From positions 1-64,000 of the forward strand of contig DAIDHP010000021.1 of the NCBI GenBank assembly GCA_027459625.1: DNA of 64,000 bases, written 5' to 3'. Made by a program: the position numbers and the translations under genes. Under the pieces are notes generated by a model that saw only the letters and a list, made by a program, of their open reading frames with translations, made no database searches and was not told where the DNA came from. The stretch comes from Chthonomonadales bacterium. Its GTDB lineage: Bacteria; Armatimonadota; Chthonomonadetes; Chthonomonadales; CAJBBX01. Positions 1 through 64,000 of the stretch are shown here, in pieces; the first letter of the stretch is position 1, and each line of letters opens with the position of its first letter.

Positions 1-1
1 C

Positions 2-154
2 TTCGCCCCCGATTTGTATCACGGAGTGTACATTTTCATACCGTCATTTTCTGTACATTTTGACACCGCTATTGACAGGCAAGCCAACAACGGCGGACCG
101 ATGATCCCCGGCTACAATGCCAACTCCACCTTCTACGCTTATTTGAGGAACTAA
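2..154 (+). CDS. C-terminal end of an unidentified protein (partial)
   Basis: An open frame enters from the left edge and stops at a TAA at 152-154, giving about 50 residues ending in FYAYLRN. The segment is rich in Asn, Gly and aromatic residues (for example ANNGGPMIPGYNANS), which suits the tail of a secreted or carbohydrate-active protein. No family can be recognised from so short a piece. It is followed by a hairpin, which supports this being a true gene end. Confidence 0.5.
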   Translation, partial: FAPDLYHGVYIFIPSFSVHFDTAIDRQANNGGPMIPGYNANSTFYAYLRN

Positions 155-175
155 GAAGGTTTTATGATAAACGCA

Positions 176-202
176 CGGAGGCGTCCATATCGGGCGCCTC
201 CG
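176..202. terminator. Hairpin between converging genes
   Basis: CGGAGGCG at 176-183 pairs perfectly with CGCCTCCG at 195-202 across an 11-nt loop. It lies 21 nt after the stop of the left-edge gene and 30 nt beyond the end of the minus-strand gene, so it may serve both. The following T-run is poor, so Rho-independent action is only inferred. Confidence 0.55.
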
Positions 203-232
203 CGTTAGTTTAGTATGGATTACGTGATCGGT

Positions 233-781
233 TTACCGTCGCCTCTCACGCAGCCTTATGACCATCTTTTGTGAGACTTGAGATACAAACGGCGCTCCGG
301 CTTTCACGTTCACCTGCTTTCCCACTACGAAGTAGCCTCCAACCAATCCGATAGGACCCAGCAACAATGCCGCCCCGCCAGAAGCGTAAGCCGCTTTGTC
401 GCTGCGGCTTCCCGTATATTTCCCTTTGGTTTTCGGCTCAAGGGGAATAGCCGTACCGAAAACGGATCGCACGGGGTTGAGCGTGATTTTTATCCTTGCG
501 CTCACACCGAAACGTTTTCGGTGATCCACGCCGCTTATCACACCTTTGACATAGGATCCTTTCTTGATTACAACCTGTCCGTCAACCTTTACTGGCAATG
601 CCACATGGAAAGGCACAATCTCTCCCACCTTAGCGGTTTTGGAACTTAAAGCATGTACGAAAACTAGTTTCACGGCGGTGCCTTTGGGCACCACAATGGT
701 TTTGGCTTCTGCGATTATGCATAAAAGCATGGTCGCCTCGATTAGCCCCGAAACATACAACGAACGCATAAACTTTTTCAT
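233..781 (-). CDS. Small secreted protein of unknown function
   Basis: The start is set at the ATG read as MKKFMRSLYVSG because AAGGAGG sits 6 nt upstream on the minus strand; a longer open frame to 814 has no such site. The 182-residue product has an N-terminal signal peptide ending near AEA-KT. A soluble region follows with the pattern 'VPKGTAVKLVF..LSSKTAKVGEIVPF', seen in secreted proteins that describe a tunable surface or envelope property, and then a Gly/Ala-rich stretch (GGAALLLGPIGLVGGY) that could be a membrane-inserting hairpin. The C-terminus is very basic (RLRERRR). Function is unknown. It lies just downstream of the GH38 gene on the same strand and could be co-transcribed with it. 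Confidence 0.7.
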   Translation of the reverse strand: MKKFMRSLYVSGLIEATMLLCIIAEAKTIVVPKGTAVKLVFVHALSSKTAKVGEIVPFHVALPVKVDGQVVIKKGSYVKGVISGVDHRKRFGVSARIKITLNPVRSVFGTAIPLEPKTKGKYTGSRSDKAAYASGGAALLLGPIGLVGGYFVVGKQVNVKAGAPFVSQVSQKMVIRLRERRR

Positions 782-822
782 AATGAACCTCCTTGTATAA
801 TAGGACATACGCATATTTCAGC

Positions 823-2952
823 CTATCTCTCCTCCCAGTCCCGCACACGGCACGGCATGCCGCGAGTGAGATCCGCTGTGATGGGAGCGCGATGCATCTG
901 CGCGGCTTGCAAATCCAGGAAATCCGCGGATATATCCTCCCCGGAGAAGAAACGAAAACGGAACGTATGCTCCCCCTGATCGCTAAAGACCAGCCTCGGA
1001 CCAACCCCGTTGTGTGGGATATGGTGCGCCATAATGGCGCTTCTCAGCAATGTGAATCGGATGCGCTCCTGGGTGGTGTCCAGGGAGAACACGTCCGGAG
1101 ACACGACGCCGATGGTTTCATCAATAAGGATCGCATCCCGCAGGGGAAGCTCCCTGCCGTCGAAGGACCGTTCAAGCCAGCCGTTCATAATGCCGTCAAG
1201 CCTCTTGGAGGGTTTCCACGGGGTCGGCAACACGAGTTTCAAGAGCTTTCGCCGCTCGCGCCAATTCACTTTTAATCGGATTTCCGCGAAACCGCTCGAA
1301 TGAACTCTCCATTCCTCCTCCAATTCGCTATCTCCTATGACGCCGTGACGGATCCAGGAAGCCATCAGGGGACCGTTGTCGACCACTTCTCTTCGCCCCC
1401 AGAACGCGTGAGCGATAGGCTCCTCCCCGTAACGATCCATATTGTGCGACCACGTGTCCGACGTATCCTCGTATAGAACGGGTTCCGGGATCGGTAAAAT
1501 CGCCCCGTCTGGAAAGACAACACTCTCTTCGTTAACTCTCAATCCCTGGGATGTCGAGATCGTCCCCTCGGAAGCCGAGACGGAATTGAGGGTGCCGGCG
1601 CCCTCTCCGTCGAAGTTAATCCGCAAAACTCGCATCCCGGATGGCTCGACCTGGATAGGAAAAAGGAGATTGGTCAATCCATTCACGATAGCCTCCGAAT
1701 CGATGATCTGATAAGGAACTGCCGATCCTTTTTCATCAAGGAGGACCCATTTCTTCCCCCACGTCATTCCGTCCAGCCATGGCATGAACTCCACCGGTCC
1801 GTCAAAAGGCTTCTCCGAGGCGTTATAGAGTACGATGCGCTGCATGGGGTCGTCGGGCAATTCGCCAAGCTTCCTGCGTAGCCCCTCCTGAAGCAGATCA
1901 TCGGCGGTATCCTGTACCCATCCAAGTTGAGCCAACGGTTTGTCATATGCGGTGATGATGCAGGTTCCTCCCATGATATCGTGGAAATGAGCGAAGCAGA
2001 TGCGCTTCCACCCATCCTGGATCCGCTCCTTCGCATCCGATGGCAAGTGGGATGGTTCGCTTTGAGTGAAGACTTCAGCCTGTCGCAAGAGATGCTCCGC
2101 TTTTCTCGCCTCCGTCTTGATAGGGCGATACACCGAATAGCACCCGACGGCGTGCTGTTGCAACTCCCCCACCACCAGCGGGAGGGAGTCCTTTTGCTCC
2201 CAAATGGCGTCGAAGAAACGCGAGGTGGAGGAGAAGATCAGCTTGACATCCTCGAAATCCTCGTCGTGTTCGAGCAACCATCGAATTTGCCTTTCGGTGG
2301 GGCCACCGCCGTGATCCCCCGCTCCGGCGAACAGCATGGTGTGGTCGATCCCTTCCGGAAGCTGAGCCAGCGTGGTGCGCACCCTGCTTTCGTCGGGGAT
2401 ACCGCTCATCGTATAGGAATCCACGATGCGAAAGACGATCACTTCCGGCCCGTCCTCGTACCCGCGCCATCGAAAGAGATTCGCCGGCAAGCGCATCTCA
2501 TGGGGCTGGGGACGCATCATCACGTAACGATCTTGTCCATGCGCCCTCATCAACTCGGGTAGGGAGGCGGAATGCCCGAAGCTATCCACGTTGTACGCCA
2601 CGCGAGGAGTGAAACCGAAAGTCCGTTGGAAATAGCTTCGCCCTGTTTCCATTTGTCGCTCCATGGCGAACCCGCTTGGAAAGTTGCAGTCCGGTTGAAG
2701 CCACCATCCTCCGACCACCTCCCACTGACCCGATTGAACATGTTTGCGAATGCGTTCGAACAGTTTGGGATCCGTATGTTCGATTTTATCGTATATCCAC
2801 GCCTCTCCGCGGGTAAAGGTCGCCTCCGGATGGGCGTCTATACGATCGCATGCGCTACGGCAGGTAGCAAGAGCGTCATCCAATCCGCTTTGCCAATGCC
2901 ACAGCCAGATGGGGTCGATATGTGCGTTGAAAATCACATGAACGGTTTTCAT
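823..2952 (-). CDS. Alpha-mannosidase-like glycoside hydrolase, family GH38
   Basis: The 709-residue protein begins with MKTVHVIFNAHIDPIWLW, the GH38 zinc-site signature with H11 and D13. The nucleophile motif appears as NVDSFGHSA with D123, and the later zinc histidine motif as AHFHDIMGGT at about 321-330. A glycine-rich loop AGAGDHGGGPTE lies near 210-220. Retaining alpha-mannosidases of this family hydrolyse alpha-linked mannose from N-glycans or mannans. There is no signal peptide, so it probably acts in the cytoplasm on imported oligosaccharides. It is shorter than the usual 800-1000 residues, mainly in the C-terminal beta-sandwich part. The start follows a GGGAG-rich ribosome site. A GH76-like gene lies upstream on the same strand, suggesting joint mannan processing. 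Confidence 0.88.
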   Translation of the reverse strand: MKTVHVIFNAHIDPIWLWHWQSGLDDALATCRSACDRIDAHPEATFTRGEAWIYDKIEHTDPKLFERIRKHVQSGQWEVVGGWWLQPDCNFPSGFAMERQMETGRSYFQRTFGFTPRVAYNVDSFGHSASLPELMRAHGQDRYVMMRPQPHEMRLPANLFRWRGYEDGPEVIVFRIVDSYTMSGIPDESRVRTTLAQLPEGIDHTMLFAGAGDHGGGPTERQIRWLLEHDEDFEDVKLIFSSTSRFFDAIWEQKDSLPLVVGELQQHAVGCYSVYRPIKTEARKAEHLLRQAEVFTQSEPSHLPSDAKERIQDGWKRICFAHFHDIMGGTCIITAYDKPLAQLGWVQDTADDLLQEGLRRKLGELPDDPMQRIVLYNASEKPFDGPVEFMPWLDGMTWGKKWVLLDEKGSAVPYQIIDSEAIVNGLTNLLFPIQVEPSGMRVLRINFDGEGAGTLNSVSASEGTISTSQGLRVNEESVVFPDGAILPIPEPVLYEDTSDTWSHNMDRYGEEPIAHAFWGRREVVDNGPLMASWIRHGVIGDSELEEEWRVHSSGFAEIRLKVNWRERRKLLKLVLPTPWKPSKRLDGIMNGWLERSFDGRELPLRDAILIDETIGVVSPDVFSLDTTQERIRFTLLRSAIMAHHIPHNGVGPRLVFSDQGEHTFRFRFFSGEDISADFLDLQAAQMHRAPITADLTRGMPCRVRDWEER

Positions 2953-3039
2953 TCTCCCTACTCCCTTTCCAGTATTCGTCTCCCCTCTCGGGAGGGATAG
3001 ACGTGTTTGAAATGATTTTATCCCGAAAGCTATGGTTAA

Positions 3040-3068
3040 GTCTTGTTGAAATGCGGATATCGCAAGAC
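3040..3068 (-). terminator. Weak inverted repeat after the GH76-like gene
   Basis: GTCTTG at 3040-3045 pairs with CAAGAC at 3063-3068, with a 17-nt loop, 13 nt past the stop of the upstream minus-strand gene. A second small hairpin (CCCTC/GAGGG, 2983-2996) lies nearer the GH38 start. Both are short, so attenuation or termination between the two genes is only a possibility. Confidence 0.3.
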
Positions 3069-3081
3069 ATTACAAGCTGTT

Positions 3082-4884
3082 TTATCTCCGATTGCCGCCA
3101 TCAGCGGAATGACTATCCAGCAACGCCGCCGCAGTGAGAATATTCACACTGTCTGAGCTGGTGGTTAACTGTTGAGGTCTGCTTCCATTCCTGCTCCACG
3201 CGGATTCGAAGCCATCAGGAGGTCCATTCCAGCTTCCACCGTAATAACCATCAGAGGTGCGATCATGAAGAAAGATGGATTTGGCAGTGCGCAATATCAA
3301 ATCAATGTCCGAACGTCGTATCCCATCCAAGGATAGAACGTGGGACACCCACGCTCCTGCGAATGCGCCATCCGTCCATGCATCCCGATCATTCAAAAGG
3401 ATACCCTTCTTGGTTAGATGGGCGGTAATGGCATGGACGGTACGCAAGGCGTCGCGGCGATAACGTTCTTTTCCGGTTATTCGATAGAGCAATGATTGTA
3501 TCACTCCCATCGCCATATCGCCCCCAAGGTAGGTCACGCTCGCCGATTGATGGATGTCGTTCGGTCTTTCTTTCCCAATCGGACCATCCTTGCCGAAATC
3601 GCAGCAATACAAACCATCGGATCGCAGCAGATGGCTCTCCATCCATTCGTAACAGGAAAGAGCCGTATGAAAGAGGGAGGGATCATGAGTGAGACTTTGG
3701 ATTTTCAAGGCGGCGAGAATAATTCCAACTTGATAAAGCGACTTGATTTGTTTATGATCGTCGTACCACATTCCTCCTCCCAAGTCGTTATCAAGCCAGC
3801 GATTGAAGGAGCTTTGCACCAGTTCCCTGGCGTATTTCAATGCCAACGGATCCCGCGTGTAATGATAAAAGGTCAGGTACAAAAGCGCATCCCACCCTGA
3901 GTCGTCGCATGCCGGTTGCACGCTATTTCCCGCGGTTGTGAGTTCACTTGGAGTGTAAACTCTTTTGATCCAATTCCATTCCGATTGAATACGAGATTTC
4001 ACAATGGGATCCCTTGCGGTTCTATAATACGCATCCAGTGCGAATATCATCATTCCACGCTCCCACATTCCGCCTTGGGAGAAAAAATGCCGCGATGGCC
4101 AACCGTTCCAAGTGGGAATGATATGTCCTGTTCCCGGACCGCCCTTCCAATAATGGTTCACAAGATCTCTAATCGCTTCATCAGCCATCAAAACATAAGA
4201 TTTGGATTCATAGGGAAAAGGGGAGATATGGATGTCTGAGATGGTGGCTGCAATGGAGTGCGTTTGCAAACCGATTCGTTTTATTCCGGAGAGCACATGA
4301 GATGAAAAGGAAGGCGTTTGGGTGAAATAAGAGAAACTCCCCTCCCCATAGACTTCCACAAGGAAAAAAGGTGCGCGGAGAGGTTTGACGATCCTTAAGT
4401 AATAAGAGTCACCCGCTTCAGGCATCCATCCGCTGGTGACTAATCGTTTTGCGCGTTGGTTCTTGTATGATGCCAAATCCATCTCCACCGAACTCACGCC
4501 GGCTGACATCCGAATGATCCGAAAGATAATTATCGGTTTGCTTCGGGATGAGTCTAAAACCAGGCTAACGGAGCCAGGCGTATTTCGATCCTTATTTGAT
4601 GGACTCACGCTCGGCTTGTTTATGACTATCTTGGAAAAAATCATCCAGGATTTGCCTAAATCCGAAGCACACCAGGCGTCGCAGTCGTTCACTCCGTTTG
4701 ATTGCAACATCAAACCCGAAGGAGTGACGGAGGATGACGTCCAACCCTCGCCGAGCAGCCAATGTGTTTTCGATTCGAAATTATCCGTCGTTGTAATATT
4801 ATGCGGATAAGCGAAACAGTGCGAAAAGAGCATGCATCCGCATATCAAGACGCGATGAATTGCTGTTCGAAGATACTGTTTCAT
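3082..4884 (-). CDS. Secreted GH76-like alpha-mannan hydrolase with N-terminal sandwich domain
   Basis: The chosen start (MKQYLRTAIHRVLICG) opens a signal peptide ending near CFA; the longer frame to 4947 adds a non-signal extension. Residues about 30-210 form a beta-rich, possibly LamG-like region. The C-terminal half has the repeated helical motifs of an (alpha/alpha)6 barrel, including ACDDSGWDALLYLTFYHYT, a candidate for the GH76 paired-aspartate catalytic motif, then GGGMWYDD and a C-terminal WTDGAFAG. GH76 enzymes cut alpha-1,6-mannan backbones, often outside the cytoplasm. GH88/GH105 barrels are an alternative. Position just upstream of a GH38 gene on the same strand favours a mannan substrate. 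Confidence 0.65.
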   Translation of the reverse strand: MKQYLRTAIHRVLICGCMLFSHCFAYPHNITTTDNFESKTHWLLGEGWTSSSVTPSGLMLQSNGVNDCDAWCASDLGKSWMIFSKIVINKPSVSPSNKDRNTPGSVSLVLDSSRSKPIIIFRIIRMSAGVSSVEMDLASYKNQRAKRLVTSGWMPEAGDSYYLRIVKPLRAPFFLVEVYGEGSFSYFTQTPSFSSHVLSGIKRIGLQTHSIAATISDIHISPFPYESKSYVLMADEAIRDLVNHYWKGGPGTGHIIPTWNGWPSRHFFSQGGMWERGMMIFALDAYYRTARDPIVKSRIQSEWNWIKRVYTPSELTTAGNSVQPACDDSGWDALLYLTFYHYTRDPLALKYARELVQSSFNRWLDNDLGGGMWYDDHKQIKSLYQVGIILAALKIQSLTHDPSLFHTALSCYEWMESHLLRSDGLYCCDFGKDGPIGKERPNDIHQSASVTYLGGDMAMGVIQSLLYRITGKERYRRDALRTVHAITAHLTKKGILLNDRDAWTDGAFAGAWVSHVLSLDGIRRSDIDLILRTAKSIFLHDRTSDGYYGGSWNGPPDGFESAWSRNGSRPQQLTTSSDSVNILTAAALLDSHSADGGNRR

Positions 4885-4978
4885 GAATACTCTTTTACAA
4901 GACAGGCGATATCGAGTTATTGAGAATGCTGCAAGCATTTGGGACATCTCCTCGATGGAATCAGGAGGCGCGCGCCAT

Positions 4979-5019
4979 TTTCTCGGCAGGCTTCCCGGCT
5001 TGTCTCAATTGCCGAGAAA
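4979..5019. repeat. Inverted repeat between divergent genes
   Basis: TTTCTCGGCA at 4979-4988 is perfectly complementary to TGCCGAGAAA at 5010-5019. It lies in the leader between the divergent GH76-like gene and metG. It could be a hairpin in the metG leader or a pair of operator half-sites. I see no T-box signature. Confidence 0.45.
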
Positions 5020-5102
5020 CCGGATACGGGGTATCATATCTTCACAGGTTACCCTAATTCATCATCCCCTGGGATGTTTTTTGAGCCGTTTGGAATGGAG
5101 AT

Positions 5103-7109
5103 ATGACAGAGAAAAAATACTACATAACCACCCCCATCTACTATGTGAACGGCAGCCCGCACATCGGCTCCGCACTCACCACGCTCTGTTGCGACACGCT
5201 TTCCCGGTATCATCGTATGCGCGGGGAGAAAACCTGGTTTCTCACCGGGACGGATGAACAGGCGACGAAAGTTTACGAAGCCGCTGAAAAGGTAGGAAAG
5301 AGCCCCAAGGAATTCGTGGATGCGCTCGCGGAGGAGTTCAAGAGCGCGTGGCGTAATCTGCACATCGAAAACGACGATTTCATACGCACCACGGAACCGA
5401 GACACGTTCGGGGGGTGCAGGAGTTTTTCAGCAGACTGCGCGATTCCGGCGACATCTACCGAGGGATGTATGAAGGATGGTATTGCGTCTCCGACGAAAC
5501 GTTTTTTCGCGACACGGATGTTCAGGAAGATCACCTCTGCCCGAACGCCGAGTGTCGCAAACCGTTGAGGCGCGTTCAGGAGGAGAACTACTTTTTTCGC
5601 CTCTCCGCATACGCGGAACCATTGTTGCGCCACATTGAGGAGAACCCGGATTTCCTCCAGCCCGATTTTCGCCGCAATGAAGTGATCAGCTTCATTCAGC
5701 AGGGCATGCGGGATATGAGCGTCACTCGCGCCAATAACGGCTGGGGCATCCCGGTGGCTGATGAGCCGGACAAGGTGATCTACGTGTGGTTTGACGCCCT
5801 TATCAACTACGTCACAGCCGCCGGATGGCCTGACGACATGGCGCGGTTTCAAGAGCTCTGGCCCGCCGATACACACCTCATGGCGAAGGAGATATTCGTG
5901 CGCTTTCATGCCACACTCTGGCCCGCCATGCTGATGGCTCTGAAGTTACCGTTGCCTAAGCAGGTGTACGCCCACGGATGGTGGGTGGGTAGCTCCGGTC
6001 AAAAGGAGGGGAAAAGAACCGGCGGTTTGCCTCATCCATCCGAGTTCAGCGCCGAGATCGCCCAACTTACGGGAGCCTCCAAGGATATCGCGGTGGATTC
6101 CCTGCGATATCTGCTGCTCAGGGAGATGCAGTTTCATGGCGATTCCGAATTCAATTATGATAACTTCCTCCGCCGCTACAACACCGATCTCGCGAATGAT
6201 CTTGGGAACTTCTGTAACCGCACATGCAATATGGTGGGGAGATATTTCGACGGGACGACGCCGGACGGAACCGTGGATCCAGAGATCAGCGGATTGGGAG
6301 CGGAGGTTTTGGCGGATTACGACAACGCCTTAAAGGAGTTTCGCTTCAACGGAGCGTTGGAGGCGGTCTGGAGGTTGGTGAGCCGAATGAACCGATATGT
6401 GGAGGAGAAAAAACCCTGGACCTTGGCGAAAAAAGGCGAAATGGCGGAACTCGCCTCCACACTTCGCACCTGTCTTGAGGCTATCAGGGTGATGGCAACG
6501 TTCCTTCATCCGGTAATGCCCTTCGCATCGAGATCGCTTTTGGAGCAGATAGGAGCGGATCACATCCAAACGTTCGAATGGAGGGATGCAAGCAATTGGA
6601 ATTTACTGAATCCGGGCGCAAAACTACCCGAGCCGCAGCCCGTTTTTCCACGCATACAGGATACGAAGAGCGACGAACCCGCCAAGGGCGGCAGTTCGGT
6701 AAAACAGGAGAAAAAATTGAGCGAAGAGATAATCAAGCCAGTCCAAAAGGAGGAATCACCGGAAACGACGGCAACCGCCGAATCGGAGACCATAACCATC
6801 GAGGATTTCATGAAGATTCAATTGAGAATCGCGGACATCCTCGCGGCGGAACCCATTCCCAACGCCACCAAGCTGTTGAAACTTACTGTGAGGATCGGCG
6901 AGGAGACGAGAACGATACTTGCGGGTATCGCGGAGATGTATCAGCCCGATGAACTAATCGGGAAGCAAATCGCGGTGGTCGCGAATTTGAAACCTCGCAA
7001 AATGAAGGGAATTGAATCGCAGGGGATGCTGCTTGCGGCGGATGTGGAAGGGCAAGCCATTTTGCTTCATCCCGAAACCAAAGTGCCAAGCGGGAGCCGA
7101 GTGCGTTAA
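5103..7109 (+). CDS. metG: Methionine--tRNA ligase with fused C-terminal tRNA-binding domain
   Basis: The 668-residue protein charges tRNA-Met in the cytoplasm. The class I HIGH motif appears as PHIGSA at residues 19-24. The zinc-knuckle region reads YCVSDETF then HLCPNAECRKPL near 125-160, a reduced single-knuckle form. Residues about 562-668 are the dimerising tRNA-binding (Trbp111-like) domain, with KIQLRIADILAAE and ANLKPRKMKGIESQGM. The oddity is the second signature: where KMSKS is expected after HGWW, residues 301-305 read KEGKR inside a longer loop (GQKEGKRTGGLPHPSEF). The frame is open throughout and otherwise highly typical. Whether another metG exists elsewhere cannot be seen here. 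Confidence 0.95.
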   Translation: MTEKKYYITTPIYYVNGSPHIGSALTTLCCDTLSRYHRMRGEKTWFLTGTDEQATKVYEAAEKVGKSPKEFVDALAEEFKSAWRNLHIENDDFIRTTEPRHVRGVQEFFSRLRDSGDIYRGMYEGWYCVSDETFFRDTDVQEDHLCPNAECRKPLRRVQEENYFFRLSAYAEPLLRHIEENPDFLQPDFRRNEVISFIQQGMRDMSVTRANNGWGIPVADEPDKVIYVWFDALINYVTAAGWPDDMARFQELWPADTHLMAKEIFVRFHATLWPAMLMALKLPLPKQVYAHGWWVGSSGQKEGKRTGGLPHPSEFSAEIAQLTGASKDIAVDSLRYLLLREMQFHGDSEFNYDNFLRRYNTDLANDLGNFCNRTCNMVGRYFDGTTPDGTVDPEISGLGAEVLADYDNALKEFRFNGALEAVWRLVSRMNRYVEEKKPWTLAKKGEMAELASTLRTCLEAIRVMATFLHPVMPFASRSLLEQIGADHIQTFEWRDASNWNLLNPGAKLPEPQPVFPRIQDTKSDEPAKGGSSVKQEKKLSEEIIKPVQKEESPETTATAESETITIEDFMKIQLRIADILAAEPIPNATKLLKLTVRIGEETRTILAGIAEMYQPDELIGKQIAVVANLKPRKMKGIESQGMLLAADVEGQAILLHPETKVPSGSRVR

Positions 7110-7135
7110 TTGTATCGCAAGGGAGGGAGATGTCC

Positions 7136-8494
7136 ATGAAACCCTATAATGTCGTGGTGATTATGCTTGATAGCCTTAGAAGGGACCATGTGGGAGCGTA
7201 TGGGGGTGCGCACGTCAAAACGCCGAATATTGACAGGCTTGCCGAGGAGAGCGTGCTTTTCGATAACGCGTATCCGGAGGGGTTGCCAACGATACCTGTG
7301 CGAACCGCTCTCTTCACCGGTCAGAGAACTCTTCCTTTCCGTCCATGGCAGCCCCTCGAGCGGGAGGATGTGACGGCGGCGGAGATATTTTCCGCCATGG
7401 GCTATGTCTGCGGGCTTATCACGGACACCTACCATCTCGCCCGACCGGATATGAATTTCCATAAAGGGTTTCACTCCTTCGAGTGGATTCGAGGCCAAGA
7501 GGGCGATCCGTATATCTCCGCGCCTCATAACAAAAATATCAAGGACTATATCAAGCCGGAGATGGAGGGGGATCCGGTCGCCTGGATGCTGGAGCAGTAT
7601 TTCCGCAACACCGCCAAGCGCAAGGGGGAGGAGGACTATTTCTGCGCGCAGGTGATGGGAAAAGCGATCGAGTGGGTTGAAGGGAACGCGGGCGCCAATG
7701 AACCGTTCTTCCTCTGGGTGGATTCCTTCGACCCGCATGAGCCGTGGGATCCGCCTGCGAAGTATGATGTCTACACCGACCCCAATTACAAAGGCAAGAG
7801 GCTTTTGCATCCCAAATACGGACCATGCGACTGGATGACCTTCGAGGAACTGGAGTTCGTGCGTGGTCTTTACGCAGGCGAGGTGGCTTTCGTGGACGCA
7901 TGGACGGGAAGGTTTCTGGATCGCCTTCGCGAATTGGGCTTGATGGAGAACACCATTATTGCGCTCCTTGCGGATCATGGACATCCTCACGGGGATCATG
8001 GCTCCATCATGAAGACCGATAGAAACCTCTACAGCGAACTACTGCGGATTCCGTTAATGATCCGCCATCCCGAAAAACAGTACGCAGAGAAGCGCATCAA
8101 GCCTCTAGTGGAAACGGATGACTTTTTGCCGACCATCCTTGATATGCTTGGCATGAACCGAGAGACATTGGCGATGCATGGAAAGAGCGCTTGGAGGTTG
8201 GTGACAGGCGATGAGGAGAAGCTGCGCGACGTGGTGATCACCGGTTACTATGAATCCCGTCATCGTTGCGTGCGGGACGAGAATTGGAGTTTCATCTCTC
8301 GCGTGGATCCTGAACCTGATGAACTCTATAATCTTCAGGAGGACCCCGCCGAGAAGGTGAATGTTTTGGAGAAGTATCCTGAAAAGGCGGAGGAGTTATG
8401 GAGCAAGCTGGGGGTTATCTTCACTCAAAAGCGCAAACGCAACCTGAACATTCAACTTCGATACGAGGTTCAGCACACTCCCGCCGAGAAATAG
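7136..8494 (+). CDS. Sulfatase-fold hydrolase lacking the formylglycine Cys/Ser
   Basis: Start at 7136 is preferred over the ATG at 7130 because GGAGGGAG ends at 7129, leaving normal spacing only to the second ATG. The 452-residue protein has the alkaline-phosphatase/sulfatase fold: metal-site MLDSLRRDHVGAYG (D12), a NIDRLAEES helix, DSFDPHEPWDPP, and ADHGHPHGDHG for the second metal cluster. The nucleophile motif C/S-x-P-x-R reads T-I-P-V-R (T52, P54, R56), so the residue normally converted to formylglycine is Thr. It could be a Thr-nucleophile phosphodiesterase or phosphonate hydrolase, or a true sulfatase relative with altered chemistry. No signal peptide is seen, so it is likely cytoplasmic. 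It follows metG by 26 nt. Confidence 0.85.
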   Translation: MKPYNVVVIMLDSLRRDHVGAYGGAHVKTPNIDRLAEESVLFDNAYPEGLPTIPVRTALFTGQRTLPFRPWQPLEREDVTAAEIFSAMGYVCGLITDTYHLARPDMNFHKGFHSFEWIRGQEGDPYISAPHNKNIKDYIKPEMEGDPVAWMLEQYFRNTAKRKGEEDYFCAQVMGKAIEWVEGNAGANEPFFLWVDSFDPHEPWDPPAKYDVYTDPNYKGKRLLHPKYGPCDWMTFEELEFVRGLYAGEVAFVDAWTGRFLDRLRELGLMENTIIALLADHGHPHGDHGSIMKTDRNLYSELLRIPLMIRHPEKQYAEKRIKPLVETDDFLPTILDMLGMNRETLAMHGKSAWRLVTGDEEKLRDVVITGYYESRHRCVRDENWSFISRVDPEPDELYNLQEDPAEKVNVLEKYPEKAEELWSKLGVIFTQKRKRNLNIQLRYEVQHTPAEK

Positions 8495-8509
8495 CGACGC
8501 TGTCAGGAT

Positions 8510-9598
8510 TTAGGAATCGTATCGGGTGAGCTCCTGCACCGCCAGCATGTAAGCGCGAAGATTTTCGAAAGAGGTGCCCTCGTCAATGCTTCCCGCAGTG
8601 GTGCATGTGAGTCCGCCATTCCCGCCAATGGCGTTGAAATCCCGGCGGATGTATTCGCGGATATCCTCCTCGGAGCCGTTTCGAAGGACAAGAGGTGGCA
8701 ACTGACCGTTGATATAAGCGGTCGGCATCGCTTCGCGAATCGCGGCGGGATGGATGGTCGGTCCGAAATTGACGTTGTTCACGCCCAGCCCGTTGAGGAT
8801 TGGCATGAGATGCCCCATGGCGCTGTCGGAGTGCTGGTATCTGTTTGCCGAGGGAGATGGCGCGAAGTTGTCGAACAATCCCTTGAGTACCGGAGCGCAT
8901 AATCGCTCGTATTGACTGGGGGAGAAGAGGCAGGAGTTGTCATCGGTGATCCACCATCCCTCGAACTCCGCATGCGTCAACTTTCTCAGGATGCGGGCGT
9001 ATCGCACGTACATTTCGGCGAGCAATTCGTAAAACTCCTGAATAACTTCGGGATAGTCCATCATCCACAAACAAAGGTTGCTGGTGCCGATAACCGAGGT
9101 TCCCACCGTTGCGGGACCTCTGCCGCCCGTACCGAAATATACTTTGCGTCCCACTCTCTCTTCGTATTGCGCCACCTCCCGCTCCCAGCCAACCGGAAGG
9201 AGGATATCCTCCAAATCCAAGCGCGCAACTCGCTCGATCAGCCTTTGAAGATCCTCAATCGTATGGATATTTGTTTCAAGCCAGGGAGGATTGTTCTCCG
9301 AAAAGACGAAGAAGGATTCAAACACCTCCTCGATACGCATGGGACTTATGGGAAGCTCTTTTTCGCTGAAGAAGGCGTGACCAATCTCAAGTTTCAGGAT
9401 ATCGTTAGCCTTCCGATTTATCTCCTCGCGGTAGGCAGCTACAAGATGATAGCGGCGCATATCGAACGATAGAACTCCGCAGAGATAATGGTCGTCCAGC
9501 GGAAGGGAGATCGGCGCTCGCGGCTTGTCCGTGCGAAAGGCATGTCCATCGGATGCGCGATTCTCCTCCCAGAATGCATGCAGATTGAGTTTGTTCAT
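8510..9598 (-). CDS. Uroporphyrinogen decarboxylase-fold (URO-D/methyltransferase-like) protein
   Basis: The 362-residue protein has the TIM-barrel pattern of URO-D superfamily members found beside sugar catabolism genes, with motifs such as GWWITDDNSCLFSPSQYERLC, ANRYQHSDSAMGHLMPIL and NNVNFGPTIHP. The typical HemE N-terminal substrate signature is absent, so heme synthesis is unlikely. Relatives include corrinoid-dependent methyltransferases and many uncharacterised paralogs in Armatimonadota and PVC genomes. A ring of His, Asp and Cys in the barrel would suit a metal-bound methyl acceptor. It converges on the sulfatase gene with a 15-nt gap. Confidence 0.75.
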   Translation of the reverse strand: MNKLNLHAFWEENRASDGHAFRTDKPRAPISLPLDDHYLCGVLSFDMRRYHLVAAYREEINRKANDILKLEIGHAFFSEKELPISPMRIEEVFESFFVFSENNPPWLETNIHTIEDLQRLIERVARLDLEDILLPVGWEREVAQYEERVGRKVYFGTGGRGPATVGTSVIGTSNLCLWMMDYPEVIQEFYELLAEMYVRYARILRKLTHAEFEGWWITDDNSCLFSPSQYERLCAPVLKGLFDNFAPSPSANRYQHSDSAMGHLMPILNGLGVNNVNFGPTIHPAAIREAMPTAYINGQLPPLVLRNGSEEDIREYIRRDFNAIGGNGGLTCTTAGSIDEGTSFENLRAYMLAVQELTRYDS

Positions 9599-9699
9599 GA
9601 ATGCGAAAACCGCCCTTTATTGTTTGAGTTTTATTTTACCTAAACGATGAGATGGACTCGCCGATTGTTTTTCACATAAATTGTGAAAGCGGTCTGCAC

Positions 9700-10362
9700 T
9701 CATTCCGCTCGCTCCATGCACTCCGGATTCTCATAGCGCGGGTTGTTGACCTTGTTGGATACCGGAATCATCTCCATCCTCTCGGGGGGATAGGGGGCGA
9801 GAAGGGATAACAGGTCGCCTGCGACGGGATTTGCGCACTCATCAAGCCATCGGTTTTCGTCCTCCGCAGACAGAATCGCAGGCATCCGATTATGGATTTT
9901 TGCAAGCAAGGTGTTGGGTGGCACGGTGATGATGGCGCATGAGCGCAAAGGGGAGCCATCCGGGGATGTCCATTCGTCCCATAGACCTGCGAACGCGAAA
10001 AGCTCACCCTCATTAAGTCGAAATAGAAAGGGGCGCTTGACCCCGTTATTGGACCGCCATTCGTAAAATCCATCCGCAGGTATTAGGCAGTGCTTGCGCC
10101 TGAAAGCTTGCTTGAATGTCGGCTTTTCCGTGAGGCTCTCCATGCGAGCGTTAATCACTCCGCTTCCCCGCTCCCGCGACCAAAACGGAACCAATCCCCA
10201 CTGCATAGGCTCCATAATCCGAACTCGTTCCTCCCTTACAACCCAGATGGGCTGGCTTGGCGCGATATTGTAGCGCGGAGCCATATCCGCGATCACTTCA
10301 ATTATCCCGAACCGGGAAATCATGTCGGGGGTGGACTTGGAAAGCATGAAACGTCCGCACAT
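9700..10362 (-). CDS. SRAP-domain protein (HMCES/YedK type) that crosslinks abasic sites
   Basis: The correct start is the ATG read as MCGRFMLSK, because SRAP proteins need Cys2 at the mature N-terminus to form a thiazolidine link with abasic sites in single-stranded DNA; the longer frame to 10407 would bury it. The 220-residue protein has Cys2, the arginine-rich RYNIAPSQPIWVV strand, the active-site glutamate in GFYEWR and the histidine in KIHNRMPAIL. It protects replication forks at damaged bases. It stands alone between the URO-D-like gene and the TonB region. Confidence 0.9.
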   Translation of the reverse strand: MCGRFMLSKSTPDMISRFGIIEVIADMAPRYNIAPSQPIWVVREERVRIMEPMQWGLVPFWSRERGSGVINARMESLTEKPTFKQAFRRKHCLIPADGFYEWRSNNGVKRPFLFRLNEGELFAFAGLWDEWTSPDGSPLRSCAIITVPPNTLLAKIHNRMPAILSAEDENRWLDECANPVAGDLLSLLAPYPPERMEMIPVSNKVNNPRYENPECMERAE

Positions 10363-10555
10363 TGCGTCTAACCTTGGAAACGATAAAATAGTATCTTCAA
10401 TTCGCAAGACATAGATTCAAGCATACCACAACCCTAGCCGATAATTGCGGTAAAATAGTTGAAACACGTGGAGTATCGATTACGGTATTGTAAACTGAAT
10501 TAGGCGCACGCCACATTCCTTACTTTCGTTGCTCTTCTATTGAATTTGGAAAGCG

Positions 10556-10942
10556 GTGTCACTTTTGCGTTTGTTGACGAGTCCATCCAGACGACAACTG
10601 CATCTTCAAGCCACACTAGTAGGTTTCCTGTATCTCTTCATGGGAACCGTGCTGCCGCTTTTACATAACCATTACGATGATAACGGCGCGCCCATTTTTC
10701 ACCGTCCCTGTTCGGTCGAGGAGGCTTTTGACGCATATCAGAGCGGTGGCGGCATCGTCATCGAAGCCACCCCCGAGCCTTGTGCTTTTTGCGAATGGCA
10801 ATCCAATCTGCTATCGAGCGCCTTGCCGCCTTACCTGATTCCGCCGGAGCCGTCAGTCTATTGCCAGTTTGATATCAATCCGGATTTGGCTCCGTCCCTG
10901 GAAATCCATTACACTCCCTCCCGCGCACCGCCATTGGCTTAA
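10556..10942 (+). CDS. Small membrane-anchored Cys/His protein upstream of the TonB operon
   Basis: The 128-residue frame opens with a GTG. A nearby TTG at 10565 is better spaced from GGAAAG, so the exact start is uncertain. Residues about 18-36 (LQATLVGFLYLFMGTVLPLL) form one membrane segment, followed by HNH, a lone Cys in HRPC and a C-x-x-C pair in PCAFCEW. The tail is proline-rich. This architecture resembles small periplasmic metal or redox proteins (DUF2946-like) that often sit beside TonB-dependent uptake genes. I cannot name the family. Its position 360 nt before exbB makes a role with the transporter plausible. Confidence 0.55.
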   Translation: MSLLRLLTSPSRRQLHLQATLVGFLYLFMGTVLPLLHNHYDDNGAPIFHRPCSVEEAFDAYQSGGGIVIEATPEPCAFCEWQSNLLSSALPPYLIPPEPSVYCQFDINPDLAPSLEIHYTPSRAPPLA

Positions 10943-11304
10943 CCCCTGTCATCTTCATATTCGGCTCTCTCTCGTCCTCTCCAATTGGCGTGGAGTTTAT
11001 AATTGTACTCCTTGACGCCAAGAGCTATTGGGGTCGGAGACGAGCTTCACGTGATCGCATTTAGCCAATGCAGCCTAAGTGCGATGATTAACCGTGCCCA
11101 TTATCGGCAATTGCATACTTCGCTGTGGGTGATGGCATATTCCCTGGAACAGGCTGTTAGCGGTTCGCCGCGCCTTGCTTCCCGTGTGATGCAATCATGA
11201 GTGCCTATGCAATCTGTTTCGTCTGGCGGAAGCATGTAAATCCCCTGGACGGCTCTAACTGCAGTTGCCGGTATACCGCATTTATTCATGGAAAGGAATC
11301 GATA
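10943..11304. other. Long leader region before exbB
   Basis: This 362-nt gap holds no convincing gene. A short open frame at 11003-11200 lacks protein-like composition and a ribosome site. The main structure is the hairpin at 10985-11021. The exbB ribosome site GGAAAGGA lies at its end. I looked for cobalamin-riboswitch boxes and did not find them. Confidence 0.5.
10985..11021 (+). repeat. Bulged hairpin 43 nt after the small Cys/His gene
   Basis: TTGGCG (10985-10990) pairs with CGCCAA (11016-11021), and inside it GGAGT (10992-10996) pairs with ACTCC (11007-11011), separated by a small internal bulge. No U-tract follows, so it may be an attenuator, an RNA-stability element or a weak terminator separating the small gene from the exbB operon. 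Confidence 0.5.
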
Positions 11305-11931
11305 ATGTCCGTTGTTATTTCATTCATACATCATGGCGGGGTGATGATGTACCCCCTTATTCTGTGTTCCATTATCCTCATATCCATCGGTATCGAAAGG
11401 GCGATCTCCTTGCGGAAAACCGCAGTGGACGGTGACGCTCTTATGGAAGAGATGCGAACCGCGCGGGACAACGACGGTAATTTCAGCATCCAGAAGGGTC
11501 TCGAAATTTGCCAGCAATTCGGAGGTTCGATAGGCCGGGTTTTCGAGAGGGGATTGAAAAACGCTCACCGCTCCCCCGACGCAATAGAGATGGCGATGGA
11601 GCAGGAGGCTGCAAACGAGCAACCGCTTCTCGAAGCGAATTTGACCATCATTAAGACCATTGTAAACATTTCACCATTGCTGGGCTTGCTGGGAACCATT
11701 GCGGGGATGATCTCCGCCTTCCGAGTCGCATCGCAGATGGGGCTATCCAATCCCACTCAAATCCTGGGTGGCATCGCCGAGGCGCTCATCTCCACCGCAA
11801 CCGGCATCTCCTTGGCTGTCATTGGCTTTATATTCTACAACTACTTCGCTAATCTCTCCCGCAAAATCCTGGAGGATATCGAGTATTACGGCTCGGAGCT
11901 AGTCAACCTTCTGACAGGCAGAGTGGATTAA
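11305..11931 (+). CDS. exbB: ExbB/TolQ/MotA-family proton channel protein
   Basis: The start at MSVVISFIHHGGV follows GGAAAGGA; the longer frame upstream is spurious. The 208-residue inner-membrane protein has three membrane segments: near 8-30 (GGVMMYPLILCSIILISIGI), about 110-135 (NISPLLGLLGTIAGMISAF, the family signature) and about 155-180 (LISTATGISLAVIGFIFYNYF). With ExbD it forms the proton-driven motor that energises TonB. It is the first gene of a tight exbB-exbD-tonB-receptor operon. Confidence 0.93.
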   Translation: MSVVISFIHHGGVMMYPLILCSIILISIGIERAISLRKTAVDGDALMEEMRTARDNDGNFSIQKGLEICQQFGGSIGRVFERGLKNAHRSPDAIEMAMEQEAANEQPLLEANLTIIKTIVNISPLLGLLGTIAGMISAFRVASQMGLSNPTQILGGIAEALISTATGISLAVIGFIFYNYFANLSRKILEDIEYYGSELVNLLTGRVD

Positions 11932-11945
11932 GGAGAGAACACACC

Positions 11946-12365
11946 ATGGAAATGCGAAAAAGAGTACGCATCGGACGAAGAAAACGCATCGAGGAGGCTG
12001 AGATCATCATCATTCCTATGATTGATACGATGATGTTCCTGCTCTTCTTCTTTATGGTGGCTTCCCTCGCGATGGTGGTGCAATCGGGATTGCCGGTCAA
12101 CCTGCCGAAGGCGTCCACAGCCAACGACCACTCCTCCCAAAACATTACCATCACCATCACGAAGAACAACCAGGTCTATCTAAACACCCGACCGGTCACA
12201 ATGGACGCCATCGAAACCGGTTTGGAGAATCTGCATGTGGGACCTGGCAATCTGGTGATCATCAACGCGGACAAGGATTGTCTGCATGGCACGGTGGTGA
12301 CGGCGATGGATGAAGCGCGAAAAGCGGGCATTGTCCATTTCGCCATCGCCACGGAGCAATCGTGA
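11946..12365 (+). CDS. exbD: ExbD/TolR-family biopolymer transport protein
   Basis: The 139-residue protein has a short basic N-terminus, one membrane helix at about 22-45 starting IIIIPMIDTMMFLLFFFM with the essential proton-carrying Asp in PMID, and a small periplasmic domain ending GIVHFAIATE. It partners ExbB. The gene starts 14 nt after exbB behind AAGGAGAG and overlaps the next frame's possible GTG. Confidence 0.93.
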   Translation: MEMRKRVRIGRRKRIEEAEIIIIPMIDTMMFLLFFFMVASLAMVVQSGLPVNLPKASTANDHSSQNITITITKNNQVYLNTRPVTMDAIETGLENLHVGPGNLVIINADKDCLHGTVVTAMDEARKAGIVHFAIATEQS

Positions 12366-12376
12366 AAGGGGCTGTC

Positions 12377-13216
12377 ATGCGCCGCAGAAGAAAAAATAAT
12401 CCGTTGCTCATGCGCATTGTCGGCGTCACGATACTCGTGCACATCATCGCCTTGCCGATATTGGCGCACTTCGAGGCATTCAAGGTCATTCGCCGCGACT
12501 TCATCGATACGCGTTTGATCAATCTTCCGCCGCCACAAAAAATCGCTGAAAAACCGGAGCGGAAAAGAGCCGTTAAGCCGCCGCACAAGGCGAAAGCTGC
12601 GCATAAGACACCTGAAAAAGTCGCTCAGGCGCATCACGTTCCCAAAAGCAATCTAACGCAGCCCAAGCTTATCGCCAGTGCGCCTGGTACGGGCAGCGGC
12701 GGATCCGACGCAAATTCCGTGAACGCCAATGGTTCCGGACAGATGGGGGTGGTTCCCACCAACATGAAACCCGCCGCCAAGCAAACCGGTCCTCCGAAGG
12801 AAACCGTTACCAAACCGGCGAAGGCAACGACTCCGCCACCTCCTCCTCAGCCGAAATCCGTGGTGAAGCCTAAAAAGCCGGAACAGATCGCTCAGGTTCC
12901 GCAGGTTGTAAATACGCCGCCGCCAGTGAATCCTCAGCCGATATTCACCAAAGCGATCGCCATTTCCGCGCCGGATCCCACCATCCCGGATGACATCCGC
13001 ACCAGCGATATCAATAAAACACTTGTGCTTCTCGTTACCGTCATGGCGAACGGAGACCCGGCGGATATGCAAATATTGCAGTCATCAGGGGTGGACCAGT
13101 TGGATCGCGAAACGGAGAAAGTGATTAAAAGGTGGAAATTCAAACCCGCCACGATGAACGGTCAACCGGTGGATAGCCAGGTCAGGCTGCATTTTGATTT
13201 CGAGGTGAACGGATGA
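12377..13216 (+). CDS. tonB: TonB energy-transducing protein
   Basis: The ATG at 12377 is chosen over the GTG at 12362 because GAAAGGGG lies just before it. The 279-residue protein has a basic N-terminus, one membrane anchor (MRIVGVTILVHIIALPILAHF), a long Pro/Lys-rich periplasm-spanning region (PPPPPQPKSVVKPKKPEQ) and a C-terminal TonB domain with ILQSSGVDQLDRETEKVIKRWKFKPA. It carries proton-motive energy from ExbBD to outer-membrane receptors. It overlaps the receptor gene by four bases (ATGA), a sign of coupled translation. Confidence 0.93.
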   Translation: MRRRRKNNPLLMRIVGVTILVHIIALPILAHFEAFKVIRRDFIDTRLINLPPPQKIAEKPERKRAVKPPHKAKAAHKTPEKVAQAHHVPKSNLTQPKLIASAPGTGSGGSDANSVNANGSGQMGVVPTNMKPAAKQTGPPKETVTKPAKATTPPPPPQPKSVVKPKKPEQIAQVPQVVNTPPPVNPQPIFTKAIAISAPDPTIPDDIRTSDINKTLVLLVTVMANGDPADMQILQSSGVDQLDRETEKVIKRWKFKPATMNGQPVDSQVRLHFDFEVNG

Positions 13217-15714
13217 AAAAAATACCATGCCTCATCTCCTTTCTGCTTCTCGTATCGCTTGCGTTCTCAGCCACGCAGGCTCAGGCTCGCGGATGGAGTG
13301 ATGTGCAGTTCGTCGTCGAGAACGGTTTATCACTCCTGCCCATGGCGCGCGCGACCGTCACAATACAAGACCTTAGTGGCAAGCATCCGCCGGTAACCTT
13401 AATGACAGGCTTGAGCTCCCCTGCGCCGACCATCGCATTCAACGTAAAAACGTGGAAACTGGCGGAAGCTGCGCCGGGGGTCATCCCAACGATGATCGGA
13501 ATTCCGGCGGGGTCCACGTTAATTCTCAAATCCAAAACCGCACCGCCGGTGGAGGATATTTATATAAAAATCACCGCCACGAGACTGCAGATTCATCCTT
13601 CAGTCACCAGTTCCGGCACGCACATAAGCCATCAACAAATCACCACATTCGTCAATCAGGCGAGTGGAAACATTGAGTCGATCACCCAGGGGCAGCCGGG
13701 AGTGGCGTCCGATTCCAATGGACAACAGCATATTCGCGGGGAGCACGCGGAGATCACCTACGTGGTGGATGGCGTTCCCATGCCTGACACCCTTATGGGG
13801 AGACAGGGTTCCATCGTGGTTCCCTCAACCATCCAAAGCCTGCAGATGATTACGGGAGGCTTTGCGCCGGAATACGGAGGCCAAACCGCCGCCATTATGG
13901 ATATCACCACCCTGCCCAGCGTCAAGAAATTCGAGGAGGATTTCTCGCTGCAAGACGGCGGGTACCAAACAACGAACGGCGATCTGACGCTTTTGGGTCC
14001 ATTGGGCAAAAAGGCGAGTTATGTGATGGATATCAACGCAACCCGCACCGATAACGCCGAAATGCCGCAACAGCCGAATGATCAATCGGCGCATAATTTG
14101 GGTTCCGATCAAAACTACTTCACGAAGTTTCGTCTGCTTCCATCCTCCCGTGACAACTTAACGCTTACTTTGAGCAGTTCCCCGGGAACCATGCAGATCA
14201 ATAACAGCACCGGGTTGCCAAGTTCGTTCGCCATCTATGGCGAAGGATATGGTTTCCTCGGCATGCGTAACTCCGACGGGACGATCCCAACCCTCACCCC
14301 GCAAACCGCCAATCTGCTGGGCGCGGCGCCCGAGGTTCTGCCATCGCAGCAGGCGGCGGGACAGGATATCACCCAGCGGGAGGTGAGCCAGTTCGCCACC
14401 CTTTCATGGAAGAGCCGGATGTCCCGTCAGGATACCGGATTGCTTTCCGTCACCGTATTGCATTCAGGGCAGGATGTCTTCAACAATAATCCTGCAGTCA
14501 ACGTCCTGAATCTGCCCGTGGATAACTCCATCGCCTATAACCCCACGGTGCATCGCAACATCCATCAAACCCAGGTCACCGGCAGCGTTACGATGAAAAG
14601 CGGCACGCACACCATCATGGCTGGAATATTGATGGACGATCAATACGGGGATGAATCCTATCAGTTAATACCCGCAAGCCAACTCGCCTTGGACGAATTG
14701 GTGGCGGTCTCCCCAAATCTGGCGCCGACAGGCTCCGTGCAGAAAAACGCCCAGGGTCAGCCTGTAATGGATGTCTACGACAATCCTATCTACATCGCCT
14801 CCTCCGGAACGACCCCCAACCTCCAAGTGCATCGATCCGGTTTCTATCGCGCGGCTTACGTTCAGGACACGTGGAAAGCCACGAAGCCGTTTACGATAAA
14901 CTACGGATTGAGATACGATTGGTTCAAGCAGTCGCAAAATCTCGCTCAGCCAACGGTTGACACTGCGGAGTTAAGTCCGCGCATAAATTTCTCCTACGCC
15001 TTGGATCGACTGAGCGTATTGAGATGGTCGTATGATAGGCTTTTCAACACGCCGCCGTTGGCTCAGGGATCGGTGGTTGGAGCACCGATTGATCCGGAGA
15101 CGCTGAACCAGTATGATGTAAGTTACGCAAGGCAGATCGGGCAAGGTCAGTCGGTGAAACTTGCGTATTACTACAAGCAGATTCACAATCAAGTGGACAC
15201 GGGCTTGCTCGTCCCGGGCGTGGAAAACGGTATATTCTCCGCAGTGAACTTCCAATACGGCGCCGTTCACGGATTGGAGTTCTCTTACGATCTCTCACCG
15301 CCCAAAGGGGTGGGATGGGACGGATATTTCAACTACACCTACTCCACCGCAATGCCGAACGGGTTGGATAACACCGGTGCGCTTGCGCCGGATTTCAACG
15401 ACCATGATCAGCGGAACACCATCGGCTTCGGAATGGCGTATTTAACGAAGGGGGGAGGCAAGGCGGCAATGGTGCTCAATTACGGAAGCGGACTCGCCAG
15501 CAGTCAATTGCCCAACGGACCGAGAGTGGGGCATGCACAGGTGGATTTGCATTTCGCCACGCCTAAAAGCATGCTTGGGGATAATTTGAGCCTGGGACTG
15601 GATATCCAAAACGTTTTCGATGACCGATCCATCGTAAACTTTCAGTCCGGGTTCAGCGGTACGAGGTTTGTGCAAGGACGAAACATCCTGTTATCTCTGA
15701 ACGGCAATTTCTAA
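13213..15714 (+). CDS. TonB-dependent outer-membrane receptor
   Basis: The 833-residue protein starts with a clear signal peptide (MKKIPCLISFLLLVSLAFSA). The plug domain covers roughly residues 130-235 with HIRGEHAEITYVVDGVPMPD and GGFAPEYGGQTAAIMDI. The rest is a 22-strand barrel, with LRYDWFKQ and a final strand ending in Phe after LLSLNGN, as required for barrel assembly. It shares an operon with its own exbB-exbD-tonB, so this is a dedicated uptake unit. The ligand is unknown; no SusD partner is present, so a large glycan via SusCD is unlikely, and a metal chelate or small oligosaccharide is possible. Confidence 0.93.
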   Translation: MKKIPCLISFLLLVSLAFSATQAQARGWSDVQFVVENGLSLLPMARATVTIQDLSGKHPPVTLMTGLSSPAPTIAFNVKTWKLAEAAPGVIPTMIGIPAGSTLILKSKTAPPVEDIYIKITATRLQIHPSVTSSGTHISHQQITTFVNQASGNIESITQGQPGVASDSNGQQHIRGEHAEITYVVDGVPMPDTLMGRQGSIVVPSTIQSLQMITGGFAPEYGGQTAAIMDITTLPSVKKFEEDFSLQDGGYQTTNGDLTLLGPLGKKASYVMDINATRTDNAEMPQQPNDQSAHNLGSDQNYFTKFRLLPSSRDNLTLTLSSSPGTMQINNSTGLPSSFAIYGEGYGFLGMRNSDGTIPTLTPQTANLLGAAPEVLPSQQAAGQDITQREVSQFATLSWKSRMSRQDTGLLSVTVLHSGQDVFNNNPAVNVLNLPVDNSIAYNPTVHRNIHQTQVTGSVTMKSGTHTIMAGILMDDQYGDESYQLIPASQLALDELVAVSPNLAPTGSVQKNAQGQPVMDVYDNPIYIASSGTTPNLQVHRSGFYRAAYVQDTWKATKPFTINYGLRYDWFKQSQNLAQPTVDTAELSPRINFSYALDRLSVLRWSYDRLFNTPPLAQGSVVGAPIDPETLNQYDVSYARQIGQGQSVKLAYYYKQIHNQVDTGLLVPGVENGIFSAVNFQYGAVHGLEFSYDLSPPKGVGWDGYFNYTYSTAMPNGLDNTGALAPDFNDHDQRNTIGFGMAYLTKGGGKAAMVLNYGSGLASSQLPNGPRVGHAQVDLHFATPKSMLGDNLSLGLDIQNVFDDRSIVNFQSGFSGTRFVQGRNILLSLNGNF

Positions 15715-15735
15715 GGAGGTTCGTTGAATTCGCAT

Positions 15736-15760
15736 GGCGCCGCTCACATTGGGCGGCGCC
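15736..15760. terminator. Bidirectional hairpin between the receptor and aldo/keto reductase genes
   Basis: GGCGCCGC at 15736-15743 pairs perfectly with GCGGCGCC at 15753-15760 around a 9-nt loop, 21 nt after the receptor stop and 20 nt past the end of the converging reductase gene. No long T-run follows on either strand. Confidence 0.65.
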
Positions 15761-15780
15761 ACACGGATGAAGGATTGATT

Positions 15781-16779
15781 TTAATGGGCGGGTTTGGTTA
15801 ATTCATCGATTCGGTTCAGTTCCTCTTCGGAAAAATCCAAAAGGTCCAACGCCCTAGCATTCTCCTCAATCTGTTCCACGCTGGAGGCGCCGATCAGCGC
15901 ACTCGTTACGCTCGGAAGCCTGAGTATCCACGCCAACGCCATTTGCGCTAAGGTCTGTCCCCGTTTTTTCGCCAAGTCATTGAGGGCGATTAATGTCTTC
16001 TTTTTCTCAGGCGAGAGGTTCCGTTTCACCCAGTCATTGCCCCATCGTTGCGCGGCGCGGCTCTCGGCGGGGATGGATTCGCCCAGATATTTGTCGGTTA
16101 ATAGTCCCGACGCCAAGGGGCAGAAGGGGATGCATCCTGTTCCTGCGCGCTCCAATTGCGGCAGAAGATCCCATTCGATGCCACGACCGAGCAAATTGTA
16201 ATAGGGCTGATGGATGGTGATCGGGGATAGGTGCATCCGCTCTATGACACGGGTGGCATCCGCGAAGTGCGCCCCGCTGTAAGAGCTTACTCCGGCGTAA
16301 AGAACCTTGCCCTGCTTCACAAGAAGGTCAAGAGCCCCCAAGGTCTCCGCCAAGGGGGTTTCGGAATCCATGCGATGATGGTAGAAGATATCGAAATACT
16401 CCAATCCCATCCTCTTCAGGGATTGATCGCAACTAGCGACGAGATACTTTTTGGAGCCCCAGTCGCCGTAGGGCCCGGGCCACATGTAGTATCCCGCCTT
16501 GCTGGAGATGATAAGTTCATCGCGAGGCATTTCCTTGATGATCTTGCCGCATACGATCTCGGCGTTGCCGGGAGGGGTTCCGTAATTGTTCGCGAGATCA
16601 AAATGAGTGATACCCAAATCGAATGCACGAAACAGGCAGTCCCGCGCGACATCCTCTCCACGGTATCCTCCGAAGGTTTCCCAGGCTCCCAGCGAAATAA
16701 CCGGCAATTTCAAACCGCTGCGTCCGCAACGACGGTACTGCATATGCGAATAACGGTCTTCGGCGAATTCGTGACTCAT
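15781..16779 (-). CDS. Aldo/keto reductase, YghZ-like (AKR14 type)
   Basis: The 332-residue NADPH-dependent reductase has the family tetrad: D in HFDLANNYG, Y in the same motif, K in SSKAGYYMWPGPYGDWGSKK and H in YHHRMDSETP. The long insertion around GYYMWPGPYGDWGSKK is typical of YghZ-like L-glyceraldehyde 3-phosphate reductases. The C-terminal cofactor region reads SALIGASSVEQIEENA. It probably reduces a sugar-derived aldehyde in the cytoplasm. It starts 24 nt after the upstream secreted-protein gene and is likely co-transcribed with it. Confidence 0.9.
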   Translation of the reverse strand: MSHEFAEDRYSHMQYRRCGRSGLKLPVISLGAWETFGGYRGEDVARDCLFRAFDLGITHFDLANNYGTPPGNAEIVCGKIIKEMPRDELIISSKAGYYMWPGPYGDWGSKKYLVASCDQSLKRMGLEYFDIFYHHRMDSETPLAETLGALDLLVKQGKVLYAGVSSYSGAHFADATRVIERMHLSPITIHQPYYNLLGRGIEWDLLPQLERAGTGCIPFCPLASGLLTDKYLGESIPAESRAAQRWGNDWVKRNLSPEKKKTLIALNDLAKKRGQTLAQMALAWILRLPSVTSALIGASSVEQIEENARALDLLDFSEEELNRIDELTKPAH

Positions 16780-16803
16780 GCTGAATATCCATCCTTTGCA
16801 TTT

Positions 16804-18093
16804 TTATTTCTTCAAAACGTACGGAACGCCCGAATAGGCGTTCCGTATACGATCCGTGCGTGACTGCGACAACTTTAACGGGGGCAGGGCGGTCTCTATC
16901 TGTTTCAGATGGACGCCTAGCACCGCAACGGCTATGGAATCAAGCTCCTTCACATTTCCGGTCAGGTGAATGGTTCTGTGCATATGCATGGCTGTTTGAC
17001 CCGGAGCCAAAGCCAATGCGGGGGAACTGCTCTCCACCTCGTAGAAATTGCCCATTCGCGTGCCGAGTTGATTCGGCCCGTCGTTGTAGCTGTTTTCCAC
17101 GTCGCCGCCGAATGGATGCTTCTGGATTTTCCAGAGGGAGTTCACATAGCTGGTGACTCCTTTGGGTAGGTTGAGTTGAATGATGGTTAGCGTGTGGGTG
17201 CCGGCGCTGTAACTGCCAAGAACGCCTTTGGCGCGTCTCGGATTGACACCGATCTTGCTGCGGTAATTGGCATCCGCTCGGAAGAAAATATCGCCATTCT
17301 TCATTTGGATCCTGTTGGCGGGAATCTTGCCGAAATAATCGGTGGTGGCGATTTTACCCAGTTTGGAGACCGGTCCTTGTTTGTAAGGCACCACAACGGT
17401 GGAGGTGGGGGATGCGTTGAACTGACCTAGTATCCAGATGGAGAGAAGTCCGGTGGACTTATTCCATTTTTTATTTCCGATGTTGGTCAGCTTATTGATA
17501 GTCTCATATCCCACCAACTTAACGCCATGCTTTGGCGAGACATGCAGATCACTCCAAACCTGAGAGGGACTGAGAAGGCGAACTTGACGATCCACGCGAA
17601 CGGAGAAGACCGTGCCGTGGTAATTCTTTAACTTGAACTCCTTCCGAAATGTCGCCTGACGAGAGTTTGCGCTCACCACGCTGAACGGCTGAGAATCATA
17701 GGGCGCGGGAGTTTGCCAATGCTGCATATCGAACGGGGCGCGAGGCGGGAAGAAGAGAGCGAATTGACCGCCTTCAGGCCCGATCCAGAATCGGTCCTCG
17801 CCGCCGAATGCGTTCATGTGCGGAACGAGCTTGCCGGTGGCGATGAATTTGTCGTTTACGAAACCATAGCTTAACCCGTTATCCCCGTCCACGCTGCTGG
17901 TCATGACCCTTCCCTGATAGGCTGGAACCACCAGCACCGCCGGACCGTTTTTCCCTTCGGAGAGGATAATCGTTTTGACATGCTTTTTTAGGAAAGATGC
18001 CTCCTTGCCGAAGGTGTCCGCCGCGAGGGAGCGGCAGGGGAAAAGAGATGCGATCAATACAAGAGATGAGAGAAGCAGAACATTTTTTATCAT
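16804..18093 (-). CDS. Secreted DUF6786-like protein
   Basis: The start MIKNVLLLSSLVLIASLF follows AAAGGAG; an upstream ATG adds a non-signal segment. The 429-residue protein has a signal peptide ending near SLAA. Motifs FLKKHVKTIILS, VPAYQGRVMTSSVDG, HMNAFGGEDRFWIGPEGGQFALFF and YNDGPNQLGTRMGNFYEVE match my recollection of DUF6786, a beta-rich family of secreted proteins in Planctomycetes, Bacteroidetes and Armatimonadota; the GGEDRFWIGPEGG segment resembles the aldose-epimerase-like fold. A role in exported sugar handling is inference. The gene is in a presumed operon with the aldo/keto reductase. Confidence 0.7.
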   Translation of the reverse strand: MIKNVLLLSSLVLIASLFPCRSLAADTFGKEASFLKKHVKTIILSEGKNGPAVLVVPAYQGRVMTSSVDGDNGLSYGFVNDKFIATGKLVPHMNAFGGEDRFWIGPEGGQFALFFPPRAPFDMQHWQTPAPYDSQPFSVVSANSRQATFRKEFKLKNYHGTVFSVRVDRQVRLLSPSQVWSDLHVSPKHGVKLVGYETINKLTNIGNKKWNKSTGLLSIWILGQFNASPTSTVVVPYKQGPVSKLGKIATTDYFGKIPANRIQMKNGDIFFRADANYRSKIGVNPRRAKGVLGSYSAGTHTLTIIQLNLPKGVTSYVNSLWKIQKHPFGGDVENSYNDGPNQLGTRMGNFYEVESSSPALALAPGQTAMHMHRTIHLTGNVKELDSIAVAVLGVHLKQIETALPPLKLSQSRTDRIRNAYSGVPYVLKK

Positions 18094-18357
18094 ACCGTTG
18101 TCTCCTTTACTTAGAGGTGCGAAACTCGTTAGGTTTGGGGTTCGCCTCTTTGTTAACAATCCGCAATCGCCTTAATGGAGGAACCGATGGCCGCATATTG
18201 AGAGAGGCGTGGTATTCCCTTGCATTGCGAATTACAATGGTATTTTTACCCTATGTTAAGGCGATTTGAATAGCCGTTGGATATCTTTCCCGGTAATACC
18301 CGGTGGGTTGCAATTCCGCATGGGAATCCGGCAGAATGTTGAATGAAGGAGAAGATT

Positions 18358-18729
18358 ATGAACCAAAAAGAAAACACAGGGACTTCGGAACCGAAGGAAC
18401 AACCGAAGAGCGTTCGGTTTAAAAGCGTGAAAATGGGAGCCACCGCCACGGGAGCCTCCGCCACAGGAGCCTCCGCCACAGGAGCCTCTGCGACAGGCGC
18501 ATCCGCCCTTGGCGCTGGTGCCGTAGGTGCATTCGCAACGGGAGCCGCTGCGTTCGGAGCGATATCTCTGGGGGCTTTGGCGATTGGAGCGGTTGCGATT
18601 GGAGCTTTGGCGATTGGCAGTCTTGCCTTGGGGCGGGTTCGGATTAAAAAAATGAGGATCGACGAACTAGAGGTGAAAAGACTGCATATTTGCGAACTGA
18701 TTAACGATTCGGAGGCGCCTCCAAGTTGA
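18358..18729 (+). CDS. Gly/Ala pentad-repeat protein
   Basis: The start at MNQKENTGTSE follows AAGGAG; an ATG 15 nt earlier overlaps that ribosome site. The 123-residue protein has a polar head, then at least 14 consecutive five-residue units of the form G-A-x-A-[T/L/I/F/V] (residues about 27-96). The same five-residue spacing continues through KKMRI-DELEV-KRLHI-CELIN. The regular hydrophobic positions suggest a narrow parallel beta-helix, like pentapeptide-repeat proteins but with Gly-Ala in place of the A-D/N-L signature. There is no signal peptide. Similar Gly/Ala-rich proteins of unknown role occur in other bacteria. It converges on flgM with a shared terminator. Confidence 0.7.
   Translation: MNQKENTGTSEPKEQPKSVRFKSVKMGATATGASATGASATGASATGASALGAGAVGAFATGAAAFGAISLGALAIGAVAIGALAIGSLALGRVRIKKMRIDELEVKRLHICELINDSEAPPS
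18436..18645 (+). repeat. Array of fourteen 15-bp in-frame units
   Basis: From 18436 the DNA is a tandem series of 15-bp units beginning GGNGC. Units 2-4 are near-identical (GGAGCCTCCGCCACA twice, then GGAGCCTCTGCGACA); later units diverge at DNA level but keep the protein pattern. The identical units in the N-terminal part suggest recent slippage expansion. Confidence 0.85.
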
Positions 18730-18854
18730 ACCATGTGCTCATCCTGCGGCATCCTCGTTGTTTTACGTCACTTTCGCCTTTTTGTAGAGAACCGTTCCAT
18801 TCTCCGCATGGGCGCCGGGGAAAATCGGCTGAGCTTGCGGGTTGAGCGAGTAAA

Positions 18855-18883
18855 AAAGCGGGGACTTGTATCGTCCCCGCTTT
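18855..18883. terminator. Strong bidirectional Rho-independent terminator
   Basis: AAAGCGGGGAC (18855-18865) is perfectly complementary to GTCCCCGCTTT (18873-18883) with a 7-nt loop. On the minus strand the stem ends in a run of six T, giving a classic terminator for flgM. On the plus strand it can end the pentad-repeat transcript. Confidence 0.9.
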
Positions 18884-18920
18884 GGAAAAACCGATTGAGG
18901 TGGTTGTGAGAATCACCCTG

Positions 18921-19238
18921 CTAACGAATCCTGTCCGCATAGGCTCTGCGCATGATCAAATCCGCAATCTCGCCGCCGGTAACATGGTACGTACCATTAT
19001 CTATTTGAGATTTGAGACTTTGCACCATCTCATCGCGCGTGTCCGGAGAGTTATTCACCACTTGCTTGGCGAGTTGGATCTCCTGCGCTCGGGAGGATAA
19101 CTCCACGCTGGCCGCAGGATGTTGATTGCTGACCTGCGCAACCGCAACTCCCGTGTTCGGGTTGGATGCGTTACCCGCAACCCCCCCCGCCTGCTGAGTG
19201 CGGAGAATGTTGCCAACCTCTTCCATCGATATTTTCAT
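18921..19238 (-). CDS. flgM: FlgM-type anti-sigma-28 factor
   Basis: The start MKISMEEVGNIL follows AAAGGGG. The 105-residue protein has the FlgM layout: a disordered Asn/Ala/Gly-rich N-terminus, then VELSSRAQEIQLAKQVV and the sigma-binding C-terminal helices with SPDTRDEMVQSLKSQIDNGTYHVTGGEIADLIMRRA. FlgM holds the flagellar sigma factor FliA inactive until the hook is complete. No other flagellar gene lies in the window. Its leader carries a class-I cyclic-di-GMP riboswitch. Confidence 0.9.
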   Translation of the reverse strand: MKISMEEVGNILRTQQAGGVAGNASNPNTGVAVAQVSNQHPAASVELSSRAQEIQLAKQVVNNSPDTRDEMVQSLKSQIDNGTYHVTGGEIADLIMRRAYADRIR

Positions 19239-19244
19239 TGTTTG

Positions 19245-19281
19245 CCCCTTTCTCATCGGGGATTTCCCGTGAGGAAAATCC
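19245..19281 (-). promoter_or_regulatory. Candidate expression platform of the flgM riboswitch
   Basis: Read on the minus strand, GGATTTTCC then TCAC then GGGAAATCC (19281-19260) form a hairpin with one G-T pair. Immediately after, CCCC at 19261-19258 can instead pair with the GGGG of the flgM ribosome site at 19248-19245. The two pairings share bases at 19260-19261, so they compete. This fits a switch that hides or frees the ribosome site; which state c-di-GMP favours cannot be told from sequence. Confidence 0.5.
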
Positions 19282-19290
19282 GAAGTCGAA

Positions 19291-19388
19291 AGACGGCAAC
19301 CTGGCAGCCATAGCTTCCCGAGGGGTTCCCCTCAAGCCTTTAGGCCCATGGTTTTGCGTCCCTGCATTTCTGAAGGTTTGCCTTTTGC
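19291..19388 (-). promoter_or_regulatory. Cyclic-di-GMP-I (GEMM-I) riboswitch in the flgM leader
   Basis: Read on the minus strand the element contains, in order, the conserved blocks GGCAAACC, CAGGGACGCAAA, GGGCCTAA, a variable hairpin (GAGGGGAACCCCTC), then TATGGCTGCCAGGTTGCC. Order, spacing and the closing GGCAA/TTGCC helix match the class-I aptamer that binds cyclic di-GMP. It ends about 50 nt before the flgM start codon. Confidence 0.95.
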
Positions 19389-19554
19389 ATCTCTTCTGAA
19401 CTTATTATCGGCGGACTATCTCGAAATACTTAGGCCTCGGAACGTGAAAATGGTAAAAAACTGTTAATTCGCACAGTCGGAACTCATATTTCGGCAAAGT
19501 CCTGTGAAAACTTTCGTATCATACAAAATATCACAATCGGGATAGTTTGTCAAG

Positions 19555-19576
19555 TACGATAACGCTCCATATCGTA
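19555..19576. promoter_or_regulatory. Inverted repeat upstream of the metY promoter
   Basis: TACGATA at 19555-19561 is perfectly repeated in inverse as TATCGTA at 19570-19576, 8 nt apart. It lies about 40 nt upstream of the metY -35 box, a suitable place for an activator or repressor. The regulator is unknown. Confidence 0.4.
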
Positions 19577-19613
19577 TCTTCTTCGCGGCGGCGCCGGGCG
19601 ATGAGAAACATAT

Positions 19614-20975
<1,362 letters not shown>

Positions 20976-20985
20976 CGACTTCCTT

Positions 20986-21027
20986 GCGGAGAGTGGGGCG
21001 GATAAAAAAAACCTTCTCACTCTCCGC
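20986..21027 (+). terminator. Hairpin after metY
   Basis: GCGGAGAGTG (20986-20995) pairs perfectly with CACTCTCCGC (21018-21027). The 22-nt loop contains an A-run. It lies 10 nt past the metY stop. There is no U-tract, so it may act as a terminator or as a 3'-end stabiliser. Confidence 0.6.
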
Positions 21028-21246
21028 GCTTGCATCTCGCCGCACAACTCTTCGCCCCCGATTGGCTCCCAAATATCTCCTCCCATTGCATATCAGATCA
21101 TCCGCATTTTTATCCCACATTTAATGAACGCAGGGATATCTCAGCGAGGCGCACGCCAATGAGGTATGCATCGAATCTCCATATCTGGTACATTTATCAA
21201 TAACGACTATGATTGTGAAAGCGAAGAAGTCAAGAAAAAATACACG

Positions 21247-21457
21247 ATGCCCGTCATCATCGAGAAGGATAAGGACGGTTATTATGCGGAATGCCCGGCT
21301 TTGCAAGACTGCTACGCACAGGGAGTCACCTGCGAGGAATCTCTCGCAAACATCAAAGACGACGCAGCCTTGCATCAAGGATAGATTCGCAAAGGGTGAG
21401 AAGATTGAGATTCCGGAGATGATCCGTGCCACTACCTTGGAAGTGGCATCCTTATGA
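21247..21457 (+). pseudogene. hicB: Frameshifted HicB-type antitoxin gene
   Basis: The first frame reads MPVIIEKDKDGYYAECPAL, then LANIKDDAALH and stops at 21382-21384. The next frame at once supplies the missing tail, IKDRFAKGEKIEIPEM then IRATTLEVAS, exactly as in HicB antitoxins. Restoring two bases (CAT-ATC instead of CATC near 21377) would rejoin the frames as ALHIKDRF. HicB normally neutralises the mRNA interferase HicA; no hicA is visible on either side. The true start may lie a few codons upstream (KKKYTMPV). This is a decayed gene or, less likely, an assembly error. Confidence 0.75.
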
Positions 21458-21585
21458 CACGCCTTCCACAAGTAACCGGTGCATCGTTTTTATATTCATC
21501 ACGGAAAATACAAGCTAAAGGTATTATGAAGGTGAAGCAATAAATGGAGTCCCTTGCAAACCTATATACGGCATGCGGAGGGTTC

Positions 21586-21617
21586 CGAATATGCCGACAT
21601 GAAGGTCGGCATATTCG
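21586..21617. repeat. Perfect 13-bp inverted repeat
   Basis: CGAATATGCCGAC (21586-21598) is perfectly complementary to GTCGGCATATTCG (21605-21617) with a 6-nt loop. It stands between the broken hicB and the methyltransferase remnant. It could be a terminator without U-tract or a mobile palindromic element. Confidence 0.6.
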
Positions 21618-21670
21618 AATGCAAGGCATGGGCGCTATCTCAATTTACACAAAATAACCGAGGATAATGA

Positions 21671-22498
21671 ATGACCGAGTTGATCTGGGATGGAAAATAC
21701 GATACGAACGGACGGAAAACCGCGCCATTGCGCATCAGCCTGCCGTTCCAGACCGTGGAAACCGTGAATGAATCCGCGCAGGAACGGCAAAAAGCTTTGG
21801 ACCTATTCAGCGAAGGTTCCGAAACCGAATGGCGCAACCGCCTGATCTGGGGCGACAAAAAGTATGTTCTTCCCTCGTTGCTTCCTGAATTCGCCGGCAA
21901 AGTGAACCTGATCTACATCGACCCGCCCTTCAACACCGGTGCCGATTTCTCCTACACCGCCACCGTCCCGGATGATCCGGGAGAGGAGACTGGCGGGGCT
22001 TCGTTTGTGAAGGAGGCGAGTGTGATAGAGCAAAAGGCGTATCGTGATACTTAGGGTCGGGGGATGGATTCCTATCTTCAATGGTTCTACGAGACGGTCG
22101 TTCTTCTGCGCGAACTCCTATCCGAAACTGGAAGCATTTATGTGCATCTTGATTATCATATCAGCCATTATGCCAAGGCAGTTATGGATGACGTGTTCGG
22201 TGAAAGCAATTTCCGAAATGAAATCGTTGTGAATAGAACACGCAAAAATATCATTGAGGCCAAAACGATATATTCATTGAATATTGCGTATGATATTCTT
22301 TTTATTTACGCGAAATCCTCTGCTCATCGAATGAATCCCGTTTATCGCGAGATAAAAAGAGAAGAAAGATGGCATTCATTGGATGCTCCAAACTGGTCCG
22401 GGGGAAGACCCAATCTTATTTACGAATTATTTGGAAAAATGCCACCTAAAGGTAGATGTTGGGCATGGGAAAAAGAAAGGGCAGAACAGGCGTTAAAA
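21671..22498 (+). pseudogene. Truncated, nonsense-mutated adenine DNA methyltransferase (Mod-like)
   Basis: The reading frame starts MTELIWDGKYDTNG behind GAGG and carries the catalytic motif IV as IYIDPPFNTGADF. At 22052-22054 the frame hits TAG where homologs have Trp (QKAYRDT-x-GRGMDSYLQWFYE), then continues in the same frame with SGSIYVHLDYHISHY-type residues (TGSIYVHLDYHIS) and NWSGGRPNLIYE. It is cut at about 22498 by the ISL3-family element, losing the C-terminal half. Such enzymes pair with a helicase/nuclease in type III-like restriction systems; no partner is present. The gene cannot work as it stands. Confidence 0.85.
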
Positions 22499-23892
22499 GG
22501 TTCCTCGCTGTTTTGTGTGGGTAGTCATTGACAAGGTATCCTATCTCCAACATCATCTCACCCAAGGAAAGACATCAAAATGAACCATGAAAACGCACTT
22601 TTCTCCGCCGCGTTTGGATTGCAGCCACCTTACAAGGTTATCAAGGTCGATTTTAATATTGAAACCGGGGAGCTTCACATCCATCTCGATTATTCCGGGG
22701 GAAGTGAGTTTCCCCGCCCCGAATGCACTGCATCCTCCAAGGTGTATGACGCCAAACCTCGACGATGGCGTCATCTGAACTTCTTCGAACATCGCACATA
22801 TCTTCACGCGCCGGTTCCCCGCGTTAACTGCCTTCGATGCGGTGTCAAGACCGTGCGTGTGCCCTGGAGCCGACCGGAAAGCGGATTCACTTTGTTGTTC
22901 GAGGCGATCGTCATCATGCTTTGTCAGTCTATGCCCGTAAACGCCGTCGCCCGGATGTTGAACGTTCACGACACCCGGATATGGCGCATTGGGTCAGGCA
23001 TTACGTCGAGGAGGCGCGTTCGAAGGTCGACATGAGCGAAGTGAGCGAGCTTGGCGTTGACGAAACATCCGTCAAGCCCGGCCACAAGTACGTGAGTGTT
23101 TTCGCCGACATTCGCGGAAAGCGGGTTTTGTTCGTTACGGTGGGCAAGGACAATCGAACCTTCGGGAGTTTTAGCGAAGAGTTAAGGAGTCACGGAGGCT
23201 TCCCCTCCAACATTAAGACAATTTGCATGGACATGTCACCCGCCTTCATTTATGAGAAAACTTGTTTTCGATGAGGGCGCTTTGAATGAGTTTCCCGACG
23301 CCAATATCACATTTGATCGTTTTCACGTGACCAAACCGGCGAATAACGCCGTTGATCAAATCCGCCGCCAGGAGGTGAAAATGAACGATCTTCTAAAACA
23401 GAGCCGTTATATCTGGTTGAAGCGACCGGAAAATCTTACGGATCGCCGGAAGGACAAGCTCGAAATGCTGCAAATGCTTAACTTTTCAACGGCCAAGGCC
23501 TATCAATCGAAAACAAGTTTCTCATTGATGAAGCTAAACCTCCTTGAGCTTTGGGATCTTCCGGACCGTGAGACAGCCGCCGCCCATCTTGACGCATGGT
23601 ATCTGTGGGTTACGCAAAGCGATATCGGGCTGAGCATGAAAAGACTGGCGAAAGCGATAAAGGCTTACGCTTCGCGTATTCTTAATTACTTCCCGGACCG
23701 ACTTACAAACGGGCTTATGGAGGGGATAAACTCCCTCATCCAAGCGGCCAAAGCCAAGGCGCGAGGGTATCGAAATTCAAGCTATTTCAAAACAATCATT
23801 TACCTCATAGCGGGCAAGTTGAATTTCGAGTTGCCCGGATGAAACAGGTGGGAACGGGTAATATTATTATCCACACGAAATAGCGAGGATCC
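22499..23892 (+). mobile_element. ISL3-family insertion sequence with 30-bp terminal inverted repeats
   Basis: The left end (22499-22528, starting GGTTCCTCGCTG) and the reverse complement of the right end (23863-23892, GGATCCTCGCTA) agree at 24 of 30 positions, including a GTGTGG block. Length 1394 bp and the GG start suit ISL3. It contains one transposase gene, broken by two frameshifts. The 8-bp flanks (left CGTTAAAA, right AATATATT) do not match, so a target duplication is not evident. Confidence 0.85.
22580..23842 (+). pseudogene. ISL3 transposase with two frameshifts
   Basis: Three consecutive frames rebuild one ISL3 transposase: a zinc-knuckle-like head with CTASSKVYDAKPRRWRHL and VNCLRCGVKTVRVPW; then HYVEEARSKVDMSEV, LGVDETSVKPGHKYVSVF and ICMDMSPAFI; then ITFDRFHVTKPANNAVDQI and the tail LMEGINSLIQAAKAKARGY. 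The DDE catalytic residues lie in LGVDETS, CMDMSPAF and MEGINS. Frame break 1 is near 22991 (two extra G, or one lost base). Frame break 2 is a 22-nt insertion at 23251-23272. The element can no longer move by itself. Confidence 0.9.
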
Positions 23893-23963
23893 AATATATT
23901 ATTTGGAATAAATATATTTCAAAATGGAATAGTGAACGTAATGAGATAAACATCCAACTATAA

Positions 23964-24074
23964 TACAATGATCTACCCTCAGGTGTATATATCCCATTTC
24001 CCAATAAGTTTGATGTAGTACCTGCTACCGCTGCGACGATGAACGGAGATTTTGCAGGCGGACGTTATAACTGA
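23964..24074 (+). other. Possible remnant of a coding sequence right of the IS
   Basis: A stop-to-stop frame of 36 codons reads YNDLPSGVYIPFPNKFDV and then VPATAATMNGDFAGGRYN, which looks protein-like but has no start. The stretch between it and the IS end (23893-23963) is AT-rich without a clear frame. It could be the tail of a gene destroyed by the insertion. It does not obviously continue the methyltransferase. Confidence 0.25.
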
Positions 24075-24080
24075 ATGGTA

Positions 24081-26387
24081 TCAATTCATCCTCCAACCCT
24101 CCGGCGCGATAGCTATGTCGATATTCCCGCTCCCGCTCCAACGACAGACGATTTTGGATTCCCCCGTGGGGATTTCGCCCTCCGCCCAATCCAGGGAGAC
24201 TATCGGCGGGGAGAAGCGAACTCGTTTCTCCAAGGGAAATACCTGAACGCCGAGGATATCCCTGAGGAGTACGTGCGCCACGTGCGAGGCGAAGCCGTGA
24301 TTGCAACTCGCGTAACTCCCCGCGTTCTCCCAGAGCGTGCCGGTCTGTTCCGCCATATATGAGAAATAACCCTGAACATCCCGCAGGATACTCTCCGCCT
24401 CGCCTAACCGAGAGAGCAACTCCAAGCGCAGGTAATAGCCGATGAAGGCGTTGGATGGGTGGATTTCCGGATGGCGGTCAACCTCGGCGCGGATGGGACC
24501 GAAGTCGTCTCTCAGTTTTCGCCAGAGCTCGGGATGCGTTTCGGCGGAGGCGATGTCGAAGAAAAAGGCGTAATACTGGCAGGTCTCCGATCGGTTGCGG
24601 GTCACCCCTGGCGCATCCCCGTCTAGCAAGGCGTTATCCACGAAATACTCGCCGTCAAACGATTGCTCCAAAATCCGCGCCTTCACCTTTTCAGCCTTTT
24701 TCGCGAAAGCGTCGTCGTTGTAAAGCCGAGCGACGGATCGGAGACAACCGTGGTAGAGCATGTTGGTTGGGTAATTCACATCCTGAACGAAATCGTTCGC
24801 CCGGGACCATTCCACAAAGACCCACTGCTCCAGCTTCTCCAGCAGCCCGTCGGTGTTTTCGTACCGCTTGAAATAGTCCATCAACGCCATCACGCGGGGT
24901 TTCAAGTCGGCTATAAGTTTAGGATCGCCGCCGCGACCGCGGTACTCCTCCAACTCTATCACAAACCACATCGCCCAGTTCGGAATGTAAACGCCGTCGT
25001 TGTGGTCGGAGGGATAGCACATGGGCAGCATCCCCTCGGGGAGGAAGGGAAACCTGTCCGGAAGCAGAAAGTTTTGGAGGAAATTGTCCTCGACCTTCGT
25101 GTGACCGGTGAGATCCAAAGCGGTTCTCGCCGTGAAGAAGCTGTCGCAGAGCCATCCAGCTCTCTCGCGCGAGGGGCAATCCGTGAAGACATCCACAGCG
25201 TTCTGAAGGTATGTCTCTCTCGCCGCCTCAAAAATCCGGTTCACTTGATCGTCGCTGCACCGAAAAATCGCCTTGTTCGCGTCCGGCGAGGCGTGCTCGC
25301 GCAGGTGGATCCTGTTCACGCTCACGCCACCGCCTATGGCGTAAATCTTCAGATAGCGAAGGGTGTAGGGTTCGAAGGCGTCCAGCGCATATGTTCCCGG
25401 TTCCAGATGGTAATCCACTACGTTAATGCAACCCAGCCGCTTGTCGTTCACATCGCCATTTGTTAGTATCTCGTCAAAAGCGAGAATAAGGCGAACGGGG
25501 GCTTCGCATGAGAGTTGAACACCGGGAAATCCGCTACTGTTTACGCCGAAATCAAGGATGCGCCAGCTATCGGCTGGGATTTCAAATGGAGCGTTCAAGG
25601 AGTAGCGACTTCCGTCATTCACGACTTCCACGCTCGCCAGTTTTTGGATATCCCGGAATGGGGTCTCCTCCAACTCCTCCATGCGATAGCCCTTGAATTG
25701 ATCTGAGATATTCACCAGACTGCGATCGGAATAAAGGGACTCTGGCTCGATATGTTCAAGTCGACCGTGAGAGACGTGTGCAATTGGATACCGAAGGTCG
25801 AACTTGGGCAAGGGAACATGATGCGCGAGCAACCGCTTCTCCCCTTGTGTTTGAAGAGGCACTCTCATAAAAGTGGCATTTAGGTCCGTGCGCCAGGAAA
25901 AGGAGTCGCATCGAAGCCGATAGACCTCCGAGAACCCTCTTTGGAAGCTGTAACGCGCCGCCTTTTGCACCCTTTCGCCGGGGATGAGGGCTTCGAAGTT
26001 CAAGTCGGTCGCCGCCATGACTTTTCCATCGCCCTCCACTTCGGCTTGCAGGAAGGAGGGTTGATCGAGGAGTTCGTAGCTGTTGACGTTATACCCCGCT
26101 ACCTCAATGGCGAGGAGATTACGCTCTTGATGCAGCTTTCCGTTCAAGTCCCATTCATCCACTCGGTAATAACCGTGAGGTCCCCGGGTGGGTCCCCACG
26201 CCAGGAAATTACCGTTAAGCCATACGCGATATCGGGTCCAAGCAGCGATGCGAAGCGAGGCATCGTGCGATGGCGGAAGTATGGCGCGGAAACCTAGGGT
26301 AAGATTCATCTCGGTTTCGCGTCCGGGGAGCCAAACGGGCAGCGCTTGACGGAAAAACGGTTCAGTAATATTGGCGGCGCTATGCAT
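24081..26387 (-). CDS. GH78-like alpha-L-rhamnosidase
   Basis: The 768-residue protein has an N-terminal beta-sandwich (residues about 1-130) with WTRYRVWLNGNFLAWGPTRG and GYYRVDEWDL, the carbohydrate-binding part found before GH78 barrels. A central beta domain ends in DFGVNSSGFPGVQL. The (alpha/alpha)6 barrel carries FTDCPSRERAGWLCDSFFTA, the GH78 motif with acidic catalytic residues, and YENTDGLLEKLEQWVFVEWS. The C-terminal sheet reads RVRFSPPIVSLDWAEGEIPT. GH78 enzymes release terminal L-rhamnose. There is no signal peptide, so it probably acts inside the cell. It lies downstream of the BNR-like gene on the same strand. Confidence 0.85.
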   Translation of the reverse strand: MHSAANITEPFFRQALPVWLPGRETEMNLTLGFRAILPPSHDASLRIAAWTRYRVWLNGNFLAWGPTRGPHGYYRVDEWDLNGKLHQERNLLAIEVAGYNVNSYELLDQPSFLQAEVEGDGKVMAATDLNFEALIPGERVQKAARYSFQRGFSEVYRLRCDSFSWRTDLNATFMRVPLQTQGEKRLLAHHVPLPKFDLRYPIAHVSHGRLEHIEPESLYSDRSLVNISDQFKGYRMEELEETPFRDIQKLASVEVVNDGSRYSLNAPFEIPADSWRILDFGVNSSGFPGVQLSCEAPVRLILAFDEILTNGDVNDKRLGCINVVDYHLEPGTYALDAFEPYTLRYLKIYAIGGGVSVNRIHLREHASPDANKAIFRCSDDQVNRIFEAARETYLQNAVDVFTDCPSRERAGWLCDSFFTARTALDLTGHTKVEDNFLQNFLLPDRFPFLPEGMLPMCYPSDHNDGVYIPNWAMWFVIELEEYRGRGGDPKLIADLKPRVMALMDYFKRYENTDGLLEKLEQWVFVEWSRANDFVQDVNYPTNMLYHGCLRSVARLYNDDAFAKKAEKVKARILEQSFDGEYFVDNALLDGDAPGVTRNRSETCQYYAFFFDIASAETHPELWRKLRDDFGPIRAEVDRHPEIHPSNAFIGYYLRLELLSRLGEAESILRDVQGYFSYMAEQTGTLWENAGSYASCNHGFASHVAHVLLRDILGVQVFPLEKRVRFSPPIVSLDWAEGEIPTGESKIVCRWSGSGNIDIAIAPEGWRMN

Positions 26388-26406
26388 GTTATCTCCTCTC
26401 TTGGGG

Positions 26407-26432
26407 GATCGGTCGGATCAGTCCGATCCGAC
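26407..26432. repeat. Palindromic dispersed element, copy 1
   Basis: The segment holds GTCGGATC and GATCCGAC as an inverted pair. Read on the minus strand it contains GTCGGATCGGA. The core G[A/T]CGGATCGGA also occurs at 31875-31885 and 53755-53765, and an imperfect copy at 39711-39721, all between genes. Here it sits between the GH78-like and BNR-like genes. Confidence 0.55.
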
Positions 26433-26437
26433 TGCTC

Positions 26438-27559
26438 TCAGGGATTATCGGTGATGATTACAAGGTCTTCGGGCACGTTCGCCGGTTCGTTGCCCACTCC
26501 CCACAGTTTCCCGCCAAGGGAGCAAAATGCGTTGATCTGCTTATGGCCCACCAGAACAGGAGCCCATGTCTCTCCGTTGTTCAAGGTCATGTAGACCGAC
26601 ACCAGCGGGTGGTTCATATCGTTGTTAAGGGCTGAGACATACCCTCGCCCCAACCTATCGAACCAGATGGCGCAGACGCTCTGCTTGGTGGGGAGGTGTT
26701 CCCTTTGCCAGGTTTCGCCGCCGTTTGCGGTGTAGAGCAACTCCCCTTCTCCGGAACCGATCCAGCCGTGCATGCTGTCGCTGAAGAACATTGCGGAGGG
26801 CCAATAGGAAAGGGAGGCGAAATCCTCGGGGATCGGAACGCCTTTCCAGTTTGCGCCGCCATCCTCGCTCTTTACAAGTTGAAGGCTTTGCCCCGCGTTT
26901 CCGAGAACATAGGCGACGAACCCGCCCTTTTCGTTGGTTGGAACGTCCCCCGGGATCGCCAGGTGCAGTGCGCCGTTCATCAAGCCGTTAAACGGAATGG
27001 GGCTCCAAGTCGCTCCGCCGTCATGGCTGAAATAGCTCTGGTACCCCCCGCAGAGGACCCATCGCTCCTCTCCCCTGCAGAAGAGATCGTTCCATCCCTG
27101 GGTTTTTCCTTGCAAAACCAGGTTCCAAGTTTTTCCGCCGTCGGTCGTATGCCAGAGGTTCGCTTTGCCCTGTCCCCAAAACCCCTCTAACAACCAGATT
27201 TTATTGGGACCGGTCATGCGGATATGGTACCATCCTCCGCGCGGCTTCATCCGACACCAGGTGAGTCCGCCATCCACCGTCTTGAATACCCCGCCGTATC
27301 CGCACGCCCATCCAAGCTGTTCAGTCCAAAAGTCAGCGTCAGCCAGATGGTCGCGGATATCGCCATTGGGGTTTCCAAACGCCTCCTCCCCTCCGGTGTT
27401 TGTGACGAGAAAGGGATGAACGCTCGCCGTTTGGTTAGTGCCCCAAGGCTGCACAGTCCCCTGCCATTGCCCGCCGGTATCCTCGGACGCCCCCAGTGCG
27501 CATATGGGAATCAGGAGGCATGCGAGGAGCATGAGAGTGATTGAATGTTTGATATTCAT
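26438..27559 (-). CDS. Secreted BNR/Ycf48-like beta-propeller protein
   Basis: The start (MNIKHSITLMLLACLLIP) lies 2 nt after the stop of the preceding gene, so translation is probably coupled. The 373-residue product has a signal peptide ending near LGA. It then has repeated BNR/Asp-box units: KTVDGGLTW, HTTDGGKTW, FSHDGGATW, KSEDGGANW, TANGGETW and MTLNNGETW, spaced as blades of a six- or seven-bladed propeller. Such folds occur in sialidases and in Ycf48-like assembly factors. No catalytic Arg triad or Asp is evident, so a binding role is more likely. It probably works with the giant CBM9 protein encoded just upstream. Confidence 0.85.
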   Translation of the reverse strand: MNIKHSITLMLLACLLIPICALGASEDTGGQWQGTVQPWGTNQTASVHPFLVTNTGGEEAFGNPNGDIRDHLADADFWTEQLGWACGYGGVFKTVDGGLTWCRMKPRGGWYHIRMTGPNKIWLLEGFWGQGKANLWHTTDGGKTWNLVLQGKTQGWNDLFCRGEERWVLCGGYQSYFSHDGGATWSPIPFNGLMNGALHLAIPGDVPTNEKGGFVAYVLGNAGQSLQLVKSEDGGANWKGVPIPEDFASLSYWPSAMFFSDSMHGWIGSGEGELLYTANGGETWQREHLPTKQSVCAIWFDRLGRGYVSALNNDMNHPLVSVYMTLNNGETWAPVLVGHKQINAFCSLGGKLWGVGNEPANVPEDLVIITDNP

Positions 27560-27561
27560 CC

Positions 27562-30500
27562 TTATCGCCCCACCTTGAAGACACCCCAATTCCCGGGTTG
27601 TATCTGAGATTCCGAGAAGAGGTCATTCACCATCCCGTTAATGGGGTTCGCCCAATACATCCTCAGTTCGTCAATGGTGCCGGTCTTGTCGGAATAGACC
27701 ACACCGAAATCGCCCCTGTAGGATTGACCCGCCTCGGGCGAAAATCCCAGATCGCTCAGAGGGATGGAGGCGCATACGGTGTAGCTGTTCTCCTTGCGGG
27801 AGATAAGAATGCGGGCGTCCTCCAAAACCTTCACTTGGTCGATGTGTGTGGTTCCCACAGGAGAGCTGAAATCAAGAGGCTGAGTCGTTCCCGGAACCTT
27901 GTAACGATACAACACCGCCACGGGTTTCTCGTGGAAAACGCTGAGCAACAGTCTCAAATCGCCTGGAATCACCTGGGATGTGTTGTCGTCCGGGGAGGTT
28001 CTCAATTCGAACTCCAACGCGTCCCCTGTCTTGAAGAGGGTTTTCACGTCCTTGCCATGGTTGATCATCGGAGTATCGTCCTGAATGTCCCGGAAGCATA
28101 GGTAGAGGTTGCTGGAGTCGTAGCTCCAGGTCGCCTGAGCGGAGTGCATGGGATCGAAGCTCCATGTGGCTACGCGATTGTCCGACCAGTCGAACTGATT
28201 CTCGGACGGCATTCCGTTTACCGTTTGGCGCATGGCGGCGATATCCAGAACCTTCGCTTTCGCCTGCTTCGCCACCTGTAGTGACAGTGTTTTCTGCGAT
28301 TTGAGGTATTCCGCCCGCGTGAATCGGATGGTTTTGGCGGGCAGCCGATAGATGTCGTTCATTCCCTTTAAACGCACCACCATGGACGCCTCCCTGCAGC
28401 TATCCACGGACCCTTCGATGTAATATCCTCCATCCCGAGGATTTTGGAAGAACCCGCCCCCGAAGCTCTCCCCGCCCGCAGTGTAGTCATCCAAATTCAT
28501 GCCTCTTTCGGCGGTGTCGGGCAAGGCGTCCGGGGCGGCGCGGCTGTCGCGGAAGAGATTGGCGATGAAAAGCCCATCATCGGTCATCAGGTATCGCTCC
28601 CCAAGGTTCCCGCTAATGCAGAGCACTTCGCCGATGTTATGCGGTGCAGTGGCGGAACCAAGCACGTATAGTGGACCGATTAACTGACCCCGTTTTGACA
28701 TCGGCGCCGTGTGCGAACCGTGCACGCCCGACCAGGGATTGGGATAGGTCCAAAGAAGTTTTCCTTTGTTGGAAAACATCATCATTGGGGATTGCCCAAG
28801 GAGGATGTGGCTATGATCATCCGCCGCCATGAAGGAATCCGGGAAACCGGATACGGGAAACTGAGATATCCGTTTCGCTGAATTCAACTGATATTCGGGC
28901 GCCCCATCCCTGTTCCATCCCGCAAGCGGCAGCTCCCAAATCTGTTCTCGATTATTAGTAGTGGAGCCGGGAAAGTAAATATTGAGGTTGGGATCAACCG
29001 CATACTCCCAGCCGCACCCTGAATTCTGGGGAGCCAGTTTCATCGTTCCCAGTTGCTCCTGAGTGTAAAAGCTGATTTCGTCGCTCTGGATTCTTCCGTC
29101 CCCGTTTTTATCGATCCAGAGGAAATAGCGATGCACTCCGGGATTCCCCAACATCATCGCCACATCCGGGTAAGATGGTCCCAAACCGTTGAACGCGCTT
29201 GGGTACCGTTTCTCCAAATCTTGCAATTGCTGAGGGGTGTCCGTGAGATGTCGGAGGATGATGTTCGGCCAAGCCGTGTTCTGATACAGACCGTAGATAT
29301 CCCCCATCGCCATCAATGGCCTGGCGTAATCCCTGTGTAGTTCCGCAATGCAGAGAATCGCCCCTCCGCTTGCGATCAACAATTTCCGCTTTTGGTAATT
29401 CATCACGGTCATATGCGTGATGGATTGGTTATCAAAACCGATCAGATCGTCCTTTTCGGCAGGCTCCCAGAGAGAGCCGGTCACACGCCACAACCCATTT
29501 TTCCAATCAAGCTGGCAGGTGTTGCCCATGACGAAAGCCTGATTTGGGTTCAATGGGTTGATCCACGCGCCTTCCGAGGCGTACCATGTGGAACCGCAAA
29601 ACTCCTTTAAAAATCTCCCAGTGGCAGTGTCCCAGAGGCTGATTCGCCTCGGACTAGTCCAATCCTCCGCCACCCATAATCGATTTTGGTCGTCAAGGGT
29701 GATTCCCGAAGGCAGGAACATGCCATTCGGATCATAAGGACCGGTCAAGGCTCTTCCGCCCACTTTGCCAATTGTTCGCATAAGAGTCCCATTGGGAGTG
29801 AAGACCTTGACGCACATGGCGGAACCCCAGTCGGATACGTAAATATTGCCGGAGTTGTCAATCGCCAAGGCAACCGGAGCGAATAGATCATGGTTCACAA
29901 CGGTTGACCAGGAATCACCTCCGTTCCATTTCACCACATCGTTGCCGCTGATGGCGTAAAGAACGCCGTTTGGAGCGGTCGCCAAACCCGCCGGGAGTTT
30001 CAGAGGAATGGTTTGCAGTGTTTTGCCTTGCACCGGATCAATTATGACCACCTTGTTTTGGTAATGTATGGATGCGTAAAGCTTGCCTTCCGATGCGGCG
30101 ATCCCAAGGGTTTGGCGTTGAAGCCAGTCCACGTTGAAACCATGAGTCGCCATCAGCTCGCCGATGGGCTTGCGAGGCGGCGCCCAATCCGCCATCGGCG
30201 GAATGGTGGCGATGTTATGCATATAATTGCCGTCTGGGTAGGGGGCGTAGTCACCCGTCGCGGCGTTTATGCGCACGATGGCGACCTTGTCGCTTGGAGG
30301 ACCTCCCCATGCGGTGGTTGGACCGCCAACAAGAAGAAACAGATACTTGCCATAGCGAACCATCGGCCCGCCGTTGATATTGCCGATTCCCCATTGCCGC
30401 TGCCCTTTTCGGTTGATTTTCAATACCGATGTCGCCCCTTCGGCGAATGGGGCTGAGATGTAAACGTTCTCCCTGCCAGCAGTGATGGCGAATGGATTCA

Positions 30501-31632
30501 TATGATTGGATAACCAGCCGCCGCGGTTATTCGGGGTGAGCCACATGGGATTGCCCGCATTGCCGTATGCGAAATCGTAATACAGATGAAGAGGCCCATG
30601 TCGCAGACCTTTCACGATGTAATTTCCGGGAGGCATGAGTCTGCCGTTATCGTCCGCGCCATCCCAATAGTCCGTGTTCCAACCGGCATGCCGCGGGTAA
30701 TCGGCGATGAGGTTTCTGACTCTAGTACCGTCAGGCTTTTCGATTACCAAAGTGACAGCTTCGTCCTTTGGAAGCCAATATCTAATCGGAACGGATCCCG
30801 AAGTGGAGTATCGTAGTCTCTCCAAGCGTTGGATATCCGAAACTTGGTGGATGGATGGGGATGGTGACACATGTCCTCGGGGAAGAAACGTCAGCTTACC
30901 CCAGGCGCTGCTGTTCTCCCAAAAGAACTCTCTCTGAGGATTGTGTGGATTGATGAGATCGGCGTAGCGATGTTGCGGCCATACCGTGCCTGCAGGCGTG
31001 CCCCAAAACGCCTCCACGCCCATACGCAAGGTATCCCCAGCTTTCGCAGGTTCGCCGTTGGGCATAATGAGTTTCCAAGGGATCGCCATCTCCTGCACAT
31101 ACCCTTTTCCATCCGGATCTTTGCGGAACGCCTCCTTCGCCCCCGTAGCCAAGGCATTGTTCAAGTCCTTGTAATCCGGTGATTTCGGATCCCACATTCC
31201 GTAATGGATGCTCATCGCGGGTTCCTTTAGAGGGGTGTAGTACCATGCAGTGATATGCATTGGGCGTCCGCCCGCTAGGATACGCACCTGCACCGCATCC
31301 GCCTTCCAACCGTCGGCGGGGTTGGTTTTGGGGTTGATGCGGTTAATCATCGGAGTCGTGTCCTTGAAGTGGAACGAGAAGTAGAGATAGTTTCTATCGT
31401 ACATCGCAGCGATTTTCACTGAGTGGGTATTTAGCAAGTGGGCGAGGTCGTAACACATCAATATTTGCCCGGAGAGGTCCCAGTCGTTTAGCTTGCCATC
31501 GATTTTCACCTCTCCTGGCGCAGGCACCGCGCGAAGTTCGTAGTTATTGGTTTGCTGAGCTTGAGAGAACGAGGTGGCAAGGATGAAAAATATGAGAGCG
31601 ATTAACAACGAAACGAGGGATCGGGTTCGCAT
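27562..31632 (-). CDS. Giant secreted CBM9 / beta-propeller protein
   Basis: The 1356-residue protein has a signal peptide (MRTRSLVSLLIALIFFILATSFSQA). A first CBM9/DOMON-like domain covers about 30-240 (VKIDGKLNDWDLSG, YLYFSFHFKDTTPMI). A FlgD-like Ig segment follows (VTLVIEKPDGTRVRNLIAD, GWNTDYWDGADDNGRL). A long NHL/SMP-type propeller spans roughly 350-900 (ALAIDNSGNIYVSDWGSAM, GITLDDQNRLWVAED), with an EF-hand-like IDKNGDGRIQSDE. A second CBM9-like domain ends the chain (ATWSYDSSNLYLCFRDIQ). It is probably a cell-surface or extracellular glycan-binding protein. AAAGGAG precedes the start. It is divergent from the beta-helix gene at 32065. Confidence 0.85.
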   Translation of the reverse strand: MRTRSLVSLLIALIFFILATSFSQAQQTNNYELRAVPAPGEVKIDGKLNDWDLSGQILMCYDLAHLLNTHSVKIAAMYDRNYLYFSFHFKDTTPMINRINPKTNPADGWKADAVQVRILAGGRPMHITAWYYTPLKEPAMSIHYGMWDPKSPDYKDLNNALATGAKEAFRKDPDGKGYVQEMAIPWKLIMPNGEPAKAGDTLRMGVEAFWGTPAGTVWPQHRYADLINPHNPQREFFWENSSAWGKLTFLPRGHVSPSPSIHQVSDIQRLERLRYSTSGSVPIRYWLPKDEAVTLVIEKPDGTRVRNLIADYPRHAGWNTDYWDGADDNGRLMPPGNYIVKGLRHGPLHLYYDFAYGNAGNPMWLTPNNRGGWLSNHMNPFAITAGRENVYISAPFAEGATSVLKINRKGQRQWGIGNINGGPMVRYGKYLFLLVGGPTTAWGGPPSDKVAIVRINAATGDYAPYPDGNYMHNIATIPPMADWAPPRKPIGELMATHGFNVDWLQRQTLGIAASEGKLYASIHYQNKVVIIDPVQGKTLQTIPLKLPAGLATAPNGVLYAISGNDVVKWNGGDSWSTVVNHDLFAPVALAIDNSGNIYVSDWGSAMCVKVFTPNGTLMRTIGKVGGRALTGPYDPNGMFLPSGITLDDQNRLWVAEDWTSPRRISLWDTATGRFLKEFCGSTWYASEGAWINPLNPNQAFVMGNTCQLDWKNGLWRVTGSLWEPAEKDDLIGFDNQSITHMTVMNYQKRKLLIASGGAILCIAELHRDYARPLMAMGDIYGLYQNTAWPNIILRHLTDTPQQLQDLEKRYPSAFNGLGPSYPDVAMMLGNPGVHRYFLWIDKNGDGRIQSDEISFYTQEQLGTMKLAPQNSGCGWEYAVDPNLNIYFPGSTTNNREQIWELPLAGWNRDGAPEYQLNSAKRISQFPVSGFPDSFMAADDHSHILLGQSPMMMFSNKGKLLWTYPNPWSGVHGSHTAPMSKRGQLIGPLYVLGSATAPHNIGEVLCISGNLGERYLMTDDGLFIANLFRDSRAAPDALPDTAERGMNLDDYTAGGESFGGGFFQNPRDGGYYIEGSVDSCREASMVVRLKGMNDIYRLPAKTIRFTRAEYLKSQKTLSLQVAKQAKAKVLDIAAMRQTVNGMPSENQFDWSDNRVATWSFDPMHSAQATWSYDSSNLYLCFRDIQDDTPMINHGKDVKTLFKTGDALEFELRTSPDDNTSQVIPGDLRLLLSVFHEKPVAVLYRYKVPGTTQPLDFSSPVGTTHIDQVKVLEDARILISRKENSYTVCASIPLSDLGFSPEAGQSYRGDFGVVYSDKTGTIDELRMYWANPINGMVNDLFSESQIQPGNWGVFKVGR

Positions 31633-31682
31633 ATTCGCGTTGTCTCCTTTATGAATACAACCTTATTGAAGTAGAGTCAAAT

Positions 31683-31761
31683 AATTGCGAAATTCGGTTT
31701 TCAGGTATTGCGCCGAAAGTGTAATGAGAATGATGAGTCTCGTTTTCTGAATTTCGCAATT
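31683..31761. promoter_or_regulatory. Paired operator-like sites in inverse orientation
   Basis: AATTGCGAAATTC (31683-31695) recurs exactly as its reverse complement GAATTTCGCAATT (31749-31761). Each arm is itself nearly palindromic (AATT-N4-AATT), as expected of a dimeric repressor site. The 53-nt spacing, about five helix turns, would allow looping between two bound dimers. The regulator is unknown. Confidence 0.55.
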
Positions 31762-31874
31762 GCCGGTGGTGAATTCCGTGCAAATGCCATAATCGGAATC
31801 CTCTTCTATTGTGCAAAGAAAATCTTGTTTTTTGCAAGTGAAGGAGAATCAGAACGTTCAGACTTGACCAATCC

Positions 31875-31885
31875 GACGGATCGGA
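31875..31885. repeat. Dispersed element core, copy 2
   Basis: GACGGATCGGA preceded by ATCC, so that ATCCG-A-CGGAT forms a small palindrome. It shares its core with the copies at 26422-26432 and 53755-53765. Confidence 0.45.
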
Positions 31886-32064
31886 ATGGATAGAGAAAAA
31901 CGGAACGTCGCGCGTAGCCAATTGGATAATGCATATTTTGGATATTCCGCGAAATGTTGCACAATAAAAGCAGAGAGAAAACGCTTCTCAAAACCTGTCG
32001 GCATATCAATCATGGCGGTGCCTCATCACCGGTCCCGAGTTCAACTTTTATCGAGGAGGAAAAT

Positions 32065-34785
32065 ATGGGCATAATCCTACGAGTAAGACGGCTTTGTTTC
32101 CTATTGGCTATCCTCTTTACCCTTTTCACTTACTCCGGCGCGTCCGCAAGTTTAACGCTTTATGTCGCCCCAAACGGCAACGACCATTGGAGCGGGCGTT
32201 TATCCATGCCCAACCGCACTCGCACGGATGGTCCTCTCGCCACATTCCATGGCGCTCTAACCGCATTAAGAAAGGAGCGCGCATCGGGTGGCATACGGGG
32301 ACCGGTGACCGTCTATTTCAAGGGCGGAACATACGCTATCGGGAAGCCGATTGTGGTTACTCCTGCGGATTCCGGAACGACTAACTCTCCCGTTACTTTC
32401 GCGGCATACCTAGGCGAGACGCCGATTATAAGCGGTGGAAGAGCCATCAAGGGTTGGAAAAAGGGATCAGATGGCGTATGGAGTGCGAAGTTACCTGTCT
32501 CGTTGAAAGGATGGGATTTTCAGCAACTTTTCGTAAATGGAAAGCGCCGTATCCGGGCGCATTTGCCTGTTAAGGGTTTTTATAGGATGGTCGGCCCCGC
32601 ACCTCCGATAACGGATCCGGCCACGCATCAATATGTTACGAGGGATCGAACCGCATTTATCTATCACGGTCAAGATTTCGAACGGTGGCCGGACATATCC
32701 GATGCTCAGGTGGTTGTCTATCATTCATGGGAGACCTCTCGGCTTAGAATCAAATCCCTGGATGAGGAAAACCACATCGTAACTTTTACCGGTTCCTCGA
32801 ACTGGCCCTTCGGCACGTGGGAGCGGGATCAAAGGTACACCATTAATAATATTCGGGAGGGACTAAAACTGCCCGGGGAGTGGTATCTAAACGAGCGAAC
32901 CGGGGTGGTGGAGTATATGCCCTACCATGGAGAAAATCCAAACAAGGAGAATATCATCGCCCCTGTTACGGATACTCTGATGCAATTTGATGGGAATCCG
33001 GAAACCGGGCGTTTGGGTTATATTCGAATAACTGGATTTCACTTCGAATATTCCGATTGGACATTGGAACCGCAAGGGCATAGCGACGGTCAGGCTGCGG
33101 TGACGGTACCCGCAGCCATCATGGCGGAGGGTTTGGACCATTTCCAATTGGATCATTGCGATATCGCCCACATCGGCACGAACGCTATATGGCTGAACAA
33201 GGGGTGCCGATATGATCTCATTCAGCATAACATCATCCGTGACATGGGCGTTGGAGGGGTGAAAATCGGGGATCAGTCACGTCCGAGCAATCCTGAGGAT
33301 CTCTCCTCGTACAATCGGGTCGATAACAATCAAATCTATGATGGCGGTTACGTCTATCCGGCGGGAGTGGGGATATGGGTGGCGCAAAGTGACCACAACA
33401 CTCTTTCGCATAACGACATTCACGATCTGAATTACGATGGGATATCCGTCGGATGGAACTGGGGGGATGAACCGAACGACACCAACAACAACCTGATCGA
33501 ATACAACCGAATCTACCGGGTGATGAGGGGCAAACTAAGCGACGGGGGTGGAATATATTGCTTGGGCGTGTCTACCGGATCAGTCATCAAAGGGAATTTT
33601 ATTTATGATGTCTTTCCTTACCCCAACCCGCCATTCGCATGGGGGATATACTTGGACGCCACAACCAGTGGTTATACGGTTGAGGATAATATCGTATACG
33701 ATGTGTTCGCCGGCTGCCTGATGGGGCACAATGGCGCCCACGACAATACCATTGAGAACAACATCTTCGCCGATTCCGCCACCGCACTTATTTGGCCGTT
33801 CGTTCCAGACACGCATAACATCATTCGTGACAATATCTGTTACGTGAAGCAGGGGTCGCTTTTCCTATCCTGGAGTGCGCCTGCATTAAGGAATGATTTC
33901 GACGACAACCTGTACTCCGCAGCAAAAGGGGCTACCATCGATTTTTGGGGGCATCCACTATCCTTCTGGCAAGCGCAAGGGGAGGATCAACATTCGCTCA
34001 TAGCCGATCCTATGTTTGTGGATGCGAATAGATACGATTTCCGCCTGAGGAAGGATTCGCCTGCGTTGAAGCTGGGTTTTCATCCGATAGAGATGGAAAA
34101 GATAGGGTTGTATGGCGAGAAAGCGTGGGTGAATAGCGCGAAAAAGTTTCACTCTATGCCAGGGAAGCTGCCTCCTCCGCCTCCTCCCCCAAAACCTCTG
34201 ACGTTTCGTGATGGTTTTGAGCATACCGCGGCTGGTGCATTGCCTAAGCTTGGACAAGTGATAGGCGAGAGGGGAGGAGCCTTCATCCGTGTTACGGATA
34301 AACTTGCTTGCGTTGGGAAACACTGCCTTGAATTCAAGTGCGAGCCTGGAATGACGCATCCTTGGGAGCCTCTATTGCAATACGCTCCCAATACCACCAA
34401 GGGCGTCGCCGAGTTGGATTTCGATATCCGCATGGAACCCGGAGCAATTGCATTTGTGGAATGGCGAAATTCCGCCAATCCTTACTTAGTGGGGCCTAGC
34501 CTCCAAATCAGAGACGGCGATCTTTACGCCAACGGATCGAAGCTGATGCGCATTGATAATGAAGTGTGGTATCACATCCATATCCGCTGTCCCCTTGGCG
34601 ATTTATCGAACGGACATTATGATATGACTGTTTCCACTTTGGGAGCGACCGCCAGAGAATTCCCAAGCCTACCCGACGGCTCGCCTAAGTTTCAATCTCT
34701 GGAATGGCTGGGATTCGTCTGTCTGGCGGATAACCATGCGATTTTCTACGTGGACGATCTATCATTGCAGCTGAAGTCAAGATAA
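32065..34785 (+). CDS. Secreted right-handed beta-helix protein with C-terminal sandwich domain
   Basis: The start MGIILRVRRLCFLLA follows GAGGAGG; a longer frame upstream lacks this. The 906-residue product has a signal peptide ending near ASA. It opens with LYVAPNGNDHWSGRL, typical of parallel beta-helix proteins (pectate lyase/polygalacturonase-like, DUF1565). Many helix turns follow with Asn ladders (YNRVDNNQIYDGG, HNTLSHNDIHDLNYDGISVG, NTIENNIFADS). The helix ends in YDFRLRKDSPALKLGFHPIE. After a Pro linker, residues about 720-906 form a LamG-like sandwich. It probably binds or cuts an acidic polysaccharide outside the cell. A paralog with the same C-terminal helix signature lies at 63001-64000. 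Confidence 0.85.
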   Translation: MGIILRVRRLCFLLAILFTLFTYSGASASLTLYVAPNGNDHWSGRLSMPNRTRTDGPLATFHGALTALRKERASGGIRGPVTVYFKGGTYAIGKPIVVTPADSGTTNSPVTFAAYLGETPIISGGRAIKGWKKGSDGVWSAKLPVSLKGWDFQQLFVNGKRRIRAHLPVKGFYRMVGPAPPITDPATHQYVTRDRTAFIYHGQDFERWPDISDAQVVVYHSWETSRLRIKSLDEENHIVTFTGSSNWPFGTWERDQRYTINNIREGLKLPGEWYLNERTGVVEYMPYHGENPNKENIIAPVTDTLMQFDGNPETGRLGYIRITGFHFEYSDWTLEPQGHSDGQAAVTVPAAIMAEGLDHFQLDHCDIAHIGTNAIWLNKGCRYDLIQHNIIRDMGVGGVKIGDQSRPSNPEDLSSYNRVDNNQIYDGGYVYPAGVGIWVAQSDHNTLSHNDIHDLNYDGISVGWNWGDEPNDTNNNLIEYNRIYRVMRGKLSDGGGIYCLGVSTGSVIKGNFIYDVFPYPNPPFAWGIYLDATTSGYTVEDNIVYDVFAGCLMGHNGAHDNTIENNIFADSATALIWPFVPDTHNIIRDNICYVKQGSLFLSWSAPALRNDFDDNLYSAAKGATIDFWGHPLSFWQAQGEDQHSLIADPMFVDANRYDFRLRKDSPALKLGFHPIEMEKIGLYGEKAWVNSAKKFHSMPGKLPPPPPPPKPLTFRDGFEHTAAGALPKLGQVIGERGGAFIRVTDKLACVGKHCLEFKCEPGMTHPWEPLLQYAPNTTKGVAELDFDIRMEPGAIAFVEWRNSANPYLVGPSLQIRDGDLYANGSKLMRIDNEVWYHIHIRCPLGDLSNGHYDMTVSTLGATAREFPSLPDGSPKFQSLEWLGFVCLADNHAIFYVDDLSLQLKSR

Positions 34786-34795
34786 AGGGCAAACA

Positions 34796-34818
34796 ACGGA
34801 GCAAACGACGGAGCAAAC
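34796..34818 (+). repeat. Short direct repeat
   Basis: ACGGAGCAAAC occurs at 34796-34806 and 34808-34818, just past the beta-helix gene. It may be slippage. No function is evident. Confidence 0.5.
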
Positions 34819-34863
34819 ATATCCGGAAAGTCACAGAAAAGAGTCAGTTACGAAGAGGAAAAA

Positions 34864-35475
34864 ATGAGTATTACCATTCGTCGAGAGAACGAAAACGATT
34901 ACGCCGAAGTGGAGAACCTCACACGGGAGGCGTTTTGGAATATGTACAGACCCGGTTGCGTTGAACATTTAATAGTTAACAAACTCCGCAAGGTTCTCGC
35001 CTTCATATATGAGTTGGATCTTGTTGCAATATCGGATGATAGGATAGTCGGTCATATTATTTATTCCAAAGCGAAAGTGGTTGACAAGGATGGCATGGAG
35101 TATGATGTCATATGCTTTGGACCGATTAGTGTTTTGCCGCCTTATCAAAACAGAGGAATCGGCTCGGCGTTAATAGAACGAACGATATCGATAGCCAAGG
35201 ATTTGGGCTATAAGGGGATAATTATATATGGAGATCCCGACTACTACCACCGATTCGGATTTAAGAATGCAGGGCGCTTTGGTATCACAACCGCTGAAGG
35301 AGCGAACTTTGAAGCCTTTATGGCTTTGGAGGTATACAAGGGAAGCTTGAAGGGCGTAACAGGGAAATTCCAAGAAGACCAGGTTTATAAAGTGGACGAA
35401 GTGGAAGTGGAGGAATTTGAAAAAAGATTCCCTTACAAGGAAAAAGGCGCTCCGAAAATTATTATTCAGCCGTGA
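34864..35475 (+). CDS. GNAT-family N-acetyltransferase (YhbS-like)
   Basis: The 203-residue protein has the GNAT fold. Acetyl-CoA binding motif A reads PISVLPPYQNRGIGSALIERTI, with the Q-x-x-G-x-G pyrophosphate loop. The N-terminal strand ITIRRENENDYAEVENLTREAF is typical of YhbS-like enzymes, as is the segment IIIYGDPDYYHRFGF. The substrate is unknown. The gene is visibly richer in A/T than its neighbours and uses AAT, AAA, ATA and GAA heavily, suggesting transfer from a low-GC source such as Firmicutes. The start follows GAAGAGG. Confidence 0.88.
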   Translation: MSITIRRENENDYAEVENLTREAFWNMYRPGCVEHLIVNKLRKVLAFIYELDLVAISDDRIVGHIIYSKAKVVDKDGMEYDVICFGPISVLPPYQNRGIGSALIERTISIAKDLGYKGIIIYGDPDYYHRFGFKNAGRFGITTAEGANFEAFMALEVYKGSLKGVTGKFQEDQVYKVDEVEVEEFEKRFPYKEKGAPKIIIQP

Positions 35476-35603
35476 ACATTCCATTATGGTGATTGCAAAT
35501 TCGAAACAAGAGGATAATATCATTCATCTCACGCAGGATGATGCCACTGGAAAGCGAATATTACAATTGCTCAAATACATATCCGCCATCAAGGAGAAAT
35601 GCA

Positions 35604-36266
35604 TTGGGAGGGATACGTCTTTACACTCAATCCATCCTTTGGGTCTGCTGGAACATTTTCCTCGCGCTTATACCCGTTGCATTGGGTTATCTTATCAATA
35701 AAATCGTTAGTTCGACACCTCCGTCAAGAAGAATGAAGGTTGCGATTCCTATAGCGCTTTTGTTCCTTGTGTGGTTGGCGTTCCTTCCAAACACTTGCTA
35801 CCTCCTGACGGAGTGGAGGCATTTCCTCGGGAAAGTGTTGCACAGCGACATCTATCGCCAAGCTGAGACTAACCACTCCGCTCTGTTTCGATTGAATGTC
35901 GCCGCCCTGTACTACATCCTGTACAGCGGATTAGGGGTATTCTGCTTCACTTTGGCGATACGCCCCATTGAACGCACATTTCGCATTTTGGGCTGGAAAT
36001 TTCCATACTTCGCCCCGTTTCTCTTCCTGTTCATCTCCATAGGTGTTTATCTCGGTTTGATCCTCAGGCTGAACTCATGGTATGTGATCACCAGACCGGA
36101 TATGGTTTTTCTTTCCATTCTCGGCATCGCGCAAAGCAAGGCGCTTGTTCTGGCGATCATTGTGTTCATGATTGTAATTTGGGCGTTGTATGAGGGGTTG
36201 GATTTATGGTTGGACGCTTTTTTGGACAGAATCGGGAAGATGATAAAAGGGTGTCAAACTGGATAG
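35604..36266 (+). CDS. DUF1361 integral membrane protein (TTG start)
   Basis: The frame extends upstream to 35493, but AAGGAGA at 35591-35597 is correctly spaced only for the TTG at 35604, giving 220 residues. The protein has about six hydrophobic segments: SILWVCWNIFLALIPVALGYL, VAIPIALLFLVWLAFLPNTC, LYYILYSGLGVFCFTLAI, FAPFLFLFISIGVYLGLILR and VLAIIVFMIVIWALYEG among them. The FLPNTCYLLTEWRH motif and RLNSWYV are hallmarks of DUF1361. Function is unknown. It is followed after 14 nt by a Tat-signal gene, probably co-transcribed. Confidence 0.8.
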   Translation: MGGIRLYTQSILWVCWNIFLALIPVALGYLINKIVSSTPPSRRMKVAIPIALLFLVWLAFLPNTCYLLTEWRHFLGKVLHSDIYRQAETNHSALFRLNVAALYYILYSGLGVFCFTLAIRPIERTFRILGWKFPYFAPFLFLFISIGVYLGLILRLNSWYVITRPDMVFLSILGIAQSKALVLAIIVFMIVIWALYEGLDLWLDAFLDRIGKMIKGCQTG

Positions 36267-36280
36267 AAGGATAGCTTATC

Positions 36281-38527
36281 ATGCATCGCAGGGAATTTAT
36301 TAAGACGGCGGGTCTGGGGGGATTGTCGTTTATGTTCAACAATTCGGCTTCACAGCCTGAGAATAAGGCTTTCGCCGAAACCGCCAAATCCTCCGTAAAA
36401 GCGAAAAAGGGTGCAACGATCCAGGACGATAAGGGTTGGATAATCGTGTGCTCCACTCCCAACGACCTCGTAAACACTCTGAAAGCGAATGGATATCCGG
36501 TATTCCAGTTTCAGGATATTGAGGAGGCGGTGCGAAAATCTCCAGTCGGTTCAGGGGCGCTTCTCCTTTCAGATGGTTATCCCGTTAATCCCATTCATAT
36601 CCCTGCTTCGCTTGTAGCAGAGATTGAGAGAAAACGTCTTCGGTTATATGCGGAATTTACCGGTTCTCTTCCGGAACTGAAACTTGGCGAGATGCAAGAG
36701 TCTCCATGGTCCAGAGCGGTCGTTGCGTCAGACTTTTTCGGATCCGAATTGCCGAAACTCAGACTAATGGATTTGCATGATTGCAGATTCCTTCCTGTGT
36801 CTCTGACCGCCGATGACGATATCATCACTCATTTGGCGTATGGTAGGGTCGCCGGATTCAACACGGCGGTCTACGGATTACCGGATCCCGCCTATCCTCT
36901 TTTATTCGAAATTCCCGAACGGAATCTTCTAATGTCCACAACCAAATTAAGCCAGTTCATCACCTCTCGCTATGAGCCATCCGAAGCATGGAAGACCGTA
37001 TGGATGAGGATATTGAATTGGGTCAATCCCAAGGTTGCTCTTGGTAAATTCCATTTCTCCGCAACGGTTCGTCCATCCCATCCGTTCGATGCAAACTTGC
37101 CTGATGATCATGAGGAGACGGCGTTGCGGAGGGGGGGCAAGTGGTTTCATACCAGTCGCTTGCTCATATCCCCGGCAAGGGATGATCAAATTCAAAAAAT
37201 CGCCGATGTCGGGATTGCCCCCGCACCGCCGATAGAGAGCGTGTTGGGGGATGGATCGCACGGTATTGCGGAGGGATACGTCTCCCGAATTCAATTGGAC
37301 GGATCCCAATACCAGTCCATCGCTCGCAGATGCGATTGCACCGCCGAATCGGCAATGGCTCTGGCATATTCCTCGAAGCTGTTCGGGAAAAAAGAGGATA
37401 ATGGGGTGTCGAAGCGACTGCTGGATTTTCTTTACTTCACTTCCGACGCTCGGAAAAGGGAGTATGCCGATCCGAAAAACGGAGCGTATGGACTGATCGC
37501 CTGGGGCCTGAACACCGAAGCGTGGCGTATCGCGACTTACGGCGATGACGAGGCTCGAGTGATGCTCGCCACCCTGACCGCTTCGGCACTTCTCCATGAG
37601 AAACGTTGGCTTGATCCAGTGATGCAGTGCATGCTAGGGGATCTTCGAACTACCGGCAGGCTGGGCTTCCGAGAAGATCGGATCGATTTGGGGCCGCTAA
37701 CCAGTCTGGGATGGCGTTATTTCTTCGATCAGTCGAACACAAGCTTCTCCCCTCATTATCAAAGTTATCTTTGGGCGTGTTATCTTTGGGGGTGGCATAA
37801 AACCGGATTCCCCCTGTTTCAGCGTCGGGCGGAAAATGCAATTCGAATGACCATGGAGGCGTATCCGGACAGATGGGAGTGGACTAACGGCATGCAACAG
37901 GAGAGGGCGCGAATGCTGCTGCCACTTTCCTGGCTGGTGCGGGTGGATGATACCCCGGAGCATCGCTCATGGCTTAAACGAATGGCGACCGATTTACTTG
38001 CGCTTCAGGATGCATGCGGAGTGATACGGGAGGAGATAGGAAATTTGGCGAACGGCCAATGCAGACCGCCGCAATCCAATGCCGCCTACGGCACCGCTGA
38101 AGCTCCTTTGCTCCAAGTAAACGGAGATCCGGTGTGTGATCTACTCTATACCACTAATTTCGCGTTTTTAGGGTTGCATGAGGCTACAACGGCGACGGGA
38201 GAGAGTTTTTATTCCGCCGCAGAGGAGAGGCTTGCCAAGTTCCTTTGCAGTATTCAAGTTCAATCGGAAAAACATCCTGAGTTGAATGGCGGATGGTACC
38301 GGGCGTTTGATTATCATAATTGGCAATACTGGGCGAGTAATAGCGACGCGGGATGGGGGGTGTGGTCGATTGAATCGGGGTGGACACAGGGATGGATATG
38401 CGCAGTGCTTGCATTACGGCATATGCGCACATCTCTTTGGAATCTTCTGGAATGGAACCAGATGGGGGAGGGTTTCAACCATTGGCGAAATATCATGCTT
38501 CCTAATGATCTGTTGGAGAACTCATGA
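36281..38527 (+). CDS. Tat-exported protein with probable alpha/alpha-barrel domain
   Basis: The 748-residue protein begins MHRREFIKTAGLGGLSFMF, a twin-arginine signal (RREFIK plus a weakly hydrophobic core), so it is probably exported folded. Residues about 50-270 resemble a flavodoxin-like or GATase-like domain of glycan-related proteins. Residues about 330-740 are rich in helical pairs with Trp/Tyr-rich loops (GAYGLIAWGLNTEAWR, PHYQSYLWACYLWGW, HNWQYWASNSDAGWGVW), as in (alpha/alpha)6 glycosidase barrels. I cannot assign a family. AAGGA precedes the start at 10 nt. Confidence 0.7.
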   Translation: MHRREFIKTAGLGGLSFMFNNSASQPENKAFAETAKSSVKAKKGATIQDDKGWIIVCSTPNDLVNTLKANGYPVFQFQDIEEAVRKSPVGSGALLLSDGYPVNPIHIPASLVAEIERKRLRLYAEFTGSLPELKLGEMQESPWSRAVVASDFFGSELPKLRLMDLHDCRFLPVSLTADDDIITHLAYGRVAGFNTAVYGLPDPAYPLLFEIPERNLLMSTTKLSQFITSRYEPSEAWKTVWMRILNWVNPKVALGKFHFSATVRPSHPFDANLPDDHEETALRRGGKWFHTSRLLISPARDDQIQKIADVGIAPAPPIESVLGDGSHGIAEGYVSRIQLDGSQYQSIARRCDCTAESAMALAYSSKLFGKKEDNGVSKRLLDFLYFTSDARKREYADPKNGAYGLIAWGLNTEAWRIATYGDDEARVMLATLTASALLHEKRWLDPVMQCMLGDLRTTGRLGFREDRIDLGPLTSLGWRYFFDQSNTSFSPHYQSYLWACYLWGWHKTGFPLFQRRAENAIRMTMEAYPDRWEWTNGMQQERARMLLPLSWLVRVDDTPEHRSWLKRMATDLLALQDACGVIREEIGNLANGQCRPPQSNAAYGTAEAPLLQVNGDPVCDLLYTTNFAFLGLHEATTATGESFYSAAEERLAKFLCSIQVQSEKHPELNGGWYRAFDYHNWQYWASNSDAGWGVWSIESGWTQGWICAVLALRHMRTSLWNLLEWNQMGEGFNHWRNIMLPNDLLENS

Positions 38528-38572
38528 TATTTTACGCAGCAACCACAATACTTATTAAGGGTCGAATCTCAG

Positions 38573-39480
38573 TTAACGTTCCTCGACAAACATCTCCTCC
38601 AAGCTGGATGCAAAGAGAACGCGATCGGAAAGTTTCTCCAACTTCTCAGGTTTTTTCTCATTTCGAATGCGTTCCGCCATTTTTTCGGGCAATATTCCGA
38701 ATTTGCTCTTGATTTGCCTAAGAAGGGTTCTTTTCATCACATCATCAATTCCTTCCCTTATTCCCTTCTCAAGCCATTTTGTTTGCCATTGAGTAAGCAT
38801 TTCCGACACCTCCTTGGATTCCTTTCTTCGAACCCTGTTATTCCATTCCTCAACATGCGCCGTATCGAGAGGCAGATACTGATCCACGACGCTTGCAAGC
38901 AAATACGTTCTCCGATCGTCCAGTTTAGCGCGTGCTATTCTTTCATAAAGCCTTATTTTCCTCGATATCCTGTTCTTTTCCGCGCTTTGCATCAGTGCGC
39001 AAACGGCGGGACCGAGAGGGTTTCCGCTATCTACGTAGTCCTCCTCCTTTAAATCTGGAAGAGCCACCACATGGTATTGGAATATATTTATCGATTCGTC
39101 GTAAGCCGATAGAACATATTCCTCATAGCCGTTCCCATGGTTTTCCGAGAGCAGAAAAAGGGCGACTGGCAGAACTGAAACCCCCTCCCTTAAGGTGAGC
39201 AACGAAAAATACTCCCACATCCTGCGCGGGAACTGTCTTGTGCGCCTTGCCTGAACCTCCACGTGCACCAGCGTGGTAATACCGGTTTCACCTATATCCT
39301 CCGTCTCCATCACGATGTCAGGCTCGCGCCGTCGCCCTGCGGGGGAGTGAGTAATAGCTCCTTGTCCATCGGACGCAACTGCGAGAGGTTCACTCGCGAA
39401 GAGATTTTGGGCAGCAAAAGATGCACGAATTCCCAAAAGAAAACCGTTAAAACCTCTTTCCACAGTTGATCATGCGTCAT
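38573..39480 (-). pseudogene. Frameshifted Rpn-type PD-(D/E)XK nuclease with DUF4351
   Basis: The true start is the ATG at 39480, behind AGGAG at 6 nt, giving MTHDQLWKEVLTVFFWEFV then SQLRPMDKELLLTPPQGD. That frame then runs off. One base missing in the G-run near 39335-39345 would rejoin it to the long frame with RRREPDIVMETED and TTLVHVEVQARRTRQFPRRM, the nuclease core (Asp, then Glu-x-Gln). The C-terminus LLRQIKSKFGILPEKMAER is DUF4351. Such proteins relate to recombination-promoting nuclease/transposase families found next to mobile DNA. The start region is intact, so the lesion may be recent. Confidence 0.8.
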
Positions 39481-40190
39481 GGCACGCTCCTAAAAGTGGT
39501 GTCCTCGAATGCAATCTATTTTACCACCCGCCATGATTCAGTGTGCGTCCGGAGTGATGCCGCACAATGGAACCAACCATCATTAAAGATAGATTTTGTG
39601 TTGAAAAAAACCTTCATAATATGATATTGTCATATCACGATGTGCATTTTCCGCGTTATGTTCCGTCAGCGAAAGCTATGATTTGTGGGGTCACACAAGG
39701 TTCGGATCGGATTCCACCGATGAAGATGTACGCATCGCGATCTCTCGATGAAGCGCTGGTTCCGCTTGGTTGCACAATTCCGCTACAGCATTCTCATACA
39801 AAGTAGATGGAGAAAGGAGGGGCGAGCGAGCGAAAAATATGGTTCTTCGCTGTTCCTGTGGGTGACGAATGGATGAGTAAGCGGCGACATGGAATAAGAC
39901 GGTTTTATTATGGTACCGCTCCGTATTCCCATCGGGATGAATCCCGAGGTGCGATATCCCAAATGGCTTGAAAGCCATCCGCCAACCTCGACGGAGTTGA
40001 ATGTTAATAACTCGGTTCGCCCGCAGCACATCCTCATTCGGGCTTTGCAAGCGTATCGGCACACTCCATTGGACATCTTTTTCGGGATGGAATGAGTTCA
40101 ATGCAGAGATACCCGCCTGTCGTATACCCACACAATACAGCGAGTAACCAAGAAAAATGATTTTTTGAAAAGTCTTGAACGTGATCCTAA
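39481..40190. other. 710-nt intergenic stretch of uncertain content
   Basis: No confident gene. It holds a palindrome TGATAT-TGTC-ATATCA near 39630-39650 and an imperfect copy of the dispersed element (TTCGGATCGGA, 39711-39721). A 61-codon plus-strand frame at 39910-40095 (MVPLRIPIGMNPEVRYPKWL...) looks protein-like, but the opposite strand is also open (39691-40131), so neither is trusted. The stretch may be debris of a mobile element. Confidence 0.4.
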
Positions 40191-40655
40191 ATGAAATATA
40201 TAAATCCTATAAATATTATATATATGTTAGTGGATATCTATATCCTGGTAATTATTATCAAAGGACATATAAAAGCCAGGATTAAGTTAGCGGACTTATC
40301 ATTATGGTCCGCACCTAAAAATACTGTTTACAGAGATAGATGGGCTTCGGGGCATTCAAGAAGGAATATCATTACAAGAATCGCTGGAGCAGGTAATTGT
40401 TTGGATGTTATCGTCACCCAAAATGAATTAATCACGAGACTTACATTTCCATTTAATATTTTCTTTTCCGGATACGAATTTGATTTATTGCATCGAATTA
40501 AGTTATCAGACATATGCGAAGTGAGAAAGAATATCGGTTTTCTTAAGAGCGGATATAGGGTTGCATACAAAAGTTGCCATGGAGAGATGTAATCGCTAAA
40601 TTTGGATGTTCATAACCCGATTAAATTCATAGACAGCCTGAAGATTCCACTATAA
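40191..40655 (+). pseudogene. AT-rich bacterial PH-like protein gene interrupted by an in-frame TAA
   Basis: The first part (134 codons) has an N-terminal membrane segment (IIYMLVDIYILVIIIKG) and a small beta domain, IITRIAGAGNCLDVIVTQN then ITRLTFPFNIFF, RIKLSDICEVRKNIG and GYRVAYKS. This resembles a bacterial pleckstrin-homology-like fold. The TAA at 40590-40592 is followed in the same frame by LNLDVHNPIKFIDSLKIPL, the expected final strand and helix ('..NP..FI..L'), ending at 40655. So the ancestral gene was about 154 codons. Composition is far more A/T-rich than neighbours, indicating transfer. Without its last helix the fold is probably impaired. Function is unknown. Confidence 0.55.
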
Positions 40656-40715
40656 AAAACCGACATAAAATGGCGCTCTTGCAAGCAGGGTCTCTTAAAC
40701 TCCCATTTATCCACT

Positions 40716-40770
40716 ATGTGGCAATTACGACATATATAACCAATTACCTCTCTATAGGATTATGCCACAT
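40716..40770. repeat. Inverted repeat upstream of larB
   Basis: ATGTGGCA (40716-40723) and TGCCACAT (40763-40770) are exact inverse copies 39 nt apart, about 40 nt before the larB -35 box. Possible operator half-sites or stem. Confidence 0.3.
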
Positions 40771-40806
40771 GCAAACCGCTCTTGTACGATAACCGTTCCT
40801 CTTCAC

Positions 40807-40836
40807 TTCACACTCCACTCGGAATAGGGCTATAAT
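40807..40836 (+). promoter_or_regulatory. Promoter of the larB operon
   Basis: TTCACA (40807-40812), an 18-nt spacer and a perfect TATAAT (40831-40836). Transcription would start near 40843, which rules out the ATG at 40840 as start codon. Confidence 0.6.
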
Positions 40837-40881
40837 TGCATGGGAAGGAATCCTCGAATAGAGGAAAGCGGGTGTAACGTT

Positions 40882-41640
40882 ATGGATGTGGATCGTTTGA
40901 CAAAATTACTTGAGGAGGTTAAAACGGGGGAAACCTCCATTGAGGAAGCCCTGATGCACCTGAGAGACCTCCCTTATGAGGATATAGGATTCGCGAAGGT
41001 GGATCACCATCGCACTCTGCGTAACGGCTACCCTGAGGTGATTTATTGCCCGGGAAAGGCGCTGGATCATATTCTCGCCATTGCCGAGAGGCTCCGTCAG
41101 CGCAGCGCCAAGGTGCTCGCCACGCGTGCTGAGGAGTCGGTTGCTCACGCTCTAAGGCAAAAGTTCCCGGATGTGCGATGGAATCCACAGGCTCGCATCG
41201 CTGTCATCCCGGGGACGCAGACGAACGAGGAATCGATCGAAAGAAAGTCGGGATTGGTGCTCGTTGTCTCTGCGGGAACGGCGGACATTCCGGTTGCGGA
41301 GGAGGCGGTTGTGACCGCCTCGGAGATGGGCTCCAGCGTGGAGCGTCTTTATGACGTGGGCGTTGCTGGGCTGCATCGGTTACTGGATAAGCGCGATAAG
41401 CTCTTCGAGGCGAATGTCCTTATTGTCGTTGCGGGGATGGAGGGGGCGTTGGCGTCCGTCGTAGGCGGATTGGTCAGGCAGCCCGTCATCGCGGTTCCCA
41501 CAAGCGTGGGATACGGGGCGAGTTTCGGGGGCTTGGCTGCGTTGCTTACGATGCTGAACTCCTGCGCTTCGGGAGTGTCCGTGATGAACATAGATAATGG
41601 ATTCGGAGCGGGATATTTCGCTCATATGATAAACAGATAG
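40882..41640 (+). CDS. larB: LarB, nickel-pincer cofactor biosynthesis carboxylase/hydrolase
   Basis: The start MDVDRLTKLLEEV is downstream of the predicted promoter; the longer frame is not. The 252-residue protein shows the LarB N-terminal helix bundle (TSIEEALMHLRDLPYEDIGFAKVDHHR, then GYPEVIYCPGK). Its C-terminal PurE-like domain has VVSAGTADIPVAEEAV, VAGMEGALASVVGGLV and VPTSVGYGASFGGLAALL. LarB carboxylates nicotinic acid adenine dinucleotide, the first step to the nickel-pincer nucleotide used by lactate racemase and other LarA-like racemases/epimerases. No larC, larE or larA is nearby. The next gene, 18 nt on, is a sugar-type dehydrogenase, so the cofactor may serve a sugar-acid epimerase here. 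Confidence 0.93.
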   Translation: MDVDRLTKLLEEVKTGETSIEEALMHLRDLPYEDIGFAKVDHHRTLRNGYPEVIYCPGKALDHILAIAERLRQRSAKVLATRAEESVAHALRQKFPDVRWNPQARIAVIPGTQTNEESIERKSGLVLVVSAGTADIPVAEEAVVTASEMGSSVERLYDVGVAGLHRLLDKRDKLFEANVLIVVAGMEGALASVVGGLVRQPVIAVPTSVGYGASFGGLAALLTMLNSCASGVSVMNIDNGFGAGYFAHMINR

Positions 41641-41658
41641 GAGGACAGGTCTTTTAAG

Positions 41659-42657
41659 ATGATTAATATCGTGGTGACAGGATATGGCATGGGGGCGGAA
41701 CATGCGCGCCTAATCAAGAGGGTGGAGGGCTTAAACCTCTATGGTGTTTGTGACATACAGGAGACGAAGCGCAAAATCGCGCAGGAGCACCATCCAGGGA
41801 TTAAGACTTACGAAAACTTCGATCAAGCGCTTGCGGATGAGAATGTTAATCTCGTCTCCATCGTTCTCCCGCATGACTTGCACGCTTCATACGCCGTGCA
41901 TGCCATGGATGCGGGCAAACACTGCCTGACGGACAAGCCGATTTGCCTTACCGTGAATGAGTTGAAATCGATGATCGCCGCTCGTGATCGCAATCATTGT
42001 CTTCTCACCACTTTTCACAATCGACGGTGGGACCGCGATTTCGTCACCATTCGCAAGCTCTTGAAAGAGAATGTCATCGGCGAACCCTATCATATCGACA
42101 TGGCTTGCACCGATTACGGGGAGTCACGCCCAACCACGGATACACTTCGCGGTTGGAGAGGGATTCGAAGTCGGATGGGAGGATGGATGTTCGACTGGGG
42201 AGCGCATTTCCTGGACCAACTCTACCAGCTTACCCGCCTACGTCCCGTTAAGGTCTTTGCTTACGCTCATTATAACGAGCGTTGCCGTAAGGAGGTTGAG
42301 GATATGGTGTACGCCGTCATCACCCTCGAAAATGGCGTAACGGCGGATGTGTGCGTTAGTTACATGCACAGAGCCAAGCTGCCTCGATGGCGCATCATCG
42401 GTCATGAAGGCGCTATTGAGCAGGAGTGGTTCGATACGCCCATCAAGGTTACAAAGGAGATTGGCGGAATTAACTCCCATATAACCGTCCCACTGCTCCC
42501 GTCGGATTGGGTGGGGTTTTATCAGAACGTTGCCGACGTATTGCTGAATAATGGAGATCTTGAAGTCAAGCCGGAGGACTTATTCCCGATGGTTGCTGCG
42601 GCGGAGGCGGCCTACAGGTCCATTGAGACGGGTGAGGCTGTAACCGTTGAGTATTAA
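41659..42657 (+). CDS. Gfo/Idh/MocA-family NAD(P)-dependent oxidoreductase
   Basis: The 332-residue protein starts with the Rossmann strand MINIVVTGYGMGAEHARLI. The family EKP motif appears as TDKPICLTVNE (Lys kept). The active-site helix reads GGWMFDWGAHFLDQLY with D-x3-H. The C-terminal sheet carries the substrate pocket (YMHRAKLPRWRIIGHEGAIE). It probably oxidises a sugar or inositol-like alcohol in the cytoplasm. It shares an operon with larB. Confidence 0.92.
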   Translation: MINIVVTGYGMGAEHARLIKRVEGLNLYGVCDIQETKRKIAQEHHPGIKTYENFDQALADENVNLVSIVLPHDLHASYAVHAMDAGKHCLTDKPICLTVNELKSMIAARDRNHCLLTTFHNRRWDRDFVTIRKLLKENVIGEPYHIDMACTDYGESRPTTDTLRGWRGIRSRMGGWMFDWGAHFLDQLYQLTRLRPVKVFAYAHYNERCRKEVEDMVYAVITLENGVTADVCVSYMHRAKLPRWRIIGHEGAIEQEWFDTPIKVTKEIGGINSHITVPLLPSDWVGFYQNVADVLLNNGDLEVKPEDLFPMVAAAEAAYRSIETGEAVTVEY

Positions 42658-42674
42658 TCATCCGGTATGAAAGC

Positions 42675-42696
42675 TGATCTCCTTTAAAGGGGATCA
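42675..42696 (+). terminator. Terminator of the larB-dehydrogenase operon
   Basis: TGATCTCC pairs with GGGGATCA across TTTAAA, which can itself pair, with one G-T pair. It is followed by the T-rich ATTCTTCCGTTTGTTCC. It lies 17 nt past the stop. Confidence 0.7.
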
Positions 42697-42741
42697 TTCT
42701 TCCGTTTGTTCCGTTTATTCCGCAGTTAAATTACGTAATGG

Positions 42742-42758
42742 GCGGGCTTCGAGCCCGC
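42742..42758 (-). terminator. Hairpin after the toxin-antitoxin pair
   Basis: GCGGGC (42742-42747) pairs with GCCCGC (42753-42758) around a tight loop, just beyond the restored stop of the antitoxin gene at 42761 (minus strand). There is no clear U-tract. Confidence 0.5.
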
Positions 42759-42760
42759 GC

Positions 42761-43080
42761 TTATTGTGTATTCCTTTCATAGAAAACGACTCCGACACGG
42801 TTGATGTGGTCAAGGAGTTCATAGTCGTGGATAGTATGGTGAATGGAGAGATCAATTGTGTAGGGAAGGAGCAACTCGTCGATATCATCCATAATTTTGA
42901 AAAGCACTGAAAGTTGAGGCTTTGCCCTCCATGAAGAGTGAGGTCTATATCCGAGCCAATTTTGTATCTCCCCATGGCGCGTGAGCCGTATAACGTAGCT
43001 TTATCCACCTGGGGATACTTCTCCAAAACCTTTTGGAGGCTTTGGATTGTGGTTTCCTTCAATCCGAATTGCTCGGTCAT
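42761..43080 (-). pseudogene. mntA: Frameshifted MntA-type nucleotidyltransferase antitoxin
   Basis: The frame begins MTEQFGLKETTIQSLQKVLEK and carries the minimal nucleotidyltransferase motif GSRAMGRYKIGSDIDL, that is G-S-x10-D-x-D. After LNFQ it leaves the coding frame. The neighbouring frame continues perfectly as VLFKIMDDIDELLLPYTIDLS then HHTIHDYELLDHINRVGVVF, including the third catalytic Asp (TIDLS). One lost base, probably G in CAG-GTG near 42908, explains it. The restored stop is at 42761. MntA AMPylates and silences the HEPN toxin HepT; the broken form lacks its third Asp. It overlaps the toxin gene by 4 bp. Confidence 0.88.
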
Positions 43081-43490
43081 TCGGCCCCCTCTATGTATGA
43101 TTGCAGTTTGGCGTGGAGATCTACGAACTCATCGTAATATCCTTCGACTATCTTATCTGCAATCTCATGCGCCACCTCCTCGTTGTAGGTGTGACTCGTC
43201 ATGGTTCTGCTTCGTATCATCTCCATCCAAAGCTCGCCATTTATAATGAACCCTCTTTTAAAGGCGAGACGGAATGCGTCCCGACTGCCGTTGATATTCG
43301 TCTCTCCCTGATCTTCATAATAGTCCTTGATAGTGTTCCAAGCCAGTTCATAGGTATATTCAAATGCTTGGATAAGCCCTTGCTCCTCAAGCTCGTTAAG
43401 CTCTCCCTTGTCGATAAACTTTTTCAACTGGTTCAGCGCCATTGAAAAGTGGTTAAATCTTTGCAACCAGCGAATATCTTCCGTGGTCAT
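43077..43490 (-). CDS. hepT: HEPN-domain toxin, HepT / HI0074 family
   Basis: The 137-residue all-helical protein begins MTTEDIRWLQRFNHFSMAL behind AGGGGGTG. It contains the HEPN RNase motif R-x4-H-x-Y as RTMTSHTY, inside the HI0074-family signature SRTMTSHTYNEEVAHEIADKI. In HEPN-MNT modules this protein cleaves RNA and the Tyr of the motif is AMPylated by MntA. The frame is intact, whereas its antitoxin is broken. Either the toxin is inactive or poorly expressed, or another antitoxin copy exists. Confidence 0.88.
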   Translation of the reverse strand: MTTEDIRWLQRFNHFSMALNQLKKFIDKGELNELEEQGLIQAFEYTYELAWNTIKDYYEDQGETNINGSRDAFRLAFKRGFIINGELWMEMIRSRTMTSHTYNEEVAHEIADKIVEGYYDEFVDLHAKLQSYIEGAE

Positions 43491-43723
43491 TCTTTCACCC
43501 CCTGGAAAAGCAAACAGGACATAAAGTGCATGGATATAGCTCCATTGGTATCAAGTTACTTTAGTTTACTCATGGAGAATGGAAAATGGAACCTACTTTT
43601 CGGGAGTTTTTATTAAGAGAGAGTGACATAAGCATTTCAACACAGGCTCATTTCGATTTATACACGTTTTTCAGGTATCAAGAGGGGCATATCAAATATA
43701 CAAGATTGACAAAGGAGTTTCCC

Positions 43724-44572
43724 ATGAAATTCTGGCAATCACGCATTTCGCAGCCTTCGTCAGCATGCGATGATAACCCTGAAAACGATTTCGCAATCCG
43801 ACGCGCCTTCCTGAAAGGCGCGTTTGCGCTTTTATTGGGCGCTTTATTTCCATCGAAATCCAAAGCCGCGTTAAATCCGTCTGAGCACCCCGCCTTGCAA
43901 ACGGAGGGCGAGGTGCTTAAAACCACCGTATCCCAGGGCGTTCCTCCGATTGAGCCTCTTGACACGATGATCCGCTTTGAACGCTCCGACAACAACACCG
44001 GCAGAGCAATGACACACGAAATTCTTTCGCTCATTCACGAGGAGAAAGGTCCCAACTCCTACCCTTGGACCATCTACTCCCATCTCACCTCCAACCATGT
44101 ACAGGGGGACGCCTGCGTGCTATGCTCCCGTTTGACGAAGAATAATCGCGGATGGTCGGCTGGGTTGCACTCCGAGGTCTTCTCTTACGCCCCGATGGTC
44201 GCGCTTGGGGTGAATATCGAGATGAGCAACCTTTACGATGGAAACGATCAAACGGTGGTGATTGGCTTGAACATTCAGGCGCACGGCTCCAAGCCTTGCC
44301 AGTATGGGATTCAAATAGAGGATGCGGACAGCCACTTCGAAAAGGGAATCGGTTTGAATGGAAAGGGGGATGCGGGCTTGGATATTACGGGAAAATTCGG
44401 TGTTGGCATCGATGCGCACGATAACTCCATACGCCTTAACGAAGGCGCGGCGATAGAACTGGATGGCGTGGGGAAAGTTCGGCTGCGCTACAATCAGGGG
44501 CGAATTGAATTCATGTACGGCGAACGATGCATTGGTCATATCAACACGGACGGGCAAGATCATGAACTGTAA
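43724..44572 (+). CDS. Tat-signal protein of unknown function
   Basis: The start at MKFWQSRISQPSS follows AAAGGAG; the longer frame upstream does not. The 282-residue protein has a twin-arginine signal (AIRRAFLKGAFALLLGALFPSKSKA). Its body includes RFERSDNNTGRAMTHEILSLI and a C-terminal beta-rich region with Gly-Asp turns (GIGLNGKGDAGLDITGKFG, AAIELDGVGKVRLRYNQG), suggesting a beta-helix or trimeric tail-spike-like fold. No family is recognised. It is first in a run of three exported-protein genes. Confidence 0.6.
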   Translation: MKFWQSRISQPSSACDDNPENDFAIRRAFLKGAFALLLGALFPSKSKAALNPSEHPALQTEGEVLKTTVSQGVPPIEPLDTMIRFERSDNNTGRAMTHEILSLIHEEKGPNSYPWTIYSHLTSNHVQGDACVLCSRLTKNNRGWSAGLHSEVFSYAPMVALGVNIEMSNLYDGNDQTVVIGLNIQAHGSKPCQYGIQIEDADSHFEKGIGLNGKGDAGLDITGKFGVGIDAHDNSIRLNEGAAIELDGVGKVRLRYNQGRIEFMYGERCIGHINTDGQDHEL

Positions 44573-44625
44573 TCTCACTGTATCGCCTGACAAGAATCTT
44601 AGATTATAGCCATCTGGAGGGGATT

Positions 44626-47600
44626 ATGGGCGTTAAAATCACACGACGCGATTTTCTCATGAAGGGGGCATCGGGAATCGCCCTTGGCGCGACATACCCT
44701 CAAATCGCCGCCTTTGCCGAGCCGTCGCAAGTAGGCCAAATTCACGAGGAATGCACGGGAGACGAAGCCATGGAAAAGGATGATGTCTTTATTCACAGGA
44801 AAGGGAAGGAATGGCGATTCGGGACCTCGAAGGTGGAGCGAACCGTTGTTCTGGAAAATGGAAGGTTCTATCTGCGAAGTTTTCGGAACGGGGAATCCGG
44901 AATGGAGATGACTCAAGGCGCGCATTCCGATGAGTTCGCGCTGAAAGTGAATGGTGAACTGATCGTCGGCGACGATGGCGGATGGACGCTATACTCCGCT
45001 CGCGCCAATAAACTCAAGCATAATGAGAGGCATTTGTCAATTACACTCCGGCGAGATGATTTGGTAGTCGCGAAGAATTACCTCGTTTACCCCGGTTCCA
45101 GTATCATTCGGGAGTGGCTTGATATTCGCAATGATGGCGAATCGCCTTTGGTGGTGGAAAATCCAAGTTTCCTTCGGGTTGGAGTAAAGTTGGATGATCC
45201 CGAGGCTTTAGCATTCAACTGGATAACGGGCGGTGAGAATCAACCCGGATGCTGGGACTTGAGAATGGAGCCACTCACGATCGACAAGCCTCGAACGTTC
45301 GACTCCTATGATCCCTTCCCATTCAAGAATCCTAACGCCAGCCTTTATCGAGGAGACGGCACGCGGGCGAGGATACTCTTGAATGATCGTCAAATCTTCC
45401 CCGATGCCGGCTGGGTTTACACTCCTAACGCCAGCGTCACCATTCCGTTCGATGCGGCGACAGATGTGAGCAAGGGGGATCATCTGGTGTTTCTCGTCAA
45501 TATGAACCATAACATCGGCTGGGACACCACCGCCTTCGATCCCTCAATCGTCTATTCCGACGGTGAAACCCATGTGGCTTCCAAAGAGTTCTCAGGCGTG
45601 CAGGGGAGGAATGGCTGGCGATACCAGTATATGGAGAATGGGAAGTTCGTTGATTTGGTCTATTATCCCGCACACCAGCAATGGCGCAAGGCGGTGGATA
45701 ACGCCACAGGCACACCGTTTATCGGGGCGGGTACGCAACATCCTGATGTGAACCAGGACGCTGCAAGAGTATGGACGGCGCCACATGACGGCTTGGTTCG
45801 AATCACGGGTTCGATTTGCAATATCGGTAATTCCGCAATGGCAAATCTGAATTACGGCTTTCGACCGGGCACCGGCAGTTACGCCCCATGGTGCGGGTTA
45901 TACGGTTCGAATTCCAAACATGGAGTATTTATGGGGTGGGACTATTTCGGCCATTGGACATCCTCTCATCTTCTTCAGGCGCAAGGCTCGGTTCTCTCTC
46001 AGTTGAGCTTGGCCGGGTTCAAGCAAACACTGAGGAAAGGGGATCATATCGAGACGCCCAAGGCGTTTGTAGGACTCTATCGGGAGGATTTGGACAACGC
46101 AGGCAATGAGTGTCTGGATTGGCAATACCGCTATCTCTGGGATTATACGAGAGAGGGATGGTTTCCGGCGACGAGATTGCTGGGTTACTGGTACAAAGGC
46201 ACCAATTGGGGCAAGCCGGGGGCTGGATGGCTTGGCGGCGATCCTGACTGGGGAAGTGATTATCGCAAGGTGTTTCGCGTCGCCGATCTGATGCGCGAAA
46301 TCGGCGGGGACGTATACCATCGGGATTGGGGGTGGTGGGATCGTGCGGGGGATTGGAACGGCCCCGATTTTCGATCCATCAATAGCTACCTCCAAAAGTA
46401 CGGGATGGGTTTGCTGATCTACGCCTTTCTCTATACCGTGGATCCGAAATCACGGGTGGGGCGAATGCATCCGGATTGGCTAATCGGTGATACGTTGGAT
46501 ATGTCCAAACCGGAGGTGGTGCGTTTTATCTCGCGCCAGCTTGATGGTTTCGTGCGCCGTTGGGGGACATTTGAGTGGCGTAACGACAGCTTCTTCACCG
46601 CCCAGCGCAATGGAGACGACACCCCCGAGCTTGGGCAGGATCAGGGATTTCGGGAGATTCTACGAGGCTTCCTGGATCGGTATCCTGAATGCGCCTTCCA
46701 AGCGGTGAACGGCGGGGGGAATTACGGCGGGTATGATTACGTGCATTACGCATCGTGCCTGCAGTTTAGCGACGGCGCGATAGGGATTTTGCGCAACTAT
46801 TATGCATCTCTTCTCTTTCCTCCGGACAAGTCCTGCGACAACCCGGATGGCTGGAACCCGGATCATTATGACAAGGCGATCTATCGCGGTTTGCTCTGCT
46901 TCAATTTCGACATGACTGGCGACACATGGGATCCGGATAAGCTGGAAGGGTTAAGGCTGTTGGTGGATATTTACCATTTTCTGTACCATGAGGGAGTTGT
47001 CGGAAGATGGGTGAAGGTTTACCGTCCAAAAGTTCAAGGCGACGACCCGACCATGTATTTCCAAAGGCTCAGCGGCGATCAATTGCGCGGAGTGATCATC
47101 CCGAAACGCCCTGCACCGGGTAGTGTGACCGTATTCCCCAAGGGGTTGGTTACCAATGAGAGCTATTTCGTATCCTTTCAGGAATCTCCGCACAGCCAGC
47201 AGCGCACGGGCGAGGATCTGATGGAAAACGGCATCGCGCTTGAAACCATGCCCGCCGGGGAACTGATCTACTTGAACCTGCCGTATCATCCTGGCAATCA
47301 TTTGGATGACACCCCGCCCACCATCCCGACGAATCCGGAGATGCGAAAAGCGGAGAACATGGGCTATCCGGGGGTGGAGATAAGCTGGGGGGATGCGACG
47401 GATGACCATTGGCTCTCCCATTACGAAATTCGACGCAATGGGGTGGTGATCGACAAAGTGGCTAAGGGAACCTACTATTTCGATCACTCCTGCGGCGCGG
47501 ATTTGGGCGCGAAATACGGGGTTATAGCCGTGGACGGCGCGGGAAACAGATCGGATATCTCGGAGGTGCAAGGCGCTTGCGGGAAGCCCGCTCTGATTTA

Positions 47601-47973
47601 TGATGATCGGGATCTGGAACTAACGTATAAGGGGGCATGGAGGAGCGAGAGAGATTTGCAACCAGCTTACATGGGAACGCTGACATCCTCGTCGGAAAAG
47701 GGAGCGACGATGGAGTTACCTTTTGAAGGCGATTCCGTTCTGCTCTTTTCCAAATTGGGAGCCGATTGTGGAATCGCCGCAGTGAGCGTGGATGATGGGG
47801 AGCCGGATATGGTGGACACCTATTCGGCGGACGATATCTGGGGGGTATGCGTCTATCGAAAGAGGCTTAAGTACGGGAGACATCGCCTGCGCGTAACCGT
47901 GACGAGCGAACGATCATCTCGTTCGGATGGAATCACCGTATATATTGACGGGGTTCGAGTTGAAAGGGATTGA
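44626..47973 (+). CDS. Tat-exported GH36/alpha-galactosidase-like enzyme
   Basis: The 1115-residue protein starts MGVKITRRDFLMKGASGIALG, a clear Tat signal, behind GGAGGGG. An N-terminal beta-supersandwich (about 60-420) is followed by a TIM-barrel-like region with VYHRDWGWWDRAGDWN, YGMGLLIYAFLYTVDP and GTFEWRNDSFFTA, reminiscent of the GH36/GH31 clan in which the nucleophile Asp follows a W/N strand. A C-terminal Fn3-like domain (VEISWGDATDDHWLSHYEIR) and a sandwich domain follow. It probably removes alpha-linked galactose or a similar sugar outside the cytoplasm. Exact family is uncertain. Confidence 0.72.
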   Translation: MGVKITRRDFLMKGASGIALGATYPQIAAFAEPSQVGQIHEECTGDEAMEKDDVFIHRKGKEWRFGTSKVERTVVLENGRFYLRSFRNGESGMEMTQGAHSDEFALKVNGELIVGDDGGWTLYSARANKLKHNERHLSITLRRDDLVVAKNYLVYPGSSIIREWLDIRNDGESPLVVENPSFLRVGVKLDDPEALAFNWITGGENQPGCWDLRMEPLTIDKPRTFDSYDPFPFKNPNASLYRGDGTRARILLNDRQIFPDAGWVYTPNASVTIPFDAATDVSKGDHLVFLVNMNHNIGWDTTAFDPSIVYSDGETHVASKEFSGVQGRNGWRYQYMENGKFVDLVYYPAHQQWRKAVDNATGTPFIGAGTQHPDVNQDAARVWTAPHDGLVRITGSICNIGNSAMANLNYGFRPGTGSYAPWCGLYGSNSKHGVFMGWDYFGHWTSSHLLQAQGSVLSQLSLAGFKQTLRKGDHIETPKAFVGLYREDLDNAGNECLDWQYRYLWDYTREGWFPATRLLGYWYKGTNWGKPGAGWLGGDPDWGSDYRKVFRVADLMREIGGDVYHRDWGWWDRAGDWNGPDFRSINSYLQKYGMGLLIYAFLYTVDPKSRVGRMHPDWLIGDTLDMSKPEVVRFISRQLDGFVRRWGTFEWRNDSFFTAQRNGDDTPELGQDQGFREILRGFLDRYPECAFQAVNGGGNYGGYDYVHYASCLQFSDGAIGILRNYYASLLFPPDKSCDNPDGWNPDHYDKAIYRGLLCFNFDMTGDTWDPDKLEGLRLLVDIYHFLYHEGVVGRWVKVYRPKVQGDDPTMYFQRLSGDQLRGVIIPKRPAPGSVTVFPKGLVTNESYFVSFQESPHSQQRTGEDLMENGIALETMPAGELIYLNLPYHPGNHLDDTPPTIPTNPEMRKAENMGYPGVEISWGDATDDHWLSHYEIRRNGVVIDKVAKGTYYFDHSCGADLGAKYGVIAVDGAGNRSDISEVQGACGKPALIYDDRDLELTYKGAWRSERDLQPAYMGTLTSSSEKGATMELPFEGDSVLLFSKLGADCGIAAVSVDDGEPDMVDTYSADDIWGVCVYRKRLKYGRHRLRVTVTSERSSRSDGITVYIDGVRVERD

Positions 47974-48055
47974 GGCTTATAGGGGATAATATAGCGAATG
48001 CTCTTGTTGATTTGGAACGCCATGGTTTCGGAGCCATTACTGTTGGAGGAGAAGC

Positions 48056-50116
48056 ATGTTAAAAAAGAAACGCACACAAGTTTCCAGAAGGGATTTCCTT
48101 AGGATGTCCGCAGCGGGGGCTTTCATCGCTGCAGCGGGGGATTCCGCCGCCGCCCCTCTCGTGTCACACGTGAACCACGAATGGGTGCTCGAAAACAAAC
48201 GAATCAGGGTCACGGTGACGCCTGAAAACGGCGGGATAACCGTACTGGACAAGGGTGCCAAATACCTTTGGAGACAACCCGGTGAAAAACCCGCAGGTTC
48301 AGGATCCCCGATGTTTCGCAATGTACTTCCGCTTGCCAATCCGAATAATGGAATCACCTTCATAGCGGATTTCGGTATGACAAACGGAGTACCGAACACC
48401 TTGCGGGTCACTATGGCTATTCAAGGGGATAAAGCCGATTTGGAGATTACGGCGGTGGGCTTGAATGTGGATCAGCAAGTGAACGATTTCCGTTTCCTTC
48501 CGCCATTCCTTCTTGACACGCCTAACGGAGCGCTGGCGGTGACGGACTATTGCGACGGGCATCTCTTTCCTCTTCGCATGAAACCATTCCCTCGAACATG
48601 GTACGAGGCGGATCGCCTCGACATGCCGTGGCTTGGTGTCTGCGACCTGGAAAAGGGAATGGGCTATGCGTTGATTCTGGACACCTCCGATGACGCAGCG
48701 GTGGAGTGCCGCGCATATCCAACTGTGAATGGGGAGGTCTACGCACCTCAGATTATATGGCATCCCCAGAAAGGGCGTTACGGATACCCGAGGCGGATTA
48801 TCTATCGTTTCTTCCCCAAGGGCGGATACGTGACGGCGGCGAAGCTTTTCCGATCCTATGCCAAGGAGCGGGGACTCCTAGTGACGCTCGATGAAAAGGC
48901 GGAGCGCAATCCGAATGTGCGTCGGCTTTTTGGGGCGGTGGACGTATGGGGCGATGCCTCGCTCGCTTTCGCAAAGGAGGCGAAGTCCCTTGGCGTGGAG
49001 AAGATGCTTATTCACGGTGAGAGCAAGCCGGAGGAGATGGCCGCGATCAACGCCCTCGGATATCTCACCTCCGCATACGACGATTATTGCGACATCGAGC
49101 CACTGGAGCCAGGAAAAGAACCGGATTCCAATCATGATCTCATCCCTCAACATGTCGTGCTCATGGCGAACGGGAAGCGCATGACGGCATGGCTCACTTA
49201 CGACAAAAAAACTCAGTTCATGAAGCGCTGTCCTGCGTATTGGGTTCCCACTGCGGAGATTGTCATACCGAATGTGCTTTCCGAATATCCCTATCTGGGA
49301 CGTTTCATCGACGTGACAACGGCTGAGGCTCTGTACGAGTGTTACGATCCCAACCACCCGCTCTGCAAGACGGACAAGCGACACTGCGGTGAGGACCTGT
49401 TGGATTATGTCACCTCTCTCGGGCTGGCTTTGGGGGGGGAGCACGGGATATGGTGGGGATCTAGATACCAAAACTATATCGAGGGCATGATGAGCGGGGG
49501 GCGCTTCTTCTGGCCCGCCGGATATCTCATACATCCAAAATCAAAGGACGAGAAATTCGCCGTAGGGGTGGACACTTGGGAGGCGTATGAGAAGTGGGGA
49601 ATAGGGCATGAATGGCGCGTACCGCTCTGGGAGTTGGTTTTTCATGATTGCGTCATTCCCACTTGGTACTGGGGGGATTCCAACGATTTCCTTTTGGATG
49701 CGGCTCCAGATGTCACCCCTAAGAAAAACGCCTTCAACGTGCTCTACGGCACCATGCCTATGCTTTGGGCGGACAAGGGGGGCTCATGGCACAAAAACCG
49801 TGTTGTCTTCCTGCAGACTTGCCGTAACGTATGCCATCTCCATGAGGTTGTGGCTTCCGCCGAGATGGTCAGCCATGAGTTCGTTACCAAAAATCACTCC
49901 GTTCAAAGGACGAGGTTTTCCAACGGTGTGAAGGTGGTGGTGAATTTCGGGAAGGAACCCTACTCCTTGCGCATGGACGGGAAAAAATGGCTTCTCCCGC
50001 AAAACGGATTTTACGCAAAGGGACCTGGCATCGAGCAATCCCGTGCGATTATAGATGGAAAGATCGTCACCGAAATTCGTGCGGGGAACTATCATTTCAC
50101 GGATATAGAGGTTTAA
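48056..50116 (+). CDS. Tat-exported glycosidase-like protein (GH101/GH129-related)
   Basis: The 686-residue protein begins MLKKKRTQVSRRDFLRMSAAG (SRRDFLR Tat motif) behind GGAGGAG. The N-terminal beta domain (to about 270) reads VNHEWVLENKRIRVTVTPENGGI. The barrel has VDVWGDASLAFAKEAKSLG, YLTSAYDDYCDIEP and LGLALGGEHGIWWGSRYQNY, then HDCVIPTWYWGDSNDFLL. These resemble the PF11308-type family related to GH101/GH129 (endo-alpha-N-acetylgalactosaminidase clan), but the assignment is from memory. It ends the three-gene exported cluster with a good terminator. Confidence 0.68.
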   Translation: MLKKKRTQVSRRDFLRMSAAGAFIAAAGDSAAAPLVSHVNHEWVLENKRIRVTVTPENGGITVLDKGAKYLWRQPGEKPAGSGSPMFRNVLPLANPNNGITFIADFGMTNGVPNTLRVTMAIQGDKADLEITAVGLNVDQQVNDFRFLPPFLLDTPNGALAVTDYCDGHLFPLRMKPFPRTWYEADRLDMPWLGVCDLEKGMGYALILDTSDDAAVECRAYPTVNGEVYAPQIIWHPQKGRYGYPRRIIYRFFPKGGYVTAAKLFRSYAKERGLLVTLDEKAERNPNVRRLFGAVDVWGDASLAFAKEAKSLGVEKMLIHGESKPEEMAAINALGYLTSAYDDYCDIEPLEPGKEPDSNHDLIPQHVVLMANGKRMTAWLTYDKKTQFMKRCPAYWVPTAEIVIPNVLSEYPYLGRFIDVTTAEALYECYDPNHPLCKTDKRHCGEDLLDYVTSLGLALGGEHGIWWGSRYQNYIEGMMSGGRFFWPAGYLIHPKSKDEKFAVGVDTWEAYEKWGIGHEWRVPLWELVFHDCVIPTWYWGDSNDFLLDAAPDVTPKKNAFNVLYGTMPMLWADKGGSWHKNRVVFLQTCRNVCHLHEVVASAEMVSHEFVTKNHSVQRTRFSNGVKVVVNFGKEPYSLRMDGKKWLLPQNGFYAKGPGIEQSRAIIDGKIVTEIRAGNYHFTDIEV

Positions 50117-50459
50117 TTTCATATCCGATTCGCGCGGAACAATCAATTCGCAAAGCTTAAAATCCTTTCAGCAGAACATAAAGTAATCATGAGAAAGAGA
50201 GGGCTTTCTCAAAGTTGTGTGTTGATCGATAAATGGGACCCAGGGTGCGCGGCATCATATTCCGCGCACCCGATTTGATTCTATAAGTGCATATTTCCGA
50301 ATCGCTAATGACAGCTACTGAGAATGTACGGTGATAGACAACCTGGATATAACTCCATGGGCATGCCATGTCTTTGGCTTGTTGGTTCTTTCGCCTTTTC
50401 AGCGACTCTGGTATACTTGTGTATAACGTGACTATCTAACGTTTGAGGAAAGGCGAGGC
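50117..50459. other. Intergenic region before uvrB
   Basis: This 343-nt stretch has no gene. It contains the terminator at 50243-50271 and, near 50411-50427, GTATACTTGTGTATAAC, in which TATACT could be the uvrB -10 box and the two GTATA blocks a direct repeat. I could not identify a LexA site with confidence. Confidence 0.5.
50243..50271 (+). terminator. Rho-independent-type terminator
   Basis: GGGTGCGCGG (50243-50252) pairs perfectly with CCGCGCACCC (50262-50271), 9-nt loop, then GATTTGATTCT. Confidence 0.75.
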
Positions 50460-52514
50460 ATGCCATCGGAATTTCATCTAAAGTCAAATTACACCCTTCA
50501 GGGGGATCAACCGGAGGCTGTGGAGAAAATCGTGCGGGGCATCGAATCGGGAATGCGCTTTCAGACCCTTCTGGGCGCGACTGGCACGGGAAAAACCTTC
50601 ACCATGGCGCATGTCATTCAGAGGATCAACCGCCCGACGCTCGTCATCGCACATAACAAGACACTCGCCGCTCAGCTCTGCTCGGAGTTTCGGGAATTCT
50701 TTCCGGATAACGCGGTGGAGTATTTCGTCTCCTACTACGACTACTATCAGCCGGAGGCATACATCCCACAGACGGATACCTATATCGAGAAGGACGCCAA
50801 GATCAACGATGAAATTGACCGGTTGCGACATTCCGCAACGCAGGCGGTGTTGGAACGGCGGGACGTCATCGTGGTTGCGTCGGTCTCCTGCATCTACGGT
50901 TTGGGTTCTCCGGATGAGTATCGCAAAATAATCCTCTCCTTCCGTAGAGGAGAGACGATGGACAGGGAGGAGGCTCTGCACAGATTGGTGGATATGCAGT
51001 TCACCCGAAACAACATGGAGCTACAGCGCGGAACCTTCCGCGTCCGCGGAGATATCCTCGAAGTGCAGCCCATTGACGAGGAGATCATCATCCGGGTGGA
51101 GTTCTTTGGTGATGATATCGAGAAAATCACTTTAATAGATCCGGTTACGGGTGAGGTTTTAGGCTCTCGAAATCAGGTCACAATCTTCCCTGCAAGCCAT
51201 TTTGTCACCACCACCGAAAGGTTGGAGGAGGCGATGGTTCAGATCGAGGAGGAGATGAAACAGCAGGTGGAGAGGTTCAATAAACAAGGAAAGCTTCTTG
51301 AGGCGCAGAGGATAGAGCAACGTACTCGGTTCGACCTTGAGATGATGCGTGAACTCGGCTATTGCTCCGGAATTGAAAACTACAGCAGGTATATGGACAA
51401 CCGAACCGCCGGCACTCCTCCGAACACGCTTTTCAGTTACTTCCCCGACGATTTCGTGCTGTTGGTGGATGAATCCCATCAGACCCTTCCCCAATTACGG
51501 GGGATGTATGCAGGCGACAAAGCGCGCAAGGAGGTGCTGATTGAGTATGGGTTCCGCCTGCCTTCCGCTGCGGACAATCGGCCGCTCAAGTTCCACGAAT
51601 GGGAGGAGAGGGCTAAGCAAGTTGTTTTCCTTTCCGCAACTCCCGCTCAGTATGAACGGGAACACAGCGAACAGGTTGTGCAACAGATCATTCGTCCGAC
51701 GGGTTTGATTGACCCGGAAATCATCCTGCGTCCCACCAAAGGGCAGGTGGATGATCTCATCAAGGAGATACGCATAAGAGTGGAGCGAAAGGAGCGGATC
51801 CTCGTCACCACTCTCACGCGCCGGATGGCGGAAGACCTCTCAAATTACCTTCGGGAACTGAACATCAAGGTGCACTACCTCCATTACGGTGTGAAAACGA
51901 TGGAGCGCACGGAGATACTTCGAGACCTTCGCACAGGCGTGCATGATGTGATCGTGGGGATCAACCTGTTACGGGAAGGTTTGGATCTGCCGGAGGTCTC
52001 TCTCGTGGCGATTCTGGATGCGGACAAGGAGGGGTTCCTGCGCTCCGAAACCTCGCTTATCCAGACCATTGGACGCGCCGCGAGAAACGTCAGCGGTCAG
52101 GTGATCATGTACGCCGACACCGTCACAGGCTCCATGAAAAGGGCGATTGACGAGACCAACCGCCGTCGCGCGATTCAGTTGGAATACAATCTCAAGCACG
52201 ATATCACTCCGCAGACGGTCCAGAAGGCCATTCGAGAGTTGATCATGTCCGAGAAGGTGGCGGAAGAGCGAGCATCCTATCGCGCGGAGATAGATTTGAC
52301 GGAGGCCACGCGACTGCCATTGGATCAGGTGGTGGAACTGGTGGCGCAGTTGGAGAAGCGGATGAAGGAGTTCGCCAAGGCGTTGAATTTCGAAAAGGCG
52401 GCGGAGATTCGAGATGAGATTATGGAGTTGAAGCGTTTCATTCCCTCTCATGTGATGGGCGGGGATGCCTCTGGTGAGAAGAAACCCTACAAGAAGGCGA
52501 GGAGAGCGAGGTGA
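50460..52514 (+). CDS. uvrB: UvrABC excision repair helicase subunit UvrB
   Basis: The 684-residue protein has Walker A GATGTGKT, the beta-hairpin [25 protein letters not shown]-type box DESH, motif [11 protein letters not shown], motif [18 protein letters not shown] and motif [11 protein letters not shown]. The C-terminal UVR domain ([24 protein letters not shown]) contacts UvrC. It verifies damage and loads UvrC in nucleotide excision repair. One oddity: the usual HS(D/E)IDTLER of motif IV region reads HYGVKTMER near residue 475. It converges on the flavoprotein gene with only 11 nt between. Confidence 0.97.
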
Positions 52515-52525
52515 GATCATTTCCC

Positions 52526-53725
52526 TCACTTACTCATGGCGGCTCGGATGCGGCGCATCGCTTTCCCTGCAACGTCCGTGAATAAAGCCTCCCCGCAGAG
52601 CAATCGAGCAGCCGTGTGTGTGGCGGAGGGGCGGGAGATTCCGTATTTGTACACCAGCCCGGTCCACTGGTAAAAAAACTTCGCGAGTTTTCTCGCCGCG
52701 TCAAAGTTATCCGCGAATTGTGAGTTAATGGCGTTCGTGTAGTTTTCACCATCACCTGATACCAAGCATTCCGCCGCGATTTTCCCGCTCCGGGCAGCGT
52801 GAAGGATGCCGTCTCCGAAGAGCGGGTTCACCAAAGCAGCGGCGTCCCCCGCCAAGAGGATCCTTCCGTCGAGTGTGTTCAGACGATGTTTGCCGCTCCA
52901 CAACGGCAAAGGGTGGGCGTATATCCGCAAACGATTCCAATCCATCTCGACCCCCACGCTGGACATATACTCCCGCATAGCCTTTAGCAACGTTTCGCGC
53001 AGTGTCTCCCCGCGCATTTGCTTTTGCGCTTGAGGCAAGAATATCCCAGCCCCGACGTTCAGGTGATCCGCCTTTGGGAATATCCAAGCGTATCCGTAAG
53101 GCACCGCACCGTATTCCAGATGAATGGCGTCCTCGCGTAAAATCTCATTCCCGTCATGGTAAGAGTGGGGCGCCTCCACCTCCATTGCCATGGCAATGTT
53201 TCGCTTGAACTGCAATCCGGCGCTCTTTGCGATCACTCCGTTCACACCGTCAGCCCCAATAACGAAATCCGAATGAAGGTGCGATATTTCACCTCCATTG
53301 GTCAATGCATGAACCGTTACGCCCTCCTTGGCGTTCTCGACGCTCTTGACGGTCACCCCGTCTCTCAGTTCCGCACCGAATCGGACCGCCCTCATTGCAA
53401 GATAATGATCGAATACCGACCGTTGCACCATCCAAAGCGTCAGGGAATCGTCCTTGCTGTCTTCGGAAGCGACCGGAGCTAGCACCGGACTTCCGAATTG
53501 CCAAGTGTGGCGCATAAACCTCACCTGTTTTTCCGCTATCACACTCGGATCGATGTCCGGTGCTATCGCCCCCAACGCCACGGGTACGCCGCCCCCGCAG
53601 GTCTTGTGGCGGGGAAGCGTGCGTTTTTCCAGAAGCAGCGTTCTCATTCCCGCCTTGGCAGCCTCAGCAGCCGCTATGGAGCCCGCAGGACCGCTTCCCA
53701 CCACAATCAAATCCCAGTCTTCCAA
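52526..53725 (-). CDS. Geranylgeranyl reductase-family FAD-dependent oxidoreductase
   Basis: The gene starts with TTG (LEDWDLIVVGSG) behind AGGAAGGA; no ATG fits. The 399-residue flavoprotein has the FAD GxGxxG as VGSGPAGSIAA, the KTCGGGVP loop, the family motif YGAVPYGYAWIFPKADHLNVGAG and the second FAD motif LLAGDAAALVNPLFGDGI. Members saturate isoprenoid chains of membrane lipids, quinones or chlorophyll side chains. The polyprenyl substrate is unknown here. The alcohol dehydrogenase gene upstream on the same strand is 48 nt away. Confidence 0.9.
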   Translation of the reverse strand: MEDWDLIVVGSGPAGSIAAAEAAKAGMRTLLLEKRTLPRHKTCGGGVPVALGAIAPDIDPSVIAEKQVRFMRHTWQFGSPVLAPVASEDSKDDSLTLWMVQRSVFDHYLAMRAVRFGAELRDGVTVKSVENAKEGVTVHALTNGGEISHLHSDFVIGADGVNGVIAKSAGLQFKRNIAMAMEVEAPHSYHDGNEILREDAIHLEYGAVPYGYAWIFPKADHLNVGAGIFLPQAQKQMRGETLRETLLKAMREYMSSVGVEMDWNRLRIYAHPLPLWSGKHRLNTLDGRILLAGDAAALVNPLFGDGILHAARSGKIAAECLVSGDGENYTNAINSQFADNFDAARKLAKFFYQWTGLVYKYGISRPSATHTAARLLCGEALFTDVAGKAMRRIRAAMSK

Positions 53726-53748
53726 AGATTCCTTCCTCTAATAGGCGT

Positions 53749-53765
53749 GATCGGTCCGATCCGTC
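53749..53765. repeat. Palindromic dispersed element, copy 3
   Basis: GATCGG-T-CCGATC (53749-53761) is a palindrome. On the minus strand the segment reads GACGGATCGGA, matching the cores at 26422-26432 and 31875-31885. It lies between the dehydrogenase and flavoprotein genes. Confidence 0.55.
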
Positions 53766-53773
53766 TGATATCG

Positions 53774-54871
53774 CTATGGCCTTAAGAGCACCTTAATGGA
53801 TTTGCTCGGATCATGGGCTAGGTGAAAACCTTCCAGGAAGCTATCTAAGGATAGCTGGTGAGACACGATCCCGTCCGTCTTCAAAATACCCCTTTGAAGG
53901 TAGTCAATCACCTTGGGGTAGCAATAGGGTCCCAGGTGCGAGCCGTAGATGGTGATCTCCTTGCCATCCCCGATCGTGGTCCAATCCGCAGTGGTCTCCT
54001 TCCCCATTACCGAGAACTCCACGAAATTGCCTCCCTTTCGGATCATCTCCAACCCTTGGCGTACTCCTTCCGGCACGCCGGTCGCTTCGATGTAGACATC
54101 GCATCCGTAACCGTCAGTCAACCTCTTCACTTCCGCGATGGCGTCAACCTTGGAGGGATTGATGGTGATATCCGCGCCAAGGTTTTTGGCGATTTCCAGG
54201 CGATGGTCGTCGAAATCAAGTACGCAGAGCTGTCCGGGATTGCGCAAGCGAGCGTTGGCGACCATTCCAAGCCCCAACGTTCCCGCCCCGGCGATCACCA
54301 CGAAATCCCCGAACTCCATGTGAGCGCGATCCACGGCGTGCATGGAGCAGGACAACGGCTCGATTAGAGCGGCTTTTTCGATCGGTATCTCCCGAGGCAC
54401 CTTGTAGTTGCGCGCCCGAGCGGGAAAGAGCATGTATTCCGCCATACCTCCGGGCGAGTATTTACGGAAGCCGTAAATATCCCGATGGGCGCAGATCCAA
54501 TACCGACCGCTGAGGCAAAAGCGACATTTTCCACAGGGGACGATCTGCTCGGAAATGGCGCGATCCCCGATATCCAAGCCATACATCCCCCCCGCGCCCT
54601 CACCCATGGCGACCACCGTTCCAATCAGTTCATGCCCCGGGGTGATGGGGGGTTGCGCGTAACCGGGATGGACACCGTCCCCCCAGAACATCGGTGCGCC
54701 TGTGTAGCATTTCACATCGGAGGCGCAGATTCCGCATGCGTCTATCTTCACCAACACCTCCGTGGGTCCCGGTGTCGGAACGGGTATCTCCTGTAGTTGA
54801 TAGTTTTCCGGACCCAGGCATTGTACGGCGTGCATGGTTTTCGGAATGTTATCCATGGTAGCTGTGGACAT
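53774..54871 (-). CDS. Zinc-dependent medium-chain alcohol/polyol dehydrogenase
   Basis: The start MSTATMDNIPKTMHAV follows AAGGAAGGA. The 365-residue protein has catalytic zinc ligands in CGICASDVKC and PGHELIG, the four structural-zinc cysteines in CGKCRFCLSGRYWIC, and the NAD Rossmann motif VVIAGAGTLGLGM with the Asp in VLDFDDHRLE. Sequence around YTGAPMFWGDGVHPGYAQPP resembles erythritol/threitol-type polyol dehydrogenases. It would oxidise a sugar alcohol in the cytoplasm. A strong promoter lies about 325 nt upstream. Confidence 0.9.
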   Translation of the reverse strand: MSTATMDNIPKTMHAVQCLGPENYQLQEIPVPTPGPTEVLVKIDACGICASDVKCYTGAPMFWGDGVHPGYAQPPITPGHELIGTVVAMGEGAGGMYGLDIGDRAISEQIVPCGKCRFCLSGRYWICAHRDIYGFRKYSPGGMAEYMLFPARARNYKVPREIPIEKAALIEPLSCSMHAVDRAHMEFGDFVVIAGAGTLGLGMVANARLRNPGQLCVLDFDDHRLEIAKNLGADITINPSKVDAIAEVKRLTDGYGCDVYIEATGVPEGVRQGLEMIRKGGNFVEFSVMGKETTADWTTIGDGKEITIYGSHLGPYCYPKVIDYLQRGILKTDGIVSHQLSLDSFLEGFHLAHDPSKSIKVLLRP

Positions 54872-55278
54872 ATTCAAGTTCCTTCCTTGTAGATTTTGAA
54901 TCACATGATGAAAAAATACGGTGTTGGATATTTGGAATCCCATGTCACACCGGCTTTTTTAACGCACGTACTTTCGTCCTAATTTCCGTAACCTGATTAC
55001 CGACGGCTCAACGTCCCGATTTGGGCTGAAATATGTCGAACCCCGGCCGATAACCCCGTCATTTTTTGTTCATACGAGGATGGCGCCCATTGTCTTTCGT
55101 CATTGAGGTCATCGATCCCGCTGGAGGGTGCGATTGTTTTTGCGATTATGAATTTTGGCGTCGTCGTCATATGTCATCCTGCAAACAACCCGTAAATACC
55201 ACTATAGTATAGGCGTGCTCGTAACGAATTTCAATCAAAACGACGTATCGTCGCTTTGGTTATTTGATTGCGAGGTTT
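54872..55278. other. Long leader of the dehydrogenase gene
   Basis: This 407-nt gap contains the promoter at 55206-55234 (minus strand) and a small hairpin CGACG/CGTCG upstream of it. Between promoter and start codon there is room for a 325-nt leader with a 22-codon open frame starting MTYDDDAKIHNRK. I see no known riboswitch class. Confidence 0.5.
55206..55234 (-). promoter_or_regulatory. Near-consensus promoter for the dehydrogenase-flavoprotein unit
   Basis: On the minus strand TTGAAA (55234-55229) and TATACT (55211-55206) are separated by exactly 17 nt. It is the best sigma-70-type promoter I found in the window. Confidence 0.7.
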
Positions 55279-57807
55279 TCATGGAAATACGCGAAACTCC
55301 CACAAGGAGTATCCGAAAGGCGTGCCGCGTTTCACCCCGTAAAATCTCACCCATCGCGCCATCGTTTTTGGAAAACGAATAATCTCCGTTCCCCCTTTTC
55401 CGGAGTCGGTGGAATAGACCGTGCGCCAATTTTTGCCATCAAGGGATACGTCAATATGGTATTCCAATCCGTAAGCGTTTTCCCAGTCCAATTCCACCCG
55501 GGATATCTCCTCGGGTTTTCCAAGATCAACCGCAAGCCATTGGGGATCGGAGAAGTCAGAGGACCAGCGAGTGCCATCGCTGCCATCCACGGCGTTAGAG
55601 GCGGGATAGGTCACTCCATCCACCGTGACGCTTGAGGATGCCGTGACGGGTTTTCGATACGCCAGTCCATACGATTCTCTAATCTCCGCCTCGGAGAGGA
55701 TATTAAAATAACGGTGGCTGGTGATGGGTGGTTTGCCTGGTTGAATCCATACCGCTTGCAACTGGTAACTCCCCGAAGCTTGCGGGAACTCGAATGGGAA
55801 CGAGATCGTCTTTTGTCCCAATGCAGGCAGGAATAGCGGTTTCGTCTGTTCCGAAAGGATATTGCCGTTTTGGAGCAGTCTCAAAGCCACCTGTCCATGA
55901 TATCCTTTGTATAGGTCGTTTATTAGAATTGCCGAAATCTCTTGTTTTCTTCCTTGAGGCACCCTACCGCTCCAAAAATTCAGCATGACGCCGATGGGGT
56001 TGCAAGCATCGCTCATATATTTGAGGAATTCAGGCTCGAACTCAAGTTTCGCCACATTTATAAAATTATCCGACGTTTGACCGTTCGGACGAGAGTAATC
56101 CAAGCCGCAGAATTCGAGCACGCCCGCGCATGCTCGATGACATCTCCAGAACTCCGTTATTGCAGCCATATACCGTGCATAGAGCAATCTTCGTTGCGCC
56201 GTGGTGCTATTCGGCCCGAGGAGGTTTAGATACACCTGACGGGAAAGAGTGGTCGGAGAGCCGTCACGATTCAGCCAAAGCCAGTCGTACTCATTGATGA
56301 TAATGGCGTTCCTGCCTGTGTTGGGTCGTGCGTTCCCTTGAGGCACCCACGGGAAGCTTGCAAGGTCCGATAGTTTGAAGTTGGGGTTCTGAAATAGATA
56401 GGGATGGGATTCATAACTGTCCCCGGGCGAATCCGGTGCGCCGTAACCGTTATCCCATGGGCGATGGGAAAGGTCCAGGGAACGCACCTTGTGAATGGCG
56501 GGACCTGTTTGCGTGGAAATCGATTCGTTTTGAGCGTCCCAAAGAACCACGCAGGGGTGATTCCATGCTTCGCGCATGTGCTCCGCGTACTCCATGGCCA
56601 ATTCGTCGCTTTTCAACTCAGGCGGCCATTGACCCCCGTACCATATCGGGAATTCGTCCTGAATAAGATACCCTTCCTCGTCCGCGATCCGATACCAGAA
56701 ATCCGGAGGATACCCAATGCAAAAACGGAAGGCGTTCCAATGAAACTTCTTGAAACTGGCGAACAGTTTGTGCACCCAGGCTTTATTCCACGGCAGATCG
56801 CCCCGCTCGGGGTCCTCAAAGAATCGGAAGATGCAGATATTGCTTCCGCGCATGTAATAGGGTCTATCGTTGAGGTACGCCTTGCCGTTTTTAAAGTAAA
56901 AATTGCGCATTCCGAATTCGGTAATTGTGCGATCATGGCCTGTGTCCGTTTCCAATGTATATAGAAACGGCGATTCCGGCGACCATAGGTGCACGAGTTT
57001 GATTGGTATCCGCACATCCGCAACTCTCTCTCCGTCCCTTGGAAAAGCGATGGGGGCGGTTTTCAATGAGCCGACGATTTTACCGGAAAGCCTTTCCCGC
57101 ACTGTAAAATGTATTGGGGAGGAAATTGCGGCACCTAAGTTATGAAGTTCCACCTGCACACGTACGGAATGTCTTTTGATTTCCGGAGCGGTTTGCACGT
57201 TGACAATGCTCGGTGTGCCGGAGAGGATAAGATCAACGGAATCATAAATCCCCGGAATATATTTGATCTTCTCGAAGTCGGATCCGTTGGGGATGGTGGA
57301 GGGAACGGAATCGCGGTAAGCCCCCACCCGTATGATCAAGGTGTTTGGCAGGTTATTCCCTCGCAAATATGATTTGACCTGAAAGAGAGCGGGTGTGAAA
57401 CATGGGAGATGATCCCCGACGAGTTTTCGGTTAAGGTATATCCTCGTGCCAAACTCCGCCTTGTGTATCTTTAATATCGCATTCGCAGGGATGGCGCCTG
57501 GGATGGTGAATGTGCGCTCGTACCAAAAAGCCTGTCTCAAGGGGCTTTTATATCCCACATCCTGAAAAGCGGGGACCGCCATGTCCGCCAACCCCGGAAC
57601 GGGGATGTGATGCTTGAAGCTGACGGGAATGTGGTCCATATCCCCTTGGGCGATGTTCCACGTACCGTCAAGTGAGATGACCCTCCGCTCCGCAGGGTTT
57701 GCAAAAGCGATGGATTGGAGCATCCATCCCAGCACGAAGGCAAGGAGGAGATTTTTCCATTTTCCGTGTAGTATTGACAACATAAGCCCCATCCCTTCGA
57801 TATTCAT
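55279..57807 (-). CDS. Secreted GH2 enzyme with C-terminal F5/8 type C (CBM32) domain
   Basis: The start overlaps the end of the GH95 gene by 4 bp (ATGA). The 842-residue protein has a signal peptide ([17 protein letters not shown]), the GH2 sugar-binding sandwich ([24 protein letters not shown]), an immunoglobulin-like domain, and a TIM barrel with acid/base WDAQNES and candidate nucleophile in [10 protein letters not shown]. Residues about 700-842 form a discoidin domain ([21 protein letters not shown]). GH2 covers beta-galactosidases, beta-mannosidases and glucuronidases; which it is cannot be told. It probably acts outside or in the periplasm. Confidence 0.9.
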
Positions 57808-60161
57808 TCGCTTTCTTTCTGTGATTCCAATATAACGACGTATTCCTCGCCCGCATCCGTACGCACAACCGCGATATCTTCGTCGGGATGAGTGACCGCA
57901 AGCCTATGTCCCTTTGCATAAAGAGTAATTGGCTTCGCATAACGAACCCGCAACTCCCTGCCTAGCAGTGAGCGTATCATCGCTTTGACCAGTGCGCCTT
58001 TCCTCCAAACGATGTCCACTTCGAAGCCATCTTTCGTTCTCAGCCCCCGCACTTCGCCATCCTCCCATTCCGTTGGAATGGCAGGTAGCAAATGAATGCA
58101 ATGGTCATGGCTTTGGAGGATCATCTCCGTGATACCCGATGTCGCCCCGAAATTACCGTCGATCTGGAACGGCGGATGCAAATCGAAAAGGTTTGGGGCG
58201 GTGCGTGAGGGAGTGAGTAGAAGTTTGATTAATCGGTACGCGTGTTCGCCGTCACCAAGCCGCGCCCATAGGTTCACCTTCCATGCCAGGCTCCATCCGG
58301 TGCTTTCATCCCCCCGCATCTGCAAGGTTTTGATGGCTGCGGCGGCGAGGTCCGGGGTTTTTCGCGGGGTTATCTGGTTGCTTGGATATAAACCGTAAAG
58401 GTGTGAGACATGGCGATGATGGATATCTGGAGCGGTGGCGTCCCAATCCTCCAGCCACTCTTGAATTTGCCCCTCCCGACCAATTCTCATCGGTGCAAGT
58501 CGATTTCGCGCATCAATCGCTCGTTTGCGAAACTCCTCGTCCCGGTTCAAAATTTCCGAAGCTTTAATGCACGAATCGAAGAGGTCTCGCAGTATCTGCG
58601 TGTCCATGGCGGGCCCCGCGCAAATCGACGCCTCGCCAGGATGAGCATGTTCCGGGGATACGGAGGGACAAGTCACAAGCCAGTGGTGTTCCGGTTCCTC
58701 CACAAGTGTGTCGAGGAAAAAGTCCGCCGCGCCTTTCATAATGGGATAGTGACGAAGCAAAGCGTCTTTGTCGCCTGTGAATTCGTATTGGTCCCAAAAG
58801 CTCTTGCAAAGCCACGCTCCGCCGGTTTGCCACATGCCTGGCCCCGCTCCGTCCACCGGTGCGGTTCCCCTCCATAGTTCCGTGTTATGGTGACAGACCC
58901 AGCCTTTCGCCCCATAGTGGGTTTTCGCCGTTTTTGAGCCCGTTTGTTGGAGATCGCCGATCATCTCAAATAGAGGCTCGTAACACTCCATCAGGTTACA
59001 CGGTGCTGCAAGCCAGTAGTTCATTTCGGTGTTGATATTGACGGTGTACTTTGAGCCCCAAGGAGGAGTGAGGCTCTCGTTCCAAACCCCTTGCAGGTTG
59101 GCGGGTTGTGCTCCCGGACGGGAGGATGCAATGAGCAGATATCTGCCAAATTGATAGTAGAGCTTAATGAGTTGCGGGTCCGTGGTGTCCTGGAAAGCCC
59201 TGATGCTCTCGTCCGTTGGTGCGGGCGAGGCATTTGGTTTACCAAGATTAACATACACCCGCCGGAAAAACCCGCGATAATCCCGTAAATGCGCCTTACG
59301 CAATTCGGCGAATGAGTGATGTTCCGCGTCGGCGATGTATTCCCTCGCCTTTTCTCCGGCATTGCAGCTCACATCCATGTAGTTAACGTAACTGGTTGCG
59401 ATGGAGATAAAAAGCGTTACGGAGTCCGCGCCGGTTACGCTTAAAACGCCGTTATCCACTCTTATTTCGCCGCCATCGCTGATCGCTCTGGCAATGGATG
59501 CGAATCTTGACTGCGGAGGAATCCCCTGAGATTCTGCGTTCACGCCTTCCAACAAAAGTGATCCGTCGGGCAGCGGATGAGAAATGGCGGAGAGAGGCGT
59601 CTCGTAATGCGTCAGGAAGGAGACGCTCTTCGGACGATCCGCTTCAAGGCGTACGACGATCACCTGATGGGGATAGGAGGCGAATATCTCTCGGTGAAAG
59701 CGGACGCCGTTAGATTCAAATTCCACAGTTACAATGGCGGCATCGATATCAAGTTCGCGGCGGTAATGAAGGGGCACGGATACGTTGGTGAAATCCAGAA
59801 ACAGGCTCCCAACGGTTTGGTACATCATCTGCGAGGCGGGGATTCCCATGAAATAGTCGTTCGCCATCCTCTCCGCCTCGCGGTATCTCCCTTCGAAGAC
59901 GAGTTGGCGGATTTGTGGCAGATGATGTAACGCCCCCGGGTTGTCGTAGCTGTGCGGTCCGCCGCCCCATAGAGTATCCTCGTTCAGCTGCAGACGCTCC
60001 CGTTGGGCGCCGCCGAAAACCATCGCTCCGAGCCTGCCGCACCCGATTGGAAACGCCTCAAGCCATTCATTGGCGGGGCGGGGAAACCACAATTTCAGGT
60101 CATCCCAAAGGATTGCCTCTTTTTTTTCAGGTGACGCCGTAGGGAAAGACATATTTTCCAT
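57804..60161 (-). CDS. GH95 alpha-L-fucosidase / alpha-L-galactosidase
   Basis: The 785-residue protein shows the GH95 N-terminal sandwich ([36 protein letters not shown]). Its helical barrel has the substrate-positioning Asn pair in [17 protein letters not shown], the general acid Glu in [10 protein letters not shown] and the catalytic Asp in [15 protein letters not shown]95 inverts alpha-1,2-linked L-fucose or L-galactose. No signal peptide is seen, although the partner GH2 enzyme is secreted. It is first in the GH95-GH2 operon. Confidence 0.95.
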
Positions 60162-60296
60162 TCTTCATATCCCATTATCCGGATGAAACACCATTGAGAT
60201 ATTGATGAAGCACCGGAACCGCTCCGTTCAATTGATTTGATGTGGATTCAGGATAACCGTCGATTCTTGCATTCCTTCGATTGCGTCCTCGGCTTT

Positions 60297-60731
60297 TCAG
60301 GAATATCTCCCAAACATCGCCTTCACCGTTGGCTGATTCAACGTTAATAGGGTGAAGATACCCAAGGCGGTGCCAAAGGGAGTTATGAAAAAGCACAGCA
60401 ACGCTTCTATAACCTGAATAAATGTATATTTTTTTCGCATACGAAGGCATTGTCCCGCATAAATAGTCAGAGCGCCAAGAAACCATCCTCCCAAAACAAA
60501 CAAACCTCCTAAAAGAAAGAAAAGCAACCCGAAAGCGGGGGGTGGCTGATTTTTCGCTGGTCCACCGAATGAGGCGGGATGTAGAAAGATCGTCAATCCC
60601 AAAACGGCGTGAATGATGAATATGGAACTGAAAAGAATAATCAATATCCCTAGAATGGTGTGAAAAAGGGTTAACAATCGCAGATGCTCGTAATCCCGAG
60701 TCACCGGAGGTTGAGGTGCGAAGTCACTCAT
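60297..60731 (-). CDS. Small integral membrane protein of unknown function
   Basis: The start MSDFAPQPPVTRDYEHL follows AAGGAG. The 144-residue protein has hydrophobic segments at about 20-45 (LFHTILGILIILFSSIFIIHAVLG in part), 70-95 (FGLLFFLLGGLFVLGGWFLG) and 112-135 (VIEALLCFFITPFGTALGIFTLLTL). It ends NQPTVKAMF, a pattern seen in small 'LxxxxVKxLF' membrane proteins of Bacteroidetes and Acidobacteria. No function is known. It lies 90 nt after the ferritin-like gene. Confidence 0.75.
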   Translation of the reverse strand: MSDFAPQPPVTRDYEHLRLLTLFHTILGILIILFSSIFIIHAVLGLTIFLHPASFGGPAKNQPPPAFGLLFFLLGGLFVLGGWFLGALTIYAGQCLRMRKKYTFIQVIEALLCFFITPFGTALGIFTLLTLNQPTVKAMFGRYS

Positions 60732-60821
60732 CGGATTTATCTCCTTGGACAATCCAAACAATGCTTCTTGATCTTGACAGCATCATAAGCCATAGGGATT
60801 TAAAAATAGTTGGCGCGATTA

Positions 60822-61124
60822 TCACATCGACCTGTCAATCTCCTCCTCCACCTCGTTGGCGCCTTCCGCGTAGAAAGTCTGCTCGTCGGGGGAGAGTTCC
60901 TGCAGGAGTCGAAGAAACTCGCCAGCGTGAATACGCTCCTCGTTGGCGATATCCGTCAACACGTCGATAGCCAGTTTGTTGCTGGTGGATTCCGCCACCT
61001 GCATGTACATCTGGATGGCTTCGTACTCCGCAGCAATCATGAAGCGAATGGCTCTGATCAATTCCTGGTCGGTCAGCATCACCTTGGATGCAAGACCCGA
61101 AAACGGTGAACTAAATTCCGGCAT
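60822..61124 (-). CDS. Encapsulated-ferritin-like protein
   Basis: The start MPEFSSPFSGLASKVM follows AAAGGAG; the longer frame upstream is spurious. The 100-residue, two-helix protein has iron ligands spaced as in EncFtn: E in AAEYEAIQMYMQVAE and E-x-x-H in NEERIHAGEFLRLL. EncFtn forms ring dimers inside encapsulin nanocompartments and oxidises Fe(II). No encapsulin gene is beside it. The C-terminal tail (ANEVEEEIDRSM) is short, and I cannot recognise a cargo-loading peptide. A rubrerythrin-like stand-alone role is the alternative. Confidence 0.85.
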   Translation of the reverse strand: MPEFSSPFSGLASKVMLTDQELIRAIRFMIAAEYEAIQMYMQVAESTSNKLAIDVLTDIANEERIHAGEFLRLLQELSPDEQTFYAEGANEVEEEIDRSM

Positions 61125-61273
61125 TTTTCTCTCCTTTGCAATAAATCCGTACCTGATGAGAAAACTAAAAGGGTTGCTCCAATTGATTTCAATATACCCG
61201 AGGGAACTGGCAAAAATCATTTTTATTTGCGAGTATCATATCCAATGAAAGAGGATATTGAGAGGAGAATGAA

Positions 61274-62449
61274 ATGGGTATCAGCATAGGATTGGTCGGA
61301 CTGGGTAGTTTCGGATCCGTCTTCGCGGATCTCTTCAAACACCACCCCTTAGTGGATCGAATCGCATTATGTGATCGCGAACCGGAGCGCATCGAGAATT
61401 TCGCCAGGAAGGAATCGTTCCAGGATAAGTTCCATCCACGGGATGGTTTTGCCTCCTTGGAGGAGATTTGCCATAGTGATCTCGATGCCCTGGCGATTTT
61501 CTCCCAGCATTGGCTCCACGCCCCGCAGTGTATCCATGCCATGGAGAGCGGCAAGCATGTCTATAGCGCGGTTCCGCTGATCTCAATTCCCAGCGGGGAC
61601 GAAACGCTGGAGTGGTGTGACAAATTAATCCAAACATGCCGTAAGACGGGGCAATTCTATATGCTTGGCGAAACCACCTATTATCACGCCGATGCGATGT
61701 TCTGCAGACGTCAGGCGGCGAAAGGCGCGTTTGGAGATTTCATATACTCCGAGGGCGAGTACATGCATAGCTTCGATAGCCACGCAAGCGATCTCCGCCA
61801 AGTTTATAAAAGCCGCTTCGCGAGTCATGCGGGGCAGGAATGGGTCAAGAAGCTGAAGGGTTATCGCGAAAGAGGGGACACCGACAGCCCCATGTCTTAC
61901 CCGACGCATTCCATGTCCGGTCCGATGAGCGTGATGCAGGCGCACGCGGTGAAGGTGTCCGCTTGGGGAACGCCTCCCCGAACCAAGGAGCCATATTTCG
62001 AGGAGATGATGATGCCTTACTCCAATGTGACGGCGCTGTTTCAGATGAGCAACCAGTCCGTCATGCGAATCTGCGAACACCGTGAATGCGCCATCATACG
62101 GGAAACCTTCCGGGTATATGGCACTCACGGCACTTATGAGAACGGAATGTGGTTCGAGAAGGAGAAGCCAGTGAACCTGAGGGACGATGAAATTCGTGAT
62201 CCACTGCCCCCTGAAGTGTACGAGGCGTATCGAAACGCCCTTGGCGAGGGCAATGTATATGGAGGGCATGGCGGATCGCATGCGTATCTGGTGAACGAGT
62301 TCGTGGATTCCGTTGCGCATTCCCGTATGCCGGTTATCAACGCCTGGGAGGCTGCTCGGTACACCGCCGCAGGGGTGATGGCGCACAAATCCTCCATGAA
62401 AGATGGCGAAACTCTATCTGTTCCCGATTGGGGCGACGCGCCTGCCTAA
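61274..62449 (+). CDS. Gfo/Idh/MocA-family oxidoreductase (second copy)
   Basis: The 391-residue protein begins MGISIGLVGLGSFGSVFADL (Rossmann G-x-G-x-x-G). At the usual EKP place it has GKHVYSAVPLIS, with Val-Pro instead of Lys-Pro, so the conserved Lys is missing. The C-terminal domain shows CEHRECAIIRETFRVYGTHGTYEN and GGHGGSHAYLVNEFVDSV, typical of the family. It may be a dehydrogenase or a non-oxidising relative such as a hydrolase or dehydratase with tightly bound NAD. It overlaps nothing and ends 2 nt before the converging PAP2 gene. Confidence 0.88.
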   Translation: MGISIGLVGLGSFGSVFADLFKHHPLVDRIALCDREPERIENFARKESFQDKFHPRDGFASLEEICHSDLDALAIFSQHWLHAPQCIHAMESGKHVYSAVPLISIPSGDETLEWCDKLIQTCRKTGQFYMLGETTYYHADAMFCRRQAAKGAFGDFIYSEGEYMHSFDSHASDLRQVYKSRFASHAGQEWVKKLKGYRERGDTDSPMSYPTHSMSGPMSVMQAHAVKVSAWGTPPRTKEPYFEEMMMPYSNVTALFQMSNQSVMRICEHRECAIIRETFRVYGTHGTYENGMWFEKEKPVNLRDDEIRDPLPPEVYEAYRNALGEGNVYGGHGGSHAYLVNEFVDSVAHSRMPVINAWEAARYTAAGVMAHKSSMKDGETLSVPDWGDAPA

Positions 62450-62451
62450 GC

Positions 62452-63000
62452 CTAAAAATGGATGCAGCCCTCCATGCCAACCGCGCGGGAGCTTGGGGCT
62501 ATGAACGGCGCCAGCACAAGTCCGTGGCTGTTTTGCAACTCCCAGCGCGCGGTGAGGTAACCTAACGCCGCTCCCGCAACCACGTCATGCACCCAGTGAC
62601 GATCAAGCACGATGCGCGAGACGCCGATCAGACTAGCGCCGGTATACCAAATGGGCGCTTGGCTTGGATGGTAATTGCTTTCCATGGCGGCGATGGCGAA
62701 TGCGGCGGTCGTGTGCCCGCTGGGAAAGCTATTCCTCGAACCCGTATCCGGACGCGGTTCCCGGACGATCAACTTTAGCGCCTGTTCAAGAAGTACGCTA
62801 GTTCCCAGGGCATCCAACGTTCTAATGCCATGCGGATCGGCGTTGCGTCCGTCCTCCACGAAGGGAATAAGCGCTCCCACGGTAAGGTAGGCGATATTCC
62901 CGTTCCCGGAGGCGAATTTCGCCTCCGGGGAGTTTGTGTAATCAGCATATGCCGGTGCGATCAATACTAGCAACGCGAGCAAACACAGAACAATTTTCAT
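62452..63000 (-). CDS. Secreted PAP2-family phosphatase
   Basis: The 182-residue protein has a signal peptide (MKIVLCLLALLVLIAPAYA). All three PAP2 motifs are present: KLIVREPRP (K-x6-RP), PSGH in SFPSGHTTAAFA, and SRIVLDRHWVHDV (SR-x5-H-x3-D). It is short with few membrane segments, like periplasmic class A acid phosphatases, and may dephosphorylate undecaprenyl pyrophosphate or lipid phosphates. Its ATG directly follows the stop of the upstream beta-helix gene, so translation is coupled. Confidence 0.92.
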   Translation of the reverse strand: MKIVLCLLALLVLIAPAYADYTNSPEAKFASGNGNIAYLTVGALIPFVEDGRNADPHGIRTLDALGTSVLLEQALKLIVREPRPDTGSRNSFPSGHTTAAFAIAAMESNYHPSQAPIWYTGASLIGVSRIVLDRHWVHDVVAGAALGYLTARWELQNSHGLVLAPFIAPSSRAVGMEGCIHF

Positions 63001-63999
63001 TCAGTTTGAATTTTCCTTTTCCGGACCTATCCTATCCATGGGGATCGCTTTGAACCCTAATCGCCAAGCGGGTGAGTCCTTGCGCAACCGGAAGACACCT
63101 TTGGAGTAATCCACAAACCCGGGGGCGTTGCCAACGTAATTATCCGCCACTCCAACTTGATCGGGCTTTAAATTATCCCCGAGCGACAACCAATTGCCAC
63201 CGTAACAGATGTTATGCATTATTTGGTCACCCATCGGCATGGCTGGATTTCCCGCCATCATTTTCACCAGGTTGGGATAGTGGGTGCTATAGGGTGGCTG
63301 GTCGTAATGCAAAGCCCTAAGCTTGGAGTACATGTGCCAATCCCCCCCCGGAACGACGGATTTCTTCGCCCACCCCATTCCTCGCGCATCCACTGAAATG
63401 GCGGTGCTGCAATCAATGAAGATGTTATTGTCTATTCTGTTATAACTTCCGCCGCCCATCAGCACCGCGATATCCGCTTTGTCAAAGATATTACCGTAAA
63501 CCTTCACACCACTAAATGTGTCGTCCAAGTATACTCCCATTACGTGATTGTAACCCTCGCCGTTCTCCTGCCGCGCCAAATCATGCATATAATTGTATCG
63601 AATGACGTTTCCCTGCATTGACCAATCCCTGCCCATGTAAATCGCGCCGGCGTCGGCGGTATCCGTGCAGACCTTGTAGATGTCGTTGTATTCAATCAAA
63701 TGATCGTTGCCGCTGAGAAGTATCGCGGCGTGTGGTGCGTCGTGCAGGATGTTATGTGCGACGATATTTCCATCGCCGTTGATCGCTACGCATGGATGAT
63801 ATGTGCGCGCCCAGCGGTTTACATCCCATATGTCGCAGTTAGTTACGAAGTTATTGGCCGGTGTGAGCGTGGTGCGATCCCCCCCGTTTAGGACGATGCC
63901 CCCCTCTCCGACATCATGGATCGAGCAGTGATCCGCCCCGTTGTAATCCCCGCCGTTTATCTGGATGGCTCTGTCTCCGATATCCTGGAATTCGCAATC
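63001..63999 (-). CDS. Right-handed beta-helix protein (partial, enters from the right edge)
   Basis: The frame is open from the right window edge to the stop at 63001, giving at least 333 residues; a TTG near 63699 is internal, not a start. The pattern is a parallel beta-helix with Asn ladders: FQDIGDRAIQINGGDYNG, VAINGDGNIVAHNILHDA, VIRYNYMHDLARQENGEGYN, SYNRIDNNIFIDC. It ends GVFRLRKDSPAWRLGFKAIP, nearly the same closing as in the beta-helix protein at 32065-34785, so the two are paralogs. The class includes pectate-lyase-like and poly-galacturonase-like proteins. N-terminal part lies outside the window. Confidence 0.85.
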   Translation of the reverse strand, partial: DCEFQDIGDRAIQINGGDYNGADHCSIHDVGEGGIVLNGGDRTTLTPANNFVTNCDIWDVNRWARTYHPCVAINGDGNIVAHNILHDAPHAAILLSGNDHLIEYNDIYKVCTDTADAGAIYMGRDWSMQGNVIRYNYMHDLARQENGEGYNHVMGVYLDDTFSGVKVYGNIFDKADIAVLMGGGSYNRIDNNIFIDCSTAISVDARGMGWAKKSVVPGGDWHMYSKLRALHYDQPPYSTHYPNLVKMMAGNPAMPMGDQIMHNICYGGNWLSLGDNLKPDQVGVADNYVGNAPGFVDYSKGVFRLRKDSPAWRLGFKAIPMDRIGPEKENSN

Positions 64000-64000
64000 C

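Follow-up and report, generated by a model that had tools for sequence, protein, structure and literature searches.

A conserved class-I c-di-GMP aptamer in the flgM leader of Armatimonadota, predicted to turn on synthesis of the anti-sigma-28 factor

Background

The leader of the gene for the anti-sigma-28 factor FlgM in the 64-kb stretch of DNA analysed here (the window, to which all coordinates refer) raises the question whether c-di-GMP may act directly on the inhibitor of the flagellar sigma factor and, if so, in which direction. c-di-GMP usually lowers motility via proteins or by blocking flagellar operons. A sequence-only reading of the window had proposed that a class-I c-di-GMP riboswitch controls flgM by way of a competing ribosome-site hairpin, and had guessed that high c-di-GMP raises FlgM. 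That such riboswitches occur on motility genes, as that reading stated, is documented for Clostridioides difficile, where the class-I riboswitch Cd1 lies upstream of the flgB flagellar operon and acts as an OFF switch (PMC5386303). No report of the aptamer in front of flgM and no paper on riboswitches in Armatimonadetes was found in a literature search that included few subscription papers and did not include the 2007 GEMM paper (Weinberg).

Results and Discussion

A class-I c-di-GMP aptamer upstream of a solitary flgM gene

A covariance-model search returned an end-to-end match to the Rfam family of c-di-GMP-I (GEMM-I) aptamers, RF01051, at 19392-19292 on the minus strand (72.3 bits, gathering cutoff 35, E-value 3e-12 in the 64-kb window). 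The window has no further Rfam match, two weaker-scoring matches at the same region being of the same clan, and the whole 4.5-Mb genome has no further RF01051 match; for a c-di-GMP-II riboswitch no Rfam match was obtained at this region with E-values up to 1, only RF01051 being listed. The flgM leader thus contains a RF01051 aptamer, and the four aptamer blocks picked out by the sequence-only reading are indeed found in order on the minus strand; its placement in the leader stands, the aptamer itself starting slightly upstream of the interval that had been assigned to it (19245-19388), namely at 19392. The Rfam alignment contains both the P2 and P3 hairpins, with a GAAA tetraloop, and helix P1 begins at about 19394, just outside the RF01051 match, where the computed 5' strand AGAGAUG (19394-19388, minus strand) pairs with CGUCUUU (19295-19289).

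The gene that starts 53 nt downstream of the aptamer (ATG at 19238, stop codon ending at 18921, minus strand) encodes a protein of 105 aa that matches Pfam PF04316 with 60 bits (cutoff 25, E-value 2.5e-16), in agreement with its earlier identification as flgM. Its neighbours in the window are non-flagellar, i.e. a Cys/Met metabolism enzyme on the other strand, a DUF6786 protein and an aldo-keto reductase, so that flgM stands alone. It is followed by a GC-rich hairpin at 18880-18853 (minus strand; GCGGGGAC, loop, GUCCCCGC, U run), read by eye as a probable intrinsic terminator; a terminator scan of the region did not list this hairpin, probably because A-U pairs lengthen the stem into the U run. 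The genome also encodes a FliA match of 241 bits and three flagellin matches. The window further contains a 128-aa reading frame of short Ala/Gly-rich repeats without Pfam match (18343-18729, plus strand), opposite to which the other strand is likewise open (18246-18752), and, as judged from the translations only, the fragmented start of a DNA-methyltransferase-like frame followed by transposase-like pieces (21671-23842, plus strand).

Conservation of the association between aptamer and flgM

The same association recurs in related genomes. Among the 31 genomes of the order, to which Chthonomonas belongs, flgM is present in 18, and in all of these (18/18) the aptamer lies directly upstream on the same strand; flagellin and FliA are found above the curated cutoff in those 18 genomes plus G013, and neither is found in the other 12. 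In G013, an order relative that is 99% complete, flgM and the aptamer were not found. The leader and flgM of the window also occur in JAJZOL010000214.1, a bacterial MAG.

At the level of the phylum (291 genomes) FlgM was found in 215 genomes and RF01051 in 173. The aptamer is located upstream of flgM on the same strand in 82 of the 150 best-listed flgM loci, distributed over 17 of 34 families, a share that selection by FlgM score may have biased. These loci were searched with a covariance model built from 42 phylum aptamers and carrying the Rfam structure (R2), in favour of which a first model with a structure from RNAalifold (R1) was dropped. The aptamer structure covaries in the 42 sequences, none of 500 shuffles reaching the observed value on any of five measures. 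P1 is re-made with other letters in other families (AAAGAUG/CAUCUUU, GACAG/CUGUC, GGCAG/CUGCC and CUCAG/CUGAG); an energy swap test on P1, comparing own with swapped partners across the leaders, was not significant.

A pattern search over one genome per species (84,980 species) for a typical aptamer core followed 81-141 nt on by a Met-x-Ile start matched 117 stretches, 30 of which contain a FlgM reading frame; all 30 are from Armatimonadota, as judged from titles or from identity with a phylum contig, with the proviso that distant FlgM could be missed by a search profile derived from Armatimonadota sequences. As an outgroup control we took 50 non-Armatimonadota genomes with such aptamers, reached through the pattern loci: FlgM was found in 41 of them, the 30 flgM loci that were inspected all lacked the aptamer, and an Rfam search of 20 of those 30 loci was also negative. 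The earlier assignment of a (predicted) class-I c-di-GMP riboswitch to flgM thereby receives good support from the Rfam score, from the conservation in 17 families and from the absence of the aptamer from flgM loci elsewhere.

Some genomes contain more than one flgM. A second copy beside a second FliA and flagellin gene is without aptamer (G003:C7:1300-1464; L056, L113), and several other genomes (families f8, f34, f35) combine an aptamer-bearing flgM with one that lacks it. Tandem c-di-GMP-I aptamers (two or three) precede other genes at G010:C283, G040:C116 and C93, and G023:C177.

Predicted competition between the aptamer and the ribosome-binding site

In the minimum free energy structure of the unliganded window leader (RNAfold) the aptamer is broken, and its 3' end, GCC-(G)-UCUUUC (GCCGUCUUUC; 19297-19288, minus strand), which is shared with P1, pairs with the ribosome-binding site strand GAAAGGGGC (19252-19244, minus strand). 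The probability of this pairing is 0.94 in the unbound state and 0.00 with the aptamer and P1 forced, and the accessibility of the ribosome site changes from 0.05 to 0.81 accordingly; a stricter fold with a longer forced P1 yields 0.04 and 0.47, and with only P2/P3 and the ligand-contacting C constrained the pairing is 0.38 and the accessibility 0.51, the bound state being represented in all these folds by constraints, without ligand energy or cotranscriptional folding. As the masking strand comprises the 3' CC of the aptamer that contacts the ligand or closes P1, binding and masking would be mutually exclusive.

The sequence-only reading had instead let a CCCC (19261-19258) mask the ribosome-site GGGG (19248-19245). 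Both elements exist; their pairing has a probability of 0.00 in the unbound and 0.05 in the bound computed ensemble, most order relatives lack the CCCC, and this masking was rejected. On the computed folds it is the aptamer 3' end, not CCCC, that appears to compete for the ribosome site.

The duplex of the window by itself is not exceptional when compared with shuffles of its strand (p 0.245), a result that is not decisive alone. The seven core pairs of the masking helix are preserved with few exceptions in the 18 order members, among which pair-by-pair covariation does not rise above shuffles because the ribosome-site side barely varies. In place of pair covariation within the order we used a swap test across families, in which the aptamer 3' end pairs with its own ribosome-site region at -11.81 kcal/mol, versus -9.57 kcal/mol with swapped partners; none of 20000 permutations was as good, and permutations at the family level gave the same outcome.

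The proposed mechanism runs as follows. Without ligand, the aptamer 3' end would pair with the ribosome-binding site and block translation of flgM; with ligand, the same nucleotides would be held in the aptamer, through the ligand contact and helix P1, and the ribosome site would be freed. FlgM would then be made and bind sigma-28, and the late flagellar genes would be off. The folding analysis thus predicts a translational ON switch in the window, in which a rise in c-di-GMP raises FlgM and lowers late flagellar expression, and the sign so predicted is the one that had been guessed from the sequence. We put the probability that the flgM mRNA contains a c-di-GMP-I riboswitch turning translation on at high c-di-GMP at roughly 0.77.

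Different expression platforms, the same predicted sign

The leaders of families f8 and f33-f36 have a GUUUGCC with U's after it that is able to base-pair with the aptamer 5' strand AAAGGCAAAC (in 18 of 21 at p<=0.05 versus shuffles), and this pairing, where it forms in the unbound state, vanishes when the aptamer is forced. For these families we predict competition between terminator and aptamer, again an ON switch. The ribosome-site platform and the terminator platform hence both predict that c-di-GMP turns flgM on.

The main alternative is the opposite sign, i.e. that binding of c-di-GMP masks the ribosome site, so that FlgM decreases and sigma-28 is released at high c-di-GMP. Both kinds of switch occur among class-I aptamers (Cd1 as OFF switch, pilM as ON switch; PMC9262584), and in the stricter window fold part of the ribosome site still pairs elsewhere when the aptamer is forced, leaving it 0.47 free. 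Against this, with the aptamer forced, 44 leaders gain more than 0.05 in computed ribosome-site access and 3 lose access, i.e. access goes up in 44 of the 47 leaders that change (an order relative, G012, has no increase); the site is masked by the very 3' end that contacts the ligand; and in the terminator families it is likewise the terminator strand that competes with the aptamer. We consider the opposite sign unlikely.

The probable ligand

In Vc2 numbering the ligand-contacting nucleotides of the class-I aptamer are G20, A47 and C92 (PMC4744006). At the equivalent positions, for which the Vc2 numbers were mapped to alignment columns within this analysis, the window aptamer has G, A and C, and the alignment of 83 matches has G in 83, A in 82 (with one gap) and C in 81.

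An aptamer of this kind could sense another cyclic dinucleotide, e.g. 3',3'-cGAMP, since cGAMP riboswitches have the same fold (PMC9262584), and two phylum aptamers that are not linked to flgM, L020 (G010:C283) and L105 (G058:C77), have an A at the selectivity position, the G20 equivalent, and are possibly of the cGAMP type. However, the window aptamer and every other aptamer linked to flgM have a G here, and not the A of the 3',3'-cGAMP riboswitch (GEMM-Ib), and 10 GGDEF matches occur in the genome, which together make c-di-GMP the likely ligand of the window aptamer and the cGAMP reading quite improbable. Least probable of all is a conserved leader that does not switch, its fold merely stabilising the mRNA or being a decaying remnant: the folding analysis identified no expression platform in families f6, f18 and f22, but the contact positions are nearly invariant over the 82 leaders, the aptamer structure covaries, and in each genome the platform fits its own ribosome-site strand.

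A sigma-28-type promoter before the leader

Boxes of the type TAAA/GCCGATAA have the form expected of sigma-28 promoters. A promoter-like site TAAG-N16-GCCGATAA, missed in the sequence-only reading, is located at 19432-19405 on the minus strand and ends 12 nt before the aptamer; it agrees with TAAA/GCCGATAA at 11 of 12 positions, a match that none of 100 dinucleotide shuffles equalled, and is the only match in the window to a looser sigma-28 pattern. One of the flagellin genes of this genome is preceded by TAAA-N16-GCCAATAA, and at least 10 of 12 positions match in 59 of the 82 leaders (the window and 58 others), mostly with the same N16 spacing.

Sigma-28 thus probably drives the gene for its own inhibitor, and the riboswitch would set the yield of inhibitor from the mRNA. 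As the flgM mRNA seemingly arises from a sigma-28-type promoter, the arrangement would constitute a negative feedback loop, the strength of which is set by c-di-GMP.

For Armatimonadota as a phylum we lean towards one common circuit, in which sigma-28 transcribes the FlgM mRNA and a c-di-GMP ON riboswitch gates FlgM, the platform having been rebuilt (ribosome-site masking or terminator) and the sign kept.

Relation to known c-di-GMP riboswitches

With Cd1 the window system shares the aptamer class, the control of flagellar genes by c-di-GMP and, as predicted here, the lowering of motility at high c-di-GMP (PMC5386303). In contrast, Cd1 is an OFF switch that works by transcription termination and acts on an early structural operon, whereas the gene concerned here encodes an anti-sigma factor and is predicted to be turned on; moreover, flgM of C. 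difficile is a sigma-D-dependent late gene and not a direct target of Cd1, whereas flgM in the window is the predicted direct target. The GEMM-I riboswitch of pilM in Geobacter metallireducens (PMC9262584) is an ON switch based on mutually exclusive aptamer and terminator folds, as we predict for families f8 and f33-f36; it differs in that its ligand is cGAMP and its targets are pilus genes, and in that the predicted platform of the window is translational and not a terminator. Vc1, upstream of gbpA in Vibrio cholerae, likewise combines a class-I aptamer with positive regulation by c-di-GMP (here predicted), on a different gene and with transcription, translation or transcript stability left open as the level of control (PMC4744006).

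Conclusion

What appears to be new at this locus is the kind of target that an established aptamer class occupies, a gene within a probable sigma-factor feedback loop. If the proposed reading is true, direct control of the anti-sigma factor would let c-di-GMP act post-transcriptionally on the late-gene checkpoint and the negative feedback loop would become conditional on c-di-GMP, and the phylum would then offer a natural case in which the mechanism of a riboswitch was altered in evolution while its logic was retained.
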